64,000 nt of DNA from assembly GCA_021646415.1 (NCBI GenBank), contig SOEU01000006.1:62001-126000 (forward strand). The letters are read 5' to 3'. Shown one piece after another: positions 1-64,000 of the stretch (positions within the stretch are counted from its first letter, which is position 1; every line of letters begins with the position of its first letter). The notes under the pieces are model-generated. The model did no database searches. It saw nothing but the letters and a program-made list of their open reading frames with translations, and had not been told where the DNA came from. The stretch is from Candidatus Brocadia sp. (lineage in GTDB: Bacteria; Planctomycetota; Brocadiia; Brocadiales; Brocadiaceae). The translations under genes and the position numbers were made by a program.

Positions 1-863
1 ACAAGACTTCCTAAATGCTTATAATCTATCGACATTCCGAATGCAACAAAGAAGATTGCTGTGGAAAATTGTTGAAAGGGTTTAATTGCATCTGAAATCC
101 TGTGTTTTTGTTTTGTTTCTGACAATAAAAGTCCTGCTAGAAATGCACCAATCGCCTCAGAAAGTCCTATTCTGGATGCTGCGCCTGCTGAAAGTACGAT
201 AATTGAAAGAATCAATATCACGAATAATTCTGTGTGTTCAATATCAATGATCTTTTCGATGTATTTCTTTGAAGTTCTGGCAAGTATGATAAAAAACAGA
301 AAAAATGCCGAGGTCTTTAGCATAACGAAGAAGGCGCCCATTGTATCCATGGAACCGTAATTAACAATGCCAATAATAAATGCAAGGAACACGGCAATAA
401 ACATGTCCTCGAAAAGAAGGACGTTAAGAATATATTCGGTTTCCGGATTTGCCGAACGTCTCAAATCAATGATAGATTTGGCCACAATTACTGAACTGGT
501 CACGTAAATAATCCCTGCAAGTAAGATTGACTGTATTAAACCATATCCCAAAAACCAGCCTAAAACCAGACCAACCGGGAAATTAAACAACAAGTCATAC
601 ATTCCTGTATTGAATAATTTTCTTTTACTATTAATCAAACTCCCGACTGAGAATTCAAGGCCGAACATAAATAACATAAAGATAATCCCTAGTTTGGCGA
701 TAAATTCTGTGATGATCGTAACAGGGAAAAAATTCTGAAGGATAATGCCGACTACGATAAAAATGGCAACGAGGGATTGGTTTATTTTGGCGCCTAAAAA
801 GCCTGCTAAAAATAAGGCGATGAGGGAAATGCCCAGCGAGAATACGCTTTCATTGACGATCAT
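1..863 (-). CDS. Kef-type monovalent cation:proton antiporter (CPA2), 3' end outside window
   Basis: The frame is open from an ATG at 863 to the window edge, so about 287 residues of the N-terminal part are seen. Reading it gives a string of hydrophobic helices typical of the CPA2 exchanger domain, with a MFGLEF segment near residue 60 and a GAFLAGLLLSET segment later, both characteristic of Kef/NapA-like antiporters. AAGGTGA lies 8 nt before the ATG; the earlier ATG at 870 runs into a stop after six codons. It would exchange Na+ or K+ for H+ across a membrane. The C-terminal regulatory part (TrkA-N or other) cannot be seen. The gene starts 11 nt after the preceding stop and is probably cotranscribed with it. 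Confidence 0.85.
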   Translation of the reverse strand, partial: MIVNESVFSLGISLIALFLAGFLGAKINQSLVAIFIVVGIILQNFFPVTIITEFIAKLGIIFMLFMFGLEFSVGSLINSKRKLFNTGMYDLLFNFPVGLVLGWFLGYGLIQSILLAGIIYVTSSVIVAKSIIDLRRSANPETEYILNVLLFEDMFIAVFLAFIIGIVNYGSMDTMGAFFVMLKTSAFFLFFIILARTSKKYIEKIIDIEHTELFVILILSIIVLSAGAASRIGLSEAIGAFLAGLLLSETKQKHRISDAIKPFQQFSTAIFFVAFGMSIDYKHLGSL

Positions 864-874
864 TTTTCATCACC

Positions 875-1315
875 TTAAGGAATTAAAAAAACATTTACTT
901 GCCGTATGTTATCGTCGACATACGTCTCTCCAGGTATCTGCTCTAATTCTGCCCGTATCGTATAAGTATCTTCCTTTAGCCCGCTGGTATCCCAGCCATA
1001 AACGATTTTTTTTGAAGACAGGCCGTCCAGCGTTTCAGCCTCACGCCCTATGAGTTGATTTGCTGTAGGACAATCTACTGTCAATATTGTCGTCACCTTT
1101 GTTGTCCTCTCGTTGCCTATAACAACTTCAACATTGATTCGATTCCCGATAGTTTCCAGCAAAGGGACATCCATAGATACAATCATTACCCCATGTACTA
1201 TCGGTTCGTATTTTTTCTTCTCGTCAGCAAGACTATCCGGTACCCCACAGAATAATATATATCCAAAAAAATAAATCATACATAACTTCCAGCCATTTGT
1301 CTTGTATATCTTCAT
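875..1315 (-). CDS. Exported protein with a CARDB-like beta-sandwich domain
   Basis: Predicted 146-residue protein. The start at 1315 is chosen because GGAAGG stands 7-12 nt upstream; an upstream in-frame ATG at 1360 has no such site. The N-terminus (KIYKTNGWK followed by about 18 apolar residues and SLADE) looks like a signal peptide. The rest has alternating hydrophobic strands ending in a WDTSGLKEDTYTI segment and a VDDNIRQV segment, a pattern common in CARDB (cell adhesion related) domains. No catalytic motif is seen. It lies between nxrA and the antiporter gene. Function unknown; a structural or adhesive role outside the cytoplasm is inference. Confidence 0.6.
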   Translation of the reverse strand: MKIYKTNGWKLCMIYFFGYILFCGVPDSLADEKKKYEPIVHGVMIVSMDVPLLETIGNRINVEVVIGNERTTKVTTILTVDCPTANQLIGREAETLDGLSSKKIVYGWDTSGLKEDTYTIRAELEQIPGETYVDDNIRQVNVFLIP

Positions 1316-1399
1316 AACGGCCTTCCTTCCTTTTAACGAATACTTCATAAACAAATTCACTCTGCTTTAAAAGGCAATTTCGGCTCTCGAATGGTAGTC

Positions 1400-1439
1400 A
1401 GTGAGCTAACAAATGTGGGTATCCATCTGTTAGCTCACT
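1400..1439. terminator. Perfect 12-bp stem-loop downstream of nxrA
   Basis: AGTGAGCTAACA at 1400-1411 is mirrored by TGTTAGCTCACT at 1428-1439 with a 16-nt loop. On the plus strand it is followed by TTTT; on the minus strand (the nxrA sense) there is no U-run. It lies 19 nt after the nxrA stop. It may be an mRNA 3'-end stabiliser or processing site rather than a strong terminator. Confidence 0.45.
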
Positions 1440-1457
1440 TTTGACTTATCGAAGAGC

Positions 1458-4400
1458 TTAATCCTTCTCTATCTTTATTAATTCACCATTCAGGTACCTC
1501 CTCATGAAATCGTTCTCATTTCCTGCGGTATAACCCGTTTTAGCAGGATCCCATAATCCCTTTCCACCAATACCGCCATCTTCTGCCTTGGTAATCTTCA
1601 CCAGGGTCTCCTTAGGAACTGTATTGATGCCATGATTATCAGCTTCATAACCAAAAACAAACTTCATGCTTGTCTTTGATTTGTGGAATAAGCTATCCAA
1701 CTGATGCATCGGCATGGACCAGTCCCGCGTGATACTCTGCTGGGAACCATAACGGAAACTGGATTGATATCCCGTACCAGCCGACAGTGCTCTGCCATCC
1801 GGTCTTGTCTCATGAGCCTTTACACTTCTTTCCGTTGAAATCCATGCAGAATGTTTCATCATTGTTACTCCATATGGGTAAGCTGGATTATACTTGCACC
1901 GTAACATGAGCCTTGCCACCTTATAAAATGGATCGTTTGGTTTCCAGCCTTCATATGGTCTATCGGCTGGATTTGCATCGACGTAGACATAATCACCATC
2001 ATTGATGCCTAAATCCTTAGCCGCCTGCGGGTTTATATTAATTTGATGCTCACCAACACCCGGCATCCTCTTGTCCATCCTATAGGGATCGCCAAAATTG
2101 TTATTCCAGATGAAGTTCCAGTCTGTTACCGCCCATTGTGAATGCACCGTATGTCTGGATTTCGGTGTCACGCAATAGAATTTATAGCCTTTTTCCCACA
2201 GGAAGTTCTTCGTCTGCTTAATTTCTTCCCATGACTTCTTGATATTCCTGACAGTTCTTTCATCCCAATGTTCTGCACTCTCAGGGATTCCATAATCATC
2301 AGGACGGATATAAGGATTAGTGCTGGCGATAACGTTCGGCAGATACGGAGTAGCCTCAGGTCCTTCGCGATGAACGATGAAATTCTCGCCATACTCAACG
2401 ATCTCTGATTCATCATTGTAAGCCTGTAACCTTCCCGTTGGAGTATAGAATGGCAGACTCTCGTGTACCTGCTCCCAGAATGGATGCCTTGGGTAAGTCC
2501 TGTAGAGCAACAAGGCAACGCCCGGTTCCCCATATTTCCCATTCACAATATCCTCAAAAGTATAACCTTTTAAGGTCGTACTTCCATCCAGCAGTCTCTG
2601 GATATACACTTCGGGCCTGCCTTCTAAGGCAAACTTCCAGTAATCTCTAAACCTCATATCCCTGAGTACCCCCCCCAGCTTCGCTGCCATGCCCGCAAGG
2701 ATCATCACATCGTCTTTTGAATCATTAACCGGCCTTATGCCGCCCTTCCATATCTGCACAAATGGATTAGAACATGAGCTTGTAATCTCATGGGTTTCAA
2801 ACTCTGCCCAGGAATTTGCCGGGAATGCAAAGTCTGCATACTCAATAGAACCAGTCACCTCAATATCGGTGGACATAATTTGTTCGATATTTGGGTTCAC
2901 GTTCTTCAGCATTTGGTACACATGCTTTGCGTTGTTGACCAGGTTCACGTTGGTAAACCACATGATCTTGGTTGGTGTCGGCATATGTGTTTTCCCCGTA
3001 AAGCATTTACGTCCGTACTTGGGTGTATTAACAATCAACGGCCTGTCATTATGATTCCAGTAAGCCACCTCTTCGTCATAGGCGCGACCTTTTACCTTCA
3101 GATCCATTGCAGGCGCGTCTGGATCAAGGTTTGGATTGAATACATCTTCCGCTACCCATCCATAAAATCCCGGACCACACCATTTTGCAGACTGAAAATT
3201 GCCGGCCTTGTAGTTACCTGACCAGGTATGGGAACCAGAACCTTTATAGCCTACATTGCCAGTTAGCATAAGAGGTAAATACGTCGACCTGTTAAATAAC
3301 GTTGCATGAAACCAGTGATTGATGCCTTCACCATAATGAATCGCTACAGGTTTTATCGTGGCAATATCATGTGCCAGCCTTACGATTAATTCTTTTGGTG
3401 AATTGGTTATTTCAACAACTGTATCAAGATCATAATCTTTCAGATGGATCTTATACATCTCAAAGAGTGGCATGACCTCGACCTCTTTACCATCAACAGT
3501 TTTTACCTTAAAAGTACCATCGAGCACAGGATCAATTCCTTTAGCCACCAGTTTGTCACCTACATCATCTCTGGTAATTGGCTTCGGACTGTCGGTCTTT
3601 GCATCCCATACAACAAAGTCACCAATCATTTCTCTTTGATCATCATGCAAACCTTGAATCTTAAAGCTCGGACCATGAGAAATATCTTCCGGTTTATAAT
3701 CCGGGAAGATGTCCTTCGCCTGTAATCTTTTCAGAGTATCCGTCCTGACAAGCAAGGGGAAATCAGTAAACTTCTTCACATAATCCGCGTCATACAGCTT
3801 CTCGTCCATCAATATTTTCGTTAAACCCAGGAAAAGCGCCGTATCGGTATTACACCTGATCGGTATCCAGTAATCAGCCTTTTGAGATGATGGACTGTAT
3901 TCCGGTGTGATGACAACCAGTTTCCCGCCCCTTTCCATTACCTCCGTAAGCCAGTGTGCCTCTGGCATCTTGTTTTCGATGAGATTTTTCCCCGTTTGGA
4001 TAACCAGCTTTGAAAACCGGATGTCGTTCATGTCAACATCTGATGTCTGCAGCCCGTGAACAAATGGATGGCCAGGGGCCTGATCTCCATGCCACGTATA
4101 GTTGGACCAGTTTCTTCCACCTAATGCCTTATCCGGGCCTACTCCTCTGTTGTGACTGTCAACTAAGGCGAGGGTATTGTTAAACCGGTACATGCCATAC
4201 TTCCCTATGACACCCAAAAGACCCATCCCACCACGCCCCTTGAAGGTACGGGTGCCAGCACCCTTCATGGCATCCACCATCTCTTTCGGATAGCCTTGCT
4301 CTATAAGTTTCTTTGCACCTTCTTCTCCGCTGTACTTCTTGGTTATATGGATAATCCCCTTTGCCGCATATGTCCAGGCATCATCCCAGGACGCCTTTAA

Positions 4401-4907
4401 AAGCTCGTCCTGCCCGCGGGCATCAAACAGATATTTTGATTTATTTTCTGGTGTCAATTCCGGAAATCCGTCATCTGCCCATTGCTTCCACCCTTTTCTG
4501 ATAAGCGGGTACCTTAACCGGTAAGGTCCGTACACCCTCCGATGGAAGGTATAACCCTTGAGGCACATCCTGGGGTTCCAGTTCCTTGTGGCCTTGTTTC
4601 CATACAGGTCTGAATAATTCTGGTGATCGTAGTTTTGCTCGACCCTCATAATCACTTCATTCCTTACAAATGCCCTTACCCTGCAGGCATGGGTATCATT
4701 CGGTGAACACGTATAGGTAAATGTGCGGTCGTACCTGTATTGATCCCGGTACACACTTTCCCATGCACGGTCAGGATAGGCGTCCAATGGATTTCCTACC
4801 TCAACAGCGGGTTTTAAGAGCCTAAATGCCATTGCTTTATTGGCAAGGGTAAAGGTCGCTCCCGTTGCACCTGCCACCTGCAGGAAAGTCCTTCTTGTAA
4901 GCTTCAT
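1458..4907 (-). CDS. nxrA: Nitrite oxidoreductase catalytic subunit alpha (molybdopterin, type II DMSO reductase family)
   Basis: NxrA of 1149 residues carries the Mo-bis-MGD site that interconverts nitrite and nitrate. The N-terminus has a twin-arginine signal (TRRTFLQVAG, R5-R6), so the folded protein is exported, in anammox cells presumably into the anammoxosome. A first [4Fe-4S] site is visible as C67, C75 and C115, with D71 or H73 as likely fourth ligand in CSPNDTHAC. The WHGD motif near residue 275 supplies the Asp that ligates Mo in type II enzymes (compare WYGD in NarG). Length and motifs match anammox NxrA. It is the last nxr gene, 67 nt after a putative zincin gene, and probably shares the transcript starting upstream of nxrC. 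AGGAG stands about 8 nt before the ATG at 4907. Confidence 0.97.
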   Translation of the reverse strand: MKLTRRTFLQVAGATGATFTLANKAMAFRLLKPAVEVGNPLDAYPDRAWESVYRDQYRYDRTFTYTCSPNDTHACRVRAFVRNEVIMRVEQNYDHQNYSDLYGNKATRNWNPRMCLKGYTFHRRVYGPYRLRYPLIRKGWKQWADDGFPELTPENKSKYLFDARGQDELLKASWDDAWTYAAKGIIHITKKYSGEEGAKKLIEQGYPKEMVDAMKGAGTRTFKGRGGMGLLGVIGKYGMYRFNNTLALVDSHNRGVGPDKALGGRNWSNYTWHGDQAPGHPFVHGLQTSDVDMNDIRFSKLVIQTGKNLIENKMPEAHWLTEVMERGGKLVVITPEYSPSSQKADYWIPIRCNTDTALFLGLTKILMDEKLYDADYVKKFTDFPLLVRTDTLKRLQAKDIFPDYKPEDISHGPSFKIQGLHDDQREMIGDFVVWDAKTDSPKPITRDDVGDKLVAKGIDPVLDGTFKVKTVDGKEVEVMPLFEMYKIHLKDYDLDTVVEITNSPKELIVRLAHDIATIKPVAIHYGEGINHWFHATLFNRSTYLPLMLTGNVGYKGSGSHTWSGNYKAGNFQSAKWCGPGFYGWVAEDVFNPNLDPDAPAMDLKVKGRAYDEEVAYWNHNDRPLIVNTPKYGRKCFTGKTHMPTPTKIMWFTNVNLVNNAKHVYQMLKNVNPNIEQIMSTDIEVTGSIEYADFAFPANSWAEFETHEITSSCSNPFVQIWKGGIRPVNDSKDDVMILAGMAAKLGGVLRDMRFRDYWKFALEGRPEVYIQRLLDGSTTLKGYTFEDIVNGKYGEPGVALLLYRTYPRHPFWEQVHESLPFYTPTGRLQAYNDESEIVEYGENFIVHREGPEATPYLPNVIASTNPYIRPDDYGIPESAEHWDERTVRNIKKSWEEIKQTKNFLWEKGYKFYCVTPKSRHTVHSQWAVTDWNFIWNNNFGDPYRMDKRMPGVGEHQININPQAAKDLGINDGDYVYVDANPADRPYEGWKPNDPFYKVARLMLRCKYNPAYPYGVTMMKHSAWISTERSVKAHETRPDGRALSAGTGYQSSFRYGSQQSITRDWSMPMHQLDSLFHKSKTSMKFVFGYEADNHGINTVPKETLVKITKAEDGGIGGKGLWDPAKTGYTAGNENDFMRRYLNGELIKIEKD

Positions 4908-4974
4908 ATTTCCTACTCCTTTCTCAATTTAAAAACCATTTATATAAAAAGTATTGCCTAATTATTATAAAATA

Positions 4975-5928
4975 TTAACAAACAGTTTTCCTAACTTTGT
5001 AAGCCTCGATGCATTGTCCACACACGCCATCTTCCGGTTCCCATCCGGGAAAATCCTTTTTTATTGCATTCACAAGATAAGCATCTTGTTCAATATTTTC
5101 TACCCAATGATACGTGCGAAATTGGCATAAGGGACATTGAGCACCAGGCAGGATGGTTTTTTTCTTCTTAAGAGTATGCTTTATGGGCAACCCTTCAGAA
5201 ATTTTTATTACTTCATTCACATCTTTTGCCAGCCTCAGTATCTTATCATGCGTTAAATTCTCATCTTGCCACAGAAAATCAAAAATAGCGATTTTCACTT
5301 CATCGGGAATCTTTTTATAAAGAGCTTCAAATTCTCTATATCTTCCTTCTTTATCAGAAAGCGTTTCTTTCCCTTTCCTGATCAATCTGCTATCAACATA
5401 AACATCCCAAAAAGTACAATATCGCTCCTTGACTATACTTTCTTCCATAGGATTGCCGCCGAGGCGTTCATCACGATAGCCGTATGTTTCACTGAGCATA
5501 TCGGAGGCATGCATCAATTCATGCCTGACTAACTTTCTTAAATAGGGAATTTCCCGGAAACGGTCTGGCATTAATTTAACAACTATCTTTTTTTGACCAG
5601 ACTCCTGATTCATCCCTTTTGTAAGATAAGCACCTTCATCAAAATTATTCGCTGCCTTTGCAATCACCCCCCCGCAAGCCTTTTCTTCCAGCTCAGGAAA
5701 TTCATCAAAAATCTCTTTTATTAGCTTCGGAATCTCAAGTTTTTTAAAGAAGTCCCACTCAATCTTTTTAAACTGCGAAGGCCTCTCATCCATGGGAAAA
5801 TTTTCGTAAACCGGATCAATACAAGAATGATATTCGAGAGTAAAAGAAAAATCACCCTTTTCCTCCCTGGCCCTTAACTCTCCAAATATTACTTCCTCAA
5901 TCAAACCTGGATCAAATTCCAACTTCAT
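4975..5928 (-). CDS. Putative zinc metalloprotease-like protein (HELMH motif) with C-terminal zinc ribbon, NXR operon
   Basis: About 317 residues. The centre contains VRHELMHASDML, an HExxH zincin motif whose HASD continuation resembles the HELIHA(F/Y)D box of the ATP23/M76 peptidases. The C-terminus has CPLC and CGQC pairs about 45 residues apart, probably a zinc ribbon. No signal peptide or membrane helix is seen, so it should be cytoplasmic. The start at 5928 is favoured because GAGGA lies 6 nt upstream; an ATG at 5934 overlaps the stop of the chaperone gene but has no spacing for a ribosome site. Tight coupling to the chaperone and its place before nxrA suggest a role in NXR maturation or quality control. 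This is inference; the protein family is not one I can name. Confidence 0.7.
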   Translation of the reverse strand: MKLEFDPGLIEEVIFGELRAREEKGDFSFTLEYHSCIDPVYENFPMDERPSQFKKIEWDFFKKLEIPKLIKEIFDEFPELEEKACGGVIAKAANNFDEGAYLTKGMNQESGQKKIVVKLMPDRFREIPYLRKLVRHELMHASDMLSETYGYRDERLGGNPMEESIVKERYCTFWDVYVDSRLIRKGKETLSDKEGRYREFEALYKKIPDEVKIAIFDFLWQDENLTHDKILRLAKDVNEVIKISEGLPIKHTLKKKKTILPGAQCPLCQFRTYHWVENIEQDAYLVNAIKKDFPGWEPEDGVCGQCIEAYKVRKTVC

Positions 5929-5930
5929 AA

Positions 5931-6725
5931 TCATTCCTCACTAAAATCTTCAGAAGATGCGCAAGACAAACATTCATCCGCAACTCCAGCCACCGCCTCT
6001 TGATTGAGATCAGATTCCTTATACATCTCTGTTTTAACATCCATGAATTTCATTTCCAATCGCAAGAACTCTTTTGTCAAAGCAGATACGGCACAATAAA
6101 AACCTTCTCCTGCCTTCCTGCCAAAGAGAACCGAGAAAAGGGGCACCCATTTCCCTAGATGCTCTTTCAAGAATTTCTTTTGCGCATCTACGCATATCTG
6201 CGCTTTTTCATCTCCATGATTTTCCAAGGCGTAGGCCTGCTTGTACAACAGAAAGTGCATAAACTCCAACTCTACACTAATGTGGTCGCACCGTTCCTTC
6301 TCTAAGTCAGAAATATCAAGCCCAAAAGCTTTATAAAAACCTTGAATATCACCTAACTCATGCACTTGCTGATAAACATGAGCTGCACCATATTGAGTTT
6401 CGTACAAAGGACACTCTTTCGACATGGTGTGTCCGACAATGCGTTGATATATACCTTGCAAGGTTTCAATGTTTGTAACTCTAAACAAATCCTGAACCTC
6501 TTTCAAACATCTCCTTAACTCCACACCATCGTCTATACCTTCGTAACATAGTATCAGCTCGTTCTCGTGTTCCTGCAAATCAGGACTTTTCAGTATTGAC
6601 AAATTCTTCTCTGTTGGGTAAAGAAAACAGGCAGACAAAACCTGATACATTGCACTCCGTACAAGCAAGCAACCCACTCTGGATGCAACTTGTTGATTTA
6701 AATGACTACTACTGTCGACTTCCAT
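5931..6725 (-). CDS. TorD/NarJ-family molybdoenzyme chaperone for NXR
   Basis: Predicted 264-residue cytoplasmic chaperone. The central PLYETQYG segment, a following LGDIQGFYKAFGLDI segment and CDHISVELEFMHFLLYKQA are the family's characteristic boxes (compare PLHETEYG, LADIAGFYRAFG and DHLAVELEFM). Such proteins bind the signal peptide of a Tat-exported molybdoenzyme and hold the apoprotein until cofactor insertion; nxrA with its twin-arginine leader two genes on is the obvious client. The ATG at 6725 is preferred over 6737 because TTGAGG lies 7 nt upstream. It follows nxrB by 14 nt. Relatives in anammox are sometimes called NxrD; the sequence does not prove that name. Confidence 0.88.
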   Translation of the reverse strand: MEVDSSSHLNQQVASRVGCLLVRSAMYQVLSACFLYPTEKNLSILKSPDLQEHENELILCYEGIDDGVELRRCLKEVQDLFRVTNIETLQGIYQRIVGHTMSKECPLYETQYGAAHVYQQVHELGDIQGFYKAFGLDISDLEKERCDHISVELEFMHFLLYKQAYALENHGDEKAQICVDAQKKFLKEHLGKWVPLFSVLFGRKAGEGFYCAVSALTKEFLRLEMKFMDVKTEMYKESDLNQEAVAGVADECLSCASSEDFSEE

Positions 6726-6739
6726 AATAAACCTCAATT

Positions 6740-7951
6740 CTAAATTGAATTGTAATGTTTTGGGTCTCTGATATGAACAGGCTCTTCTATTGTTGTTCTT
6801 ACAATCTCCTGTCCATCCTCACCATATCCAATAACGGTATCATTGTACAACTCAAACTTCTTACCGTGAATCGTCGTTTCAAACACCTTCGGCCCTTCCT
6901 CAATCTTGTACTCAAATATAATTGATTGGGTCATCCTGAATAAAGACATCACCGCCAATCTTTCTCGGGAAGGTACCATAAATTTATCAATCGCCTCATC
7001 AACACCGGGACCAAACATCTGTCTCAGATAAGACCTTGGCGCCCACCTCGGTGGTATATAGTATATGTTAGGCTCCGTTCCAAACTGGGGATAAAGAGGT
7101 AATGCTAATTTGTCGTGCCTAATTAACCACGTGACTGGATTCTTCGGATTATCATCCAGGAATCCCTGCAAACGAATCTGCCCTACACACGCAGCCATAC
7201 ACCTCGTTTCCATCGGGCGCCCCTTCGTTAATGGATCTCTCCCTTCAACTCTGGGATAACAGGCGATGCACTTTTCACTTACCCTTGTTAAACCCCGGTA
7301 CATGGGTTTTTTGTACGGGCATTGCTCTACGCATTTCCTGTATCCCCTACACCTTTTCTGGTCGATAAGAACTATTCCGTCTTCTTTCCTCTTATAAATA
7401 GCCTTTCTTGGACAGGCGGCCAGACAACCTGGATACGTGCAATGGTTACAAAGTCTTTGAATATAAAAGAACCAACGACTATGTTCCGGCAACGATGAAT
7501 ATTCGTCGGGCTTATTACTCTTTGCTACATCCTCACCAAAATTTGGCGCCCTCCATTCCTTATCCTCCGGAATGTATCCTACCGCCCACTGATTAATATT
7601 CTTCTTCGAGGCCGCCTCAAATATCGTGTCACCTTCATATACTCCATAGGGAGACAGCTTTTCATCTTTCTCATCGGTATACCAGGTATTTTCACCATTA
7701 TCAATTAACTTTAACGTTTTAACGTCCCAGGATTGCGGATACCCACCATACGGTTTTGTTTCCACATTGTTCCACCACATGTGCTCCTGCCCTTTGTTAT
7801 AAGTCCACGCACTCTTGCAGGCCATGGTACACGTCTGACAGGCAATACACCTGTTGATATTAAATACCGCAGCAAATTGTCTTTTTGGTCTGGATTCGAA
7901 ATAGGGATACTCCATACGTCTCCCTAAATGCCAGTTATGTACTAACGTCAT
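6740..7951 (-). CDS. nxrB: Nitrite oxidoreductase iron-sulfur subunit beta
   Basis: NxrB, 403 residues, carries electrons from the Mo subunit to the heme subunit. Four cysteine groups are visible: C35-x2-C-x2-C-x3-C45; C168, C171, C176, C180; C201, C207, C211 with Tyr204 in place of the fourth Cys (CRGYRKC, NarH has CRGWRMC), so one cluster should be [3Fe-4S]; and C228, C231, C251, C255. There is no signal peptide, as expected for a subunit co-exported with NxrA. AAGGAGG stands 8 nt before the ATG. It follows nxrC by 51 nt and is followed by the chaperone gene. nxrB is also used as a marker gene for anammox and nitrite oxidisers. Confidence 0.97.
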   Translation of the reverse strand: MTLVHNWHLGRRMEYPYFESRPKRQFAAVFNINRCIACQTCTMACKSAWTYNKGQEHMWWNNVETKPYGGYPQSWDVKTLKLIDNGENTWYTDEKDEKLSPYGVYEGDTIFEAASKKNINQWAVGYIPEDKEWRAPNFGEDVAKSNKPDEYSSLPEHSRWFFYIQRLCNHCTYPGCLAACPRKAIYKRKEDGIVLIDQKRCRGYRKCVEQCPYKKPMYRGLTRVSEKCIACYPRVEGRDPLTKGRPMETRCMAACVGQIRLQGFLDDNPKNPVTWLIRHDKLALPLYPQFGTEPNIYYIPPRWAPRSYLRQMFGPGVDEAIDKFMVPSRERLAVMSLFRMTQSIIFEYKIEEGPKVFETTIHGKKFELYNDTVIGYGEDGQEIVRTTIEEPVHIRDPKHYNSI

Positions 7952-8002
7952 TTTTTAATCCTCCTTAAACTTTATATCCTGCAGAATATCCTACAAAGTA
8001 AA

Positions 8003-8977
8003 TTATTGCCAGGCAACTCTTTCCAGCGTTGCGGGATGCCATTGAGAAGATATGTTCTTTTGTCCGTTCCTATCTTTTTCACCACCATTCCATACCGCCA
8101 TGTTGAAATACGTAGTTCCACCAGGAACAAATTGCACATCATGGGGATCCTCTGTAATTAACGAACGATAGATAATCACTGTCCATACCCCATCCTCATA
8201 TTTGCTGCATCCGTTCACGTCCTGATGAGCCTGCGTAGTAAGGGTACCAAAACCCTCTGCATTTAAATCTTCTACCGTTCTCCCCCTTCCTGGCTGAGAA
8301 AGCAAATTATTTGCAGCCCTTCCACCCGATAAAACCTCTACGCTGGTTATTAGTTCCCGATGATAATACGCACTGTAAGGATTCAAATTAAAATCGTCGT
8401 GCATATTTGGGTACTGTGCTTCGACATCTTCCAACTCGCCCTTTACCAGCAAATCCGCCTCCCAGTCTGCCTTCCAGTGCCAGAGGTTCGTGGGCTTTTC
8501 CCTGTCTCCCATCCTTGGACTAAAATGTTCCGCCGGTGTTATCTCAACCGCCCCCAGAGGAAACATCAAGGCCACCGCATCTCTGAACTCCTGCACGGCT
8601 ATTGCCCTGGCATTCTTTGTTGGATCACTCCAGGTAATCTTGAAATAAATCGCAAGACCATCATGAATAGCCTTTACATCCGCACTCTTCACCGAGCCAC
8701 CCCCATTGGGAAATGCCTTATCCTGCATATTAAGGGGCACCGTAACGGCCTGCGCATCGTTAAAAAAACCTTGCAATGATTCCACATCCATATGATACGG
8801 CTTGGCTACCTCTACATATTTCACTGTTAACACCTCTTTGGCCGGAGTAAATTCCTCTTCAGACATCCCTTTAACCCCTGGCGCCGTCTCCTCCGCTGCA
8901 AATAATGTAGCGCTAAGAAACGCACAGCTTAGGAGGGCAACACCATACCTTTTAAACAACACATAAGATTTCATCAT
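8003..8977 (-). CDS. nxrC: Nitrite oxidoreductase gamma subunit, heme b (ethylbenzene dehydrogenase gamma fold)
   Basis: About 324 residues with a cleavable signal peptide (hydrophobic stretch ending LFAAEE). The body is an EB_dh-type domain. The segment PRMGDREKPTNLWHWKADW holds a Met and a Lys (M156 and K169 counting from this start) in the places that bind heme b in ethylbenzene dehydrogenase gamma (Met/Lys ligation is known there; here it is by analogy). AGGAGG lies 8 nt before the ATG at 8977; the upstream extension to 9031 is unlikely. It is the first gene of the nxrC-nxrB-chaperone-zincin-nxrA unit behind a consensus -10 box. It probably hands electrons between NxrB and soluble cytochromes. 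Confidence 0.93.
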   Translation of the reverse strand: MMKSYVLFKRYGVALLSCAFLSATLFAAEETAPGVKGMSEEEFTPAKEVLTVKYVEVAKPYHMDVESLQGFFNDAQAVTVPLNMQDKAFPNGGGSVKSADVKAIHDGLAIYFKITWSDPTKNARAIAVQEFRDAVALMFPLGAVEITPAEHFSPRMGDREKPTNLWHWKADWEADLLVKGELEDVEAQYPNMHDDFNLNPYSAYYHRELITSVEVLSGGRAANNLLSQPGRGRTVEDLNAEGFGTLTTQAHQDVNGCSKYEDGVWTVIIYRSLITEDPHDVQFVPGGTTYFNMAVWNGGEKDRNGQKNISSQWHPATLERVAWQ

Positions 8978-9035
8978 TCTCCACTCCTCCTCATAATAAC
9001 CATTACTCGTATAAAAATAGTTACAAAACAACCAA

Positions 9036-9063
9036 ATTATATCATATAATATAACATTAACAA
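9036..9063 (-). promoter_or_regulatory. Promoter of the nxrC-nxrB-...-nxrA unit
   Basis: On the minus strand TTGTTA (9063-9058), a 16-nt spacer and a perfect TATAAT (9041-9036). A transcript would start near 9029 and leave about 50 nt before the nxrC start. The surrounding sequence is very AT-rich, which lowers certainty. Confidence 0.6.
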
Positions 9064-9070
9064 AAACAAA

Positions 9071-9358
9071 TTAACCGCCACACCTTCCTATCACCGAATG
9101 TACATCTCTACCAACCAGAGAACTGTTTACGGCGCCACAAATTATCCCTTGCACACAACTCCCTTTCAGCAAATTCAATTCCATTTCCCAAAAACAATTC
9201 ACACAAAAATATGCATGGCGTAGTGTTTTTATTTTCATTATATTACAAATATTACTAATTTTTGCCTCTGCATTTAGCAAAACATTATGACAACGAAGGC
9301 ATTTCTTCCTTGAAATGAGTAGTGCGCAACTGAAATGGGCATTAAAGCATCGATACAA
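9071..9358 (-). CDS. Possible small Cys-rich (zinc-ribbon-like) protein upstream of nxrC
   Basis: An open frame of 95 codons beginning with TTG. It has two CxxC pairs (CLRC and CVNC, about 32 residues apart), the spacing of a treble-clef or zinc ribbon, and three later cysteines. It ends just before the -35 box of the nxrC promoter. No clear ribosome site precedes the TTG, and an internal ATG (MKIKT) would lose the first CxxC. It could be a real regulator or a chance frame in a 450-nt gap between the USP gene and nxrC. Confidence 0.35.
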   Translation of the reverse strand: MYRCFNAHFSCALLISRKKCLRCHNVLLNAEAKISNICNIMKIKTLRHAYFCVNCFWEMELNLLKGSCVQGIICGAVNSSLVGRDVHSVIGRCGG

Positions 9359-9480
9359 AAATGAAATGGATACTTAATATTTCTTAAGATAAAAAATGGT
9401 AAGACGGTACAATTTCTTCAGTTCTATACCTTTAGCAAGTTCAGAACAAGTTTGTATTCAAATATATAGTAATCTGATTA

Positions 9481-10803
9481 TCAAATCCTATGAAACGAAC
9501 CGTCATTCATAAATGCAGTTCTTGCTTCATTAACTATCTGTGTTGTGATTTCTCTATAACCCTTCCCAGAAGCATACTCCTCGATTTTTTTCCTAACCAT
9601 GTCTCTAACAAAAGAAGGAATACGCTCTGTTTGTATCTGTGCCTCCTGCGTCCAAACAGGGATTTGTGTTCTTGTATGTGGTTTTTGGTCACTCTTAACA
9701 GTTCTCAAAAAACCATCTTGATTATGCGAGTGATCATGCGTGCTCTTTGCTATTTCTTTTTCCTTTCCCGATACCTTCAGATATTCTTGATTATCCACGG
9801 AAACATCAAGCATTGCGTCCTTGTTTCCCCCGGTAAGTAATACATTACAAGGCGCCAACCTCATTAAATTTTCTGTTGTACTGCCAAGATCCAATCCATT
9901 GGTGTTATGCACGCCCGTGCGTCCCATGATTACCGTTGTTGGTTTTTCGTTCTGTATGTATTTTAATATTTTATCATACGGTTTACCATCCATCAGAACG
10001 ATATCCGTTTCCACCCCGGCATCTATTGCCATTCTGTTTACCCGATCCAGATGACCCTGATATATCTTTGCAAGACCTTTATCAATAATCTCCTCATGGA
10101 GCGTTTCTTGTTCCTTAAACCTGAAAATTTGCCCTGCTTCCTTAGAAAGGACATTTGCAATACTTTCAAAGGCGACTCGATGATAATGCGGATCAAATAC
10201 AGATACTGCAGTAAGTTTTAAGTTAAACAATTTAGCGAAGGAAATGGCCGATTTAACCCCTGCGAAAGATGGTGCACTTCCATCTACTGCAATTACCACC
10301 TTTCCCTCTAAACGCCTATTTTTTGCCACAAGGACATCGGTCTTGATGCGCCTCACCACACGCTCACAAACACTCCCAATTATATTCTCATTTACAGCGG
10401 CCAAACCAAGCGCCCCCATAATCACAAGATCATATTGATTTCCCTGTACTTCCCTAATGATCTCGTAATAGTTTTTACCTTCTAACAAAAGACCTTCGTG
10501 TGGAATAGTTGCTTCATTGCACTTATTTTTAAACACATCCAGGTAAGATTCAGAAATCAACTTAAGCCCAAGGTTGATCAATGAACTATGAAGGTCACGC
10601 TGCCTTTGAAGAACACTTTCGTCCTGATATTGTGGTGGCAACCCCTTTTCCATATCGCGAAACCGTCTTTGATGCAACGATGCATCATAGACATGACATC
10701 CCACCAGCAGGGAGCCAAACTTTTTGGCGAGGTCAATACCAAGGTCAATACAAAAATTAGAGTGGCATGAATTATCAATAGCGATAAATATTTTTTTATA
10801 CAT
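9481..10803 (-). CDS. Tandem universal stress protein with C-terminal PCP_red-like helical domain
   Basis: 440 residues. Two UspA folds are seen, about residues 1-160 and 166-325; each has the ATP-binding pattern G-x2-G-x9-G-S (GALG...GSV and GRTG...GST). The C-terminus (roughly 385-440) has WTQEAQIQTERIPSFVR and later GYREIT, a pattern found at the end of the light-independent protochlorophyllide reductase B subunit and attached to stress or redox proteins. The gene sits between the cytochrome block and nxrC, as USP genes do in other anammox nxr clusters, pointing to a regulatory or redox-sensing role in this pathway. No strong ribosome site precedes the ATG. Confidence 0.85.
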   Translation of the reverse strand: MYKKIFIAIDNSCHSNFCIDLGIDLAKKFGSLLVGCHVYDASLHQRRFRDMEKGLPPQYQDESVLQRQRDLHSSLINLGLKLISESYLDVFKNKCNEATIPHEGLLLEGKNYYEIIREVQGNQYDLVIMGALGLAAVNENIIGSVCERVVRRIKTDVLVAKNRRLEGKVVIAVDGSAPSFAGVKSAISFAKLFNLKLTAVSVFDPHYHRVAFESIANVLSKEAGQIFRFKEQETLHEEIIDKGLAKIYQGHLDRVNRMAIDAGVETDIVLMDGKPYDKILKYIQNEKPTTVIMGRTGVHNTNGLDLGSTTENLMRLAPCNVLLTGGNKDAMLDVSVDNQEYLKVSGKEKEIAKSTHDHSHNQDGFLRTVKSDQKPHTRTQIPVWTQEAQIQTERIPSFVRDMVRKKIEEYASGKGYREITTQIVNEARTAFMNDGSFHRI

Positions 10804-10826
10804 AGGGACGTTTGATTAGTTATTCT

Positions 10827-11396
10827 CTAACTCTGAGACGATTCTTTCCTCAGTTTCTTCCATTCGTTAATTGCCCCTCCAGCTAATGCGAGGGTAATCA
10901 CACCAATGAATAACCATCTCACCGATGATTTAAACACGCTGTCCTTTTTATCCTCAACGGTAGTTTCTTTTACCGCAACTACTGGCTTTGCAGTTTCCTG
11001 CACAGAAAAACTTCGTATATAGGCTACTAGCTCCTTGATCCTTTTCTCTGAAAGCGTCTTTCCCCATGGAGGACAAAGATTAGATTTATCAACCGCCTTC
11101 GAACCTTCGGTAATGGACTTCACAAGCTGATCATCCGTCCTCTTCTTCATGTATTCTACATCGGTAAAATTTCTAGGCTTCGGTTTTAAATCAATGGTAA
11201 AGAATGTACCATCTCCCTTTCCTTTCATACCATGACAAGGTGAACAATAATATTCAAAGGTCTTTTTGGGTGATAGTAAAAAAACTTGCTCCCTCGGAGA
11301 AACATCTAATCCCTTTGCCGTTGAATAGGCACACAAGATACTCACCACAACAAATGAGCTTATAATTAATTTTTTACCAGATAAAAAATATCCCAT
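10827..11396 (-). CDS. Membrane-anchored monoheme cytochrome c
   Basis: 189 residues with an N-terminal signal peptide, one CSPCH heme site near residue 52, a PKPRNFTD segment typical of class I cytochrome c domains in anammox proteins, and a hydrophobic helix (FIGVITLALAGGAI) near the C-terminus that would anchor it with the heme outside. The start overlaps the stop of the preceding tetraheme gene by one base (TAATG), so translation is coupled. It probably accepts or donates electrons in the NXR-linked chain. Confidence 0.9.
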   Translation of the reverse strand: MGYFLSGKKLIISSFVVVSILCAYSTAKGLDVSPREQVFLLSPKKTFEYYCSPCHGMKGKGDGTFFTIDLKPKPRNFTDVEYMKKRTDDQLVKSITEGSKAVDKSNLCPPWGKTLSEKRIKELVAYIRSFSVQETAKPVVAVKETTVEDKKDSVFKSSVRWLFIGVITLALAGGAINEWKKLRKESSQS

Positions 11397-12883
11397 TATT
11401 TACCCTCTTTCTTCTGCACATGATCTACCAAGAAACCTACCAGTTGCTTCAACTCATCTTCCGACAAACCATAGTTTGGCTCTACACCCTGAGGGTTTAC
11501 CAGCTGCGGATTTTTCAGATGGTAGAGAATATATGCAGGCTGAAGCCGATCACCCACAGTTGCAAGGTTAGGACCAACAACACCACCCCCTTTTGCAATA
11601 CTTTCTGAATGGCAAGTATTACACCCCTTCTCATAAAAAACCTTCTCCCCGGCGGCAATTATTTCAGAGGATGGGGCCCCTTCCTTATAAATATCCGGAA
11701 GAGACTCTTTGGTAATAAGATTTTTTTCAATATAATCAGTAGCTGCCGTTGCTTCCTCTTCGGTCAAATTAAACTTCGGCATCTGCTGGCTAAGCGGCCG
11801 GATAATATCTGGTGCCTGCAAAAACTCACGCTCCCACCCCATCTTTATCTTACTACCCGCAATGGTCAGGTTGGGTGCATAGGTACCGCCCTTGTTTTGT
11901 ATCCGATGACAAGTCAAACACCGAATATCATATAAAAGTTTTTCAAATCCAGCTAATCCCTCACGCTTTTTCTCTACCACAGGCATTAATTCGGGAATTC
12001 CTTTTATATCATGACAAACAAAACACCTTGCTTTTTCAACCACATCCCTTCCTTTTTCAATAAGGGCATTATCCTTTCTTATACTGCTAAATTCTTTTTC
12101 AGTCAGCACCTGAACTTCTGGTTCTGCGGGTTTGGCTTCCCCGCCCTCTTCCTCTTCCTCTTCTTCTGGCATGAATTGCGTATCCCGCAAGACAAACTCA
12201 ACGATTCCCCTCACATCTGCATCGCTAAACCGGTACTGCGCCATCATTGTATCAGGAAAATGACTTTTCGTGTTGCTTAACCAGTCATAGAGCCAATTCC
12301 TGTTTATTTTTGTTGTAATCTCACCTAAATCTGGTCCGACCCCCACATTTCCGCCAATCCCTTTAATCGGGTGGCAAATCGTACAGCGGGCACGCCCCCA
12401 TACACCTTTTCCATTATTGTAAATTTTATCCATCTTGTCATACTCATCATCCGAAAGCTCTTCCTCCCGCTTCAATAAAAAGTCATCCCATGAAACCTGG
12501 GGCACTTCTTTTTCGGCAATACTGCCAAGGTAAGCAATAACGGCCTTAATCTCCTCAAAATCCAATCCGAGATTTGGCATTTTCGCGTTGGGTACTACCG
12601 CTTTTGGATTAGCAATCCATCGCGAAAGCCACTCTATCTTTGCCTTGTAGATTATATTAACCAACGGAGGCCCATTTTTAATTCTCTTATAGGGATCTTC
12701 GAGTTCAAACGGCAGGACACTCCATTGTTCAGGAATACGATACTTTTTATCTAATTCCAAATAAAGGGCATCTATCTTTCGCTCCTGTCCAAAAGAAACC
12801 TTGTCAAACACTGGCAGAGATAGGCACACCATGGTGATTACAAACGTTACTTTCCGTAAGCTAACTATAGACCTTAACCTCAT
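11396..12883 (-). CDS. Tetraheme cytochrome c
   Basis: 495-residue exported protein with four CxxCH sites: CTICH, CFVCH, CLTCH and CNTCH, spread from about residue 165 to 425. An N-terminal hydrophobic stretch ending VSFGQE looks like a signal peptide. An acidic run of Glu residues (about 245-255) separates the first heme domain from the others. AAGGAG is placed 8 nt before the ATG. The first domain (about 60-120) has the fold-like sequence of a cytochrome c (PNAKMPNLGL) but no CxxCH, suggesting loss of one heme site. Neighbours are other cytochromes c in one operon. Confidence 0.9.
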   Translation of the reverse strand: MRLRSIVSLRKVTFVITMVCLSLPVFDKVSFGQERKIDALYLELDKKYRIPEQWSVLPFELEDPYKRIKNGPPLVNIIYKAKIEWLSRWIANPKAVVPNAKMPNLGLDFEEIKAVIAYLGSIAEKEVPQVSWDDFLLKREEELSDDEYDKMDKIYNNGKGVWGRARCTICHPIKGIGGNVGVGPDLGEITTKINRNWLYDWLSNTKSHFPDTMMAQYRFSDADVRGIVEFVLRDTQFMPEEEEEEEGGEAKPAEPEVQVLTEKEFSSIRKDNALIEKGRDVVEKARCFVCHDIKGIPELMPVVEKKREGLAGFEKLLYDIRCLTCHRIQNKGGTYAPNLTIAGSKIKMGWEREFLQAPDIIRPLSQQMPKFNLTEEEATAATDYIEKNLITKESLPDIYKEGAPSSEIIAAGEKVFYEKGCNTCHSESIAKGGGVVGPNLATVGDRLQPAYILYHLKNPQLVNPQGVEPNYGLSEDELKQLVGFLVDHVQKKEGK

Positions 12884-12907
12884 TCAAGACTCCTTAACAA
12901 GATATTT

Positions 12908-14503
12908 TTATTGTTCTTCTTCTAATTTTGGAGGGAATCTGCGCAGTCTGGCGATAAACCACATTTCAACACTTGCGCCCATGACAATGGCAACCAATAC
13001 ATACGCAAAAACCGTCTTAGGAACTTGTTTTTCAAGCATGATATAATACCATGCCGATATTGACTTCTGACCGGCAACATCGCTATTTGAACCATCCCAT
13101 ACCGCAAAGGCCACAGGAATTAGCTTCCCAATCTCAAATTGGATATCTCCCTTTGCATCTTCAGTCTTCAGTGTTCTCTTCAACACAACTTTCCATCTTC
13201 CGTTTTGGTATATTCCCCGTCCCGTAACATTCTGACTTTCTGGTGACTGTATCGTAACGCTTTTAAATCCCCTTGCATTCATTTCGCTTACTAGCCCAGG
13301 TTCCGTAACAGGAGCTTCCACAATCTGGCCAAAACCCTCTTGCCAGTGTGCCTTCCAAGACCATAGATTTACAGCCCCACCAGAGTCACCCATTGCAAAA
13401 TATGGTTTCTTTAGAGATTCCGGAATCTTAGTCGGGAACTGAATGGAAACGGCATCTCTGAAGACATCCTCTTGTTTGTTAGTGGAATCATCCCATTCCA
13501 CCAAGAAGGCAATTTCATCCTTGTTATACATCCCCCTAATCATGATTGCATCCACGGAAGGAGTCCAGTGTCGAGGACTTGCGATAATTTGACCTGCCAG
13601 TGGAATTTCCACAGGAGAAACCTTATTCCAATTCTCATCTAAAGGTTCAGACGGTAGTTGATCACCTTCAAGCAACTTTACTTTTACTACAACGTCTGAT
13701 GCCATATCCTTTGCCAAACTTTTTACAAAGTGTACGATATGCCAGCGGTCTTCATCAGAAAGCTTTTCTAAATAAGAGCCCATAGGGGTTTCATTAAATC
13801 CTGTTGAAATCGTACGATAGATATCTCCCATCGTATTGCCACCTTTAAAATTCCATCCCTTTGTCAAATCCCGTGCTCGATAAGGCATGTTCCACTCAGT
13901 TTGCAAGGCAACCGTCAAAGGCCCATTTCCCCTGCCATCATCACCATGGCATTCAAAACATTTCATTTCCTGAAATAACTCCTTGCCCCTGTTTACACTT
14001 TCCGGGGTCGAAGCCACGCTTCCCACTGGGATTACTTTAGGCGCAACATCTTTTTTAAACTGCTCATTAAAGGTCTTGAGATAATAGAGCACCTGCCACC
14101 GTTCTGCCTCGCTGATTGTGCTCCAGAAAGGCATGGCCGTTCCTTCTATGCCGCTCGTAATAATTCTGAACAAATCTTCATCCGTCGGGACTGACCCAAA
14201 AGTAGTGGAACGAACCTTATATTCATTCCTGGTAAAGTTCCTTGGTTTTGGGAACATTGTTATAGAGGCTGGACCATCACCCCTTCCCTCAATTCCATGA
14301 CAATACCAACATCTCTTTTCGTAAACTTTTTTTCCTTCAGCAATTGCTTCTGGCGTTTCTGGCAGCTTTTGAGGCACTTCATGTTTATACGTTCTAAATA
14401 AATGTGATGCTTGCGCAGATACCTCCTCGCATATCCAAAAGACACTTCCACATACGCCGATTAATCCAAAACCAATCAATCCTTTTTTAAACGATTTTAT
14501 CAT
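12908..14503 (-). CDS. Diheme cytochrome c fused to an NxrC-like (EBDH gamma) heme b domain, membrane-anchored
   Basis: 531 residues. After a signal peptide come two class I cytochrome c domains with CWYCH (C65) and CFECH (C182). From about 275 to 490 follows a domain like NxrC: the segment FAMGDSGGAVNLWSWKAHW keeps the Met (M371) and Lys (K384) placed as in NxrC (MGD...NLWHWKA), which suggests heme b binding. A C-terminal helix (VFAYVLVAIVMGASVEMWF) anchors the protein. It may be an electron acceptor with both c and b hemes, docking to NXR or relaying to the bd-like protein. The domain fusion is seen directly; the heme b is inference. Confidence 0.88.
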   Translation of the reverse strand: MIKSFKKGLIGFGLIGVCGSVFWICEEVSAQASHLFRTYKHEVPQKLPETPEAIAEGKKVYEKRCWYCHGIEGRGDGPASITMFPKPRNFTRNEYKVRSTTFGSVPTDEDLFRIITSGIEGTAMPFWSTISEAERWQVLYYLKTFNEQFKKDVAPKVIPVGSVASTPESVNRGKELFQEMKCFECHGDDGRGNGPLTVALQTEWNMPYRARDLTKGWNFKGGNTMGDIYRTISTGFNETPMGSYLEKLSDEDRWHIVHFVKSLAKDMASDVVVKVKLLEGDQLPSEPLDENWNKVSPVEIPLAGQIIASPRHWTPSVDAIMIRGMYNKDEIAFLVEWDDSTNKQEDVFRDAVSIQFPTKIPESLKKPYFAMGDSGGAVNLWSWKAHWQEGFGQIVEAPVTEPGLVSEMNARGFKSVTIQSPESQNVTGRGIYQNGRWKVVLKRTLKTEDAKGDIQFEIGKLIPVAFAVWDGSNSDVAGQKSISAWYYIMLEKQVPKTVFAYVLVAIVMGASVEMWFIARLRRFPPKLEEEQ

Positions 14504-14588
14504 AGTATTACTTGCTCTTTTTCCTTGCTGTTTATAAATTAATCTTTAAAAACAGTGAAGACAAATCCTGTTTTTACACAAACACGCA

Positions 14589-15359
14589 TTACTCAAGTTT
14601 TTCTCTTTGCCGTGGCATAACACCAGCTGTATCGTACTCACCCATGATAATCTTCCAGATCTCATCATCCTTCAGATCATCTTTCCACGCAGGCATCGCC
14701 GAATCCCAAGGCGTAGATTCCGAAGGAAGACCAGGTCCGCCTTCTTTAATTCGCCAGAAGAGATAATTATCCACCACCGTTGCAATCGTACCAGGATCCT
14801 GAAAATTTATCGGCCTTAGACGGAACGAATTCGCAAACGGCCCATTACCATCTGCCTTCGAACCGTGACAGGGACGACAATACGTTTGGAAAAGTATCTT
14901 TCCCTCTTCGATAGATTTCCGCTGGATATCTGCATCCGCCTGCCTGAATGGATTTTCAAGTTTCTCAAAATCTTGCGGTAATGTTGGGTGCTGAATCCTC
15001 AGCTCTACAGGTGAGGCAGCACCGGGAATCGACCATGTGTACACAAACCATCCGACAAGAACAGGAAAACCAACAAATAGCATCTTTTGTAATAAAAACT
15101 TAATCTTTGGTCCCTGATTGGGAAGCAAAAAACTTAAAAAATCTACAAACTTCTGATTGCTGGTAGTTGCATACACCAAGCCAGCCAAAACCCCCATAAT
15201 CATATACCACATCATCAGGGTACTCGGGGTGGGCATGGGATGCCCTTTTCCCATTAAGACCTGAAAAATCTTTGGCGAAGCATATTTAAGAAGCAGAAAC
15301 AAAAAGACAACGGCTGTTATTATCCAGATAAACAAAAAAGTCTTGCGTTTATTAGCCAT
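14589..15359 (-). CDS. Membrane monoheme cytochrome c with three N-terminal helices
   Basis: 256 residues. Three hydrophobic helices (about 8-30, 48-65, 88-108) are followed by an external domain with one CRPCH site near residue 172 and the LRPINFQD and AMPAW segments usual in c-type domains of alternative complex III and related proteins. AGGAGT precedes the ATG at 15359. It belongs to the cytochrome operon and could be a subunit of a membrane complex with the bd-like protein upstream. Confidence 0.88.
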   Translation of the reverse strand: MANKRKTFLFIWIITAVVFLFLLLKYASPKIFQVLMGKGHPMPTPSTLMMWYMIMGVLAGLVYATTSNQKFVDFLSFLLPNQGPKIKFLLQKMLFVGFPVLVGWFVYTWSIPGAASPVELRIQHPTLPQDFEKLENPFRQADADIQRKSIEEGKILFQTYCRPCHGSKADGNGPFANSFRLRPINFQDPGTIATVVDNYLFWRIKEGGPGLPSESTPWDSAMPAWKDDLKDDEIWKIIMGEYDTAGVMPRQREKLE

Positions 15360-15403
15360 TCATACACTCCTAACTATTGTTCAATCGCTATGCACCACAT
15401 AAT

Positions 15404-16354
15404 CTATTTCAAACTTTGCAAAAAGGACACGATACCATAAAAGTCCCTTACACTCAAAAGTTCACCAATATTGCCAGGCATGATGGACACCTCTTGTTTT
15501 TTCATTTCGGCGATATCAGACTTCGGAATTACGACTTCTTCGATCTCGCCGCTTTCTTCCTTTAACAATACAAGCTCTTCCTCTGTCTCACTTTTGATTA
15601 ACCCATTGTAAGGTATGCCGTCAGAAGTTATCACATACATCGTCTCGTAGCCTTTCACAATCTTTGCACTGGGTTTAAGGATAGATTCCACAAAGTATTC
15701 AGGCGTTTGAATTGCACCAATTCCTGTAAGTTCCGGCCCCACCTTCTGCCCCTTACCGTTCACAACATGGCACTTACCACAGGTAACCGGACGCGTTTCA
15801 TCAAAAAACACCTTTTCCCCTTCTTTTGCATCAACCACTATCGGAGGTACCCAAGGTTTTACCTTCTTCTTTGAGGCCTCAGGTATCTTATCTTTATATT
15901 TCATGAGTGCATTGATGTCAGGTTCTCCACCCAGCGTTTGAAGGTAAGCCAAGACCGCCAGTATCTTTTCACGCGACAACATAATGGGAGGGTCATACAC
16001 CTTGGGCATAATTTTATCATAACCTTTCACAATATATTTTTCCGGTTCTACGATGGATTCCACGAGATAATCCAACCCGGAAGGCATACCCAACTCCTTT
16101 GCGCGCTCCTCAGCCCTGCCTGCCAATCCATCTTGATCAGGACCCCTTGTAGCACTCCCACTTGTCCCTATCTTGTGACAGGTACCACACTGCCCGTCTC
16201 CCCAGAATATCTTTTCACCAGCCTCCGGGCTGACACCTCCAGCAGTCTCACCCTCACCCGTGCCAGAAAGCCCCGCCACATATATTGTGATATAGATATA
16301 AAATCCTATAACTGCAATTCCAAAAGCTGTAATTTTTAACATGCTCTTATTCAT
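15404..16354 (-). CDS. Diheme cytochrome c, membrane-anchored
   Basis: 316 residues with an N-terminal helix (ITAFGIAVIGFYIYITIYVAG) that may act as anchor. Two heme sites, CGTCH near residue 57 and CGKCH near 192. The second half, with a VNGKGQKVGPELTGIG segment, resembles the heme-binding (PF00034/TIGR02603-like) domain common in planctomycetes. The protein follows the bd-like gene in the same direction after 178 nt and likely works with it. Confidence 0.9.
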   Translation of the reverse strand: MNKSMLKITAFGIAVIGFYIYITIYVAGLSGTGEGETAGGVSPEAGEKIFWGDGQCGTCHKIGTSGSATRGPDQDGLAGRAEERAKELGMPSGLDYLVESIVEPEKYIVKGYDKIMPKVYDPPIMLSREKILAVLAYLQTLGGEPDINALMKYKDKIPEASKKKVKPWVPPIVVDAKEGEKVFFDETRPVTCGKCHVVNGKGQKVGPELTGIGAIQTPEYFVESILKPSAKIVKGYETMYVITSDGIPYNGLIKSETEEELVLLKEESGEIEEVVIPKSDIAEMKKQEVSIMPGNIGELLSVRDFYGIVSFLQSLK

Positions 16355-16532
16355 AAGTTTTTCCAGGCCTTCATTTTACCATAGTAAAATTCAATCATAT
16401 TAATTACTCCGCTAACTTACTTCTAATTTACGAACCACTCATCACAGTTTTCACAATGCGTTTCATCCTTCAGCTTTTTACTTATTGTTAATTCAGATTC
16501 CGCTTCGGTATTTAACCCTTATTATCAAGGTG

Positions 16533-18698
16533 CTACGTATAGTGCTCCGGATGCGGCTCTGTTAATTCAAACTCTTCTTTCAATACCCCTTTCTCCTTCT
16601 TTTCACCCAGGTTAGCCAGCCAGAATACGAAAGTAACCAATCCCAGGAAGAGCGCGACAATCAAACCAACAACCCTTCCCATAAATGACAAGGTTGGAGT
16701 GTATGCCCACTGCGAGGTATCCTGCAACACACCATAAATGTGCCAATCCATCCTCAGCCCAGAACGTATAAAGCCCATAAGCCCCATCAGTATAACGATA
16801 ACCACGCAGAGGAGAAGCAATGCATATTGGGATCTCACCGGCATCTTTCCCCACACAATACCACCCACAAGTTTTGCTTTGCGGAACATAAAGATATCGA
16901 TAACGGCATTCATGATCAGGCAGCTCATCACAATCGAAACCTGCGTTACCGACAAGTATCTCAGCACCAGGTTGGCCTTCTGCATAACCTCGAAACCATA
17001 ATACCAGAAATAGAGCACGGCAATGCATGCAGTGACCGCAAATAGCAGCGCCTGCGCCAGCTTCCCTTTATTCTTAAACGTCAAGAAGGCCGCCAGACAT
17101 ACCGCAAATGACTGGATATAAAGTGCACGTATAAGCGGTTTCACGAAAACCTTTATATTTGCCTCTAATTCCACAAAATTGAGCGAAATTGCATAGGAAA
17201 CCAACATTAACAAACAAAAGATCAGGACAGAAAATATTCCTATCTTGCCAGCCCGCCCCTGTTCAGAAAATGGCACGGTCTCCCCCTTGTTGCTCCTCCT
17301 GTAAATTAAAAAAGAGAAAAAGGTTGAAAGGATGATCAGATTGACCACTGCATTTTTCGCAGCCATAACTCCAAAATATTTGGAGAAAGGGTGGTACTGC
17401 TCGCCGATCATCGCCCTTTCTTCCCCGCTCAGTGGTAAATTATGAGGGGTAAGCCACACAGCAAAACACATGAAGATAACAAAAACAAGATATTTGATGA
17501 ATTTCGTGTAGCGTTCAGACCCTTTAATCCTTCCCATTCCAAGCCACAGGTAATAATTAGCGCCAATAAAGAGCATACCAATCAGTATTGCCTGGATAAT
17601 AAATGTCCAGGAGAACGCCCCACCCATCATGATATTACCCATTACAGGGCTGGCACTATACACTTCCCGCCCCAGCCAATATCCCGCAAAGGGCAGTGGT
17701 ATCAGCGCCCCTACCCCAATGAAGTTTCCGACATAACCCATCCAGTCATAATGCGCCCTTTCTTCTTCCGTCTTTGCACCCAAGAATTTTACTGCCGCAT
17801 AAGCACCAACTACAAAACCACCAAAACATACATTGGCAATCAACCTATGGATGTTTACAGGCATCCAGAGCGGATTATATATGGCATGATATAAACTGAG
17901 GACCTTTCCTGTCGCCGGCACAATTCCGGAAGGGCTCATCATGTATGTAGCCCAAGAGTTGGTCAAGAACATAAGCCCTGTTCCAAAGAGATTGAGGAGA
18001 ACACCCAGAGTAATGTGGAACCATTTCTTTGCCGCTGTCCCCTTAAGGATTTCCCACGAATAATAGTAGCCATACAGGGTAAATGCCTCACCGAAGAACA
18101 TCAGCGCATAAACATACATGGTCGGCGCAAAGACATTCGTCATATGACCCATAAACTCTGGATACAAACCGAACAAACAAAACCCAAGCAACCCCCCCAA
18201 TGACGCAGTCGTGGCAAAGGCTGCGGACAACAGCTTGGTAAACTCCTTTGCCATCTTGTCATATTTGATGTCGCCACCTTTGAAACCTACAATCTCCACA
18301 ATCACAGCAAAGATGGGAACTCCAAGCACAAAGGCAGCAAACATGAGGTGCAACTCCGACACTATCCAGACAACTGTCCGGGGATCCATGCCAAAAAATG
18401 TCCGATATTGAACCGGGGCCAACTCCTCCTCCTCTATCGCCGCAGTCGCGGTTCCTGCGCCCTCCGCAGGCTGCCCTTCGGCTGACTGAGGCGATCCCGA
18501 TGACTGACCTGCCTCAAATTGAGGCAATTCCACCCCAGCCGCCGGGGTATCACCTTCTTTTGCCGCTTGTGCCGGTTCATCTGCTGCAATCACACCCCGA
18601 GAAGAGGAAAGGGATGAAACAAAAGCGAGAAAAAACAAGAAAACAACAACAAAAGCACTTTTTTTTGTAAATTCCAGCAATATCTTCAAATTATTCAT
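16533..18698 (-). CDS. Cytochrome bd oxidase subunit I-like membrane protein with exported N-terminal linker
   Basis: 721 residues. A signal-peptide-like helix is followed by a Pro/Glu/Ala-rich linker (about 40-90) and then many transmembrane helices. The core (about 100-400) shows CydA-like segments such as FGEAFTLYGYYYSWEI, NPLWMPVNIHRLIAN and PLPFAGYWLGREVY, so it should bind hemes b. No CydB gene is nearby, and the protein is longer than CydA (about 450-520), with extra C-terminal helices. Similar bd-like proteins occur in anammox nxr clusters. It might pass electrons between the cytochromes c made by the same operon and quinone; oxygen reduction is doubtful. Confidence 0.88.
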   Translation of the reverse strand: MNNLKILLEFTKKSAFVVVFLFFLAFVSSLSSSRGVIAADEPAQAAKEGDTPAAGVELPQFEAGQSSGSPQSAEGQPAEGAGTATAAIEEEELAPVQYRTFFGMDPRTVVWIVSELHLMFAAFVLGVPIFAVIVEIVGFKGGDIKYDKMAKEFTKLLSAAFATTASLGGLLGFCLFGLYPEFMGHMTNVFAPTMYVYALMFFGEAFTLYGYYYSWEILKGTAAKKWFHITLGVLLNLFGTGLMFLTNSWATYMMSPSGIVPATGKVLSLYHAIYNPLWMPVNIHRLIANVCFGGFVVGAYAAVKFLGAKTEEERAHYDWMGYVGNFIGVGALIPLPFAGYWLGREVYSASPVMGNIMMGGAFSWTFIIQAILIGMLFIGANYYLWLGMGRIKGSERYTKFIKYLVFVIFMCFAVWLTPHNLPLSGEERAMIGEQYHPFSKYFGVMAAKNAVVNLIILSTFFSFLIYRRSNKGETVPFSEQGRAGKIGIFSVLIFCLLMLVSYAISLNFVELEANIKVFVKPLIRALYIQSFAVCLAAFLTFKNKGKLAQALLFAVTACIAVLYFWYYGFEVMQKANLVLRYLSVTQVSIVMSCLIMNAVIDIFMFRKAKLVGGIVWGKMPVRSQYALLLLCVVIVILMGLMGFIRSGLRMDWHIYGVLQDTSQWAYTPTLSFMGRVVGLIVALFLGLVTFVFWLANLGEKKEKGVLKEEFELTEPHPEHYT

Positions 18699-18757
18699 TA
18701 GCGGTGCGCCTTTTTATTCGAGTAAGTTACACATTTTCGATAAAAGTATAATCACAG

Positions 18758-19504
18758 TTATTTCTTTGCATAGACAAAGTCTACCGTAGCTTCTTCTTTC
18801 GGCTTTACAGCCACCTCACTTGTCCTTTTCCCAAGCTTTTCCTGCCAGGCCTCAATCTTATATGTACCCGACGGCACATTCTCTATCTTAAAACGCCCAT
18901 TCTCATCCGTAACAGCGAAATAAGGGTTGTCTTTCACTACTACAAACGAACTCATCCACTTGTGGACATCGCACGTTATCTTAACCACCTCAGGGATATC
19001 AAATTTTTTCGTAAGTTTTCCGCCGCCAGACACCCCTTCATTAAAGCCCGGATTTTTGATCGACCAGGAATGGAGATTATGCATTACATTATCACTATTC
19101 AACAGGTCTACACTGGTACCGGCAGATACAGCAAGCACATGAGGAATAAACACACACTCCTTCTGATCCAACACAGCAACTGCCGCTTCCGCTTTCTTAC
19201 CCTCCGCAATATTAACCAAGGAAACTACAACATTTTTGACCCCATTGGTCTCTCCATTAATCACCAATTCTTCTGATTGTTTATTTTCATGACCACAGGT
19301 CTGCTCGTCTTTATTGACCTTTAGCATTTTTACAGCCGGGGCATCACCTTCATATTTAACCATCCCAACAATTGCTCCGCCATCCTTCACATCGATCTCT
19401 TTGTAAGCCTCCGCCTTTGCCGCATGACTTACCCACACCATATTGGTCATTACACCAATCGCCAAACCACCTATAATAGATACGTACCGCAAACTTTTCA
19501 CCAT
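18758..19504 (-). CDS. Cupredoxin-like electron transfer protein with C-terminal carboxypeptidase-regulatory-like domain
   Basis: 248 residues from the ATG at 19504, which has GGAGG 7 nt upstream (an ATG at 19522 lacks one). A signal peptide ends near SHAAKA. H142 or H145 (MHNLHSW) and C178, H181 and M184 (CDVHKWM) form the His-Cys-His-Met set of a type 1 copper site. The end (about 190-245) looks like a CarboxypepD_reg beta-sandwich (ENGRFKIENVPSGTYKIEAW). As first gene after a consensus promoter it opens the cytochrome operon and may be a mobile copper carrier for NXR or the bd-like complex. Confidence 0.87.
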   Translation of the reverse strand: MVKSLRYVSIIGGLAIGVMTNMVWVSHAAKAEAYKEIDVKDGGAIVGMVKYEGDAPAVKMLKVNKDEQTCGHENKQSEELVINGETNGVKNVVVSLVNIAEGKKAEAAVAVLDQKECVFIPHVLAVSAGTSVDLLNSDNVMHNLHSWSIKNPGFNEGVSGGGKLTKKFDIPEVVKITCDVHKWMSSFVVVKDNPYFAVTDENGRFKIENVPSGTYKIEAWQEKLGKRTSEVAVKPKEEATVDFVYAKK

Positions 19505-19571
19505 TATTACCTCCATATTCATCTTTTAAAACACAAGAACTTTGCTTAGTATATCCAATTTAAAGAAGCGC

Positions 19572-19600
19572 ATAATACATTTACGAAAAGACTTTGTCAA
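19572..19600 (-). promoter_or_regulatory. Strong sigma-70 type promoter of the cupredoxin/bd-like/cytochrome operon
   Basis: On the minus strand a perfect TTGACA (19600-19595), a 17-nt spacer and TATTAT (19577-19572). Start of transcription would be near 19565, about 60 nt before the gene at 19504. This is the best promoter match in the window. Confidence 0.75.
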
Positions 19601-19922
19601 CCGCAAATTTAGCCACAGAACAAACAGAAACCAGCGATTTAAGGTTATTTTGAAAAAATCTTAATATGGGATAAAGACATTAACAATATTCATTCCTTTT
19701 TGAAAAAAAACAAAAAAAACAAAAAAAAATCGCATAACTAATTAAATTTCAAATTGTTAGTTTTAAATATCACTGAACAAAAAAACAGTTCTTCAACCTT
19801 AATAGTCGAGACCTAATTTCAACAATGAAATAATGCTTTCAATAAAGTATTACAAAATTATTTATACTTACTAAAATATCTCTGTTTTTTTCAATAAAAC
19901 CAAACCTATTAATTTATATATA
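19601..19922. other. AT-rich intergenic region without genes
   Basis: A very A/T-rich stretch with several A-runs (around 19700-19730). I see no open frame, RNA gene or convincing hairpin. It separates the cupredoxin operon promoter from the end of the next upstream gene. Confidence 0.5.
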
Positions 19923-21023
19923 CTAATTTAATGTCCTCTTCAATGTTTCAATCTCTTTAGGATTTGTAAGCTTACCGGATTCCACAATTACATCTGGCTC
20001 CATCTTGAATCGCCTGACCCACGTAGTCTCTGACGGATGTTTCCAATATAACTTGTACAAACCAGGCGACACATTCATAAAATGATATATGCCATCTTTA
20101 TCTGTTATAGTTTCAAGTTCAATGGCCCCTTCCACAGGACGATACCCTTTGGTTAACAACCCACCTTTTTCTAACATTTGCAACTTTACCAGACAATCCG
20201 GAAGGGGTTTTCCACTGTGCACTATCCTCCCTTCAACCTCACCAAGATTTGGGTCTTGAACAACAGGTTTTTCTTTCTTCAGGCCTTCTTCAACGGTATC
20301 TACGCTTCCCACGTCCGGCGATTCACTTGCCAGTTTTTGTTTCAGTTCAGACATTTCGGTTTCTGGCTCCTGTGTTTTTTCATCCACAAAAGATTCACCT
20401 TCATCTATACCCATAGTCTCACTTTCGGTTTCCGCCTTCGATAGATCACCTGCCACCGATGCACTTTCAACTTTTTTCTTTTTCGTCTTTAGACGATAGT
20501 ATTTTCCCCCGTTTGTTTTTTCGGCAGAAGACGTCCTTATCTCATCTGCAATCTTACCTCCCCCTATATTTTCTATTTTAGATTCAAGACTCCGTTCTTC
20601 GGTTTGTTCCGTTTTTCCTTTTTTCACATCAATTGTCTTTTGCTTGCTTTCAACCTCATCGGAAACCGTTTTTCCCTGTTTCTCCCCTGGCTGAAAGGAT
20701 ATCTTAACCGAAGAAATCATAGCTGTAGGAATGAGTACCTGGATGGCATCTCCTGCAATCTCTTTGACCTTGCATTCTACAGCTACATTCCCAACATTCA
20801 AAAAAATTACATCAGGGTAATTTTTGGTATCCCGAAACTGCATGTTCAAAGATTTTAGATCTTTTTTTGCTATTATGGCACTGATATATTCCTCCATAAC
20901 ACCTGTTATCTTGAGATCGATATCTTTACAATCATTATCATTCCTCAAGGTTATTGTATCCCCATTCGCAATAGCATAGAAACCCACGAACATGCATAAA
21001 ACAACTACCAAAATTTTTGTCAT
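19923..21023 (-). CDS. Exported protein with low-complexity charged middle and C-terminal carboxypeptidase-regulatory-like domain
   Basis: 366 residues from the ATG at 21023; AGGA lies 10 nt upstream, and the two preceding in-frame codons are TTG. The N-terminus is a signal peptide (ILVVVLCMFVGFYAIANG). Residues about 25-115 have beta-strand character, about 120-260 is a Lys/Glu/Ser-rich low-complexity region, and about 265-350 matches the CarboxypepD_reg type (GKPLPDCLVKLQ, DKDGIYHFMNVSPGLYKLYW). The same domain type ends the cupredoxin-like protein downstream. No enzymatic motif. Perhaps a surface or compartment-lumen scaffold; function unknown. Confidence 0.7.
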   Translation of the reverse strand: MTKILVVVLCMFVGFYAIANGDTITLRNDNDCKDIDLKITGVMEEYISAIIAKKDLKSLNMQFRDTKNYPDVIFLNVGNVAVECKVKEIAGDAIQVLIPTAMISSVKISFQPGEKQGKTVSDEVESKQKTIDVKKGKTEQTEERSLESKIENIGGGKIADEIRTSSAEKTNGGKYYRLKTKKKKVESASVAGDLSKAETESETMGIDEGESFVDEKTQEPETEMSELKQKLASESPDVGSVDTVEEGLKKEKPVVQDPNLGEVEGRIVHSGKPLPDCLVKLQMLEKGGLLTKGYRPVEGAIELETITDKDGIYHFMNVSPGLYKLYWKHPSETTWVRRFKMEPDVIVESGKLTNPKEIETLKRTLN

Positions 21024-21199
21024 CAACAACTATTCCTGCGATAAATCTACATTAAATTTTTCAGTTCAATCGACCTTATCTGTTTACAGGGGCAGAGTCA
21101 TATTTTATCGATAGTTCACCGTATACCGAGAACATTTGGATCAAGATCGGTTCCCTAAGCAATTGCAATAGTTTAACATCCGTTGGTCTTATATCAACT

Positions 21200-21239
21200 A
21201 AAAAAGAAGGGGTACCTCGCCTTTTGATGAGGCACCCCT
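21200..21239 (-). terminator. Rho-independent terminator (minus strand)
   Basis: On the minus strand AGGGGTGCCTC pairs with GAGGTACCCCT (21239-21229 with 21218-21208), a 10-nt loop, followed by CTTTTTT (21207-21200). It closes the minus-strand transcript coming from the Cys-rich and CBS genes. Confidence 0.8.
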
Positions 21240-21271
21240 GGCTTTTAAAAATTCTCCAAAAGCTAATGCTG

Positions 21272-21463
21272 TTACCTTACAACATTTACCGTTACCGTTG
21301 TTTTCACATTTTCATATCTGAATTTGACCTTTGCATTTCCTGTCTTCTTTTTGGCGGTAATGGTAAACGTGGCCTCGCCATGAGCATTTATAGTTGCACT
21401 TTGGGCGATACCGATACACGCTTCCTGCCAGCTGAGGTATGCTTTATGTAATTCCCTTTTCCG
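21272..21463 (-). pseudogene. Remnant of the C-terminal end of a bacterial Ig-like domain protein
   Basis: The minus frame ending with TAA at 21274-21272 reads SATINAHGEATFTITAKKK... and ends VKTTVTVNVVR, a typical last strand pattern of an Ig-like (Big) domain in extracellular proteins. Upstream the frame is open only as far as the stop codon of the Cys-rich gene (TGA at 21466-21464), with no start codon. The body of the gene has been lost. The intact terminator just after it supports its origin as a gene 3' end. Confidence 0.5.
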
Positions 21464-21688
21464 TCATCGCTTGAGAGCACATGGTGACAGGCAATCCGTA
21501 CAGATACCCTCTTCCCATTCTTCTCTGACAAACTCCATCCAATCATCAGGGGTGTTACGGCAGGATAAACATATTCCGAGATCACAAAGTCCTTCGGTTG
21601 TACCGTCTGAATCCTTTATTGCCGCACCACAACATGCACATTGCCACGTAATCATGTCGCTACTTATATGACCACCAACGTCACACAT
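21464..21688 (-). CDS. Small Cys-rich protein, probable zinc binding
   Basis: 74 residues. Ten cysteines, with CACC, CLSC, CTDC pairs, suggest one or two zinc ribbons or a redox-active cluster. An AAGAAGGAG sequence lies 6-8 nt before the ATG, so it is likely translated. It follows the CBS-domain gene by 25 nt. The last codons are followed by a gene remnant, so the C-terminus could be altered. Function unknown. Confidence 0.6.
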   Translation of the reverse strand: MCDVGGHISSDMITWQCACCGAAIKDSDGTTEGLCDLGICLSCRNTPDDWMEFVREEWEEGICTDCLSPCALKR

Positions 21689-21713
21689 GGGATTCTCCTT
21701 CTTACCTTAAACC

Positions 21714-22130
21714 TCATTTCCTCTTTCTGTTCTCATCCACAAAATATTGCAATACGTCAGTCTCGGTAATCAAACCAATCAACTTATTCTTGTCTTTTAC
21801 CACCGGCAGCCCTCCCACCTTCTTGTCGATCATAATCTGGGCTGCTTCCTCGACCGTTGCATCGGGGGCAATGGTAATCACATTTTTCGTCATTACCTCT
21901 GAAACCTTAAGAGAATCCAGAAATTCCTTATTTTCCTTCCAGTTCGTAAGAATAGACGTCAGCGATGCACGATAGAGGTCTCTTTGTGTCAAGATGCCAA
22001 CAACATTCTCTCCTTTCACAACGGGTAAATGCCGTATCCTCCCCAAATACATGATGTCATTTGCAAAGCCAAGCTTTGAATCAGCATTCAAGGTTACCAG
22101 TTGTGTCTTCATCACATCTTTTACAAGCAT
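21714..22130 (-). CDS. CBS-domain pair protein
   Basis: 138 residues forming two CBS motifs (about 1-60 and 75-135), with VKDVMKTQLVTL at the start and VSEVMTKNVITI for the second. Such Bateman modules bind adenosyl nucleotides. GAGGAAAAAG precedes the ATG. The gene starts inside the last 50 nt of the upstream Cys-cluster gene in another frame, so the two are translationally coupled. A second CBS protein occurs at 57971-58420. The regulated partner is unknown. Confidence 0.85.
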   Translation of the reverse strand: MLVKDVMKTQLVTLNADSKLGFANDIMYLGRIRHLPVVKGENVVGILTQRDLYRASLTSILTNWKENKEFLDSLKVSEVMTKNVITIAPDATVEEAAQIMIDKKVGGLPVVKDKNKLIGLITETDVLQYFVDENRKRK

Positions 22131-22896
22131 CTTTTTCCTCCATTTCTATGGCGTTTTTAAGTTTCTTTTCCCACTCTGGTCCATAATGATTTTCAAGATT
22201 TTTTTGTATCTTCTCTTGCCACTTATGATACGCCTGCTTTATCGTATTAATAGGTTGATGCTTTTCCGACAAATACAGGATATTATGCGTTTGTCTGGGT
22301 ACAGGTATCAAAATATAGTCCGACTCTTCTGTGCCATCTGCTGATAACGCCACAAGGTGAACATCCTTTGTTTTTAATATTTTTTCTCTCACAATATTCG
22401 CTTCGTCATTGCTAACAAATATATTTCGGATCGCCTCCCCATCATCCCTAATTGCAAAAAAGGCTTGCCACTCCCTCTTGTATACAAGTTTCTTATATGC
22501 ACTGGCAGCGGTATATTCATTAAATATACACGGGCCGCTCATTTTCTCATATAATGATTCACCCGCCACATCAGGATATCCCATACACTGCCTGGGACGA
22601 TGTTTATAAATGCTACAGCGCAAGTCAATTTTCAAAGAGGAATCCATAGTTCCCGCACAAATAGTAAAATCCAAAAACTTGCAAGAATCGTACAATTCGT
22701 TATTGTATCCTTCGCTAGTCACCAATAACTTCACATAAGGATAACCGGTACCTTTTCTCCACAGAGACTTAAAAAAACCAAGATGTCCGTTGTTTGACGG
22801 GATAACACAGGTAAAACAGCACATCCCATCAGAACATTCATTTTCCACAAAAGTTATACTACCGTGATTTTTATGTACCGGGCAAATGGCACTCAT
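22081..22896 (-). CDS. YkgJ-like cysteine-cluster protein
   Basis: 271 residues. The pattern of N-terminal cysteines (CSDGMCCFTC), a later LRCSIYKHRPRQCMGYP segment and a C in GPCIFN resembles the Fe/Zn-chelating YkgJ (CxxCxxxCC) group, in which RPxxC marks the last ligand. Charged C-terminal helices end in CKRC. No signal peptide. The last 50 nt overlap the CBS gene. Its biochemical role is unknown; metal binding is inference from the cysteines. Confidence 0.65.
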   Translation of the reverse strand: MSAICPVHKNHGSITFVENECSDGMCCFTCVIPSNNGHLGFFKSLWRKGTGYPYVKLLVTSEGYNNELYDSCKFLDFTICAGTMDSSLKIDLRCSIYKHRPRQCMGYPDVAGESLYEKMSGPCIFNEYTAASAYKKLVYKREWQAFFAIRDDGEAIRNIFVSNDEANIVREKILKTKDVHLVALSADGTEESDYILIPVPRQTHNILYLSEKHQPINTIKQAYHKWQEKIQKNLENHYGPEWEKKLKNAIEMEEKDACKRCDEDTTGNLEC

Positions 22897-22902
22897 AAAA
22901 TT

Positions 22903-23694
22903 CTATACTGTTATCCTGGTTACCTTTTCATCAATTAATCCACTAACAACCTTATATCCCTCACTATTTTCTTCGTAATTATGGATTCTCTTTATAATAT
23001 TTCTTGCAATATTCTGAAGATCTATTGGGTTGATGATACCGTTGATATTGGTAATCAAAACTCTCCCCAGTTGTTTTGAATATGCACCAACAAAGTCATA
23101 AACCCCACCAATAATCGTCAATTTGTTTTCCTTTACCCTGTCACCGTAATATTTTAATGTCTTTTCTATCTGATAGTCCACATTGATTTGACTCAGATAA
23201 GCCAGTTCCTTCATTTCATCTTGAATTTTTCTTAAATCAGGTATCCCCCGCTCAATGGGAATGGTTAAAGGAAGCATTTCGGACTTTATCGGGTGCGTAA
23301 GCGATGAATAATCCGTCTTGAAGAGGTTATCAAAAGACTTTGCCAAATTCATAATTTCTTTAGACTGCGTTATACAGGCATGGGTGGCAAATTTTACTGC
23401 ACCACAATCGGTATGTCCCAAAACAAGCATAACCGGCGTTTTAAGAACAAAAAGCGAATATTCAATAGAACCCCTATTAATGGCCACCTGATTACCAGCA
23501 TTTCGAATAATAAATACCTTATTAAAGATATCTATCCCCAGGATATTACCCTGCACCCGGGAATCAGCACACGTAAGGAGGGTAATGTACGGATTCTGGT
23601 GTGTGGCATATGCCAGAAACTTCGTCTCTTCAGTATTCTTTACAAACGCCTCATTGTGTACGAGCAGATGTCGAAAAATATTTCCAACTTCCAT
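22903..23694 (-). CDS. Beta-class carbonic anhydrase
   Basis: 263 residues. The zinc-binding set C42 (CADSR with D44/R46), H94 and C97 (GHTDCGAV) is intact, so the protein should interconvert CO2 and bicarbonate. There is no signal peptide, so it is cytoplasmic, useful for an autotroph using the acetyl-CoA pathway. The protein is somewhat longer than usual (about 200-220), with an insert in the second half. It ends 6 nt before the Cys-cluster gene starts. Confidence 0.88.
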   Translation of the reverse strand: MEVGNIFRHLLVHNEAFVKNTEETKFLAYATHQNPYITLLTCADSRVQGNILGIDIFNKVFIIRNAGNQVAINRGSIEYSLFVLKTPVMLVLGHTDCGAVKFATHACITQSKEIMNLAKSFDNLFKTDYSSLTHPIKSEMLPLTIPIERGIPDLRKIQDEMKELAYLSQINVDYQIEKTLKYYGDRVKENKLTIIGGVYDFVGAYSKQLGRVLITNINGIINPIDLQNIARNIIKRIHNYEENSEGYKVVSGLIDEKVTRITV

Positions 23695-23852
23695 AATATC
23701 CTCCTTACCAAAATTAAACTATTCACATATATTAAAGTTTTATACATTTCAACCGCGTTGAGACCCAATTGTTCTCAATTTAAGCTGTTCTTAAAGATAC
23801 GGTATCTGAAGTTAAAAAACGTATAACTTTAATATAGTATGTTTTAATTCTG

Positions 23853-25199
23853 TTATGTCGTCTCGAAATATTTTTTATGTTCCCACTCGGTTACCTGCAT
23901 CCTGTACTCATCCCATTCGGCCATTTTTGCATGAATATACACTTGGTACGTATGAGAACCCAATGCAGCTTCCATCACTTTGCTTTTCTTTAATTCCTCA
24001 ATTGCTTCACCAAGGGAACCCGGAAGCGTGGCGATATTGCGGTATGCCAATTCATCCTTATCAAACTCGTAGACATTCTCTTCTACGGGGCTAGGAGGCG
24101 TAAGACCTCTTCTAATACCATCAAGCCCTGCTTCCAGCATGACTGCGAGGGCAAGGTACGGATTATTGCTGGGATCCGGGCATCTCAACTCTGCCCTTAT
24201 TGACTGTTCCCTCCCCTGAGAAAATCTTGGAATTCGTATCAAGGCAGAGCGATTCTTTTGTCCCCAGCAGATATACACCGGCGCCTCATACCCGGGCACC
24301 AGTCTTTTATAGGAATTTACTGTTGGAGATAAAATAGCGCTCATCGCACAGACATGCTGAAGTTGCCCTGCAACAAACTGTTTTGCCACCTTACTGAGTT
24401 TATATTCATCCTTTTCATCGAAGAATAGATTCTTTCGTGTCCTGATATCGAAAAAACTCTGATGACAATGCATTCCACTGCCACATAGCCCAAAGATGGG
24501 TTTTGGCATAAAAGTGGCATATAAATCGTGCTGATGCGCAATAGACTTCACTACCTGTTTAAAAGTCAAGGCATTTTCGGCAGTCTTCAGCGCCTCGGCA
24601 TATCTGAAGTCAATCTCATGCTGCCCGGGGGCTACTTCATGGTGGCTCATCTCAACATTAAGACCCATTTTCTCCAGAGTAAAAATAATATCCCTTCTCA
24701 CGTTTCCCGCAAGGTCTCTCGGAGAAAAGTCAAAATAACTCCCCACGTCGTGGGGTGTAGGCTCCACCTGACCATCGCTTTTGGGTTTAAATAAGAAAAA
24801 TTCCAACTCGGGTCCCACATTATATTCAAAGTTCATTTCCCGCGCATTTTTAATTGCCCTTTTCAAAATATACCGGGGGTCTCCTTCGAAAGGGGAACCA
24901 TCCGGCATATGGACATCACAAAAAAGTCTGGCCGTTATCTCCTCTGTCTCCCAGGGAAGCAAGGCATACGTACTCGTATCAGGCTTCAGATACATATCGC
25001 TTTCACAAATTCTTGTAAAACCCTCGATTGAAGAGCCATCAAACCAAATCCCCTTTTCGATGGATTCCGGGAATCTCTCCATAGGTATCGTAACGGCCTT
25101 GATATTTCCGTTTATATCAGTAAATTGCAGTTGGACAAGTTTTACATTGTCTTCTTTTGCCCGATTGATAACTGCCAAATCTGTATGCTCACTGGTCAT
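23853..25199 (-). CDS. glnA: Glutamine synthetase type I
   Basis: 448 residues, the length of GSI-alpha enzymes. Visible boxes: WFDGSSIEGF near 50, EFFLFK near 130, the NPYLALAVMLEAG segment near 345 and RIPRFSQGREQS near 315. The adenylylation site NLYDLP of GSI-beta is not present; the corresponding region reads NVYEFDKDE. This suggests regulation other than adenylylation. It catalyses ATP-dependent amidation of glutamate, the entry of ammonium into biomass, and works in the cytoplasm. AAGGTG lies upstream of the ATG. It is divergent from the MOSC gene. Confidence 0.95.
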   Translation of the reverse strand: MTSEHTDLAVINRAKEDNVKLVQLQFTDINGNIKAVTIPMERFPESIEKGIWFDGSSIEGFTRICESDMYLKPDTSTYALLPWETEEITARLFCDVHMPDGSPFEGDPRYILKRAIKNAREMNFEYNVGPELEFFLFKPKSDGQVEPTPHDVGSYFDFSPRDLAGNVRRDIIFTLEKMGLNVEMSHHEVAPGQHEIDFRYAEALKTAENALTFKQVVKSIAHQHDLYATFMPKPIFGLCGSGMHCHQSFFDIRTRKNLFFDEKDEYKLSKVAKQFVAGQLQHVCAMSAILSPTVNSYKRLVPGYEAPVYICWGQKNRSALIRIPRFSQGREQSIRAELRCPDPSNNPYLALAVMLEAGLDGIRRGLTPPSPVEENVYEFDKDELAYRNIATLPGSLGEAIEELKKSKVMEAALGSHTYQVYIHAKMAEWDEYRMQVTEWEHKKYFETT

Positions 25200-25445
25200 G
25201 GAAATTTCACCTTTCTATAACATTTCGGAAGACAGAAAATCTATGTGGTTTGCTGCACTTTGGCCCAAACAAACACAGGCTGTTTAACTACAACAAGATT
25301 ATCAATTTTAATCATATTGCTGTAAAAAAACAAGTAATTTATAACCAGGCCAGCACATGGTTCGTGCTTGACACCACAAATGCGTCATGCTAAACTTCAA
25401 CTGAAATTATAAAATTTTACAACACTCTCTTTTTATCAGATTTGC

Positions 25446-25473
25446 GTTCAGCATTCGAATAAGAATGCTGAAC
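25446..25473. repeat. Perfect inverted repeat in the glnA/MOSC divergent region
   Basis: GTTCAGCATTC (25446-25456) and GAATGCTGAAC (25463-25473) are separated by six bases. There is no U-run on either side, so an operator or a transcript hairpin is more likely than a terminator. It begins 60 nt before the MOSC start, within the 306-nt gap between glnA and the MOSC gene, in which I see no other feature. Confidence 0.55.
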
Positions 25474-25505
25474 AATTCTCAAAATAACCTCTTATGGAGA
25501 CTATC

Positions 25506-25967
25506 ATGGGAAAGGTTGTTGCCGTCTGCATAAGCGAAAGAAAAGGCACCCAAAAACGCGACGTCGGTACGTGTAAGTTAATCGAACATTTTGGCCTGAA
25601 AGGAGATGCCCATGCCGGTAAATGGCATCGTCAGGTCAGCCTGCTGGCCAGAGAAAGCGCAGATATCATGCGTAAAAAGGGATTAAATATCGAGGACGGC
25701 GATTTTGGGGAAAATATTGTAACGGAGGGCATCGAACTAAAATCCCTTCCTATTGGAACCGTTTTAAAAATTGGCGATGATGCCATTATTCGGGTGACTC
25801 AAATCGGCAAACTCTGTCATGACCGTTGCGCTATTTATTATAAAGCCGGCGATTGTATTATGCCGAGGGAAGGTATCTTTGCCGAAATTCTCACAGGCGG
25901 CACCATTAAAACAGGGGATGAAATTACAATCCTCGAAAAGGGTGCAGAAGTAGAAGTAAAAGTATGA
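25506..25967 (+). CDS. MOSC-domain protein (molybdenum cofactor handling)
   Basis: 153 residues from the ATG at 25506 (GGAG 6 nt upstream; the ATG at 25494 has no spaced site). The fold is a single MOSC domain, with GLKGDAHAGKWHRQVSLL at the start and a cysteine-bearing GKLCHDRCAIY segment in the middle, close to the Cys thought to bind Moco sulfur in this superfamily. Single-domain MOSC proteins often pair with MogA, as here, where the next start overlaps the stop (ATGA). A role in Moco sulfuration or delivery to NXR and other molybdo- or tungstoenzymes is inference. Confidence 0.85.
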   Translation: MGKVVAVCISERKGTQKRDVGTCKLIEHFGLKGDAHAGKWHRQVSLLARESADIMRKKGLNIEDGDFGENIVTEGIELKSLPIGTVLKIGDDAIIRVTQIGKLCHDRCAIYYKAGDCIMPREGIFAEILTGGTIKTGDEITILEKGAEVEVKV

Positions 25968-26464
25968 TACAAGCAGCCATATTAACATTAAGCGACAAAG
26001 GTTCACGAGGAGAACGTGAGGATAAGAGCGGCGAGGTTATCCGCAACATGCTTAAGGAGATTGATGCTACCATCACGGCCTATGAAGTCATCCCCGACGA
26101 AAAGGACCTTATTACCAAAAAACTCTTCGAATTCGCCGAAAAAGCCGACCTTATTGTTACAACAGGCGGAACGGGTGTAGGACCCAGAGACGTTACCCCT
26201 GAAGCCACACGGGCAGTTATAGAAAAGGAATTACCAGGCTTTGGTGAGGCCATGCGGACGGAAGGGCTCAAACATACCCCCAGGGCTATGGGCTCAAGGG
26301 CCGTTGCTGGTATTTACAAACAAACACTCATTATCAATCTTCCGGGCAGCCCTAAGGGTGTCGCCGAGAATCTGGCCGTTGTCCTCCCTGTCATTCCCCA
26401 TACCATCGGCCTCATCAAGGGCGTGGTTACCGAATGTGCAAAAGATCGCGAAAAGCATGCGTAA
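25964..26464 (+). CDS. mog: Molybdopterin adenylyltransferase, MogA/MoaB family
   Basis: 166 residues. The LTLSDKGSRGEREDKSG start, the TTGGTGVGPRDVTPEAT box (about 65-82) and the NLPGSPKGV segment (about 125) match MogA/MoaB proteins, which activate molybdopterin by adenylylation before metal insertion. Cytoplasmic. Overlaps the MOSC gene by 4 nt. Whether it is MogA or MoaB by function cannot be told from these motifs alone. Confidence 0.9.
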   Translation: MIQAAILTLSDKGSRGEREDKSGEVIRNMLKEIDATITAYEVIPDEKDLITKKLFEFAEKADLIVTTGGTGVGPRDVTPEATRAVIEKELPGFGEAMRTEGLKHTPRAMGSRAVAGIYKQTLIINLPGSPKGVAENLAVVLPVIPHTIGLIKGVVTECAKDREKHA

Positions 26465-26853
26465 CCGTTGAAAAGGTGGATTCGGCGCAAAAACCAGCGC
26501 CTTAATCCACCCTACCAATCTACCAGACCCAGCAATTTAGGTTTGGACATATATTTAATTTTCGTTAAAAACATCTTGCAATTTTTGATCAAATTCCGGG
26601 GACACCATATTTGATTATTGACTCCACGCTGAAAAAAGGTTAAGATTCCGCTACATTCTGGATCATTTACGTGGTAGCTCCGGGAGTGCCGCACTGCTCA
26701 ACCGCCTGAGATGTTTTCGGGGATAGTTGATTTACAATATGGTTGTGAATCGGATAGTCACAGAAAGAGGCCAGCTGAATTATCTTTTAAAACTGCACAT
26801 TCGTTTTATTTATTCCTCAAAATTACCCGAGATTATCAAAGGGAGGTTAATAA
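26465..26853. other. 389-nt gap with a stem-loop after mog and the leader of the next gene
   Basis: Positions 26475-26488 (GGTGGATTCGGCGC) and 26497-26511 (GCGCCTTAATCCACC) form a long stem-loop with an 8-nt loop but no U-run. The sequence GGTAGGGTGGATT in its reverse complement resembles a dispersed palindromic repeat known from many bacteria. The rest shows only short frames; GGGAGG at about 26842 serves the next gene. Confidence 0.45.
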
Positions 26854-27540
26854 ATGAGTAACGAAATTGCGTATGCCATAATAAGACGTGCTGTTGTTGA
26901 TAATACTTTTTTACAGGCTCTTACGAATAACCCAGACGATGTTATTAGGAAAGAAGGAATAACGGACTCTAAAGAAATATCGGAATTAAAGCAACTCTTA
27001 TTTACATTACTTGGTGGTATGCAGCGGAATGTAACGTTGTATATGTTTATCGCTAATCAGCTCAAATCAACTTCAGAAATAGCAGATGCCTTTAAAGCCG
27101 GTCTCAAGCGGACGGTTGAGCAAATTGATATCGGTTTTCGTTCGACGATGATGATGTATATGGTAGCTTTCTATATGGGTATCGGCTTGATTGTTTCTTC
27201 AATAGCCTTTGCCGTCGTTCTGGATAAAACGCTGTTGTCGGTAATATTCGGTGTGTTTGGTGTTGTCGATGTTGTAGGATTTTTTGTTAAAAAACCATCG
27301 CAGCGTCTCCAAGGCAGCAGAGCCGATCTTGCTCAACTTCAGGCAGTCTATTTTAATTGGTTTGTTGACGTTTACAACTGGAATAGCTATCTCAGTATGT
27401 TAGGGCAAACAAAAGATCTCGATTATGAAAAGGTGAAACAAATTTCAACAACGCTATTGGAAAATACCGACAAGACCATGTCACTAGTTGAAAAATACTG
27501 TGAATTCGAGAAAAATAAATCTTATTCGCGCGAGGAATAA
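26854..27540 (+). CDS. Two-helix membrane protein with an N-terminal NHLP/Nif11-leader-like segment
   Basis: 228 residues, preceded by GGGAGG 7 nt from the ATG. The first 45 residues (IIRRAVVDNTFLQALTNNPD, then a Gly and SELKQLL) look like the leader-like alpha-helical domain of nitrile-hydratase-type RiPP precursors (pattern R-x-x-x-D-x-x-F-x-x-x-L-x-x-N-P). From about 95 to 150 come two transmembrane helices (MMYMVAFYMGIGLIVSSIAFAVV and LLSVIFGVFGVVDVVGFFV), then a Trp/Asn-rich cytoplasmic tail. No modifying enzyme lies next to it; the next genes encode an ABC exporter. I do not recognise the family; function unknown. Confidence 0.65.
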   Translation: MSNEIAYAIIRRAVVDNTFLQALTNNPDDVIRKEGITDSKEISELKQLLFTLLGGMQRNVTLYMFIANQLKSTSEIADAFKAGLKRTVEQIDIGFRSTMMMYMVAFYMGIGLIVSSIAFAVVLDKTLLSVIFGVFGVVDVVGFFVKKPSQRLQGSRADLAQLQAVYFNWFVDVYNWNSYLSMLGQTKDLDYEKVKQISTTLLENTDKTMSLVEKYCEFEKNKSYSREE

Positions 27541-27635
27541 AAAAGAGCTAAAAATAGGTGGTCAAGAAAAATACGATTTTACGAGTACGAACCAACATAT
27601 GTTTTATCGTTTAAGACAGCAAAGCCAGGTGCTCT

Positions 27636-27812
27636 TTAAAGACCGTAGCTGTTCCACTTTTTGAGGACGCACTTTGTCGCGCCATTGGTAAAGCGCATTG
27701 GTGCTACACGCATCGCATTTCCTAATCCTGGATATCCTGGTTCGTAAAAAACTATAGCGTCTTCAACCTCCACCTTGGCAAGGTTTGCTTTAATCCCCAA
27801 ATATTGTTTGAC
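27636..27812 (-). pseudogene. Possible remnant of a gene 3' end
   Basis: In the 364-nt gap before the ABC transporter gene, the minus strand has a 58-codon stop-free frame with no start. It reads protein-like (EVEDAIVFYEPGYPGLGNAM and ending KKWNSYGL). I do not recognise the family. It may be the tail of a lost gene. Nothing else is seen in the gap. Confidence 0.3.
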
Positions 27813-27904
27813 TTATTCAATAATTTTGATTACATTGGTAACCATTTATTCCATACTTTTAATAAATATACGTATTTTATTAAGGTGGGAAGATTAACAA
27901 TATT

Positions 27905-28753
27905 TTGGATAGTTTCGCAGTTAGAACAGAAGGACTTACTAAGGTCTACAAGGATTTCTGGAGACGGAAAAGTACCTCAGCCTTAACAAATCTTAATCTA
28001 ACTATTGAGCGGGGAGAGATATTTGGATTACTTGGACCTAATGGCTCAGGTAAGACGACCACAGTAAAATTATTGCTCGGCCTCCTCTTTCCCACCTGCG
28101 GTAAATCCTGGTTGCTGGGATATCCTTCAAGCGATTTAAAGATTAAAAGCAAGATAGGTTTTTTACCAGAGGAATCGTATTTATATAAATTCCTCAATGC
28201 AGAAGAAATTCTGGATTTTTACGCAAAGCTCTTTGATATTCCAAAAAAAGAAAGAAAAAGACGGATCGATGATTTGCTCCACGATGTGGGACTGGATCCC
28301 TATCGCAAACGTCCTTTAAACCAATATTCAAAAGGGATGTTACGGAGAATTGGGCTAGCACAGGCCATTATCAACGACCCTGAGCTGGTGATACTGGACG
28401 AGCCTACAAGTGGTCTGGATCCCATCGGCGGCCGAGAGATGAAGGACCTTATCCTGGAATTTAAAAGGCAGGGAAAGACCGTTGTCCTCTGCTCGCACTT
28501 GTTGGCTGATGTGCAAGATATTTGCGACCGAATAGCCATCTTCAACAAGGGTATTGTGCAGGTAATGGGTAGCGTGAAAGAATTGTTGTCTCAGAAAGAC
28601 GTCGTAGAATTTATGGTGAAAAATCTTTCAGACAATGACATCCAAGCGGTCGCTGCTTTTATTAAAAGCAAAAATGGCGATGTGCTATCGATCAATCACC
28701 CTTCCTCCACCTTGGAAGAGCTGTTTGTAAATATCATTCAACATCGTTCATAG
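27905..28753 (+). CDS. ABC transporter ATP-binding protein
   Basis: 282 residues. Walker A GPNGSGKT near 50, the signature YSKGMLRR near 142, Walker B LVILDEPTSGLD near 160 and an H-loop (CSHLL). This is the CcmA/NatA type that pairs with ABC-2 permeases; the permease follows after 20 nt. The TTG start at 27905 is taken because no ATG or GTG lies in frame before the conserved start; AAGGTGG is rather far (about 15 nt) upstream. The substrate is unknown. Confidence 0.88.
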   Translation: MDSFAVRTEGLTKVYKDFWRRKSTSALTNLNLTIERGEIFGLLGPNGSGKTTTVKLLLGLLFPTCGKSWLLGYPSSDLKIKSKIGFLPEESYLYKFLNAEEILDFYAKLFDIPKKERKRRIDDLLHDVGLDPYRKRPLNQYSKGMLRRIGLAQAIINDPELVILDEPTSGLDPIGGREMKDLILEFKRQGKTVVLCSHLLADVQDICDRIAIFNKGIVQVMGSVKELLSQKDVVEFMVKNLSDNDIQAVAAFIKSKNGDVLSINHPSSTLEELFVNIIQHRS

Positions 28754-28773
28754 ACGGTTCTTTTCTTTAATTT

Positions 28774-30057
28774 ATGATGATACTAACCATTGCCAGTCAT
28801 ACCTTTCAAGAGGCACTCCGGAAAAAAACACTACATATACTGATCGGACTTGGCATCCTCATCGTGACTGTTTTACCCGTTATCCCAACGACAGATGAGC
28901 CTGATGCCAGGATAAAAATGACTCTGGTAGTGTTTTTTCAGGTAGTGATACTTTTATGTATCCTGGGAGTGATTTTCCTTTCTGCCACATCGCTGCCTCA
29001 CGAAATAGAAGACAGGACGATCTATGGCATTTTATCAAAACCCATATCGAGACTAAATATCATTGTGGGTAAAATCTTCGGTTTTGCCTTATTATCCGCC
29101 ATTTTGATAATAATTTTGAGCCTGTTGAACATGGCATCCATTCTACGGATCGCGTCAGAATTACCGGAAGAATATAAAGGTATACTAAAGGCGAGGAAAG
29201 AGTTTAAGGCATCGCAGTTTTCCATCGAAGGTAAACCACACCATACCCGTGAGGGAATTCTATGGGTTGAAGGGGGGAGGACTGGAATTGCGTCTTGGAG
29301 TTTTCCCGAATTATACAAAAAACCTGAAAATAAATCTACCTTTGAAATAGAGTTAAATCTAAAGATCGAAAGTAGCGGGACGTTTATTGACACGGTACCG
29401 CTAGTTGTGGGGATAGAAAATACTATTTCTGGCCGATGTAAAACCGAGGTTTTATCAGCAACGGTAGATAAACCTTTAACAGTGAAGCTGGATCCTGAAA
29501 TTGTGCAGGCGGGTGGCGCCATAAAAGTCACCGCTTTCCCTGTGCATATGACGGATTATGCCGGTGTAAGGCACGATGACGTTACGGTATTCTCCATACA
29601 AAAAGGTTTTGTATCTAATTATGCAAAGGCCATTTCAATAACTTTTTTAAAATTTTTGCTGATCATAATTATTGCAGTGATGGGATCCACCTATCTCTCT
29701 GCACCGGTGAGTATCGTTTCTGCCCTGGTTGTTTTCCTGTGCGGGCATATCCTGGAGTTTATCAGAGATTTCTCTTTACTGATGCAACACCAGGATGTAC
29801 ATGACCATGGCTTGCCGTCGGTGTTAAAAAAACCAAATATCCTTTTCGTATATATGGATTACCTTATGAAAAAGCCTTTGGAATGGCTTTCGTTTATTTT
29901 ACCGGATTTCAAAAGATTCGACTGTTTGAAATTTCTCCTGAAAGGCATAAACATCCCTTTAGAAACCGTTGGGTATTCTTTAGGATATACAGCCATTTAT
30001 GCAAGTATCTGCCTCTTTATATCCGTCATAATCTTTAAAAAGAGAGAGTTTTTTTAA
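28774..30057 (+). CDS. ABC-2 family transporter permease with large external domain
   Basis: 427 residues. The start (ASHTFQEALRKKTLHILI) and the next helices match ABC-2 (NatB-like) permeases; the segment DRTIYGILSKPISR is typical. Between about residue 130 and 280 a soluble beta-rich domain is inserted, followed by the remaining helices. With the ATPase gene just upstream it forms an exporter. A TPR-like protein gene follows after 7 nt and likely belongs to the same unit. Substrate unknown. Confidence 0.85.
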   Translation: MMILTIASHTFQEALRKKTLHILIGLGILIVTVLPVIPTTDEPDARIKMTLVVFFQVVILLCILGVIFLSATSLPHEIEDRTIYGILSKPISRLNIIVGKIFGFALLSAILIIILSLLNMASILRIASELPEEYKGILKARKEFKASQFSIEGKPHHTREGILWVEGGRTGIASWSFPELYKKPENKSTFEIELNLKIESSGTFIDTVPLVVGIENTISGRCKTEVLSATVDKPLTVKLDPEIVQAGGAIKVTAFPVHMTDYAGVRHDDVTVFSIQKGFVSNYAKAISITFLKFLLIIIIAVMGSTYLSAPVSIVSALVVFLCGHILEFIRDFSLLMQHQDVHDHGLPSVLKKPNILFVYMDYLMKKPLEWLSFILPDFKRFDCLKFLLKGINIPLETVGYSLGYTAIYASICLFISVIIFKKREFF

Positions 30058-30064
30058 ACACCCG

Positions 30065-30877
30065 ATGTATGGGAAGAGGAAGATTTTTTTAGTAGTGTTG
30101 CTTTGTGCTATTTTTTTTGTCAATATGCGCATTGTCTCATTCCGTGATACATCAACAACTAAGGCAATTCATTATGACCCAACAGAAAGTATCCCTCTGC
30201 TTTTATTGGGAAGTTTTCGGGGAATTGCTGTAGATTTTCTCTGGGCAAGGGCCATTGCCCGACACGAAGAAAAGAAATATTATGAATTATTAACGATCAA
30301 CAATCTCATAGCTAAATTGCAGCCTAACTTTCCTGCCGTTTGGATTTTTCAGGCATGGAATATGGCATATAATATTGCTCATGAATGGGATGCGCCACAA
30401 AACAAATGGAAATGGATATACACCGGAATAAACTTTGCGAAGAAGGGGGCTATAAAAAACCCTAAGAGCGGTGACCTTTTCTTTGAACTGGGGTATATGT
30501 ATCTGCATTTATTTGATCAACGCATTTTTAAATATGCCTCTTATTACAGGGAGCAATTGAAGAAAGAAGATGGTGAAGACAATTACGAGGCATCGATTTA
30601 CTGGTTAAGGAGGTCCCTTACAAATGACCCTAAATTGCATAATATTTTAGCTATAGAAAGAACCATTTGTCACGCGTTATGGCATGCGGCACAGAGTGCT
30701 GAAAAAGAAGGAAATTTTGACAGGGCGCTTCACTATACGGAATCGGCTATACATGAATGGGAGACTTATCGTACAAATCATCCGGAGGATACTTCGACCA
30801 ATGTGACTGAATTTATCAGTATGCTTGAAAAGAAAAGGGAATTTTTCCAAAGTTTATCAACGGAAAATACCTGGTAG
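30065..30877 (+). CDS. TPR-like membrane-anchored protein linked to the ABC exporter
   Basis: 270 residues. One N-terminal helix (IFLVVLLCAIFFVNMRIV) anchors an alpha-helical domain with weak tetratricopeptide repeats, e.g. PNFPAVWIFQAWNMAYNI and RALHYTESAIHEWETY. No catalytic motif seen. It is cotranscribed with the ABC ATPase and permease and could be an external partner of the exporter. Proteins of this type are found next to ABC-2 permeases in planctomycetes; function is not established. Confidence 0.65.
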   Translation: MYGKRKIFLVVLLCAIFFVNMRIVSFRDTSTTKAIHYDPTESIPLLLLGSFRGIAVDFLWARAIARHEEKKYYELLTINNLIAKLQPNFPAVWIFQAWNMAYNIAHEWDAPQNKWKWIYTGINFAKKGAIKNPKSGDLFFELGYMYLHLFDQRIFKYASYYREQLKKEDGEDNYEASIYWLRRSLTNDPKLHNILAIERTICHALWHAAQSAEKEGNFDRALHYTESAIHEWETYRTNHPEDTSTNVTEFISMLEKKREFFQSLSTENTW

Positions 30878-30950
30878 TAAAATTACTGTAATATAACTGA
30901 TACATAAAATAAACTAAGTTGGAAAACAGAAAGGAGATTAATTTAAGTCG

Positions 30951-33383
30951 ATGAACAGTTTTTTGAGTAAGTGTAGACCTATTTTTAAAAATAACCGTGT
31001 TAGCATTGTAACGATACTCTTAATGCTAGCGATCCTGATCCTGGGGATATCAAAATCGGGATTATTTTTCCACAGCGCTCACGCGCAGAATACTGTAAAG
31101 AGCGCTGAGGAAAAGCCCGTGTTTGAACTTGGAGAACCCACTCAAAAAGAAAGACCTTTATTTGAATTGGAGGCTCCGGCACATAAGGTAGCCGAGGAAA
31201 CATCGCATACAATACCCAACCTGTGGTGGATTGCGCCAATTGGCGCGTTGTTTGCGCTTTTTTATGCACGGAAATTCTACAAAGAAGTCATGCGGGCGCC
31301 TGAGGGTAACGAGAAAATGATCTCGATAGCCGGTCACGTCAGAGAAGGCGCTTATGCCTATCTGAAACAACAATACAAGGTCGTAGGTATATTCTTTGTC
31401 GGTGCCTTTCTTGTGCTCCTTTTGATCTCTTTCGGGTTACATGCCCAGTCAAAAGTAGTTCCTTTTGCATTCCTCTCCAGCGGTTTCTTATCCGGCCTTG
31501 CCGGCTTCCTGGGAATGAAGACCGCCACCAGCGCCAGTTCAAGGACGGCAGAAGGTGCGAGGAAATCCTTGAATCAAGGGTTGCAAGTCGCATTCAGAAG
31601 CGGTGCCGTCATGGGACTGATCGTGGTTGGTATGGGACTGCTCGATGTTTCCTTGTGGTTCTTTGTGTTCCGTAAATTCACAAATATCTCGTTGCTCGAT
31701 ATGGCAATGATGCTGCCGTGTTTTGGCATCGGTGCCAGCTCTCAGGCCTTGTTTGCAAGGGTAGGCGGTGGGATATTCACAAAGGCTGCCGACGTGGGAG
31801 CTGATTTGGTGGGTAAAGTGGAGGCAGGTATTCCCGAAGACGATCCAAGGAACCCTGCTACCATTGCTGATAACGTCGGAGATAACGTCGGTGACGTTGC
31901 GGGTATGGGCGCAGATCTGTACGAATCGTATTATAATTCCATGCTTGCCTGCGCGGCTCTGGGTGTAACTGCCGGTCTTGGTATTGCCGGAATGGTGGTG
32001 CCTATGATCCTAGCAGGGATAGGTATCATACTTTCCATTATCGGTATCTATGCCGTTAAAACAAAGGAAGAGGCATCGCAGAAAGAGCTCCTGAAGGCAT
32101 TGGGAAAGGGAATCAATCTTAGTTCGATACTAATCTTGATCACCTCAGCCGTGGTTATCAAGTTCATGCTGCCTCAAAATTTTGGCATCTGGGGTTCGAT
32201 TGTAACAGGATTGATAGCGGGTGTTATTATCGGTAAGGGTACAGAATACTATACCTCTTCCAATTATTCACCAACAAAGGGTATTGCCGGACATGCAAAG
32301 ACAGGTCCCGCAACGGTGATTATTGATGGTATTGCCACGGGCATGATGTCTACAATTATACCCGTCATTACTATTTCTGCAGCGATCTTATTAAGTTATG
32401 CCTTTGCAGGTGGTTTTTCAAATATTTCACTCGGTCTTTACGGAATTGCCATTGCGGCAGTCGGTATGCTTTCCACATTGGGGTTAACACTGGCAACGGA
32501 CGCCTATGGGCCCATTGCGGACAATGCCGGTGGTAATGCGGAAATGAGCGGCCTTGAGCCCTTCGTCAGGGAAAGAACAGATGCACTCGATGCATTGGGA
32601 AATACAACGGCAGCGACAGGAAAGGGCTTCGCCATTGGTTCTGCTGCATTAACTGCCATGGCGCTGATTGCCTCATTTGTCGAACAAATAAAGGTAGGAT
32701 TGGAACGTGCAGGAGTACATACTATCCAGGTTGCAGGGACTTCTATTAATCTGGCCAATGCAAAATTATCTGATCTCATGCACTCACTGGATATTACCTT
32801 AATCAACCCAAAGGTGCTCATAGGCCTGTTCGTAGGGGGTCTGTCAGCGTTTATTTTCAGTGCTATGACGATGAAGGCTGTAGGACGCGCTGCAGGTAGT
32901 ATGGTGGAAGAAGTCAGAAGGCAATTCAGAGAAATCGCAGGGATTATGGAAGGAACGGGAAAACCCGATTATGCTGCCTGTGTGGCAATCAGCACCAAGG
33001 GAGCGCAACGGGAAATGTTCGTCCCTTCTCTCCTAGCCTTGCTGGTACCTATTGTTTCTGGTTTGGTATTGGGCGTACCCGGTGTAGTAGGACTTTTGGC
33101 GGGAAGTTTGACGGTAGGTTTCTTGCTGGCAGTCTTTATGGCAAACGCAGGCGGAGCCTGGGATAATGCAAAAAAGTATATCGAAAGTGGCGTATTAGGT
33201 GGAAAGGGTTCACCTGCACACAAAGCGGCTGTCGTTGGAGATACAGTAGGCGACCCGTTCAAAGATACATCCGGCCCTTCTTTGAATATCCTGTTAAAAC
33301 TTATGTCAATTGTATCGGTTGTCTTTGCTGGCATTATCATTAAATTTTCACCCAAGATAGGTGCCCTTTTGCACCTTCACTAA
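30951..33383 (+). CDS. hppA: Membrane-bound ion-translocating pyrophosphatase
   Basis: 810 residues, about 15-16 helices. The pyrophosphate-binding box DVGADLVGKVEAG and the DNVGDNVGDVAGMGADL box are intact, as are the third-segment repeat (AVVGDTVGDPFKDTSGP) near the C-terminus. GNTTAATGKG has Ala where K+-independent enzymes have Lys, which predicts a K+-dependent enzyme. Whether it moves H+ or Na+ is open. It has an unusual N-terminal extension: a signal-like helix ending SAHAQ and a duplicated PxFELxxP motif. It couples PPi hydrolysis to an ion gradient, in anammox cells perhaps over the anammoxosome membrane. AGGAG lies 14 nt before the ATG. Confidence 0.95.
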   Translation: MNSFLSKCRPIFKNNRVSIVTILLMLAILILGISKSGLFFHSAHAQNTVKSAEEKPVFELGEPTQKERPLFELEAPAHKVAEETSHTIPNLWWIAPIGALFALFYARKFYKEVMRAPEGNEKMISIAGHVREGAYAYLKQQYKVVGIFFVGAFLVLLLISFGLHAQSKVVPFAFLSSGFLSGLAGFLGMKTATSASSRTAEGARKSLNQGLQVAFRSGAVMGLIVVGMGLLDVSLWFFVFRKFTNISLLDMAMMLPCFGIGASSQALFARVGGGIFTKAADVGADLVGKVEAGIPEDDPRNPATIADNVGDNVGDVAGMGADLYESYYNSMLACAALGVTAGLGIAGMVVPMILAGIGIILSIIGIYAVKTKEEASQKELLKALGKGINLSSILILITSAVVIKFMLPQNFGIWGSIVTGLIAGVIIGKGTEYYTSSNYSPTKGIAGHAKTGPATVIIDGIATGMMSTIIPVITISAAILLSYAFAGGFSNISLGLYGIAIAAVGMLSTLGLTLATDAYGPIADNAGGNAEMSGLEPFVRERTDALDALGNTTAATGKGFAIGSAALTAMALIASFVEQIKVGLERAGVHTIQVAGTSINLANAKLSDLMHSLDITLINPKVLIGLFVGGLSAFIFSAMTMKAVGRAAGSMVEEVRRQFREIAGIMEGTGKPDYAACVAISTKGAQREMFVPSLLALLVPIVSGLVLGVPGVVGLLAGSLTVGFLLAVFMANAGGAWDNAKKYIESGVLGGKGSPAHKAAVVGDTVGDPFKDTSGPSLNILLKLMSIVSVVFAGIIIKFSPKIGALLHLH

Positions 33384-33426
33384 TTAGTAAGAGGAAAAGA
33401 CAAGCCACAGAGGATGCAGTGGAATT

Positions 33427-33454
33427 GTAGGGGCGAACGGCCGTTCGCCCCTAC
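33427..33454. repeat. 28-bp perfect palindrome
   Basis: GTAGGGGCGAACGG and its exact reverse complement meet at 33440/33441. Much more GC-rich than the surroundings. It belongs to a type of intergenic palindromic unit found dispersed in many bacterial genomes. It follows hppA by 43 nt, so it may also act at the 3' end of that mRNA; there is no U-run. Confidence 0.75.
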
Positions 33455-33506
33455 CTGCAGGGCTGTGGTTACGGTTTGAAAATACCCTTAAACATGGGAG
33501 GCAGTT

Positions 33507-33767
33507 ATGTCCGGTAATATGATTACTGAAAGGGATGACAGGGTATGTCCTAATACAAATTGTCAATACGACAATCATGTAAAAGGTGCAAATTTCTGCA
33601 TCCTGTGCGGCACGCTTTTGTACCATAGGTGTGAAAATTGTCTGGATGTGAACCCACGATACGCGAGATTTTGTTATTATTGCGGAAGCAGTCTGTCGGA
33701 AGTCAAGCCATCTGTACAATATGAGGCAGATTTTGGAGAAAATTTCGGAACACAACAACGACGGTAG
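33507..33767 (+). CDS. Double zinc ribbon protein
   Basis: 86 residues with four CxxC-type elements: CPNTNC, CILC, CENC and CYYC. This is the pattern of two zinc ribbons. GGGAGG stands 6-8 nt before the ATG. It is followed after 20 nt by rsfS, so both share a transcript. Such small proteins often bind nucleic acid or protein; no specific function can be given. Confidence 0.75.
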   Translation: MSGNMITERDDRVCPNTNCQYDNHVKGANFCILCGTLLYHRCENCLDVNPRYARFCYYCGSSLSEVKPSVQYEADFGENFGTQQRR

Positions 33768-33787
33768 GCTTTCAGGAGGGAACAGAA

Positions 33788-34141
33788 ACGTTAGATCCGA
33801 AAGAGATTGCAATCCTGTGCGCAAGAATTGCCGACAGCAAGAAAGCTGAAGATATTTTGATCTTTGATGTTCAAGGGTTAACTTTTGTTACAGATTTCTT
33901 TGTTATTTGCAGCGGCTTCAATAAGCGGCAATTACAGAGCATTGCTAATGAAATAGAGACGAGGCTACATAGCTATGGTATCCATTGGGTAGGTATCGAG
34001 GGGTACTCGGAAGCCCGATGGATACTCATGGACTATGGTGATGTGGTCGTGCATCTTTTTGACAGAGACATGCGTCATTTTTATGATTTAGAACTCTTGT
34101 GGGGCGATGCGCGAAAGTTGCCGTGGAAAGACAATACCTAA
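33788..34141 (+). CDS. rsfS: Ribosome silencing factor RsfS (Iojap), probable ACG start
   Basis: 117 residues when read from ACG at 33788. AGGAGG at 33774-33779 is ideally spaced (8 nt) for that ACG, and the first residues then read x-LDPKEIAIL and SKKAEDI, which is exactly the family N-terminus; no ATG, GTG or TTG lies at that place. A TTG at 33857 would cut off 23 conserved residues. The GYSEARWILMDYGDVVVHLF segment is diagnostic. RsfS binds ribosomal protein uL14 and blocks subunit joining when nutrients are short. The ACG could be a real weak start or a mutation or sequencing error. The stop overlaps that of rpsU on the other strand by three bases. Confidence 0.85.
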   Translation, partial: TLDPKEIAILCARIADSKKAEDILIFDVQGLTFVTDFFVICSGFNKRQLQSIANEIETRLHSYGIHWVGIEGYSEARWILMDYGDVVVHLFDRDMRHFYDLELLWGDARKLPWKDNT

Positions 34142-34392
34142 AATGATGAATATTTAGAATAAGTATTCTTTTGATTACGTACAGGACTTGTCAGACCGGA
34201 AATGCCTAATTTTTGTGCCCTTTTAATATTTTTAATCCTTCGGCTTTCCTCACGGCGTCTTCTTTCCGAAGGTTTTTCGAAATAGGCTATACGCTTCGAT
34301 TGATTAATGATACCTTCTTTATCGCACATTTTCTTAAATCTTCTCAATGCTTCTCGTATATTTTCGTCTGATGTTATTTGTATTTTCGCCAT
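34138..34392 (-). CDS. rpsU: 30S ribosomal protein S21
   Basis: 84 residues from the ATG at 34392 (AAAGGA upstream), beginning AKIQITSDENIREALRRFKK. The basic C-terminal helix KPSERRRREESRRIKNIKRA is typical of bS21. A short Ser/Tyr-rich tail is added. It acts in translation initiation as part of the 30S subunit. The gene converges with rsfS, the two stop codons sharing bases. It is divergent from trpD. Confidence 0.95.
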   Translation of the reverse strand: MAKIQITSDENIREALRRFKKMCDKEGIINQSKRIAYFEKPSERRRREESRRIKNIKRAQKLGISGLTSPVRNQKNTYSKYSSF

Positions 34393-34514
34393 AAATAAAT
34401 CACGAATCCTTTCTGTAAAATGTTCTCTTGTATTATTATCCTTCAAAATTTCAAAAAATCATTGTAATTTATATCTCGTTCTACGTCAAGGAAAAACTCT
34501 CATTTAATATACCT

Positions 34515-35534
34515 ATGCCTATAAAAGAAGCCATATCCAAGTTAGTAAATAAACAAAATCTCAGTACTGAAGAAAGTCTGACTACAATGACACAAATAAT
34601 GGAAGGGAATGCCACTGATGCACAGATTGCCTCTTTTATCACCGCCTTGCGCATGAAGGGTGAAACTGTTGAAGAAATTACCGGATGCACCATTGCCATG
34701 CGAAAAAAGGTCGTCAAGATAAAAGTTGGTGACAATACTGTAGTCGATACCTGCGGAACAGGGGGAGACGCTAAAAACACATTCAATATCTCAACGGCAG
34801 CCGCCTTTGTTGTTGCAGGTGCCGGTCTGAAAGTCGCCAAGCACGGCAACAAAGCATCTTCCGGCCAATGCGGGAGTGCAGATGCACTGAAACGGTTAGG
34901 CGTTAATATTGAAGCAGATGTTAAGGTTGTGGAAAAATGCATTGAGGTGGCCAATATTGGATTCCTTTACGCTCCTCTCTTACATCAGGCAATGAAATAC
35001 GCTGTCGGTCCCCGAAAAGAAATTGGAATTCGTACCATATTCAACATCATTGGCCCTTTAGCTAATCCTGCCGGAGCCACCCACCGGATCCTTGGTGTAT
35101 ATAGTGAACATATGACACTCATTATGACAGAGGCATTGAAAATGCTGGGGGATCAACATGCATTTGTTGTGCATGGATTGGACGGTCTGGATGAAATCAC
35201 CATATCAGACAAAACCAAGGTTTGTGAGCTCACTGGGAATGAGATAAAAAGTTATTATTTTGATCCGGGAGACTTTGGTATAAAAAAGTCAAAACTTTCT
35301 GACCTGACCGTAAATACCCCCGACGAAAGTGCTATGGCAATCAGAGAAGTATTGGATGGTATTCACAGTCCAAAGAGAGATGTGGTGCTTATCAATGCCG
35401 CGGCTGCAATCATTGCCGGAGGACTGGCAGAAGATTTTCAGGAAGGGCTACAAATCGCCGCACAATCCATCGATTCTGGTAATGCAAAAGGCGCGCTTAA
35501 AAAGTTAATGGAGATTAGTTGGCAATCCCTGTAA
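34515..35534 (+). CDS. trpD: Anthranilate phosphoribosyltransferase
   Basis: 339 residues from the ATG at 34515, the usual family length and start (PIKEAISKLVN). The CGTGGDAKNTFNISTAAA box near 80 binds PRPP, and the KHGNKASSGQCGSADAL box near 108 and GPRKEIGIRTIFNIIGPLANP near 165 are intact. It makes phosphoribosyl-anthranilate in tryptophan synthesis, in the cytoplasm. An upstream extension to 34428 is open but not conserved-looking. No other trp gene is near. No clear ribosome site is seen. Confidence 0.95.
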   Translation: MPIKEAISKLVNKQNLSTEESLTTMTQIMEGNATDAQIASFITALRMKGETVEEITGCTIAMRKKVVKIKVGDNTVVDTCGTGGDAKNTFNISTAAAFVVAGAGLKVAKHGNKASSGQCGSADALKRLGVNIEADVKVVEKCIEVANIGFLYAPLLHQAMKYAVGPRKEIGIRTIFNIIGPLANPAGATHRILGVYSEHMTLIMTEALKMLGDQHAFVVHGLDGLDEITISDKTKVCELTGNEIKSYYFDPGDFGIKKSKLSDLTVNTPDESAMAIREVLDGIHSPKRDVVLINAAAAIIAGGLAEDFQEGLQIAAQSIDSGNAKGALKKLMEISWQSL

Positions 35535-35710
35535 AAAGTATTGCATAAACTATATGGATTTACCGAAAATGTTAAAATATTTTGAAGTATTGCATGTATA
35601 AAAAATTTTGATTTTTAAACCAGCACCAATTTTAAAAATTGCGGAGCTTCATTTTTCAATGAAACGTAATTGTATTAGTTTCCTTTATGCACTTATCTAA
35701 GGAGGGGGCC

Positions 35711-37063
35711 ATGTGTATAAAAAAATTGACATTTCTGATCACAATGATCCTGCCTTTTTTATTTACATACACCACAAATGCGGATGAAACTTGCTTGTCA
35801 CCCTACATGGCCAAGATTACTGGACAAGAGGACTTTGTTTACGTTTGGACATTGGGCGCCGAGGGATTGGGAGACAGTTCAGACAAGCTTGTTACCATAG
35901 ACGTACGTCCCGATTCGAAGGCTTACGGCATGGTAATTCATGTCGTATCTGTAAGTGGCCGTAACGAAGCCCATCACGGTGATTTTACCGACGATCGTCG
36001 CTACTTCTGGGCGGGGGGGCTTGACACCAGTCAAATATTCATCTTCGATATGTATTCAGACCCTGCAAAACCACGTCTTGTTAAAACCATAAACGATTTC
36101 GTGAAACGGTCCGGTGGTGTAGTGGGTCCGCACACGTTTTACGCCCTTCCAGGACGCATGCTAATCACTGGTCTCTCCAACGACACGGATCTTGGTGGCA
36201 GGACGGGTTTGGTGGAATACAGCAATGAGGGTGATTACATTACTACACATTGGTTACCGACTATCGATAATACGCGTGGAGCAATCATCGAGAAGCTTGC
36301 GGATGGATATGGCTATGATGTGCGGGTTTTGCCGCGCCGTAATGTGATGCTGACATCTTCATTTACAGGCTGGTCGAACTACATGACGGAATTTGAAAAG
36401 GTAACACAAGACCCCGATGCGATGAAGCGCTTCGGTCAGACTATGGTGGTGTGGGATTTTCACGCACGCAAACCGAAAAAAGTCTTGTATGTTCCTGGCG
36501 CACCGCTGGAGATCCGTTTTGCCTGGGGGCCATTTCAGGATTATGCCTTTACCAGCACCGCACTTACTGCAAAGATTTGGCTTATTTACGCAGATGACAA
36601 GAATGAGTGGCAGGCAAAGTCCGTAGCCGATATTGGCGACCCTTCAAATCCACCACTGCCTGTGGACATTAGCATAAGCGCTGATGGCCGGTATCTATGG
36701 GTTGCCTCTTTTATGGATGGCAAAGTACGCCTGTTCGATGTAAGTGACCCTTTTCATCCAAAACAGGTTTATGAGAAAGTTATCGGTTCTCAATTGAATA
36801 TGATTTCGCAAAGCTGGGACGGCAAGCGGCTTTATTTTACCTCTTCACTGTTGTCGAAATGGGATAAAAAAGGCAAGGCAGACCAGCAGTTCCTTAAGGC
36901 ATACGACTGGAATGGAAAGGAACTCATAGAAAAGTTCACTGTTGACTTCTACCAGCAAAAGCTGGGACGGCCTCATATTATGCGATTGGGCGCTTATGCG
37001 CTATACGACATTGAACCACCAAAGGCGGCATCAGCAGCCCAAGGACGCCAGCAAGAGAACTGA
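35711..37063 (+). CDS. SBP56-family protein, putative methanethiol oxidase, exported
   Basis: 450 residues from the ATG at 35711, which has GGAGGGGG directly upstream (an ATG at 35687 is weaker). A signal peptide (FLITMILPFLFTYTTNADE) is followed by a seven-bladed propeller of the selenium-binding protein 56 family, with EAHHGDFTDDRRYFWAGGLD and VVGPHTFYALP. Periplasmic bacterial members (MtoX) are copper enzymes that oxidise methanethiol. The next gene, 2 nt on, encodes a SCO copper chaperone, as in known mtoX loci. In an anaerobe an O2-dependent activity is doubtful, so substrate and acceptor are open. Confidence 0.82.
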   Translation: MCIKKLTFLITMILPFLFTYTTNADETCLSPYMAKITGQEDFVYVWTLGAEGLGDSSDKLVTIDVRPDSKAYGMVIHVVSVSGRNEAHHGDFTDDRRYFWAGGLDTSQIFIFDMYSDPAKPRLVKTINDFVKRSGGVVGPHTFYALPGRMLITGLSNDTDLGGRTGLVEYSNEGDYITTHWLPTIDNTRGAIIEKLADGYGYDVRVLPRRNVMLTSSFTGWSNYMTEFEKVTQDPDAMKRFGQTMVVWDFHARKPKKVLYVPGAPLEIRFAWGPFQDYAFTSTALTAKIWLIYADDKNEWQAKSVADIGDPSNPPLPVDISISADGRYLWVASFMDGKVRLFDVSDPFHPKQVYEKVIGSQLNMISQSWDGKRLYFTSSLLSKWDKKGKADQQFLKAYDWNGKELIEKFTVDFYQQKLGRPHIMRLGAYALYDIEPPKAASAAQGRQQEN

Positions 37064-37065
37064 CC

Positions 37066-37740
37066 ATGCGGAAGCAAGTAATGTGCCTTAAGCGCCAGGT
37101 ACCGGTAATTATTATTTTATGGGGGCTTTTGCTGGGAGCACCTTCATTTGCAAAAGACAATGGACTGGGCTACACGCCACCTGCACCCGGCAGTTATGAA
37201 CTCCCCCCCATCAAACGGGCTGTCGACGGGATTGTGCTTGACACCAAAGGGAATCGGCAGCACCTGTTTGATTACATGGATGATAAGCTCGTGATATTGA
37301 GTTTTATCTATACTACCTGTAGCGATATTTGTCACATTGCGACATATGTGTTGCAGCAGGTAACGACCGAACTCAAACAAGATCCAGTGTTTTCAGACAA
37401 GGTGCGTCTCATTACTTTAAGTTTCGATCCTGACCACGACACGCCCGAAGTTATGCACCGCTATGCGCAGGAAATGGAGTGTGATACATCCGGATGGGTG
37501 TTTCTCACCACCTCTTCGCACACTGAATTGCAACCGATATTAGACGGCTATGGTCAGTATATCGTTCGGGAGCGTGATGCCGCCGGCAAGATAACAGGGG
37601 CGTTTATGCATGTCCTCAAGGTCTTTTTAATCGATCGTAAACGCAAGATTCGCAATATTTATAGTCTGAGCTTTTTGCATCCGACGCTTCTGTTGAATGA
37701 CATCAGAACGTTATTGTTGGAAGAGGCGGCAAACCGATAG
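37066..37740 (+). CDS. SCO1/SenC-type copper chaperone
   Basis: 224 residues with an N-terminal signal or anchor (VIIILWGLLLGAPSFAKD). The thioredoxin-like fold has CSDIC (CxxxC copper/redox site) near residue 86 and the distal His in GAFMHVLKVFLID near 185, the SCO copper ligand set. It begins 2 nt after the SBP56 gene, and in established mtoX loci this partner loads copper into the enzyme. Function is therefore probably metallation of the upstream product. Confidence 0.88.
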   Translation: MRKQVMCLKRQVPVIIILWGLLLGAPSFAKDNGLGYTPPAPGSYELPPIKRAVDGIVLDTKGNRQHLFDYMDDKLVILSFIYTTCSDICHIATYVLQQVTTELKQDPVFSDKVRLITLSFDPDHDTPEVMHRYAQEMECDTSGWVFLTTSSHTELQPILDGYGQYIVRERDAAGKITGAFMHVLKVFLIDRKRKIRNIYSLSFLHPTLLLNDIRTLLLEEAANR

Positions 37741-37764
37741 CAAGAAAAAAGGGGCAGGAAAGGG

Positions 37765-38200
37765 GTCATATACCATGTAACCTGCCGGAGTAACGAGCGG
37801 AAGGCAATATTCAGGGATAACCATGATAAGAACATTTTCCTTGAGTTGCTGAATGAGGCTGAAAACATATCATATCATCCTGTATTGTTACGTCCTCATG
37901 GATAATCATTTCCATCTGCTATTGATATAAAAGAAAAAGTTATTGGAGGAAGCATACTGGGGGAGTGATACGTTTATCAACTGGGTAAGAGACAAATTTT
38001 TACCAGTGAAATCACGTGAGATTTCAGCGGTACAGCGGTTAAAAAAATATACCACAAAAGAGTAAATCATTGATGCACTCTGCAAAGAGACGGATAAAAG
38101 TTTTGATGAAATAAAAAATGAACGAGGTATAATAAGGCAAATAGCTATGGACTTGTTATATCGGGTTGGTGGATTAATAAGTAGGAAAAGTGCACATTAA
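37765..38200 (+). pseudogene. Degenerate REP-associated tyrosine transposase (RAYT, IS200-like Y1)
   Basis: Parts are readable in different frames. Frame one gives YHVTCRSNERKAIF and a following FLELLNEAEN; a shifted frame then gives YVLMDNHFHLLLI, the HUH motif box of Y1 transposases; later INWVRDKFLPV and EIKNERGIIRQIAMDLLYRV resemble the C-terminal helix-turn-helix region, with in-frame stops and a large central deletion. No active transposase is possible. It marks the left end of the accessory region. Confidence 0.75.
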
Positions 38201-38261
38201 AGTTTTATAATATTGTCAATGCCCCGCATAAGGAGACATTATCAATAATTGGAGAAATACA

Positions 38262-38399
38262 ATGTCTAAAACATCGCATGTTATCTTTGATGGAAAGGTA
38301 TTACGACCTGAAGGGACGGTTGATTTGAAACCTAACACACGTTATAAGGTCTATTTGATTTGCTCGATTTTCGCGAATTTATGCGATAGGACAAACTGA
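38262..38399 (+). CDS. Short antitoxin-like protein, probably truncated
   Basis: 45 residues starting SKTSHVIFDGKVLRPEGTVD, a beginning shared by small antitoxin-like proteins (VIFDGKVLRPE...LxPNTRY). Normal members are about 75 residues; here the C-terminal half is lost and replaced by an unrelated tail. GGAG lies 8 nt before the ATG. Its stop overlaps the start of the nucleotidyltransferase gene (ATGA). Probably a remnant. Confidence 0.45.
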   Translation: MSKTSHVIFDGKVLRPEGTVDLKPNTRYKVYLICSIFANLCDRTN

Positions 38400-38695
38400 T
38401 GACGTTAGAAGAGATTAAGAAGGTTGCAGTTCCAGCTTGTATGGAGTTTAATGTTAAAAAATTGGATATCTTTGGATCACTTGTGCGTGGAGAAGTGACC
38501 GCGGGGAGCGATGTAGATTTGCTCGTTGAATTTGAGAACCCCACTTTGAATCTTACAAAAAGGTACTTTGGACTGCTTCATCGGCTTGAGGATACTTTGC
38601 ATTGTGAAGTTGATCTGCTTACAATCAATGGGCTAAGGAATCCCTATTTTCGCCGCCATGTATTAAAGGAAAAGATTACCATCTATGAGGGATGA
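38399..38695 (+). CDS. mntA: MNT-type minimal nucleotidyltransferase antitoxin
   Basis: 98 residues with the GSLVRGE...SDVDLLVEF signature (Gly-Ser and the Asp-x-Asp metal site) of minimal nucleotidyltransferases. In MntA-HepT modules this enzyme AMPylates or otherwise neutralises the HEPN toxin. Its end overlaps the HEPN gene by 11 nt. All catalytic residues seem present. Confidence 0.85.
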   Translation: MTLEEIKKVAVPACMEFNVKKLDIFGSLVRGEVTAGSDVDLLVEFENPTLNLTKRYFGLLHRLEDTLHCEVDLLTINGLRNPYFRRHVLKEKITIYEG

Positions 38696-38960
38696 AATCC
38701 TAAAGTATCTCTTTGACATCAAAGAAGCATCTTTAGCTATTTTCCAATTTGTGCACGGGAAGAAGTTTGAAGATTACGAACAGGACGAATTACTTCGGAG
38801 TGGTGTTGAGAGAAAGTTTGAGATTATTGGAGAAGCGCTGAACAGAATCAAAAATGAAGATGCTGCCGTACTTGCTAAGATAAGAGATTATCGCAACATT
38901 GTATCTTTTAGGAACATTCTCGCACATGGTTACGATACCATTGACGACAGAATAGTGTAA
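38685..38960 (+). CDS. hepT: HEPN (HepT) toxin with premature stop
   Basis: 91 residues ending at TAA 38958-38960. The RNILAHGY box carries the R-x4-H RNase motif of HepT toxins. After the stop the same frame continues for 20 codons (GIIEEDLGNLLEDIGRLSGQ) to a second TAA at 39021-39023, and this reads like the missing C-terminal helix of the family (about 112 residues). A nonsense change has cut the last helix off. The RNase site is kept, but folding and dimerisation may suffer. Confidence 0.8.
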   Translation: MRDEILKYLFDIKEASLAIFQFVHGKKFEDYEQDELLRSGVERKFEIIGEALNRIKNEDAAVLAKIRDYRNIVSFRNILAHGYDTIDDRIV

Positions 38961-39023
38961 GGAATTATTGAAGAGGACTTGGGTAATTTGCTCGAAGATA
39001 TCGGGAGATTGAGTGGGCAGTAA

Positions 39024-39403
39024 GAATTAACCCCGAACTAATCAGAATAAAAACCTAAGTGATAAGATGGTAACTTTTAAAATGCACTTTCAGTCTTTCT
39101 AGAATTCTCGCGCTGAGGTGTTGAAGGAGCAATTCGTTGTTGAATAATGAAGGTTTGACCCTGACACTTTGTCTGACACTTTTCGTTTAGCCTGATTTTT
39201 GGCTTGCAGTTAAAATATGATTTAGACGTTGCTACCGATAAACTGAGCGATTGGCTGGAGCAGGAAGTAAAGGAATTTTCTAAAGTAAACTAATACACGT
39301 CATTTGAAATTATTTGTCATTTTAAAGTATTTGACCCTAACAATACCCCATGTGGTACGACCAGACATTGACGAGGCGGGGATGAGAGGTCCAAGAAATC
39401 GCA
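39024..39403. other. 380-nt gap with gene debris
   Basis: Holds a short stop-ended frame (39213-39293, reading YDLDVATDKLSDWLEQEVKE) that looks like a protein tail without a head, and the first copy of a short motif repeated three times in the accessory region (39312-39338). No complete gene is seen. Confidence 0.4.
39312..39338 (+). repeat. Copy 1 of the TTTGTCATTTTAAA motif
   Basis: ATTTGTCATTTTAAAGTATTTG followed by ACCCT in effect repeats the sequence at 44331 (which has AAAAGATTTG and ACCCT). Direct orientation with copy 2, about 5 kb apart, flanking the Hachiman-like and higA genes. Confidence 0.5.
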
Positions 39404-39670
39404 GTGGATGATATATTGAAAGAGGAATATAACTCGACTAAAGGCAAGACGACTTTGGTCGGCTGGGCATTCGAGAATGAATCCGAGTGCAAGAAGTACT
39501 TAGCCAATCGTGTGAAGGCGAAGATTCGGGAGTCGGACACCTCAGAACTGCTTCAGGAATATCTTGTCGAGATGGCCGACACGGGATTTGTACATCAGCC
39601 TTGCAATTTCGAGTTCAGAACCCACCCATGGCTAAGGATTGGGAGGTTGGAGAGGCATTTGCCGCAGTGA
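39404..39670 (+). CDS. N-terminal part of a putative HamA-like (DUF1837) protein, in a separate frame
   Basis: 88 residues from a GTG at 39404. It reads protein-like (LVGWAFENESECKKYLANRV, LLQEYLVEMADTGFVHQP) up to about THP at 39627, where sense passes to the frame of the next gene. Either a frameshift has split one nuclease gene or two short genes overlap by 43 nt. Codon composition is more GC-rich than the surroundings, as for the following two genes. No clear ribosome site. On its own it has no recognisable domain. Confidence 0.55.
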   Translation: MDDILKEEYNSTKGKTTLVGWAFENESECKKYLANRVKAKIRESDTSELLQEYLVEMADTGFVHQPCNFEFRTHPWLRIGRLERHLPQ

Positions 39671-40188
39671 TGTTGGAGGATCGATTTGAGGCTTCCTTCC
39701 CGTGGCCGACCTCTTGGGACAAGCGAACGCCAAAAGCCAGTCTGCCAGGACCAGATATGCCCGGTTTTCATCGGAAGGACAGTCCTCGGTTTTTGTTTGG
39801 TGAAGTGAAGGCGTCCTCAGAGGCAAAGTCTCCACCTCAGATCGCCAACTGTGGCGACGACTCCTTATGCAGCCAGATGAAACGTCTTTTGTTTTCCGAC
39901 ATGCACCGGCAGCAGTTAATAGAATGGCTGCTTGTCCGTGCACGGGATTCAGCGAGGTGGAAACCCATTTTTGATGAGGCTATCAAGCGATACGCCGCGG
40001 ATAAAGCGTGCATCTGTGGTGTGCTGGTGCGGGGTGGAACCACGCCAAACACCGATGACTTGTCACAGGTACAAAATGAGCTGGCCGCTTTGACAAGCGC
40101 ATATGACGTGATGCTACTGGCGTTTTATCTGCCATTCAATAAGTCTGAATGGGTTGAATTGGTTTACGGATCGGGGTCAAGAAATTGA
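39628..40188 (+). CDS. Putative HamA-like nuclease (DUF1837-type), possibly the 3' part of a split gene
   Basis: 186 residues from an ATG at 39628. Conserved-looking nuclease core: SLPGPDMPGF, then FLFGEVKASSE, i.e. an Asp followed by E-x-K, the PD-(D/E)xK pattern. C-terminal helices follow (MHRQQLIEWLLVRARDS). The stop overlaps the start of a Ski2-type helicase gene by 4 nt. A DUF1837 nuclease with a large SF2 helicase is the composition of the Hachiman defence system. No ribosome site is seen at 39628, so translation probably relies on coupling, or the gene is broken by a frameshift near 39625. Confidence 0.6.
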   Translation: MAKDWEVGEAFAAVMLEDRFEASFPWPTSWDKRTPKASLPGPDMPGFHRKDSPRFLFGEVKASSEAKSPPQIANCGDDSLCSQMKRLLFSDMHRQQLIEWLLVRARDSARWKPIFDEAIKRYAADKACICGVLVRGGTTPNTDDLSQVQNELAALTSAYDVMLLAFYLPFNKSEWVELVYGSGSRN

Positions 40189-43100
40189 GTACACACCCAT
40201 CAGATTTTATCCTGCAAAAATTCGGCGGGATTGATGCCATAAAAAAGCAGGCTGAGACTGCACGAGTCTGGCTGGCTAAGACAGTATTAGCCCAGATTGC
40301 CGAAGGTGATAGTTTGGCAATAGCTAAGCTGACGCCATCTGAGCTATCCCAAGTGCAACAGGCCCTTCAGATTGTAGAATTGAGGGCGCTTGACTTGATG
40401 CAAGATTGGCGCCGCGATTTTCTTTCGAAGGAGGGACAGGAGTTTCGTCAATTCTGTTCACTTGCCTTCGATTTGCGCCGATCACTTCCTAAGCCAGAGA
40501 ATGCAGATGATACCTTGAAGTCAAACTTGCTGCTTTCCTGCGTGGCAGTATTAGGTGACCGCTCCGCAGACATCCGTCGTCATTTCCGTGAGCATCCGTG
40601 GGTTATTCCGCACCCTCAATCCAAGAATTGGGGGCAGCGGTTGTTCTACACGACCGCGGATGCATTTCTGCGAGTGGTACGGAAGCAGAAATGGACTGAC
40701 TTGGAGGAGGTAGCCACTGCGATCAAGAATCTGCGAGAACAGCAGAAAGATTTCGAGTCTGGTTACCTCGATAAAGAAAACGGCGTTCGCCAGACTGCGG
40801 CATTGGAATTAGTGGCCTTCTACCATTTGGCTAAGTCTATTGAGGTGTTGGGTCTTTACGTGGGGACTGGCGAACCAGCGACTGCGACGGACGAAGTGGA
40901 GTTCCATGTAAGTCGGGCAATACGTGCAACTGATTCTGCCGGGATTATAGAATTGGCACTGCTACTGCGATGGATTGGGGCAGCATCCAGGATGATGATT
41001 CGTACGACCATCTGGCACCAACTGGCGGCATATAACGATAAAATGACTGTGTTCAAAAAGTCGCTGGCCAGCCGAGATAGAACGCAGCCGATGTTCGATT
41101 TGTTGCCACCCCAACGAGATGCCATACAGGAACTGATGAGCATCGGTAATCGTGCCTTGGTGGTCGAGATGCCCACTTCTGGTGGGAAGACGTTACTGGC
41201 CGAGTTTCGAATCATCCAGACCAAGGTCAACGTTGCAGATTCGTGGATTGCTTACCTGGTACCTACGCGGGCACTGGTGAACCAAGTAACTGCCCGCTTG
41301 CGCCGCGATTTAGGATCGCTGGATTTAAAAGTCGAACTTGCATCGCCAGCTATAGAGATAGATGTGTTCGAGGATGAACTGCTTAAGGGCAAGGATGCGT
41401 TCGACGTATTAGTAACTACCCCAGAAAAATTAGACCTTCTGATTCGCAGCCAACGAATTGATTTAAAGCAACGGACGCTCGGCTTAGTAATTCTTGACGA
41501 GGCTCACAATTTGGGGGATGGCGAGCGTGGCTTGAAATCAGAATTGCTTCTGGCCACGATCAACCGAGAGTCGCCTGATACTCATTTCCTTCTGCTTACT
41601 CCGTTTGTGCCAAACTCTGAGGAGCTTGCTAAATGGTTGGATGATGAACGGTCTAAGAGCATTAAGCCGAGCTTTTCAGTCGATTGGCAGCCTAATGATC
41701 GCCTAATCGGGCTCACTTACATAGAAGGAAAAGGAAAGACATGGGGCATAAAGCTTCGCGCTTTACATACCAACAGACCAAGCATTCACTTTGAAGATGA
41801 AGCGGTATTGGAGCCGAATAAGGAGCGAAGTATTCCTATCAGCCAGACTAAGACTTCCAAGAAAAAAGTTGCCGCTGAAATTGCCCGAGTATTATCAGTT
41901 CGGGATTGCTCTGTTGTTCTTGCTTTCTCACCCGCTGACACATGGGATATTGCCCAGTACATTGCCGAACAGCAGCCATCACTGAGTCAACGATCCCAAA
42001 ATCTGGAATTAGTGCGGCGACATGTTGAAGACGAATATGGGGAAGATTTCCCACTTGCCGGTTTTCTCGAAAAAGGAATCGGAGTGCATCATGCGGGCAT
42101 TTCGCCCGACACTCGTTACTTGCTCGAATGGCTTATCGAGAAAGGCGAATTGAAGACTTTAGTGGCAACTTCAACACCGGCACAGGGTGTTAATTTCCCG
42201 ATATCGAGTGTTGTTTTAGCTACACATCATAAGTCTAAGAAAGTTGGAAGCGGATATATTAAAGAGCCTCTTCGACCTGACGAGTTTTGGAATATTGCCG
42301 GTCGTGCAGGCCGTTTATTCCAAGACACACTTGGGCTGGTATTGTTCGCTTCAACAACCACACAAGATAAGGATATTGAGGTATTTGTCGATCAGAACGT
42401 TCAACACCTGGCCTCGGCTTTGGAAGAAATGATTGCCGATACGATGGAAAAGGGTTGGGAGTTGGATTTAAAAAAGCTGGTTAAGAATGACCTGAAATGG
42501 TCGAGTTTCGTTCAATTCCTTTCACACACGTATCGATTAATCAACGACCATTCTCGGTTCATTGCGGATACTGAGATGTTGCTTAAGCGCACCTATGCCT
42601 ATCGCCGTCTGCTAACAAATCAGCCTGAGGTCGCTGAGCAATTACTGGAGTCTACCAGAGCTTATGCGGATCAACTGAAGAACCTTCCTGCTGGTGTCGC
42701 TTCGCTTGTGGACACCACGGGGTTTTCGCCGGAAACCGTAGTTGACCTCCTAATGAAAAGAAAGGAGATTCAACTATCGCCGTCTGAATGGAGTCCGAGT
42801 CAGTTATTCCGTATAGGCGGCGAAGGCCTAAAAAATGTGGTCGGTAAAATGCTCGAAGTTGGCGAGCTCAATATCGAAGGGCGAGGTCCTGGGGAACCAG
42901 GTACCATTGCGGAAATCATTAGCATGTGGGTAGGCGGCAAATCGTTAAAGGAGATAGCGTTAAAGCATTTCCCGACCGAGTCAAACGATGAAAAAAAGAT
43001 TACCGAGTGTTGCAGACTTATTTTCCAGAAATTGGCTCAGAATGCATCTTGGGGTCTTGGAGCTATTCAGAGTTTGTCTGGTGTAGATATAGAGTCGTTA

Positions 43101-43406
43101 TCATCAGAACAACAGGAAGCCTTCCGCACATTGCCTGCGATGATCTACTATGGTTGCAATTCGGTTGAGGGTGTGCTTATGCGTTCCTTAAGTGTCCCGC
43201 GTTCAATCTGCGTACCAATAGGTGAAGCATACAAAGCAGAGACTCCTGTGGATTACACTGAAGTAACACGAATCGGAAAGGCAAGACATTGGCTTAAAGA
43301 TGCCGAACTTCAGGTATGGAACACAGCTGCTAAGTCCAAGAAGATGTCAGGCCAAGATTACCGAAATCTTTGGTTAATCCTGAACGGTCGTGAACCTGTG
43401 TTTTGA
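40185..43406 (+). CDS. Large superfamily 2 helicase (Ski2-like), probable HamB of a Hachiman-like system
   Basis: 1073 residues. Motif I MPTSGGKTLLAEF near 330, motif Ia YLVPTRALVNQ, motif II LDEAHNLGDGERG near 435, motif V ATSTPAQGVNFP near 660 and motif VI NIAGRAGR near 705. This is the order and wording of Ski2/Hel308-like helicases. A 300-residue helical domain precedes the motor and about 370 residues follow, as in HamB-type defence helicases. Motif III reads LLTPF rather than the usual S/TAT. The TTG start overlaps the nuclease stop (TTGA). With an intact nuclease it would degrade foreign DNA. Function as HamB is inference. Confidence 0.75.
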   Translation: MSTHPSDFILQKFGGIDAIKKQAETARVWLAKTVLAQIAEGDSLAIAKLTPSELSQVQQALQIVELRALDLMQDWRRDFLSKEGQEFRQFCSLAFDLRRSLPKPENADDTLKSNLLLSCVAVLGDRSADIRRHFREHPWVIPHPQSKNWGQRLFYTTADAFLRVVRKQKWTDLEEVATAIKNLREQQKDFESGYLDKENGVRQTAALELVAFYHLAKSIEVLGLYVGTGEPATATDEVEFHVSRAIRATDSAGIIELALLLRWIGAASRMMIRTTIWHQLAAYNDKMTVFKKSLASRDRTQPMFDLLPPQRDAIQELMSIGNRALVVEMPTSGGKTLLAEFRIIQTKVNVADSWIAYLVPTRALVNQVTARLRRDLGSLDLKVELASPAIEIDVFEDELLKGKDAFDVLVTTPEKLDLLIRSQRIDLKQRTLGLVILDEAHNLGDGERGLKSELLLATINRESPDTHFLLLTPFVPNSEELAKWLDDERSKSIKPSFSVDWQPNDRLIGLTYIEGKGKTWGIKLRALHTNRPSIHFEDEAVLEPNKERSIPISQTKTSKKKVAAEIARVLSVRDCSVVLAFSPADTWDIAQYIAEQQPSLSQRSQNLELVRRHVEDEYGEDFPLAGFLEKGIGVHHAGISPDTRYLLEWLIEKGELKTLVATSTPAQGVNFPISSVVLATHHKSKKVGSGYIKEPLRPDEFWNIAGRAGRLFQDTLGLVLFASTTTQDKDIEVFVDQNVQHLASALEEMIADTMEKGWELDLKKLVKNDLKWSSFVQFLSHTYRLINDHSRFIADTEMLLKRTYAYRRLLTNQPEVAEQLLESTRAYADQLKNLPAGVASLVDTTGFSPETVVDLLMKRKEIQLSPSEWSPSQLFRIGGEGLKNVVGKMLEVGELNIEGRGPGEPGTIAEIISMWVGGKSLKEIALKHFPTESNDEKKITECCRLIFQKLAQNASWGLGAIQSLSGVDIESLSSEQQEAFRTLPAMIYYGCNSVEGVLMRSLSVPRSICVPIGEAYKAETPVDYTEVTRIGKARHWLKDAELQVWNTAAKSKKMSGQDYRNLWLILNGREPVF

Positions 43407-43421
43407 ATTGAGAGAGGAGAA

Positions 43422-43535
43422 ATGATGGGGGTAGACTATTGTACCGTGAGCGTGGGGAGAAAACAATTACGAGAAAAACTGAAAAACGACAAGCATCTTT
43501 CTCAGATTATCAAAAGAGTTGAAGCAGATTTGTAA
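43422..43535 (+). CDS. Mini-ORF, copy 1 (37 residues)
   Basis: Starts MMGVDYCTVSVGRKQLREKL and ends KRVEADL. GAGAGGAGAA precedes the first ATG. A second copy at 44225-44344 is nearly identical in both DNA and protein (about 120 bp), starting from the ribosome site itself. It lies 16 nt after the helicase gene. Highly charged and helical; I do not recognise it. Confidence 0.5.
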   Translation: MMGVDYCTVSVGRKQLREKLKNDKHLSQIIKRVEADL

Positions 43536-43549
43536 ACAATAAAGGGGGA

Positions 43550-43655
43550 TTTCTTTGCCTCCCCGTTGAAATGCTTGAGCTGTATGAAGGGAAAATATCA
43601 CGTACAGTTCTTAGGAGGAAATCAGGCAAAAATACCTGCAAACTATCCGGCGTAA
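43550..43655 (+). mobile_element. Group II intron 3' fragment
   Basis: The visible remnant comprises domain V (43577-43610), a domain VI-like hairpin and some flanking bases. Ends are approximate. The intron body including the maturase has been lost. Confidence 0.6.
43577..43610 (+). ncRNA. Group II intron domain V, orphan
   Basis: A 34-nt sequence starting GAGCTGTATGA and ending TCACGTACAGTTC with an 8-bp lower stem (GAGCUGUA with UACAGUUC), a GAAA loop and the AGC triad of domain V. After it a domain VI-like hairpin follows up to about 43653 (TTAGGAGG ... CTATCC). No reverse transcriptase frame or 5' intron end (GUGYG) is found upstream, where mini-ORF 1 lies. It is the 3' remnant of a deleted group II intron. 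Confidence 0.8.
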
Positions 43656-43809
43656 ATAATTTATTATTGATAGTAGTGTCTAATTGCAATAATACATTAT
43701 ATTTATTATTACCCTGAATATATTGAAAATACACGGATTTCAGATGAAAAATACTATCAATAATTTATGCAATCAGGCAGTAGCATGAGTTCCATGCTAC
43801 TATGAATAC

Positions 43810-43861
43810 GTGATTCAGTCATTTAAAGACAAGGGAACGGAAGATATTTTCAACGGTAAAT
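43810..43861 (+). pseudogene. higB: higB toxin remnant (N-terminal 17 codons only)
   Basis: From a GTG at 43810 the frame reads MIQSFKDKGTEDIFNGK, the standard N-terminus of HigB/RelE-type toxins. After that it runs out of register into higA. The remaining ~75 codons with the catalytic residues are missing, most simply by one deletion. Leaves higA without a working partner. Confidence 0.75.
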
Positions 43862-44158
43862 GTGGTTCGCATACCAACACAGAGAGAGCCAACCCATCCT
43901 GGAGAGATGCTCATCGAAGAATTTTTAATCCCTATGAATATCACCCAACGGGAATTGGCGAAGGAAATTCATGTTCCATACCAGAGGATTAATGAAATTA
44001 TCAACAAACGCCGTGGTGTGACACCTAGTACAGCTTTACGGCTTGCTAAATTCTTTAGGGTTTCAGAAGATTTTTGGATGAATCTGCAGCTTAGATGGGA
44101 TATATATAAAGCGAAACTTCATGAGGCAAAAGAATTAAAGACAATCAGATCTCTCTGA
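43862..44158 (+). CDS. higA: HigA-family antitoxin
   Basis: 98 residues from a GTG. THPGEMLIEEFL is the HigA hallmark, followed by a helix-turn-helix (TQRELAKEIHVPYQRINEII) and RRGVTPSTALRLAKFF. It should bind operator DNA and neutralise HigB, but the adjacent toxin gene is a 17-codon stub. It may therefore only repress, or serve against a toxin elsewhere. Confidence 0.88.
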   Translation: MVRIPTQREPTHPGEMLIEEFLIPMNITQRELAKEIHVPYQRINEIINKRRGVTPSTALRLAKFFRVSEDFWMNLQLRWDIYKAKLHEAKELKTIRSL

Positions 44159-44224
44159 ATGGATGAGTCGTTGGCGCCTTCATAAATTTAAACATGATAT
44201 GCCCAACAAGTCTGAGAGGAAGAA

Positions 44225-44344
44225 ATGATGGGGGCAGACTATAGTCCCGTGAGCGTGGGGAGAAAACGATTACGGGAAAAACTGAAAAGCGACAAGCATC
44301 TTTCTCAGATTATCAAAAGAGTTGAAGCAGATTTGTCATTTTAA
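44225..44344 (+). CDS. Mini-ORF, copy 2 (39 residues)
   Basis: MMGADYSPVSVGRKRLREKL ... KRVEADLSF. Differs from copy 1 (43422-43535) by a few substitutions and two more residues at the end. GAGAGGAAGAA precedes the ATG. Similarity between the copies begins with GAGAGGA and ends with GCAGATTTGT. Retained reading frame in both copies argues that the protein is or was made. It follows higA by 66 nt. Confidence 0.5.
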   Translation: MMGADYSPVSVGRKRLREKLKSDKHLSQIIKRVEADLSF

Positions 44345-44360
44345 AAGATTTGATAACCCT
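44331..44360 (+). repeat. Copy 2 of the TTTGTCATTTTAAA motif
   Basis: Same motif as 39312-39338 (direct) and 48323-48343 (inverted). It overlaps the end of mini-ORF 2. Confidence 0.5.
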
Positions 44361-44378
44361 GAGACCCTGCATATATTC

Positions 44379-45194
44379 TTATATATGTGATAGCAACCAC
44401 TTAAAAGCCAAATGATTTCCAAGAATTAGGATAGAAAACAGGCACAAACTAACCAACACATGAATAATTAACTCAGAATGTTTTTTGTTCTCTCCAAGTC
44501 CCCTGACTATATAGCAACCTTCCACTATAAATGCTAAGGGAACATAAGAAATAATTGCTGCCTTATGTAACTTGTGGAGAAATTTCATTACATAATCCTC
44601 GGGTAGAAATAGTCCTATGACAAAATATGAAAAAAAAGATAGGATATACACCACTCCCAATATGATTACGAATATGCCCGCCCAGTTTCGAGGGAGGTCA
44701 GTGGCATAGTTGCGAAGATATTGAGTACCAACATGAGCCGCCTTTTTTATGCGACGTTCCAAGTCCAAGTTATAGTCTTCAAGCCGCTTGCGATACTGCT
44801 CTTCCTGATCATGCAGGTGCTTTTTCATCAAACAAGAGCCGATTCTCGCCTTGAGCAATACGGGATTAAAAGGTTTTGTTAAGTAGTCGTCAGCGCCTTT
44901 TTCAATACACCGTATGATACTTTTCATATCATCGATGGCTGAGATCATGATAACAGGAATGTGACTCCAAGAAGCGCTGTCTTTCAAATGACACAAAACC
45001 TCGTATCCATCCATTTCTGGCATCATTATATCAAGCAGGATGAGATCTGGAGGCTGTTCTCTGATTTTAGCCAATGCAGACAGTCCATTTTCCGCAAGGA
45101 TAGAAATATGTCCAAGTGCATTAACCCTCTCGTTCAGCATATTGCGGCTAGACTCTTTATCCTCAACGATAAGAATTCTTGCCGGATTCGTCAT
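44379..45194 (-). CDS. Response regulator receiver domain fused to a membrane domain
   Basis: 271 residues. The receiver (1-125) has the phospho-acceptor Asp in LILLDIMMPEMDGYEV and K in LTKPFNP. A short coiled coil follows, then three transmembrane helices (about 170-270), e.g. GIFVIILGVVYILSFFSYFVI. The first ~136 residues are almost identical with those of the next gene (45271-46500), so a 410-bp segment has been duplicated recently. A receiver on a membrane domain without an output domain is unusual. The target is not known. Confidence 0.8.
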   Translation of the reverse strand: MTNPARILIVEDKESSRNMLNERVNALGHISILAENGLSALAKIREQPPDLILLDIMMPEMDGYEVLCHLKDSASWSHIPVIMISAIDDMKSIIRCIEKGADDYLTKPFNPVLLKARIGSCLMKKHLHDQEEQYRKRLEDYNLDLERRIKKAAHVGTQYLRNYATDLPRNWAGIFVIILGVVYILSFFSYFVIGLFLPEDYVMKFLHKLHKAAIISYVPLAFIVEGCYIVRGLGENKKHSELIIHVLVSLCLFSILILGNHLAFKWLLSHI

Positions 45195-45210
45195 GAAATT
45201 TCCCTCCGTA

Positions 45211-45300
45211 GTAATATGAATTTTTTAGGCTTTGATGCCTGTACTGGCAATTATGGCAATAATGGGATAATTAGCAACTTCTGACATTAGCATTCGACGC
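45211..45300 (-). pseudogene. Remnant of a receiver domain end
   Basis: On the minus strand the frame reads EVANYPIIAIIASTGIKA, matching the EFANIPIIAMTASAGAEA segment of the hybrid kinase at 46515-48143. It sits between the two duplicated receiver genes, out of frame with both. It shows that the present genes came from repeated copying of a larger kinase-receiver unit. Confidence 0.6.
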
Positions 45301-46500
45301 CCTTTCAGAGTGTAAATCCATTTCCTTGTGATTCGGAGGATGTAGAGGTAGTATAAATGTAAAAGTACTTCCTTTTCCATAAAAGCTCTCCACCCAAATG
45401 TCACCACCATGTAATTCAACTAAACGTTTTGTAAGCGCTAAACCAAGGCCAATCCCTTCATAATTCCGTGCTAATGAAGAATCCACTTGGCGAAATGCTT
45501 CAAATATTTTTTCTCTATCTTCTTGTTTTATACCAATTCCTGTATCTGCAATAGCAAATTGTATATAGTGATCTTTCAATGTTGTATCTATATACACAAA
45601 ACCATTTTCATGGTTAAATTTTATTGCATTAGATAAAAGATTAAACAGTATTTGTTTTAATTTCAATTGATCTGCAACTAGAGTAGGTATATCGAACTGG
45701 ATAGTATTCTTTATTGAAATATTTTTTTTGTTTGCAATTTCTGACACCGTATTTAATACTTCATCTATTGCTTCTTTCACACAAATTTCTTCGTACTTTA
45801 GCTCTAGTTTTCCTGCTTCAATCTTGGAAATGTCTAACACGTTGTTAATTATGCTGAGTAAATGTTTTCCGCTACTTTGAATATCGGCTACATATTCTTT
45901 TTGCTCATCATTTATAAGCCCAACCAATTCATCCCTTAAGACCTCTGCAAATCCAATAATTGCATTTAGCGGAGTACGAAGTTCATGCGACATTGTTGCC
46001 AAGAATTCAGATTTCAATCTGTTGGCCTTTTCTAGTGCAATATTTGTTCTTTGAAGATCACTGGTTTTTTCCTGTATTTTTTTTTCCAGCAGATGGCGAT
46101 ACTGTTCTTCCTGATCATGCAGGCGCTTTTTCATCAAACAAGAGCCAATTCTCGCCTTGAGCAATACGGGATTAAAAGGTTTTGTTAAGTAGTCGTCAGC
46201 GCCTTTTTCAATACACCGTATGATACTTTTCATATCATCGATGGCTGAGATCATGATAACAGGAATGTGACTCCAAGAAGCGCTGTCTTTCAAATGACAC
46301 AAAACCTCGTATCCATCCATTTCTGGCATCATTATATCAAGCAGGATGAGATCTGGAGGCTGTTCTCTGATTTTAGCCAATGCAGACAGTCCATTTTCCG
46401 CAAGGATAGAAATATGTCCAAGTGCATTAACCCTCTCGTTCAGCATATTGCGGCTAGACTCTTTATCCTCAACGATAAGAATTCTTGCCGGATTCGTCAT
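45271..46500 (-). CDS. Receiver-histidine kinase protein
   Basis: 409 residues: receiver domain (1-125), coiled coil, HisKA with phospho-acceptor His in FLATMSHELRTPLNAIIG (about 168), and HATPase_c with NLLSNAIKFN, DTGIGI and GIGLGLALTKRL. No membrane helix, so it is cytoplasmic and should act downstream of another kinase, likely the hybrid kinase at 46515-48143. Its receiver half is duplicated in the neighbouring gene. Confidence 0.9.
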   Translation of the reverse strand: MTNPARILIVEDKESSRNMLNERVNALGHISILAENGLSALAKIREQPPDLILLDIMMPEMDGYEVLCHLKDSASWSHIPVIMISAIDDMKSIIRCIEKGADDYLTKPFNPVLLKARIGSCLMKKRLHDQEEQYRHLLEKKIQEKTSDLQRTNIALEKANRLKSEFLATMSHELRTPLNAIIGFAEVLRDELVGLINDEQKEYVADIQSSGKHLLSIINNVLDISKIEAGKLELKYEEICVKEAIDEVLNTVSEIANKKNISIKNTIQFDIPTLVADQLKLKQILFNLLSNAIKFNHENGFVYIDTTLKDHYIQFAIADTGIGIKQEDREKIFEAFRQVDSSLARNYEGIGLGLALTKRLVELHGGDIWVESFYGKGSTFTFILPLHPPNHKEMDLHSERASNANVRSC

Positions 46501-46514
46501 GAAATTTCCCTCTG

Positions 46515-48143
46515 CTAGTTTTCAACGCTTAAATACTTTTTAAGAACTGCATACAATTGCTTTACATGGATAGGTTTTGCCAAGTGAGCGGTGCAACCCA
46601 TAGCTATATGAGTTTTTTCGGCTTCGGCGCCTGCACTGGCAGTCATGGCGATAATGGGAATATTAGCAAATTCTGGTATTGCTCGAAGCCTTTTAGTTGC
46701 CTCCAGGCCATCCATCACCGGCATCCGAATATCCATCAAAATCAATTCGGGTTTATGCTGCTTAGCCATCTCAATCGCCTCCTGTCCGTTTCTGGCAGTT
46801 ACTACCTGGTGGTTATGGTCATCCAGCATTTCGATGACCATCTCCAAATTGTGCTCGTTATCCTCTGCTATTAGTATACGATGTCCTTTAGGAAGGATAC
46901 CCTCTTCTTTTAAAACCTCCTCGCTCTCTTTCTGTTCTGAAGGTTCTTTTCGCGACAAATTTTTCATCGGTAAAGTAAACCAAAAGGTACTTCCTTGCCC
47001 TAATTTGCTCTCAACACCGATTTTCCCACTGTGTAGTTCCACAAGTCGACGTGTCAGGGCTAGCCCAATTCCTGTACCACCAAGCTGTTCATCGATTACA
47101 TTCTCGGCTTGATAGAATTCGGAAAAAATCTTATCAATCTTGTCTTCTGCGATTCCAATTCCATTATCCCTGACTTCAATCCGAACTCCGGAGTCTCCGC
47201 CACTAATAGCACATATCTCAACTCGCCCATTATTTGGTGTAAACTTGAGTGCATTTGAAAGCAGGTTCATAAGTATCTGCTTACACTTCCTAAAATCAGC
47301 CGTTACAACCGGCAGATTCGGTTCAATTAACGTTTTTACAGTTATCTTTTTTTTCACAAACTGGCGACTCATCATGGATACCATGCCATCAATTAATTCA
47401 TCGATAGAAACATCCTCTATTTCAAGTTCCATTGCTCCCGCGTCTATCTTGGACATATCAAGTAAATCGTTGATAAGAGACAACAGGAGTTCTGCACTAC
47501 GGCTGATTTCTCTAGTGTATTTTAAGTGCTTTTCACTGAGCTTTCCAGTTAATTGCTCATTTAACAGATCGGTATAGCCAATGATGACGTTGAGTGGGGT
47601 ACGAAATTCGTGACTCATAGTCGAGAGAAATTGAGTTTTGGCTCTATTGGCCTGTGCCTGTAAGAGCTCAGCAGCTTCAAGGTTTTTGAAAGACGTGCGC
47701 AATTCCTTCTCCACTTGCTTTCGTTCATTCATTTCTCGCGTCATTTCGAGGTTTGCATTTCTTAGTTGGGAAGGGCTCGGTAGTGCAATAGCCTTGGGAA
47801 TAAGAGGCCAGATGGCTATAGCGGTAAATGCGGACGCCATTGCGGTAAAAAACTTTACGACACCTTCAAACCTATAAGCAGGACTCCATAGGGTCCAGAC
47901 ATTCAAAAGGTGTGTACTACCACATGAGAAAATGAATAAACCAAACATGACAAATATCCACTTGAACTCCAGGTCTTCCCGCTTCCGTACGAAGTGAAAT
48001 AGTGCAATAGGAATAGAATAGTATGATATGGTAATAATACTGTCGGAGATAATGAAGAGCCATAAGACTTCAGGCCTCCAAAAGAGACAATGTCCATGAG
48101 GCATAAAATCCTGGGCAAAGAGCTTCTGAAAAAACTCCAACAT
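46515..48143 (-). CDS. Hybrid histidine kinase with ethylene-receptor-like membrane domain
   Basis: 542 residues from the ATG at 48143 (AGGAG 7 nt upstream). Three N-terminal helices hold SIPIALFHFV and CGSTHLLNVWTLW; the C-x3-H pair matches the copper-binding Cys and His of plant and cyanobacterial ethylene receptors. Then a coiled coil, HisKA (FLSTMSHEFRTPLNVIIG), HATPase_c (NLLSNALKFT, DNGIGI) and a C-terminal receiver (LILMDIRMPVMDG). The open frame upstream (to 48236) encodes the tail of another kinase ATPase domain (NTFWFILPLK), a relic. It may sense a small gas or redox ligand; ligand unproven. Confidence 0.88.
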   Translation of the reverse strand: MLEFFQKLFAQDFMPHGHCLFWRPEVLWLFIISDSIITISYYSIPIALFHFVRKREDLEFKWIFVMFGLFIFSCGSTHLLNVWTLWSPAYRFEGVVKFFTAMASAFTAIAIWPLIPKAIALPSPSQLRNANLEMTREMNERKQVEKELRTSFKNLEAAELLQAQANRAKTQFLSTMSHEFRTPLNVIIGYTDLLNEQLTGKLSEKHLKYTREISRSAELLLSLINDLLDMSKIDAGAMELEIEDVSIDELIDGMVSMMSRQFVKKKITVKTLIEPNLPVVTADFRKCKQILMNLLSNALKFTPNNGRVEICAISGGDSGVRIEVRDNGIGIAEDKIDKIFSEFYQAENVIDEQLGGTGIGLALTRRLVELHSGKIGVESKLGQGSTFWFTLPMKNLSRKEPSEQKESEEVLKEEGILPKGHRILIAEDNEHNLEMVIEMLDDHNHQVVTARNGQEAIEMAKQHKPELILMDIRMPVMDGLEATKRLRAIPEFANIPIIAMTASAGAEAEKTHIAMGCTAHLAKPIHVKQLYAVLKKYLSVEN

Positions 48144-48236
48144 AGTTTTTCTCCTACTATTTAATAGATTTTGTGCGAAATATCTTTTTAGTGGAAGGAT
48201 AAACCAAAATGTGTTTTCCTTACCCAACTCGCTCAC

Positions 48237-48552
48237 GATGCCTTTATTTTACATTTTGGAGTCAAGTTGCAAATAAGCATTTTATATGATTATCAAGTCT
48301 GCTGTTGTTTCAACGATAGCAAAAATCTTTTAAAATGACAAATGATTTATTACAATAAATTCGACAGGATAAGGTTGGTATTATAATCCCGAATCCCAAG
48401 ATAGTGAGGTGAAAGGAAACGAAGACGTCAGACCTTGATTATTGAATATACTTCACAACGCTAAAACGACAGATGCTTCTTGGGTTACCTGTGAGAGAAT
48501 TCATGTCAGGCAAAAATAATCCTCTACGAAGAATTATTTTTATCACACGCCT
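48237..48552. other. 316-nt gap between the kinase cluster and mazF
   Basis: Contains an inverted copy of the repeated TTTGTCATTTTAAA motif (48323-48343). Otherwise only short frames without ribosome sites are seen, no RNA gene or hairpin. Confidence 0.4.
48323..48343 (-). repeat. Copy 3 of the TTTGTCATTTTAAA motif (inverted)
   Basis: The minus strand repeats the 21 bases found at 44331-44351 exactly in this stretch. Confidence 0.5.
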
Positions 48553-48897
48553 TTACCATGATAGCAATGTACCAAGTTTCTGCAATACCTCCGACACCAC
48601 CCGAGGTGGTAAAGTACATATCCATTCTGCATCCCGGATGCGCCAGTCTAAACTCTTAATCTGATCAGCCAAAATTACTCCGCTCACAGGCAAGCCATCA
48701 GGCATGATCACTTCAAAGGGATAACCCTTGATTTGATTTGTAACAGGACAGAAAATGGCAAGTTCAACCTTTTCATTATATATCGCCGGTGAAAGCACCA
48801 CCGCCGGACGACGTCCTGCCTGTTCATGACCTGATTGCGGATTCAAGGTAATCCATACGACATCGCCGCGTTGCGGGACGTAACCCTTTTTTACCAT
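48553..48897 (-). CDS. mazF: MazF/PemK-type endoribonuclease toxin
   Basis: 114 residues. YVPQRGDVVWITLNPQSGHEQAGRRPAVVLSP is the typical start, with the catalytic Arg in GRRPAVVLS; a further ILADQIKSLDW segment carries the usual D-Q-x-(K/R). It cuts mRNA at specific sequences in the cytoplasm. It overlaps the antitoxin gene by 7 nt. The pair appears intact. Confidence 0.92.
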   Translation of the reverse strand: MVKKGYVPQRGDVVWITLNPQSGHEQAGRRPAVVLSPAIYNEKVELAIFCPVTNQIKGYPFEVIMPDGLPVSGVILADQIKSLDWRIRDAEWICTLPPRVVSEVLQKLGTLLSW

Positions 48898-49133
48898 ATT
48901 TCGCTACCTATGACATGTCCTGTATCAAATTCAGCATGTCGATTGTCTTTGGTAACTTGCGCAAGGAGTCGTCTGAGGGTCAACTTGGATTGAGGAACGG
49001 CCATGATAACAACCTTTCCGTCTTCCAGCGACACTTCAACCGGTGAATCCTGTTCCAGCCCTGCCTCATGAGCAAACGATTTTGGAATGCGCAATGCAAG
49101 GCTGTTTCCCCATTTTTGTATACGAGTTTTCAT
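48891..49133 (-). CDS. mazE: MazE-type AbrB-fold antitoxin
   Basis: 80 residues. The N-terminal AbrB/SpoVT fold starts KTRIQKWGNSLALRIPKSFA and the C-terminal tail (about 50-80) should wrap around MazF. AGGAGG is placed 6 nt before the ATG. It represses its own operon together with MazF, as known for this family. Confidence 0.92.
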   Translation of the reverse strand: MKTRIQKWGNSLALRIPKSFAHEAGLEQDSPVEVSLEDGKVVIMAVPQSKLTLRRLLAQVTKDNRHAEFDTGHVIGSEIW

Positions 49134-49441
49134 CTAAACACCTCCTTTCTTAGTATCTACAAAGAAGATACATACATTCCTGATGTTTGTCAAGGTTAAT
49201 CTGACAGGATGGACTTGAAAGGAAATATTTGGGTTGAACATCAGGATGTCCATTCCGCTTATACCCAATCCCTAGCAGTACCATGTTTCCCTAAACTCAA
49301 AATTTTGACGAATTATTGACTTGGCTTCTTCTTACACCACCTATAAGATAAATTCGTAATTTAAACTTCGTATGGTTTCTTTTGCTTATGGAGCAATAAT
49401 CACCGAGAGATTTTTTGCTGTTAATCTTCAAGGAGTAGAAA
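49134..49441. other. Upstream region of the kdp operon
   Basis: A 308-nt gap between the divergent mazEF and kdp operons. TTGGCT, a 17-nt spacer and TAAGAT near 49320-49350 may form the kdp promoter, but the match is weak. No riboswitch-like structure could be recognised by eye. Confidence 0.3.
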
Positions 49442-49522
49442 ATGGAATTGTTATTTTTAGGGATCGTTCTGGTCCTTTTTGTACTTTCGGTAGCTTTTAT
49501 CACTCTCTGCGACAGAGTATAA
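49442..49522 (+). CDS. 26-residue membrane ORF preceding kdpF
   Basis: One transmembrane helix (LLFLGIVLVLFVLSVAFITL) then CDRV. AAGGAG lies 7 nt before the ATG. Similar mini-proteins ending in (A/L)C(D/E)R(L/V) stand before kdpF in many bacteria. Likely cotranslated with the pump and possibly an accessory subunit; not proven. Confidence 0.65.
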   Translation: MELLFLGIVLVLFVLSVAFITLCDRV

Positions 49523-49535
49523 ACGGAGGTATGAT

Positions 49536-49628
49536 GTGGCAATTATTTATTGGATCGGTGGAATAATTTCTCTTCTTCTATTTATTTACCTGTTTTTAGC
49601 GCTTCTCAAGCCGGAGATTTTTTCATGA
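49536..49628 (+). CDS. kdpF: K+-transporting ATPase subunit KdpF
   Basis: 30 residues from GTG, GGAGG 6 nt upstream. One helix with the family end [11 protein letters not shown]. KdpF stabilises the KdpFABC complex in the membrane. Its stop overlaps the kdpA start (ATGA). Confidence 0.88.
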   Translation: MAIIYWIGGIISLLLFIYLFLALLKPEIFS

Positions 49629-51370
49629 ATTGGAATAATGTTATTCAGGGCTTAATTTTTCTCACCACGGTTGTTCTGTTAGCTAAACCGCTGGGGATAT
49701 ACATGGCGCGCGTATATGAAGGTAAGCCGGCAGGTCTTAATGTACTACTTGGACTTGTAGAGCGCTGGATATACCGGCTTTCAGGAATTTATCCGGAAAC
49801 AAGCATGTCCTGGAAAGGATACGCCATGGCGATGATGCTGTTTAATGGTATCGGCATAGCGGTAGTGTATGCTCTTCAGCGTCTGCAGGCATATTTGCCT
49901 TTAAATCCCATGTCCATGCCAGGAGTTGCCCCGGATTTGGCTTTTAATATTGCCGTTAGTTTTGCAACAAATACCAATTGGCAAAGTTACGGTGGTGAAA
50001 CGACATTAAGCTATCTTACCCAAATGGTCGGATTAACCGTGCAGAACTTCGTGTCCGCCGCGACTGGTATGGCTATTCTTGTGGCTTTGATTCGGGGATT
50101 TATCCAAAAACAGGCAGAAACCATAGGAAATTTTTGGGTGGACCTGGTGAGAACAACGCTTTATATCTTGCTACCTTTGTCAATGGTTTTGGCTATTCTT
50201 TTAGTTTCTCAGGGCGTGGTGCAGACTTTCAAGCCGTATGAGAAAGTGACACTTCTTCAGCCTGTAAAGGATGGCAATGGAGCAGAGGTGCAAGAGCAGG
50301 TACTCGCGCTTGGCCCTGCCGCTTCACAGATTACCATTAAAGAGTTGGGAACGAATGGTGGAGGGTTTTTTAATGTAAATTCTGCCCATCCGTTTGAGAA
50401 CCCAACACCCCTATCTAATTTTTTAGAGGTTGTTGCAATACTTCTCATACCAGCCGCCTTATGTTATACCTTCGGTTACATGGTTAAAGACAAACGTCAG
50501 GGGTGGGTACTTTTGGCAGCAATGCTTATTATTTTTATTCCCTGTCTTTGGAGTTGCATATATTTTGAACAACACGGGAATCCCTTATTTAACAGTTTAG
50601 GTATTAATCAAAAAGCGACCGCTTTTCAGCCTGGTGGCAATATGGAAGGAAAAGAAGCACGTTTTGGCATTGTCAATTCTGCCATATGGGCGGTTGCTAC
50701 AACCGCGGCTTCAAACGGGTCGGTTAACTCAATGCATGATTCTTACACGCCTCTCGGGGGCTTAATACCAATGTGGCTTATACAGCTGGGAGAGGTTGTT
50801 TTTGGCGGAGTGGGATCGGGCCTTTATGGCATGATTGCATTTGTAATTATCGCTGTATTTATAGCGGGGCTCATGATTGGACGGACACCGGAATATTTAG
50901 GAAAGAAAATCGAGACGTATGAGATGAAAATGGCGTCCCTTATGATTTTAATTCCACCTGCACTTGTTCTTGCCGGAACAGCGGTTGCCGTTATTTGGCC
51001 TCAGACAAAGGTATCGATTTTTAATCCGGGACCTCATGGTTTCAGCGAGGTGCTTTATGCTTTTTCATCCGCAGGAAACAATAACGGAAGCGCCTTTGGT
51101 GGATTGTCTGCTAATACTCCTTTTTACAATATAGCATTAGGATTGGCCATGTTTTTTGCTCGGTACTGGCTTGCTATACCGATACTTGCCATCGCGGGAT
51201 CGCTGTCCAGGAAAAAAATTGTTCCCGTAAATCAGGGAACATTACCGACACATACGCCGCTTTTTGTCGTATTTTTAGTTATGGTTGTTTTGATTGTCGG
51301 AGCGCTTACTTTTTTCCCGGCACTGGTACTAGGTCCGATCGTTGAACATTTCATCCTACATCATAGTTAA
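49625..51370 (+). CDS. kdpA: K+-transporting ATPase subunit KdpA
   Basis: 581 residues, the usual length, from the ATG that overlaps the kdpF stop. Four channel-like repeats are visible; examples of filter regions are [11 protein letters not shown] near 120, TNGGGFFN near 240 and [10 protein letters not shown] near 353. KdpA selects and binds K+ and passes it to KdpB. Integral membrane protein. Confidence 0.97.
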
Positions 51371-51384
51371 AATTGGAGCTTCAC

Positions 51385-53460
51385 ATGAAGAAGTCACAGA
51401 AAGCTAAATCCTCGTTTAACCTGTCTATCATTGGCCCGGCAATTATTGATTCGCTCAAGAAGTTAGATCCCAGACACCAGATCAAAAATCCGGTAATGTT
51501 TGTGGTGCTGGTAGGAAGCATATTGACTACGGGATTGTATTTTCAGGCGCTTTCAGGACAGGGAGAAGCGCCGGCAGGATTTATTTTAGGTATATCGTCA
51601 TGGCTGTGGTTCACATTAATTTTTGCAAACTTTGCCGAAGCAATGGCAGAAGGACGCGGAAAGGCGCAAGCCGCAAGTCTTCGTCGCACCCGAAGAGATA
51701 CCATCGCAAAAAAACTTTCAACCCCCAGCTACGGCTCCAGTTATGAGAAGGTTTCAGCTACAACGCTTCGAAAAGGAGATGTCGTTCTTGTTGAGGCGGG
51801 GGATATTATCCCTATGGATGGCGAAGTCATCGAAGGCGTAGCGTCTATCGATGAGAGCGCAATTACTGGAGAAAGCGCTCCTGTTATACGCGAAAGCGGG
51901 GGAGACCGCAGTGCCGTTACCGGCGGTACGCGGGTGCTTTCAGACTGGCTTCTGGTGCGCATCAGCTCCAATCCCGGTGAAACATTTTTGGATCATATGA
52001 TCGCTATGGTTGAAGGAGCGAAAAGACAAAAGACCCCCAATGAGATAGCGCTGAGCATTTTACTGGCAGTCTTTACCATCGTCTTTCTTTTAGCGACGGT
52101 AACGCTCTTACCTTTTTCGGTTCACAGCGTCATCGCGGCCGGGCACGGAGAACCGGTTACTGTAACCGTATTGGTTGCCCTGCTTGTATGTCTCATACCG
52201 ACCACAATAGGGGGATTATTACCGGCTATAGGGATAGCGGGCATGGACAGGATGGTGCAGGCCAACGTTGTCGCCACTTCCGGCCGTGCAGTTGAGGCAG
52301 CGGGGGATGTCGATGTCCTGCTTCTGGACAAAACAGGTACGATAACGCTTGGAAACAGGCAGGCAGTGGCTTTTATACCAAACCAGGGTGTCAATATTAA
52401 ATCATTAGCAGATGCGGCGCAGCTTGCCTCTCTGTCTGATGAGACTCCGGAAGGAAGAAGCATCGTAGTATTGGCCAAGAAGAAATACGGCATCAGAGGA
52501 CGTCACATCCACGAACTTGAAGCAAAATTTATCCCCTTTACGGCACAAACACGGATGAGCGGGGTGGATTTGGGTGACGGCAGGCAAATCAGGAAGGGAT
52601 CATCAGAAGCCATTGAAAATTATATAAAGAAGCTCGGCGGTTCTTTTCCCGAAGACCTGAAATCAAATATTGAAACGATATCAAAAAATGGAGGGACGCC
52701 GCTCGTTGTAGCAGAACATAAACAGTTGCTTGGTGTTGTTCAATTAAAGGATATCGTAAAGGGCGGTATAAGAGAACGTTTCGCCGAGCTCCGCAGAATG
52801 GGGATCAAGACCGTTATGATTACCGGGGATAATCCTTTAACCGCGGCGGCTATTGCTGCGGAAGCAGGCATGGATGATTTTTTGGCCCAGGCTACCCCGG
52901 AAACAAAGCTTAAACTTATCCGCGAAATGCAATCCGGTGGCAGGCTTGTTGCCATGACGGGTGACGGAACGAACGACGCGCCAGCCCTTGCGCAGGCGGA
53001 TGTTGCCGTTGCCATGAATACAGGAACGCAGGCTGCAAAAGAGGCAGGTAACATGGTTGATCTCGACTCTAACCCTACAAAGCTTATCGAAATCGTTAAG
53101 ATCGGAAAGCAACTTCTCATGACGCGGGGTTCACTGACTACATTCAGCGTAGCGAACGACGTATCGAAGTACTTTGCGATCATTCCGGCTGCGTTCATTG
53201 GAACCTATCCATCGCTTAAGGCGCTTAATATTATGCACCTGGAGACGCCGGCAAGCGCCGTGTTATCTGCGGTTATTTTTAACGCACTCATTATCATATT
53301 TCTTATCCCGCTTGCCTTGCGCGGTGTGCCTTATAAACCAATGACGGCAAACCGGTTTTTAAGAAATAACCTCCTGGTGTATGGGGCAGGTGGAATTGTG
53401 GCGCCGTTTATAGGTATTAAATTGATCGACATGATTTTAGCTGCTTTACGCTTAGTTTAA
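51385..53460 (+). CDS. kdpB: K+-transporting P-type ATPase subunit KdpB
   Basis: 691 residues from the ATG at 51385 (GGAG 8 nt upstream; a TTG at 51373 is not needed). DKTGTITLG holds the phosphorylated Asp; TGES, GDGTND and the SEMAP-like helices are present. It powers K+ uptake through KdpA at low external K+. 14 nt after kdpA. Confidence 0.97.
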
Positions 53461-53497
53461 CGTTAAGAAATTCAAAGTTTGTATCACAGCATATCAG

Positions 53498-53571
53498 ACA
53501 ACCCCCTGAATCCCCCTTTTCTAAGGGGGACTGAAAGAATTCCCCCTTAACAAAGGAGGCAAGGGGGTTGT
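53498..53571. repeat. Imperfect palindromic repeat rich in C5/G5 tracts, kdpB-kdpC gap
   Basis: Outer arms ACAACCCCCT and AGGGGGTTGT enclose further CCCCCTT/AAGGGGG pairs. It is a dispersed type of palindromic unit. It could also attenuate transcription between kdpB and kdpC. Confidence 0.6.
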
Positions 53572-53651
53572 TTATGCTGGACATCTACCGCATATCAAAA
53601 AAGTTGCTGCAAAGGTATCCTAGTTTAATGTATATGAATTTCAAAAAAAAT

Positions 53652-53725
53652 TTCCTCCCCCTTAATTCCCCTCACTGAGGGGGACAACCAACTGTCCCCC
53701 GCTGGCGGGGGTGAAGGGGGTGGAA
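53652..53725. repeat. Second C5/G5 palindromic repeat, kdpB-kdpC gap
   Basis: TTCCTCCCCCTT at 53652-53663 faces AAGGGGGTGGAA at 53714-53725, with inner GTCCCCCGC/GCGGGGG pairs. Together with the first repeat it fills most of the 325-nt gap, which has no gene. Confidence 0.6.
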
Positions 53726-53785
53726 TTTTGGCGTAAAAAGGTGTATGTGTAAGTCTCCGAAGGCATAATTTAAGAGGAGGGAAAA

Positions 53786-54382
53786 ATGATCCGGGAACAT
53801 ATGAAACCAGCAATCGTATCTTTTTTGCTTTTAACGATTATAACAGGGATTCTTTACCCGCTCTCGGTGACCGGGATTGCTCAGGTATTATTCCGTGAAC
53901 GGGCAAATGGCAGTTTGGTTTATAGGGACGGGAACCCCATTGGATCGTTGCTTATCGGCCAACATTTCGACGATCCCAAATATCTCTGGGGTCGCATTTC
54001 ATCGACATCTCCCGTCCAGTTCAATGCCGCATCTTCTTCAGGCTCTAATTTAGGACCTACAAATTCCGTGCTTATCGATGTGGTAAAAGCACGTATCAAA
54101 GCGTTAAAAACCGCCGATCCGGATAATACAAGTCCTATCCCGGTAGACCTTGTCACTTCTTCCGCAGGCGGATTAGATCCGCACATCAGTCTGGCAGCTG
54201 CTTATTACCAGATTCCGCGTGTGGCGCGGTTGCGGGGATTATCGCAGGATACCGTTAAAGGCATTGTCCGTAAACATACCTATAACCGTTTCTTAGGATT
54301 AATCGGAGAACCAGTGGTAAACGTCTTGGAGGTAAATTTAGATTTGGACTCTTATAAAATAGAGTATAATACGAATATATGA
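53786..54382 (+). CDS. kdpC: K+-transporting ATPase subunit KdpC
   Basis: 198 residues with one N-terminal helix. GSLLIGQHFDDPKYLWGR and GLDPHISLAAAYYQIPRVA are the family boxes. GGAGGG precedes the ATG. KdpC raises ATP affinity of KdpB. Its stop overlaps the start of kdpD by 4 nt. Confidence 0.96.
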   Translation: MIREHMKPAIVSFLLLTIITGILYPLSVTGIAQVLFRERANGSLVYRDGNPIGSLLIGQHFDDPKYLWGRISSTSPVQFNAASSSGSNLGPTNSVLIDVVKARIKALKTADPDNTSPIPVDLVTSSAGGLDPHISLAAAYYQIPRVARLRGLSQDTVKGIVRKHTYNRFLGLIGEPVVNVLEVNLDLDSYKIEYNTNI

Positions 54383-56583
54383 TGGAAGAGAAATCTGATA
54401 TAGATCAAATTTTGGCGAGAATTAAAGCAGGAGAAAGCAAGCGGGGGAATCTCAAGATCTTCTTTGGAGCTGTCGCGGGCGTTGGGAAAACTTACACAAT
54501 GCTGGAAGCTGCCCGATTGAGGAAAAAAGAGGGCATGGATGTCGTGATTGGTTATGTCGAAACCCACAAACGCGCAGAGACGGAGGCTCTCTTAGAAGGA
54601 CTCGAGATCCTGCCTGCCCAAAAAATTATGTATAGAGGAATAGAACTGCGGGAATTCGACCTGGATGCAGCATTAAAAAGGAAGCCATCGCTTATTTTAG
54701 TAGATGAGTTTGCTCATACGAATGCGCCGGGTGTTCGCCATGCAAAACGCTACCAGGATATAGAAGAACTTCTCAATCATGGTATCAACGTTTACACCAC
54801 GCTCAACGTTCAACACTGTGAGAGTGTTCATGACATTATTACACAGATCACCGGAGTGGTGGTTAAAGAGACAGTGCCAGACAGCTTTTTGGAAATGGCT
54901 GATGAAATCGAATTGATAGATCTGCCTTCTGAAGAGTTACTCAAGAGACTGAAAGAAGGCAAGGTGTATCTGGGACCTCAGGCTGAACGAGCCGCAATGA
55001 ATTTTTTTAGGCCCGGAAATCTGATTGCACTGCGTCAACTTGCCCTTCGTTATACTGCAAGAAGTGTTGATGCCAAGATGCGTGCTTATAAAGAAATGTA
55101 TTCAATTTCAAAAGTCTGGAAGGCAAGTGACAGATTTTTAGTTTGTATCAGCGGAGATCCCTCTGCAATAAGGCTGCTCCGCTCTGCCAAACGAATAGCT
55201 TCTGAGACGGGTGCTGACTGGATTGTTGCTTATGTTGAAACTCCTTCGTTAACCAGACGTCCTTATCGTCAGAATCAAGTTGATGCTTTGATCATATCTG
55301 CTGAAAAACTGGGTGCAGAAGCTATTATATTAAGCGGTCAAAGCATAAGCGAAACCCTCCTGGCTTATGCCCGATCAAAAAATATTGGGAAGATAATTGT
55401 TGGCAAACCAAAACGGTCGTGGTTGAGTGAACTTATCTCCGGTTCGGTGGTTAATGAGCTTGCCAGACAGAGTGGGGAAACAGATATTTATATCCTCAGC
55501 GGTGAGGTGGAAGAAAAGATACCAAAGCCTATATTCGTTTCTCAACGGCCACTGTCCTGGAAGGGCGCTTTATTGTCGGTTATGGTTGTCTTTCTATGCA
55601 CCGTGGTAAATAACTTTTTGTTTCGTGTAGTAGAGCTGCCTAATCTTATTATGGTTTACTTGTTAGGCGTTATTTGTGTCGCTTTCTTTTTCGGGAAAAG
55701 GATATCTTTTTTTCTATCGCTTTTAAGTGTCTTGTGCTTCGATTATTTCTTTGTTCCCCCGTATTTTACGTTTGCAGTTGCGGACATTCAATATGTCATC
55801 ACATTTATTGTCATGTTAATTACCGGATTATTAGTAAGCGCTTTGGCTGACAGGCTCAGGACACAAATGATATCAGCGAGACTCAGGGAAGAGCACAATC
55901 AGATTCTTTACGCATTGAACAAAGAATTATCAAAGACCTCAGATTCACAAGAATTAATAAAAATTGCTGTTAAACACCTGGAAGAGTTTTGTAAATGCCC
56001 TGTGGCTATCTTTAGTGTTGATCAAGAGAGATCTGCTCTCGTTGAAGCTAAAGGTAGTTTGTCTCTTCCTCTAACGCCAAATGAGGAAGGAGTCATTAAC
56101 TGGGTTTATGAGCATGGCAAGATGGCAGGAAGAGGAACCGATACGCTCCCCGGTTCAAAAGGGATTTACTTGCCTCTTGTGGGTACCGAAAAAACCGTAG
56201 GAGTCTTTGGGGCTTTCCCGGGTGATTCGCAGCTCCTTTCCGATCCCAGGAAAATGCATTTTCTTGAAATGATGGTTGCTCAAACGGCGCTTGCCGTAGA
56301 AGGGGCACAGCTTGCTGCGGCGATGATTAGAGCGGAATATGCAATTGAGAATGAAAGGATAAGAAATCTTTTTTTAACAACTTTTTCTTATGATGTACCT
56401 CAGAAACTTAATACCGTATCTCGAACAATCTCACAGCTATTGAAAGATGACAAGATAGGGCAAGAAGAAAAGAAGAGACTTGCTGATCAAATACGTTTTG
56501 AAGCGGAACAGCTTAATATGCTCGCTGCCGAACTTCATCGAATACTTAAATCGACTGCAGGTATTGTACAAGATAAAAAATGA
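54379..56583 (+). CDS. kdpD: Truncated KdpD-like sensor lacking the kinase domain
   Basis: 734 residues: KdpD N-terminal domain with Walker A (GAVAGVGKT, 30-37), USP-like domain (about 245-370), four helices (DUF4118, about 395-495) and a GAF domain (about 515-655). The DHp helix that follows is degenerate: the region that reads SHDLRTPL in active KdpD is SYDVPQKL (Tyr at about 671 replaces the phospho-His). No HATPase_c domain follows, and the protein ends about 160 residues early. No kdpE is in the window. It might regulate Kdp in another way, e.g. by nucleotide or K+ binding, or directly on the pump. Overlaps kdpC by 4 nt. Confidence 0.88.
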   Translation: MMEEKSDIDQILARIKAGESKRGNLKIFFGAVAGVGKTYTMLEAARLRKKEGMDVVIGYVETHKRAETEALLEGLEILPAQKIMYRGIELREFDLDAALKRKPSLILVDEFAHTNAPGVRHAKRYQDIEELLNHGINVYTTLNVQHCESVHDIITQITGVVVKETVPDSFLEMADEIELIDLPSEELLKRLKEGKVYLGPQAERAAMNFFRPGNLIALRQLALRYTARSVDAKMRAYKEMYSISKVWKASDRFLVCISGDPSAIRLLRSAKRIASETGADWIVAYVETPSLTRRPYRQNQVDALIISAEKLGAEAIILSGQSISETLLAYARSKNIGKIIVGKPKRSWLSELISGSVVNELARQSGETDIYILSGEVEEKIPKPIFVSQRPLSWKGALLSVMVVFLCTVVNNFLFRVVELPNLIMVYLLGVICVAFFFGKRISFFLSLLSVLCFDYFFVPPYFTFAVADIQYVITFIVMLITGLLVSALADRLRTQMISARLREEHNQILYALNKELSKTSDSQELIKIAVKHLEEFCKCPVAIFSVDQERSALVEAKGSLSLPLTPNEEGVINWVYEHGKMAGRGTDTLPGSKGIYLPLVGTEKTVGVFGAFPGDSQLLSDPRKMHFLEMMVAQTALAVEGAQLAAAMIRAEYAIENERIRNLFLTTFSYDVPQKLNTVSRTISQLLKDDKIGQEEKKRLADQIRFEAEQLNMLAAELHRILKSTAGIVQDKK

Positions 56584-56594
56584 TAAAGATATAT

Positions 56595-57935
56595 TTAATA
56601 TTTAATAACATAATATCTTAACCAGACATAGACAGTTGATAAGACAATCATTTCGATAGTAAGAGGTATTCCGTAGATAAGGTATTTTTTGAATGATATG
56701 GGGAATCCTGCCTTTTCTGCAAGGCCAAGGGTAACAATATTTGCAGATGCCCCGACAGGTGTTGCATTCCCTCCGAGGCAAGTCCCGAGTGCCAGAGACC
56801 ACCACACGGGCATAAGGGTTGGATGCTGGACAATTGATTTCAAATCCAATCCAGGTGGAAAGACAAAGACTGCTTGTGCCATATCCGTAACAAGGGGAAT
56901 TATGCTGGCGACTAAAATAGTATTTTCAACGACTGTTGAAGCAATGGCAGAAAACCACAGGATGATAATCGCTGTAGCAAACATATTTTCTGCATCGGGT
57001 TTTGTGAATGAAACCATGTAGTCCGAAAGCCTAGAGATCAATCCCACCTTAACAACACCAGATACAACAATAAAAAGTCCTATAAAATAAAAAAGAGTTG
57101 GCCATTCTAATTCTCTTAACACGTGCTGGAGATTTTCCCTTGAAACAATAAGCAAAATGGCAGCCCCTAAAATGGCAATTGTTGCAGGTTCCAGATGAAT
57201 TCTTTTGTGGAAGATAAATCCCGGAATAACCAGTCCTAATACAATCAGTGACTTTATTAATAAACTATAGCTTTTAATCATCTCATATTCATTTATGGAC
57301 AGTATTTTTTGCCTTACCTCCTCTTTAACCCGGAGTTTTTTACCAAAAAGGAATTTAATGGTGAGAAGAAAAGATGAAAAAACAAAGATGACCGCGGGTG
57401 TTAAATGATAGATAAAATCCATAAAGGTAAGTTGTACCTTGCTTGCGATCAATATATTGGGTGGCCCACCAATAAGTGTGGCCGTACCACCAAGGCTGGA
57501 GGCCATAATTTCTGACAGCAAGAATGGGAAAGGGTCGATCTGCAGTTCATCAGCGATAAGCAAGCTAACGGGAACAAGGATGAGAACTGTGGTTACATTA
57601 TTAAGGAAAGAAGAAAAAACAGCCGTAATACTGGTGAAAAGAATAAGTATCCATACAGGTCTTCCTCTGACCAGTTTTGCAGATTTTATGGCAAGAAATT
57701 GGAATACACCGGTTTTGCTGAGGATATTGACGATAACCATCATGCCAAAAAGGAGAAATATAACGTTGTAATCAATAGCATATTTTTCGTCATAAAAGGC
57801 CTCACGTTGGGTTACTATATTGAGGGCCATTATCAAACCAGCACCAATCAATGCAACCTTTGTTTTGTCAAGTTTTTCAGAGATAATTAATCCAAAGGAT
57901 ACGATAAAAATGCCAGTGGCTATCCAGAAAATCAT
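56595..57935 (-). CDS. ArsB/NhaD-superfamily ion transporter
   Basis: 446 residues, about 11-12 helices. LFGMMVIVNILSKTGVFQFL, FLNNVTTVLILVPV and GGTATLIGGPPNILI are hallmarks of the SLC13/ArsB/NhaD group; a second half repeat ends GGNATPVGASANIV. It could be a Na+/H+ antiporter (NhaD) or an anion transporter. A CBS protein gene lies 35 nt upstream and may regulate it. Convergent with kdpD, only 11 nt between the stops. Confidence 0.85.
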   Translation of the reverse strand: MIFWIATGIFIVSFGLIISEKLDKTKVALIGAGLIMALNIVTQREAFYDEKYAIDYNVIFLLFGMMVIVNILSKTGVFQFLAIKSAKLVRGRPVWILILFTSITAVFSSFLNNVTTVLILVPVSLLIADELQIDPFPFLLSEIMASSLGGTATLIGGPPNILIASKVQLTFMDFIYHLTPAVIFVFSSFLLTIKFLFGKKLRVKEEVRQKILSINEYEMIKSYSLLIKSLIVLGLVIPGFIFHKRIHLEPATIAILGAAILLIVSRENLQHVLRELEWPTLFYFIGLFIVVSGVVKVGLISRLSDYMVSFTKPDAENMFATAIIILWFSAIASTVVENTILVASIIPLVTDMAQAVFVFPPGLDLKSIVQHPTLMPVWWSLALGTCLGGNATPVGASANIVTLGLAEKAGFPISFKKYLIYGIPLTIEMIVLSTVYVWLRYYVIKY

Positions 57936-57970
57936 GCGTTAGTTTCCTCAATAACGAAAAGTATCTATGT

Positions 57971-58420
57971 TCAATCTTTGGTAAGAATTTTCATTATGTG
58001 CCTGATCAGGTTTATAAGGTGCACAATTCCAACGACTTTGCCATCCCTAACCACAGGAAGAGTATGTATTTTATTAACCGCCATGAGGGCGGCTGCTTTA
58101 ATTACAGTATCATCTTCATGCACTGATAAAATTGTTTTTGTCATGATTTCCGTAATAACTAGATTTCTAGTTTCAATACATTTATTTTCTAAATAATTTT
58201 CATTCATTGCAGAAATAAGAAATTCATCAAAAGATAGATACTTAGGAACAAGTACTTTTACAATATCTGCCTCAGTTGCAATCCCCACCAGTTTATCTTC
58301 TTCGTCAACTACAAAAACAACGTGATATTTCACCTCATCAAGCATTCTTATAAGATGTTCAAACGTGTCTGAGGTTCGGGCGAGATTTGGAGTTGTGTCC
58401 ATAATATCTTTTACTCTCAT
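57971..58420 (-). CDS. CBS-domain pair protein
   Basis: 149 residues forming two CBS motifs; VKDIMDTTPNLARTSD starts the first and ITEIMTKTILSVHEDDTV the second. AGGAG lies upstream of the ATG. It likely senses adenine nucleotides and may gate the transporter encoded next. A related gene lies at 21714-22130. Confidence 0.85.
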   Translation of the reverse strand: MRVKDIMDTTPNLARTSDTFEHLIRMLDEVKYHVVFVVDEEDKLVGIATEADIVKVLVPKYLSFDEFLISAMNENYLENKCIETRNLVITEIMTKTILSVHEDDTVIKAAALMAVNKIHTLPVVRDGKVVGIVHLINLIRHIMKILTKD

Positions 58421-58564
58421 AATCCTACACTCCTTTTATAGTTGTGGTTTAGCATGAAAACTGGATTAAGTCTGTAAAAACAAGCATTTTATCATTTACC
58501 ATGACAATTTACAGCAATTAAGTGGATTGATAAAAAAGATACTTTCAATAGCAAGAGTAAAGTC

Positions 58565-58593
58565 TTGACCTCAAACGTCATGTTTTGTTATAT
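58565..58593 (+). promoter_or_regulatory. Promoter of the zinc-ribbon gene at 58664
   Basis: TTGACC (58565-58570), a 17-nt spacer and TTATAT (58588-58593). Confidence 0.55.
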
Positions 58594-58663
58594 ATTGAAG
58601 AATTATTATCTCGTTGTACTTATAAACACTTTTTGAAATGGCAAAATATTGCCGGATAATCAT

Positions 58664-59146
58664 ATGTCTCCTGAGAAAATAAAACTGTGCCCGGAATGCG
58701 GATCAGAGTATTATGCGCATATTTCAGAGTGCGCCGACTGTGGCGTCCCTTTGAAAATGCCGGAAGAGATCGAAAAAAAGAGGGATAATAAACTGGACGT
58801 TACCGCACATCTTCATGACGAATGGGTTGCAATCAGGGAAGAAGAGAAAGAGGGCATCCGGGAATTATCGGATTTACTTTCGAGAAACGGAATTTCTTCT
58901 AAAATTGCATTGGCTCCGGGTTGCAGTACGGGTAAATGTGGATGCCGGTATCTTCTTTTGGCACCAAAAAGAGATGCGCGCGCTGCACACGATTGCATTG
59001 AGGAATTCCACACACAAAAGTATCCAGAAATCAAAACCGCCCAGGAATGGGAATCACAGGGAAGGTGCCCTGCCTGTGGTTATTGTGTAAGTTCCGACAC
59101 GAAAGAATGCCCTGACTGCGGTCTCTTGTTAATGAGTGAAAAGTAA
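58664..59146 (+). CDS. Protein with two zinc ribbons flanking a DUF2007-like domain
   Basis: 160 residues. CPECG...CADCG at the N-terminus and CPACG...CPDCG at the C-terminus are two zinc ribbons. Between them (about 45-120) is an alpha/beta segment with WVAIREEEKEGIRELSDLL and NGISSKIALAP, the kind that occurs in DUF2007 signal-transducing domains, with extra cysteines (CSTGKCGC). The start at 58664 is chosen over a TTG at 58649. Role unknown. Confidence 0.65.
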   Translation: MSPEKIKLCPECGSEYYAHISECADCGVPLKMPEEIEKKRDNKLDVTAHLHDEWVAIREEEKEGIRELSDLLSRNGISSKIALAPGCSTGKCGCRYLLLAPKRDARAAHDCIEEFHTQKYPEIKTAQEWESQGRCPACGYCVSSDTKECPDCGLLLMSEK

Positions 59147-59399
59147 TCGCTCATTTGGACTGATCCATTGCCACAATCAAAACATGGACAATGTTCTCAA
59201 AAACCCAAAGATTCGACCCTTTTTGCCTTCTTTCTGATGAGGAGATATAGCGCTTGTCCATGATGCTGACACGGGTAGAGAGGGTATTTCGAGATGTAAA
59301 AGGCAATCTGGGGTTAAGGCCGTTCTGCCATCAAAAAAGAACAATTGTAGTGAAGAATGACTGAAAAAATCCTTGATTTTAGAAGCCTTTTTCACTTGA

Positions 59400-59592
59400 T
59401 TTGCGAAAATTAGGTTAGCTCATGCAGGTTTAGGCGATGCCCGTTTGTATGCTGGCTCATGGAGCGAATGGATTACCAATCCTGATCATCCATCTCAAAG
59501 GGTAAAGTGTAAGAATTTTGGAACTGAAGAGAAACCTGATAGGTTTGCTCTCATGGGACTTAGGAATAACGAACCGGCCAGAAATTTTTGAT
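59400..59592 (+). pseudogene. Rhodanese (thiosulfate sulfurtransferase) C-terminal remnant
   Basis: The frame reads LAHAGLGDARLYAGSWSEWI, then NPDHPSQ, matching the last 30 residues of two-domain sulfurtransferases (ARLYxGSWSEW...PDxPV). No start and no catalytic Cys domain precede it. It lies in the 583-nt gap 59147-59729, otherwise without genes. Confidence 0.6.
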
Positions 59593-59729
59593 TTGTGTTT
59601 GCTTCTCGAATCCGCAAGCTTGAATTTTATTTGTTGGCATAAAGAATATTTTGTTGAATTTTGTCCTTATTATTGATATTATCTCTTCTTCATTTTTATA
59701 TACATGTCTTAACATTTTTGGAGGATTCT

Positions 59730-59822
59730 ATGGCAAATGGTTTTGCCGGAAAAAAGAAGCATAGGTTAAACAGGAAAAAATATCTCTTAAAAAGACGCAG
59801 AAGGAAACACGAGAAAGTTTAA
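59730..59822 (+). CDS. 30-residue very basic protein
   Basis: MANGFAGKKKHRLNRKKYLL followed by KRRRRKHEKV; 14 of 30 residues are Lys or Arg. TTTGGAGG ends 6 nt before the ATG, a strong ribosome site, so translation is likely. Its composition is that of a small ribosomal or RNA-binding protein, similar in kind to bS22/bTHX-type proteins, but I cannot match it to a named family. Confidence 0.6.
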   Translation: MANGFAGKKKHRLNRKKYLLKRRRRKHEKV

Positions 59823-59930
59823 TATGGAATTTATTTTTGGTTTTTGTATAGGAATTCCCGTTATGGATTTCAGGGTTACAGGCGAGCGCGTGTTGTTGTG
59901 ATTATCATGAACTAACAGAAAAGAAGGTAA

Positions 59931-62138
59931 ATGTATAATTCATACCAACCCATCAATAAACATGGGGCGGTAAAAGTCAGATCAGACAAACCACGTCTTT
60001 ATATTTGCCAGCTTGTTCTTATCATCGTAGTTTCCTCACTCCTCTACTTGTATACTGTCGGAAACAATTTTGTCTATGATGATAAGTTTACCGTTGTAAA
60101 TAATTATCTGATAAGGTCTTGGTACAAAGTGCCCATGATCTTTACCAGTGATTATTTCACGGCTGCCGGTGAACTCAGTTATCGCCCGCTCGTAACGTTA
60201 TCCTATTTTGTTGATTACTCCTTTTGGCATCTCAATCCTGTCGGATATCATCTTACAAACCTATTCCTCCATAGCCTTAATGCCGCCCTTTTGTTCTTCT
60301 TACTCGCCCGTCTCCTGGGCATTCTCGGCGAAACACATAGAGAATCGATACCTGTTTTCCCCAGAAATTCAGAAGCATCGGTTTCAAGAACCGTGGCTAT
60401 TAGAACCTCCATACCCTTTCTGGCGAGTCTTATCTTTTGTACTCATCCGCTCCTTGCAGAGGCTGTCAATGCCATCAGCTATCGCGAAGATCTCCTGGCC
60501 ACCACTTTTTATTTTGCTGCCTTTCAGTTTTACCTCAAAACTTGTCAGCAAAGGTCTACGTTATGGTATTCAGTTTCTCTTCTATGCTATCTTGCGGGTC
60601 TATTTTCCAAGGAAACGACTATTACCTTTCCGGTACTCATCGGCTTGTATGATGTCCTGAGCCAAAGTAAGACCCGATTGCCTTACAAACTTATCCGCTA
60701 CTACATTGGTTATGCCCTTGTAAGCATCTTTTATATTCTGATACGTTTTGTATTCTTACACAACCCTACAGAGTCTTACATTCCGTATCCACAAAACAGT
60801 CTTTGGGTAAACTTTCTGACCATGTCAAAAGTTCTTGCCTCTTATATCAAGCTCCTCTTTTTCCCTGTAAATCTTAATGCCGATTATGTCGTTCAGCATA
60901 CTACGTCTCCTGTTGAAATATCCTTTATCTTATCCCTCCTTCTGATTGTTTCTGTAATGGTAATTGCTTACCGGTTATTTTTTTATTTCAGGATTTTGTT
61001 TTTTTCTGTGCTATGGTTTTTCATCACCTTACTTCCCGTCCTGAATATTATCCCCATAGAAAACATCATGGCAGAGCGTTATCTTTATCTCTCTCTTGTG
61101 GGATTCTGTGTCCTGGGAGGTTTTTTGCTCGATCAAATTCCGAACTTAGGCTTAAGACATCGTGTCTTAAATTCTTGTGGTTTTACCTTCATAATCACCC
61201 TCTTGTTGATTGGGTTTTCCTGGCAAACGTGTCAAATCTCTAAAATTTGGTTTGACGATCATTCGTTATGGTCAACGACAGCTGAAAGGTCGCCCCAAAG
61301 TTCACGGGCGCACAACAATTTGGGGGTTTTATACAAAAAAATGGGGTTTATGGATGCGGCAATCCGGGAATATACCATGGCTATTCAAATCAAGCCTGAT
61401 TATTCTGAGGCACATGGTAATCTTGCCAATGTGTATATAAACAAAGGATTGAGTGTTTTGGATAAACAGACGCTGTCGAAGGCACATAACAACCTTTCCA
61501 AGGCCTATATCGATGAAGGAAATTTTAAAACCGCAATTACTGAATACAAAAAATCCCTTGAGATTAGTCCCTTCAATGAAACAGCCCATTTTAATCTGGG
61601 TGTAACGTATGGGAAGATGGGATTATTCAGCAACGCAGAGATCGAATACGGAAATGTGATTCGAATTAACAAGAACAATCCGCATGCACACAATAACCTG
61701 GGGAACATTTATGAGGATAAAGGTTTACTGGACAAAGCCATGGCAGCATACCAGGTTTCACTTTCCATTGACCCAAATAGTGCCATTACGCACAATAACA
61801 TTGGAAATGTATATTTTAAAAAAGGCGTCTTTGATGCGGCTATTCTTGAATATAGGGCGGCCACAGAGAATGACCCGGAGGGTATTGTCTATCACGAAAA
61901 TTTGGGCAATGCCTATGTGAAAAAAGGTCTTGTAGAAGAGGCGATTACTGAATTTGAATCAATCATTGGCATGTACCCGAAAAATGCTAACGCATATGGA
62001 AATCTTATTACGTTGTGTTGGAACTATAAAAAGGATAGCGAAAAGGCTATTTTGTATCTGCGGAAATTATCTGTCCTGGAACCAGAGCAAAGGGAAGCTA
62101 TCAATAAGATGATAGAAAAAATTGGGATAAAAAAATAG
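59931..62138 (+). CDS. Polytopic membrane protein with C-terminal TPR repeats
   Basis: 735 residues. Residues 20-430 carry about ten helices in the style of the PMT/ArnT-like TMTC glycosyltransferases (FVYDDKF near 45 with the acidic pair; SYRPLVTLSYFVDYSFW near 85). Residues 445-730 form about seven TPR units such as AHNNLGVLYKKMGFMDAAIREY. Such proteins may transfer mannose from a lipid carrier to exported proteins, or act as scaffolds. Followed by a strong terminator. Confidence 0.8.
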   Translation: MYNSYQPINKHGAVKVRSDKPRLYICQLVLIIVVSSLLYLYTVGNNFVYDDKFTVVNNYLIRSWYKVPMIFTSDYFTAAGELSYRPLVTLSYFVDYSFWHLNPVGYHLTNLFLHSLNAALLFFLLARLLGILGETHRESIPVFPRNSEASVSRTVAIRTSIPFLASLIFCTHPLLAEAVNAISYREDLLATTFYFAAFQFYLKTCQQRSTLWYSVSLLCYLAGLFSKETTITFPVLIGLYDVLSQSKTRLPYKLIRYYIGYALVSIFYILIRFVFLHNPTESYIPYPQNSLWVNFLTMSKVLASYIKLLFFPVNLNADYVVQHTTSPVEISFILSLLLIVSVMVIAYRLFFYFRILFFSVLWFFITLLPVLNIIPIENIMAERYLYLSLVGFCVLGGFLLDQIPNLGLRHRVLNSCGFTFIITLLLIGFSWQTCQISKIWFDDHSLWSTTAERSPQSSRAHNNLGVLYKKMGFMDAAIREYTMAIQIKPDYSEAHGNLANVYINKGLSVLDKQTLSKAHNNLSKAYIDEGNFKTAITEYKKSLEISPFNETAHFNLGVTYGKMGLFSNAEIEYGNVIRINKNNPHAHNNLGNIYEDKGLLDKAMAAYQVSLSIDPNSAITHNNIGNVYFKKGVFDAAILEYRAATENDPEGIVYHENLGNAYVKKGLVEEAITEFESIIGMYPKNANAYGNLITLCWNYKKDSEKAILYLRKLSVLEPEQREAINKMIEKIGIKK

Positions 62139-62168
62139 GGGCTTCATGACTTGCACGAAGCCCCTTTT
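62138..62168. terminator. Bidirectional terminator between the TPR gene and rpoD
   Basis: GGGGCTTC (62138-62145), an 11-nt loop and GAAGCCCC (62157-62164), then TTTT. On the other strand the stem is followed by TATTTTTTT, so it serves both converging genes. Confidence 0.85.
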
Positions 62169-62190
62169 GGTCACTCTTGGGGGAGTTGTA

Positions 62191-63672
62191 TTAATTTGTC
62201 ATTACCCCTTCGAGAAATCCTTCTAATTTTCTGCTCCGCAGTGGATGTTGAAGTTTGCGAATGGCAACGGTTTCGATTTGTCGTATGCGTTCCCTTGTTA
62301 TGTTAAACCGTTCCCCAATTTCTTCCAACGTGTGAGTGTACCCGTCACCGATGCCAAACCGCAGCTTGATCACCTCACGTTCCCGATGACTCAGTGTGTT
62401 AAGTACTTTTTGTAATTGATCCTTAAGTAAGGATTGGTGAACAGCGGAGATTGGCGATTCCATCTTTTTGTCCTGGATAAAATCCTCAAACATCGTTTCA
62501 CCATCGTCCCCAATTGGATTCTCTAACGATATAGGCTGAGATGCGATTCGAAATACCCGGTAAACCTCTGAAACCGGGATTTTTGCCTCTTTTGCAATGG
62601 CCTCTAGTTTGGGTTTTTTATCAATGCCTTCCTGCGAGTTCCTCAACACCTTGTTCGTTTTGTTGATTACGTCCGTCATATGTACCGGGATGCGTACCAT
62701 CCTTGCCTTGTCATCTATTGCCCTGATAATTGCCTGCTTAATCCACCACGTGGCATACGTACTAAATTTAAAACCCATACGATAATCATATTTATCAACA
62801 GCCCGCATCAGCCCTGTATTTCCTTCCTGAATAAGGTCGTGGAAGACCATGCCGCGCTTTCTGTACTTTTTTGCAATACTCACTACCAACCTCAGATTAC
62901 CTTCGGAGAATCGATTCCTGGCAGATTCGTACTCATGGTAAATGGAATTCATAGAATGAATAGCCTTCTTTGTTGCTTCGGCGGTTTCCATTAACAAGGT
63001 TTTTGTTTCGTTAGAATCGTGCAAAAGTTTCTTATAGGCTTCTTTTTTATAAGGCGAACCTTGCGGGCTTTCTTTATACGATACTACTTCTGATAAAACG
63101 TTTAACAGCTCCCTCATAACCGGTAATATCGTTTCTGCACGGATGTGCATAGCCTCTAACTCTTTGATCACCTTCCTCTTCCTGGAAGCAGCTTTTTTCA
63201 AAACTCTGGATTTTAAATTTTTGGAAACAACTCCCTTGTTTATTTTTTCATAGTCTTTTAGATTTTTTTCAAGTGTATCTTTGATTTTTTCAGCAAGGCA
63301 ATGAAGTTGCTCGACCGTCTCATTTTTGCTTTGTTCTTTTGTTACCGCTGTCTCGACAAACTGGACAAGATCCGATTCACTATCCAACTCCTCAAGTATA
63401 CGTACATACTTTTCCAGGGCATAATCAAATCCCAGAACCCTCCGGTGAAGCAACCGGCTCATAATCTTTATCTTCTTTGCCAGATAGAGTTCTTCTTCCC
63501 GAGACAACAATGGTAAGGATGACATCTCTTTCAAGTAAAGACGAACCGGGTCGTAATCCTTATATTTTATCCTTTGTTCAATAGCTTCCCCTTCGTTGTT
63601 GTCCTCTTCGGCAACGTAATTTTCGTTAATTTCATCGGCGAGCTGATCTATTTTATATTCAAATTTATTCAT
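62191..63672 (-). CDS. rpoD: RNA polymerase sigma-70 family factor, primary type
   Basis: 493 residues. Region 1.2 ([21 protein letters not shown], split here: starts [10 protein letters not shown]), region 2 with [17 protein letters not shown] and [13 protein letters not shown], region 3 (HMTDVINK) and region 4.2 ([20 protein letters not shown]) are all present. A large non-conserved region lies between 1.2 and 2.1. Recognises -35/-10 promoters. No region 1.1 of usual length is seen (only about 35 residues before 1.2). AGGAAG precedes the ATG. Confidence 0.94.
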
Positions 63673-63737
63673 ATGTAAATCTTCCTGATTTGAATTAAGT
63701 TTTGTAAAATATCATATTTCCAATACATATAACACAT

Positions 63738-63751
63738 ATTTTGCGCAAAAT
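63738..63751. promoter_or_regulatory. 14-bp perfect palindrome upstream of the sigma factor gene
   Basis: ATTTTGCGCAAAAT, 66 nt before the rpoD start. A second imperfect palindrome (TTTAC...GTAAA) adjoins. Could be an operator. A promoter such as TTGCGC-17 nt-TATTGG would overlap it. Confidence 0.45.
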
Positions 63752-63912
63752 GTTTACATAAAGTAAATATTTTCGAGATATGTCATAAGTGGTTGTTTTT
63801 TGATTGACTTATTGATAATATGTGTGTGTTTGCAAAGCCCACTGTAAAATTCTTTTGGTCTCTCTTTTGCCGATTGCAAATCTCAGCAAAAAAACGGGTT
63901 GGAGCCTGTCTT

Positions 63913-64000
63913 ATGAGTAAAGACTGGTGGACTGTGTCCAAAGGACGCCGTCAGAACCATAAAGTAATGCCTGCATATTTATTTTTGAACCAAACAAGCC
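63913..64000 (+). CDS. Start of an unidentified gene, cut by the window end
   Basis: From ATG at 63913 with GGAG 8 nt upstream the frame is open to the window edge (29 codons, starting MSKDWWTVSKGRRQNHKVMP). Too short to identify; divergent from rpoD. Confidence 0.35.
   Translation, partial: MSKDWWTVSKGRRQNHKVMPAYLFLNQTS

Follow-up and report, generated by a model that had tools for sequence, protein, structure and literature searches.

TorD-type chaperones act in the cytoplasm, and the system-specific chaperones TorD, NarJ and DmsD are each the dedicated maturation factor of one molybdoenzyme. To our knowledge, little is known of the assembly of NXR, and we know of no processing event of this enzyme besides signal removal. 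Virtually all nitrate in nature is made by NXR, as stated in the report on its structure (PMC8387239), according to which the enzyme purified from K. stuttgartiensis consists only of subunits A, B and C, with T added in the tubules. In Ca. Kuenenia stuttgartiensis, the nxr cluster kustd1699-1713 includes kustd1701, an 'unknown protein' placed between kustd1700 (NxrA) and kustd1702 ('hypothetical'), with NxrB as kustd1703; its transcript was down 5.5-fold along with the NXR cluster under NO, and the protein escaped detection although NxrABC were abundant (PMC6423088). In the full-text literature, most subscription papers excepted, kustd1701 was met in one paper, under that designation, and it is not discussed in the available part of the structure paper. 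The gene set common to Kuenenia, Nitrospira and Nitrospina was described by Lucker et al. as holding 'one putative zinc finger' protein (PMC3578206). Nitrospirales have a TorD cluster that includes proteins of unknown function (PMC12342949). The described system closest in mechanism is BepA (M48) of E. coli, a zincin with both protease and chaperone-like roles, which assembles or degrades its one dedicated client, LptD (PMC8423444).

Here we describe an NXR-linked protein of probable zincin fold, with the working name ZINC, a previously undescribed protein that is probably a dedicated NXR assembly helper. kustd1701 is its counterpart by position only (PMC6423088); in Kuenenia hertensis (L057) a protein 56% identical to ZINC is found with TorD, ZINC and NxrA in the same order. 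The putative zinc finger protein of Lucker et al. may be ZINC, as it shares the C-terminal zinc-finger-like domain and the NXR gene set, although neither a zincin fold nor an HExxH motif is described in the available part of that paper (PMC3578206). ZINC resembles TorD, NarJ and DmsD in its kind of role and adjoins TorD, but it is unrelated to them in sequence and accompanies TorD rather than being one itself. BepA serves as a mechanism model, although it is periplasmic and of another family, and ZINC has no match to the M48 profile.

The ZINC gene, its operon and predicted fold

ZINC is encoded on the minus strand at 4975-5934 of the window (the whole 64,000-nt stretch of Candidatus Brocadia sp. 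DNA that was analysed); the plus-strand reading of 4975-5928 has stops throughout. Translation from the ATG at 5934 gives 319 amino acids and from the second in-frame ATG, at 5928, 317 (MKLEFD...). The latter appears to be the likelier start: it is preceded at ~7 nt by a GAGGA that directly adjoins the ATG at 5934, and in many homologues the alignment begins only at residue 3. Near relatives have an open frame here as well. Residues 138-145, HELMHASD (5500-5523, minus strand), contain the HExxH motif and the near-invariant D145, and residues 176-183, WDVYVDSR (5386-5409, minus strand), contain W176, found in 99 of 99 loci, R183, found in most, and D177 and D181, either of which is a candidate third metal ligand. 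At the C-terminus, C267xxC270 and C305xxC308 (5011-5136, minus strand) form a putative zinc finger, the C4 domain. H138, E139, H142, D145 and all four cysteines are invariant in a 12-sequence anammox alignment reaching down to 35% identity, from which we conclude that the HExxH motif is genuine and maintained by selection in anammox bacteria.

The surrounding operon, also on the minus strand, runs NxrC (8003-9031, an ethylbenzene-dehydrogenase-type heme subunit, PF09459), NxrB (6740-7951, the iron-sulfur subunit), a TorD-like chaperone (5931-6737; PF02613, E 1e-18; the type II DMSO reductase chaperone model TIGR03482 below cutoff; a C-terminal CLSC tail), ZINC and NxrA (1458-4907, the molybdopterin catalytic subunit with a Tat signal), with nxrA beginning ~70 nt after ZINC. 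ZINC and torD are indeed tightly coupled, since the torD stop and the ATG at 5934 share an ATGA (5931-5934). A preliminary description of this DNA had reported an open reading frame with HELMHASD and a C-terminal CxxC, coupled to a TorD-like chaperone and followed by nxrA; the frame proved real and conserved, with two CxxC pairs, and the coupling is confirmed by the PF02613 match and the overlap. Further along, the cluster's universal stress protein (9481-10803) carries a fused PCP_red domain (PF08369, E 2.8e-14).

From ~4750 downward the window's nxrA is probably the stand-alone paralogue, as it resembles there the stand-alone nxrA of sister genomes, which has the 875-1360 gene downstream. 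Positions 4767-5138 are ~99% identical to the end of a contig (C3 of G000, L037) whose nxrA is of the operon type. Judged from these alignments, the nxrA joined to ZINC in the window is perhaps an assembly chimera or a product of recombination. ZINC and nxrA as such are also adjacent in dozens of other loci.

A gene between those of TorD and NxrA could encode a subunit of the NXR complex, with a structural or electron-transfer function. We consider this highly improbable, as the NXR purified from K. stuttgartiensis has no subunits but A, B and C, with T added in its tubules (PMC8387239), kustd1701 went undetected despite abundant NxrABC (PMC6423088), and no signal peptide or export signal is evident in the ZINC sequence. 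The non-detection fits a low-abundance factor and, together with the composition of the purified enzyme, suits an assembly factor better than a subunit.

Sequence searches placed ZINC in no described family. Pfam and NCBIfam gave no family match for ZINC, nor did Pfam for 19 diverse members and consensus sequences, and a PDB sequence search with the single protein and with a profile found no match. PF02613, the TorD/NarJ chaperone family, matches the TorD neighbour at 5931-6737 and not ZINC. The weak Pfam match of the C4 domain to the FmdE treble-clef (E 0.009 over 12 residues) is below cutoff. The preliminary description had called the protein a putative zincin and proposed comparison with M76/ATP23. 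With the M76 profile of Pfam, neither the 19 members nor the consensus gave a hit at E up to 5-10, in searches whose HMMER filters drop very weak matches, and kinship at the level of sequence profiles was not borne out; no ATP23/M76 chain is among the structural matches listed by Foldseek and VIA for either model, where absence is no exclusion.

AlphaFold models of ZINC reached a pLDDT of 84.7 with 12 alignment rows and 93.1 with 61 rows. In the second model, strands at 86-93, 101-106 and 115-121 are followed by a helix at 129-147, which carries HExxH, and a helix at 162-186, which carries WDxxxDxR; this order of three strands, HExxH helix and following helix fits the zincin core. The best Foldseek match of the first model was 4l7a, a putative zinc metallopeptidase (E 6e-3, probability ~0.9); nothing was found at E 0.001 with either model, and the second, more confident one lost 4l7a. 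Most top rows of the VIA structure alignment are zincins (YbeY, SPRTN/Wss1, M1 peptidases, selecase, Acel_2062, collagenases), each weak, with Z ≤5.6. YbeY, SPRTN/Wss1, selecase, Acel_2062 and BACCAC_01431 (4l7a) resemble the ZINC models in the strand-helix core with its HExxH helix (Z 4.0-5.6 over ~92-163 residues), but none is a strong match (Z <8, Foldseek E >0.001), and ZINC has extra N-terminal helices, C-terminal helices and the C4 domain. We regard a zincin fold as probable, which lends this part of the preliminary description weak support. For the third metal ligand, D145 is near-invariant, yet present in copies that have lost HExxH, and D177 and D181 are conserved in anammox bacteria and absent in some copies with HExxH intact.

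The weak structural matches also include 8s5f, the HExxH domain of a 2-oxoglutarate-dependent oxygenase (Z 4.0, rmsd 5.0, 147 aligned), and ZINC might accordingly be an HExxH enzyme that modifies an NXR residue instead of cutting proteins, such as a peptide hydroxylase of the kind seen in the HExxH domain of ChlB. This is the least probable of the readings considered: many zincin proteases score equally or better, anammox bacteria are anaerobes, and HExxH has been lost repeatedly among homologues.

Linkage to NXR and the NxrA clade

Linkage was tabulated uniformly for 99 full-length ZINC loci, with a limit of 3 kb and some near-duplicates across sources, and nxrA, nxrB or torD was found within this distance in 95. 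The four exceptions are L155, L156 and L162, at contig ends, and L166, an unlinked duplicate. In L166 (G154 C254) HExxH is lost (RER), and its genome carries in addition an intact copy linked to NXR. Among the loci scored as linked, L113 of a Caldithrix MAG is TorD-ZINC alone, in a MAG that yielded no nxrA. Gene order is variable (TorD-ZINC-NxrA, NxrB-TorD-ZINC, ZINC-NxrA), and ZINC abuts torD or nxrA in most loci. With 95 of 99 loci linked, three of the rest at contig ends and one an unlinked duplicate, full-length homologues are not widely present without NXR. By this distribution ZINC is an NXR operon-specific accessory protein.

Among the 62 genomes of the window's order, full-length ZINC is found in Brocadiaceae and in family f4 (Scalinduaceae, from named loci), beside TorD and NxrA. 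nxrA without an NXR-linked ZINC is limited in this order to G014, whose contig begins inside nxrA, and to family f2, which has small genomes and is probably Ca. Bathyanammoxibiaceae. The f2 operons are NxrC-NxrA-NxrB-TorD without a ZINC gene, and their NxrA shares 54-59% identity with that of the window. A second NxrA, at 44-46%, is present in one f2 genome. A scan of genome contigs located NXR-linked ZINC in MAGs labelled Poribacteria, Nitrospinae, Schekmanbacteria, Verrucomicrobia, Omnitrophica and Hydrothermarchaeum, although these labels, above all the archaeal Hydrothermarchaeum, may reflect binning errors. In Planctomycetota, 65 of 392 genomes have a ZINC match, the strong ones including ~27 outside the window's order; the phylum of the Caldithrix MAG has seven full-length ZINC in 82 genomes, Omnitrophota ~10 in 193, Verrucomicrobiota one full-length in 388, Poribacteria four genomes in 85 and Schekmanbacteria two in four.

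This spread bears on a possible regulatory role, in which ZINC would control nxr expression as a zinc-finger sensor of metal, redox or the assembly state of NXR. Conservation of the C4 domain in most loci and the low abundance of kustd1701 (PMC6423088) would suit such a protein, which we nevertheless regard as very unlikely, since Pfam and NCBIfam searches revealed no recognisable DNA-binding domain and ZINC is fixed beside torD or nxrA across phyla whose regulators would differ.

ZINC marks one NxrA clade, whose members share at least ~62% identity with the NxrA of the window. An NxrA search of the 392 planctomycete genomes gave 26 outside Brocadiales with NxrA at ≥62%, and 25 of these have ZINC; in the remaining one, G188, nxrA is cut by the contig end. 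G238 has only ZINC fragments, at contig ends. ZINC was found in none of nine planctomycete genomes with NxrA at 55-61% (G374 is contig-truncated), and no full-length ZINC in those of the 392 whose only NxrA is at 41-46%. The sister NXR operons that were examined (NxrA 54-58% and 41-46%) contain NxrABC, most with TorD, and neither the zincin nor the C4 domain, which indicates that even the closest NXR relatives can do without ZINC and leads us to reject a general accessory role in the DMSO reductase family. In the NxrA tree, a single branch (SH-aLRT 84) separates off all 19 operons without ZINC, a topology consistent with one gain of ZINC followed by co-inheritance and transfer between phyla. 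The linkage and the restriction to a single NxrA clade support the earlier proposal of a factor dedicated to NXR. ZINC also marks the anammox-type NXR clade almost perfectly, providing a way to classify NXR operons.

One Brocadiaceae genome (L089, G018 C3:100000-113000) has a second NXR operon, NxrC-NxrB-TorD-NxrA, without ZINC and with a TorD that has no CLSC tail, and stand-alone nxrA is found in several Brocadiaceae. Both could be served by ZINC in trans.

HExxH loss and a proposed role in NXR biogenesis

HExxH is intact in every Brocadiaceae and Scalindua copy examined, that is in all anammox copies, and lost in 22 of the 99 loci, all outside anammox (for example AELVR, RELAH, QEMMP and REFLY) and nearly all still in an NXR operon. 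The losses are independent, at least five on the tree and seven by parsimony. In these copies D145 and W176 are almost always kept, and R137 and E139 mostly. Two CxxC pairs are present in all anammox copies with complete C-termini and in most others, with C4 missing or degenerate in several non-anammox copies. Many of the HExxH-lost copies retain all four cysteines; L024, L026, L080, L255, L256 and L167-L169 are without the C4 domain too, L024 and L026 being loci from two genomes of a further family of the window's order, f5, where ZINC is NXR-linked with HExxH and C4 domain both lost. In four f71 genomes HExxH is intact, yet both D177 and D181 are gone.

The preliminary description took ZINC to be an active NXR-specific maturation protease, with cutting at a defined site of an NXR precursor as its whole function. 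The intact motif in anammox copies, the zincin-like model and the operon linkage agree with this, but linkage was retained through the loss of HExxH, the f71 copies are without both aspartates, and no processing of NXR beyond signal removal is known to us. We consider such a function unlikely, and the claim does not stand as it was made: relatives have lost HExxH outside anammox, and it is among the anammox copies that the motif holds throughout. On the sequence comparison, ZINC is best read as ancestrally a metalloprotease whose catalysis is separable from its conserved role.

We consider it fairly probable that ZINC is a dedicated biogenesis factor for one NXR clade, working beside the TorD-like chaperone, with binding as its conserved role and proteolysis as an ancestral extra. 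ZINC would act in the cytoplasm, before Tat export of NxrAB. Its N-terminal 250 residues, with their zincin-type fold, may bind a peptide of an immature NXR subunit or of TorD, and the C4 domain would be a zinc-binding recognition or docking module, with zinc presumed at both the C4 and the HExxH sites. In anammox bacteria and the many others where HExxH is intact, ZINC can probably also cut, and might remove a misassembled precursor or process a partner; in other lineages, where the cutting site decayed and the gene was kept in the operon, it would be a chaperone or checkpoint. That the gene stays in the operon after this decay is what suggests binding as the conserved job, and the analogy with BepA and LptD would accommodate proteolysis as an ancestral extra. 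Against ZINC as an NXR biogenesis factor we counted the G018 operon without ZINC, the stand-alone nxrA, the Caldithrix TorD-ZINC without nxrA and the weak fold matches.

More tentatively, and as something possible rather than probable, a molybdoenzyme clade may have gained once a second dedicated maturation factor derived from a protease fold, which works with TorD as a chaperone or checkpoint by holding its substrate and which repeatedly became a pseudoprotease while keeping its place in the operon. The ZINC homologues offer a natural series of intact- and lost-HExxH zincins in which to ask when a protease becomes a chaperone. Apart from TorD, this analysis found no other candidate biogenesis factor fixed next to anammox-type NXR, and ZINC is a specific candidate for co-expression when NXR is reconstituted. 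If the proposed role is true, ZINC would belong to the maturation machinery of the anammox-type NXR clade specifically, and could be a factor that heterologous expression of NXR has lacked.

Short paralogue, TorD tails and isolated C4 domains

Brocadiales also encode a short zincin paralogue (~210 aa, HELMHxxDQ), the core of which is homologous to ZINC (E ~1e-13 to 1e-27). Unlike ZINC it has no C4 domain and no NXR linkage; it is carried by f2 and Scalindua. As it is not linked to NXR, its use as a replacement for ZINC in NXR operons without ZINC is unsupported. In three f2 loci (L028, L032, L035) the paralogue lies near a ~1100-aa ORF, which we take to be mfd from a reading of the product by eye, and its neighbours differ in f4 loci.

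The NXR-type TorD, at 5931-6737 in the window and in many NXR loci, often ends in a CxxC tail (DECLSCAS in Brocadiaceae). A dependence of this tail on ZINC was rejected, because NXR TorDs in operons without ZINC carry such tails too.

The ZINC-type C4 domain is also found in other proteins. In Scalindua (L021:5293-5559, L022:3992-4144, L023:7218-7364 and others) a ~200-aa protein with an apparent signal sequence and this domain lies between nxrB and torD. The domain stands alone in small proteins of Planctomycetota and Omnitrophota with no NXR nearby (L174, L176-L181, L265-L267), and in L181 it is located at the start of a 553-residue frame.
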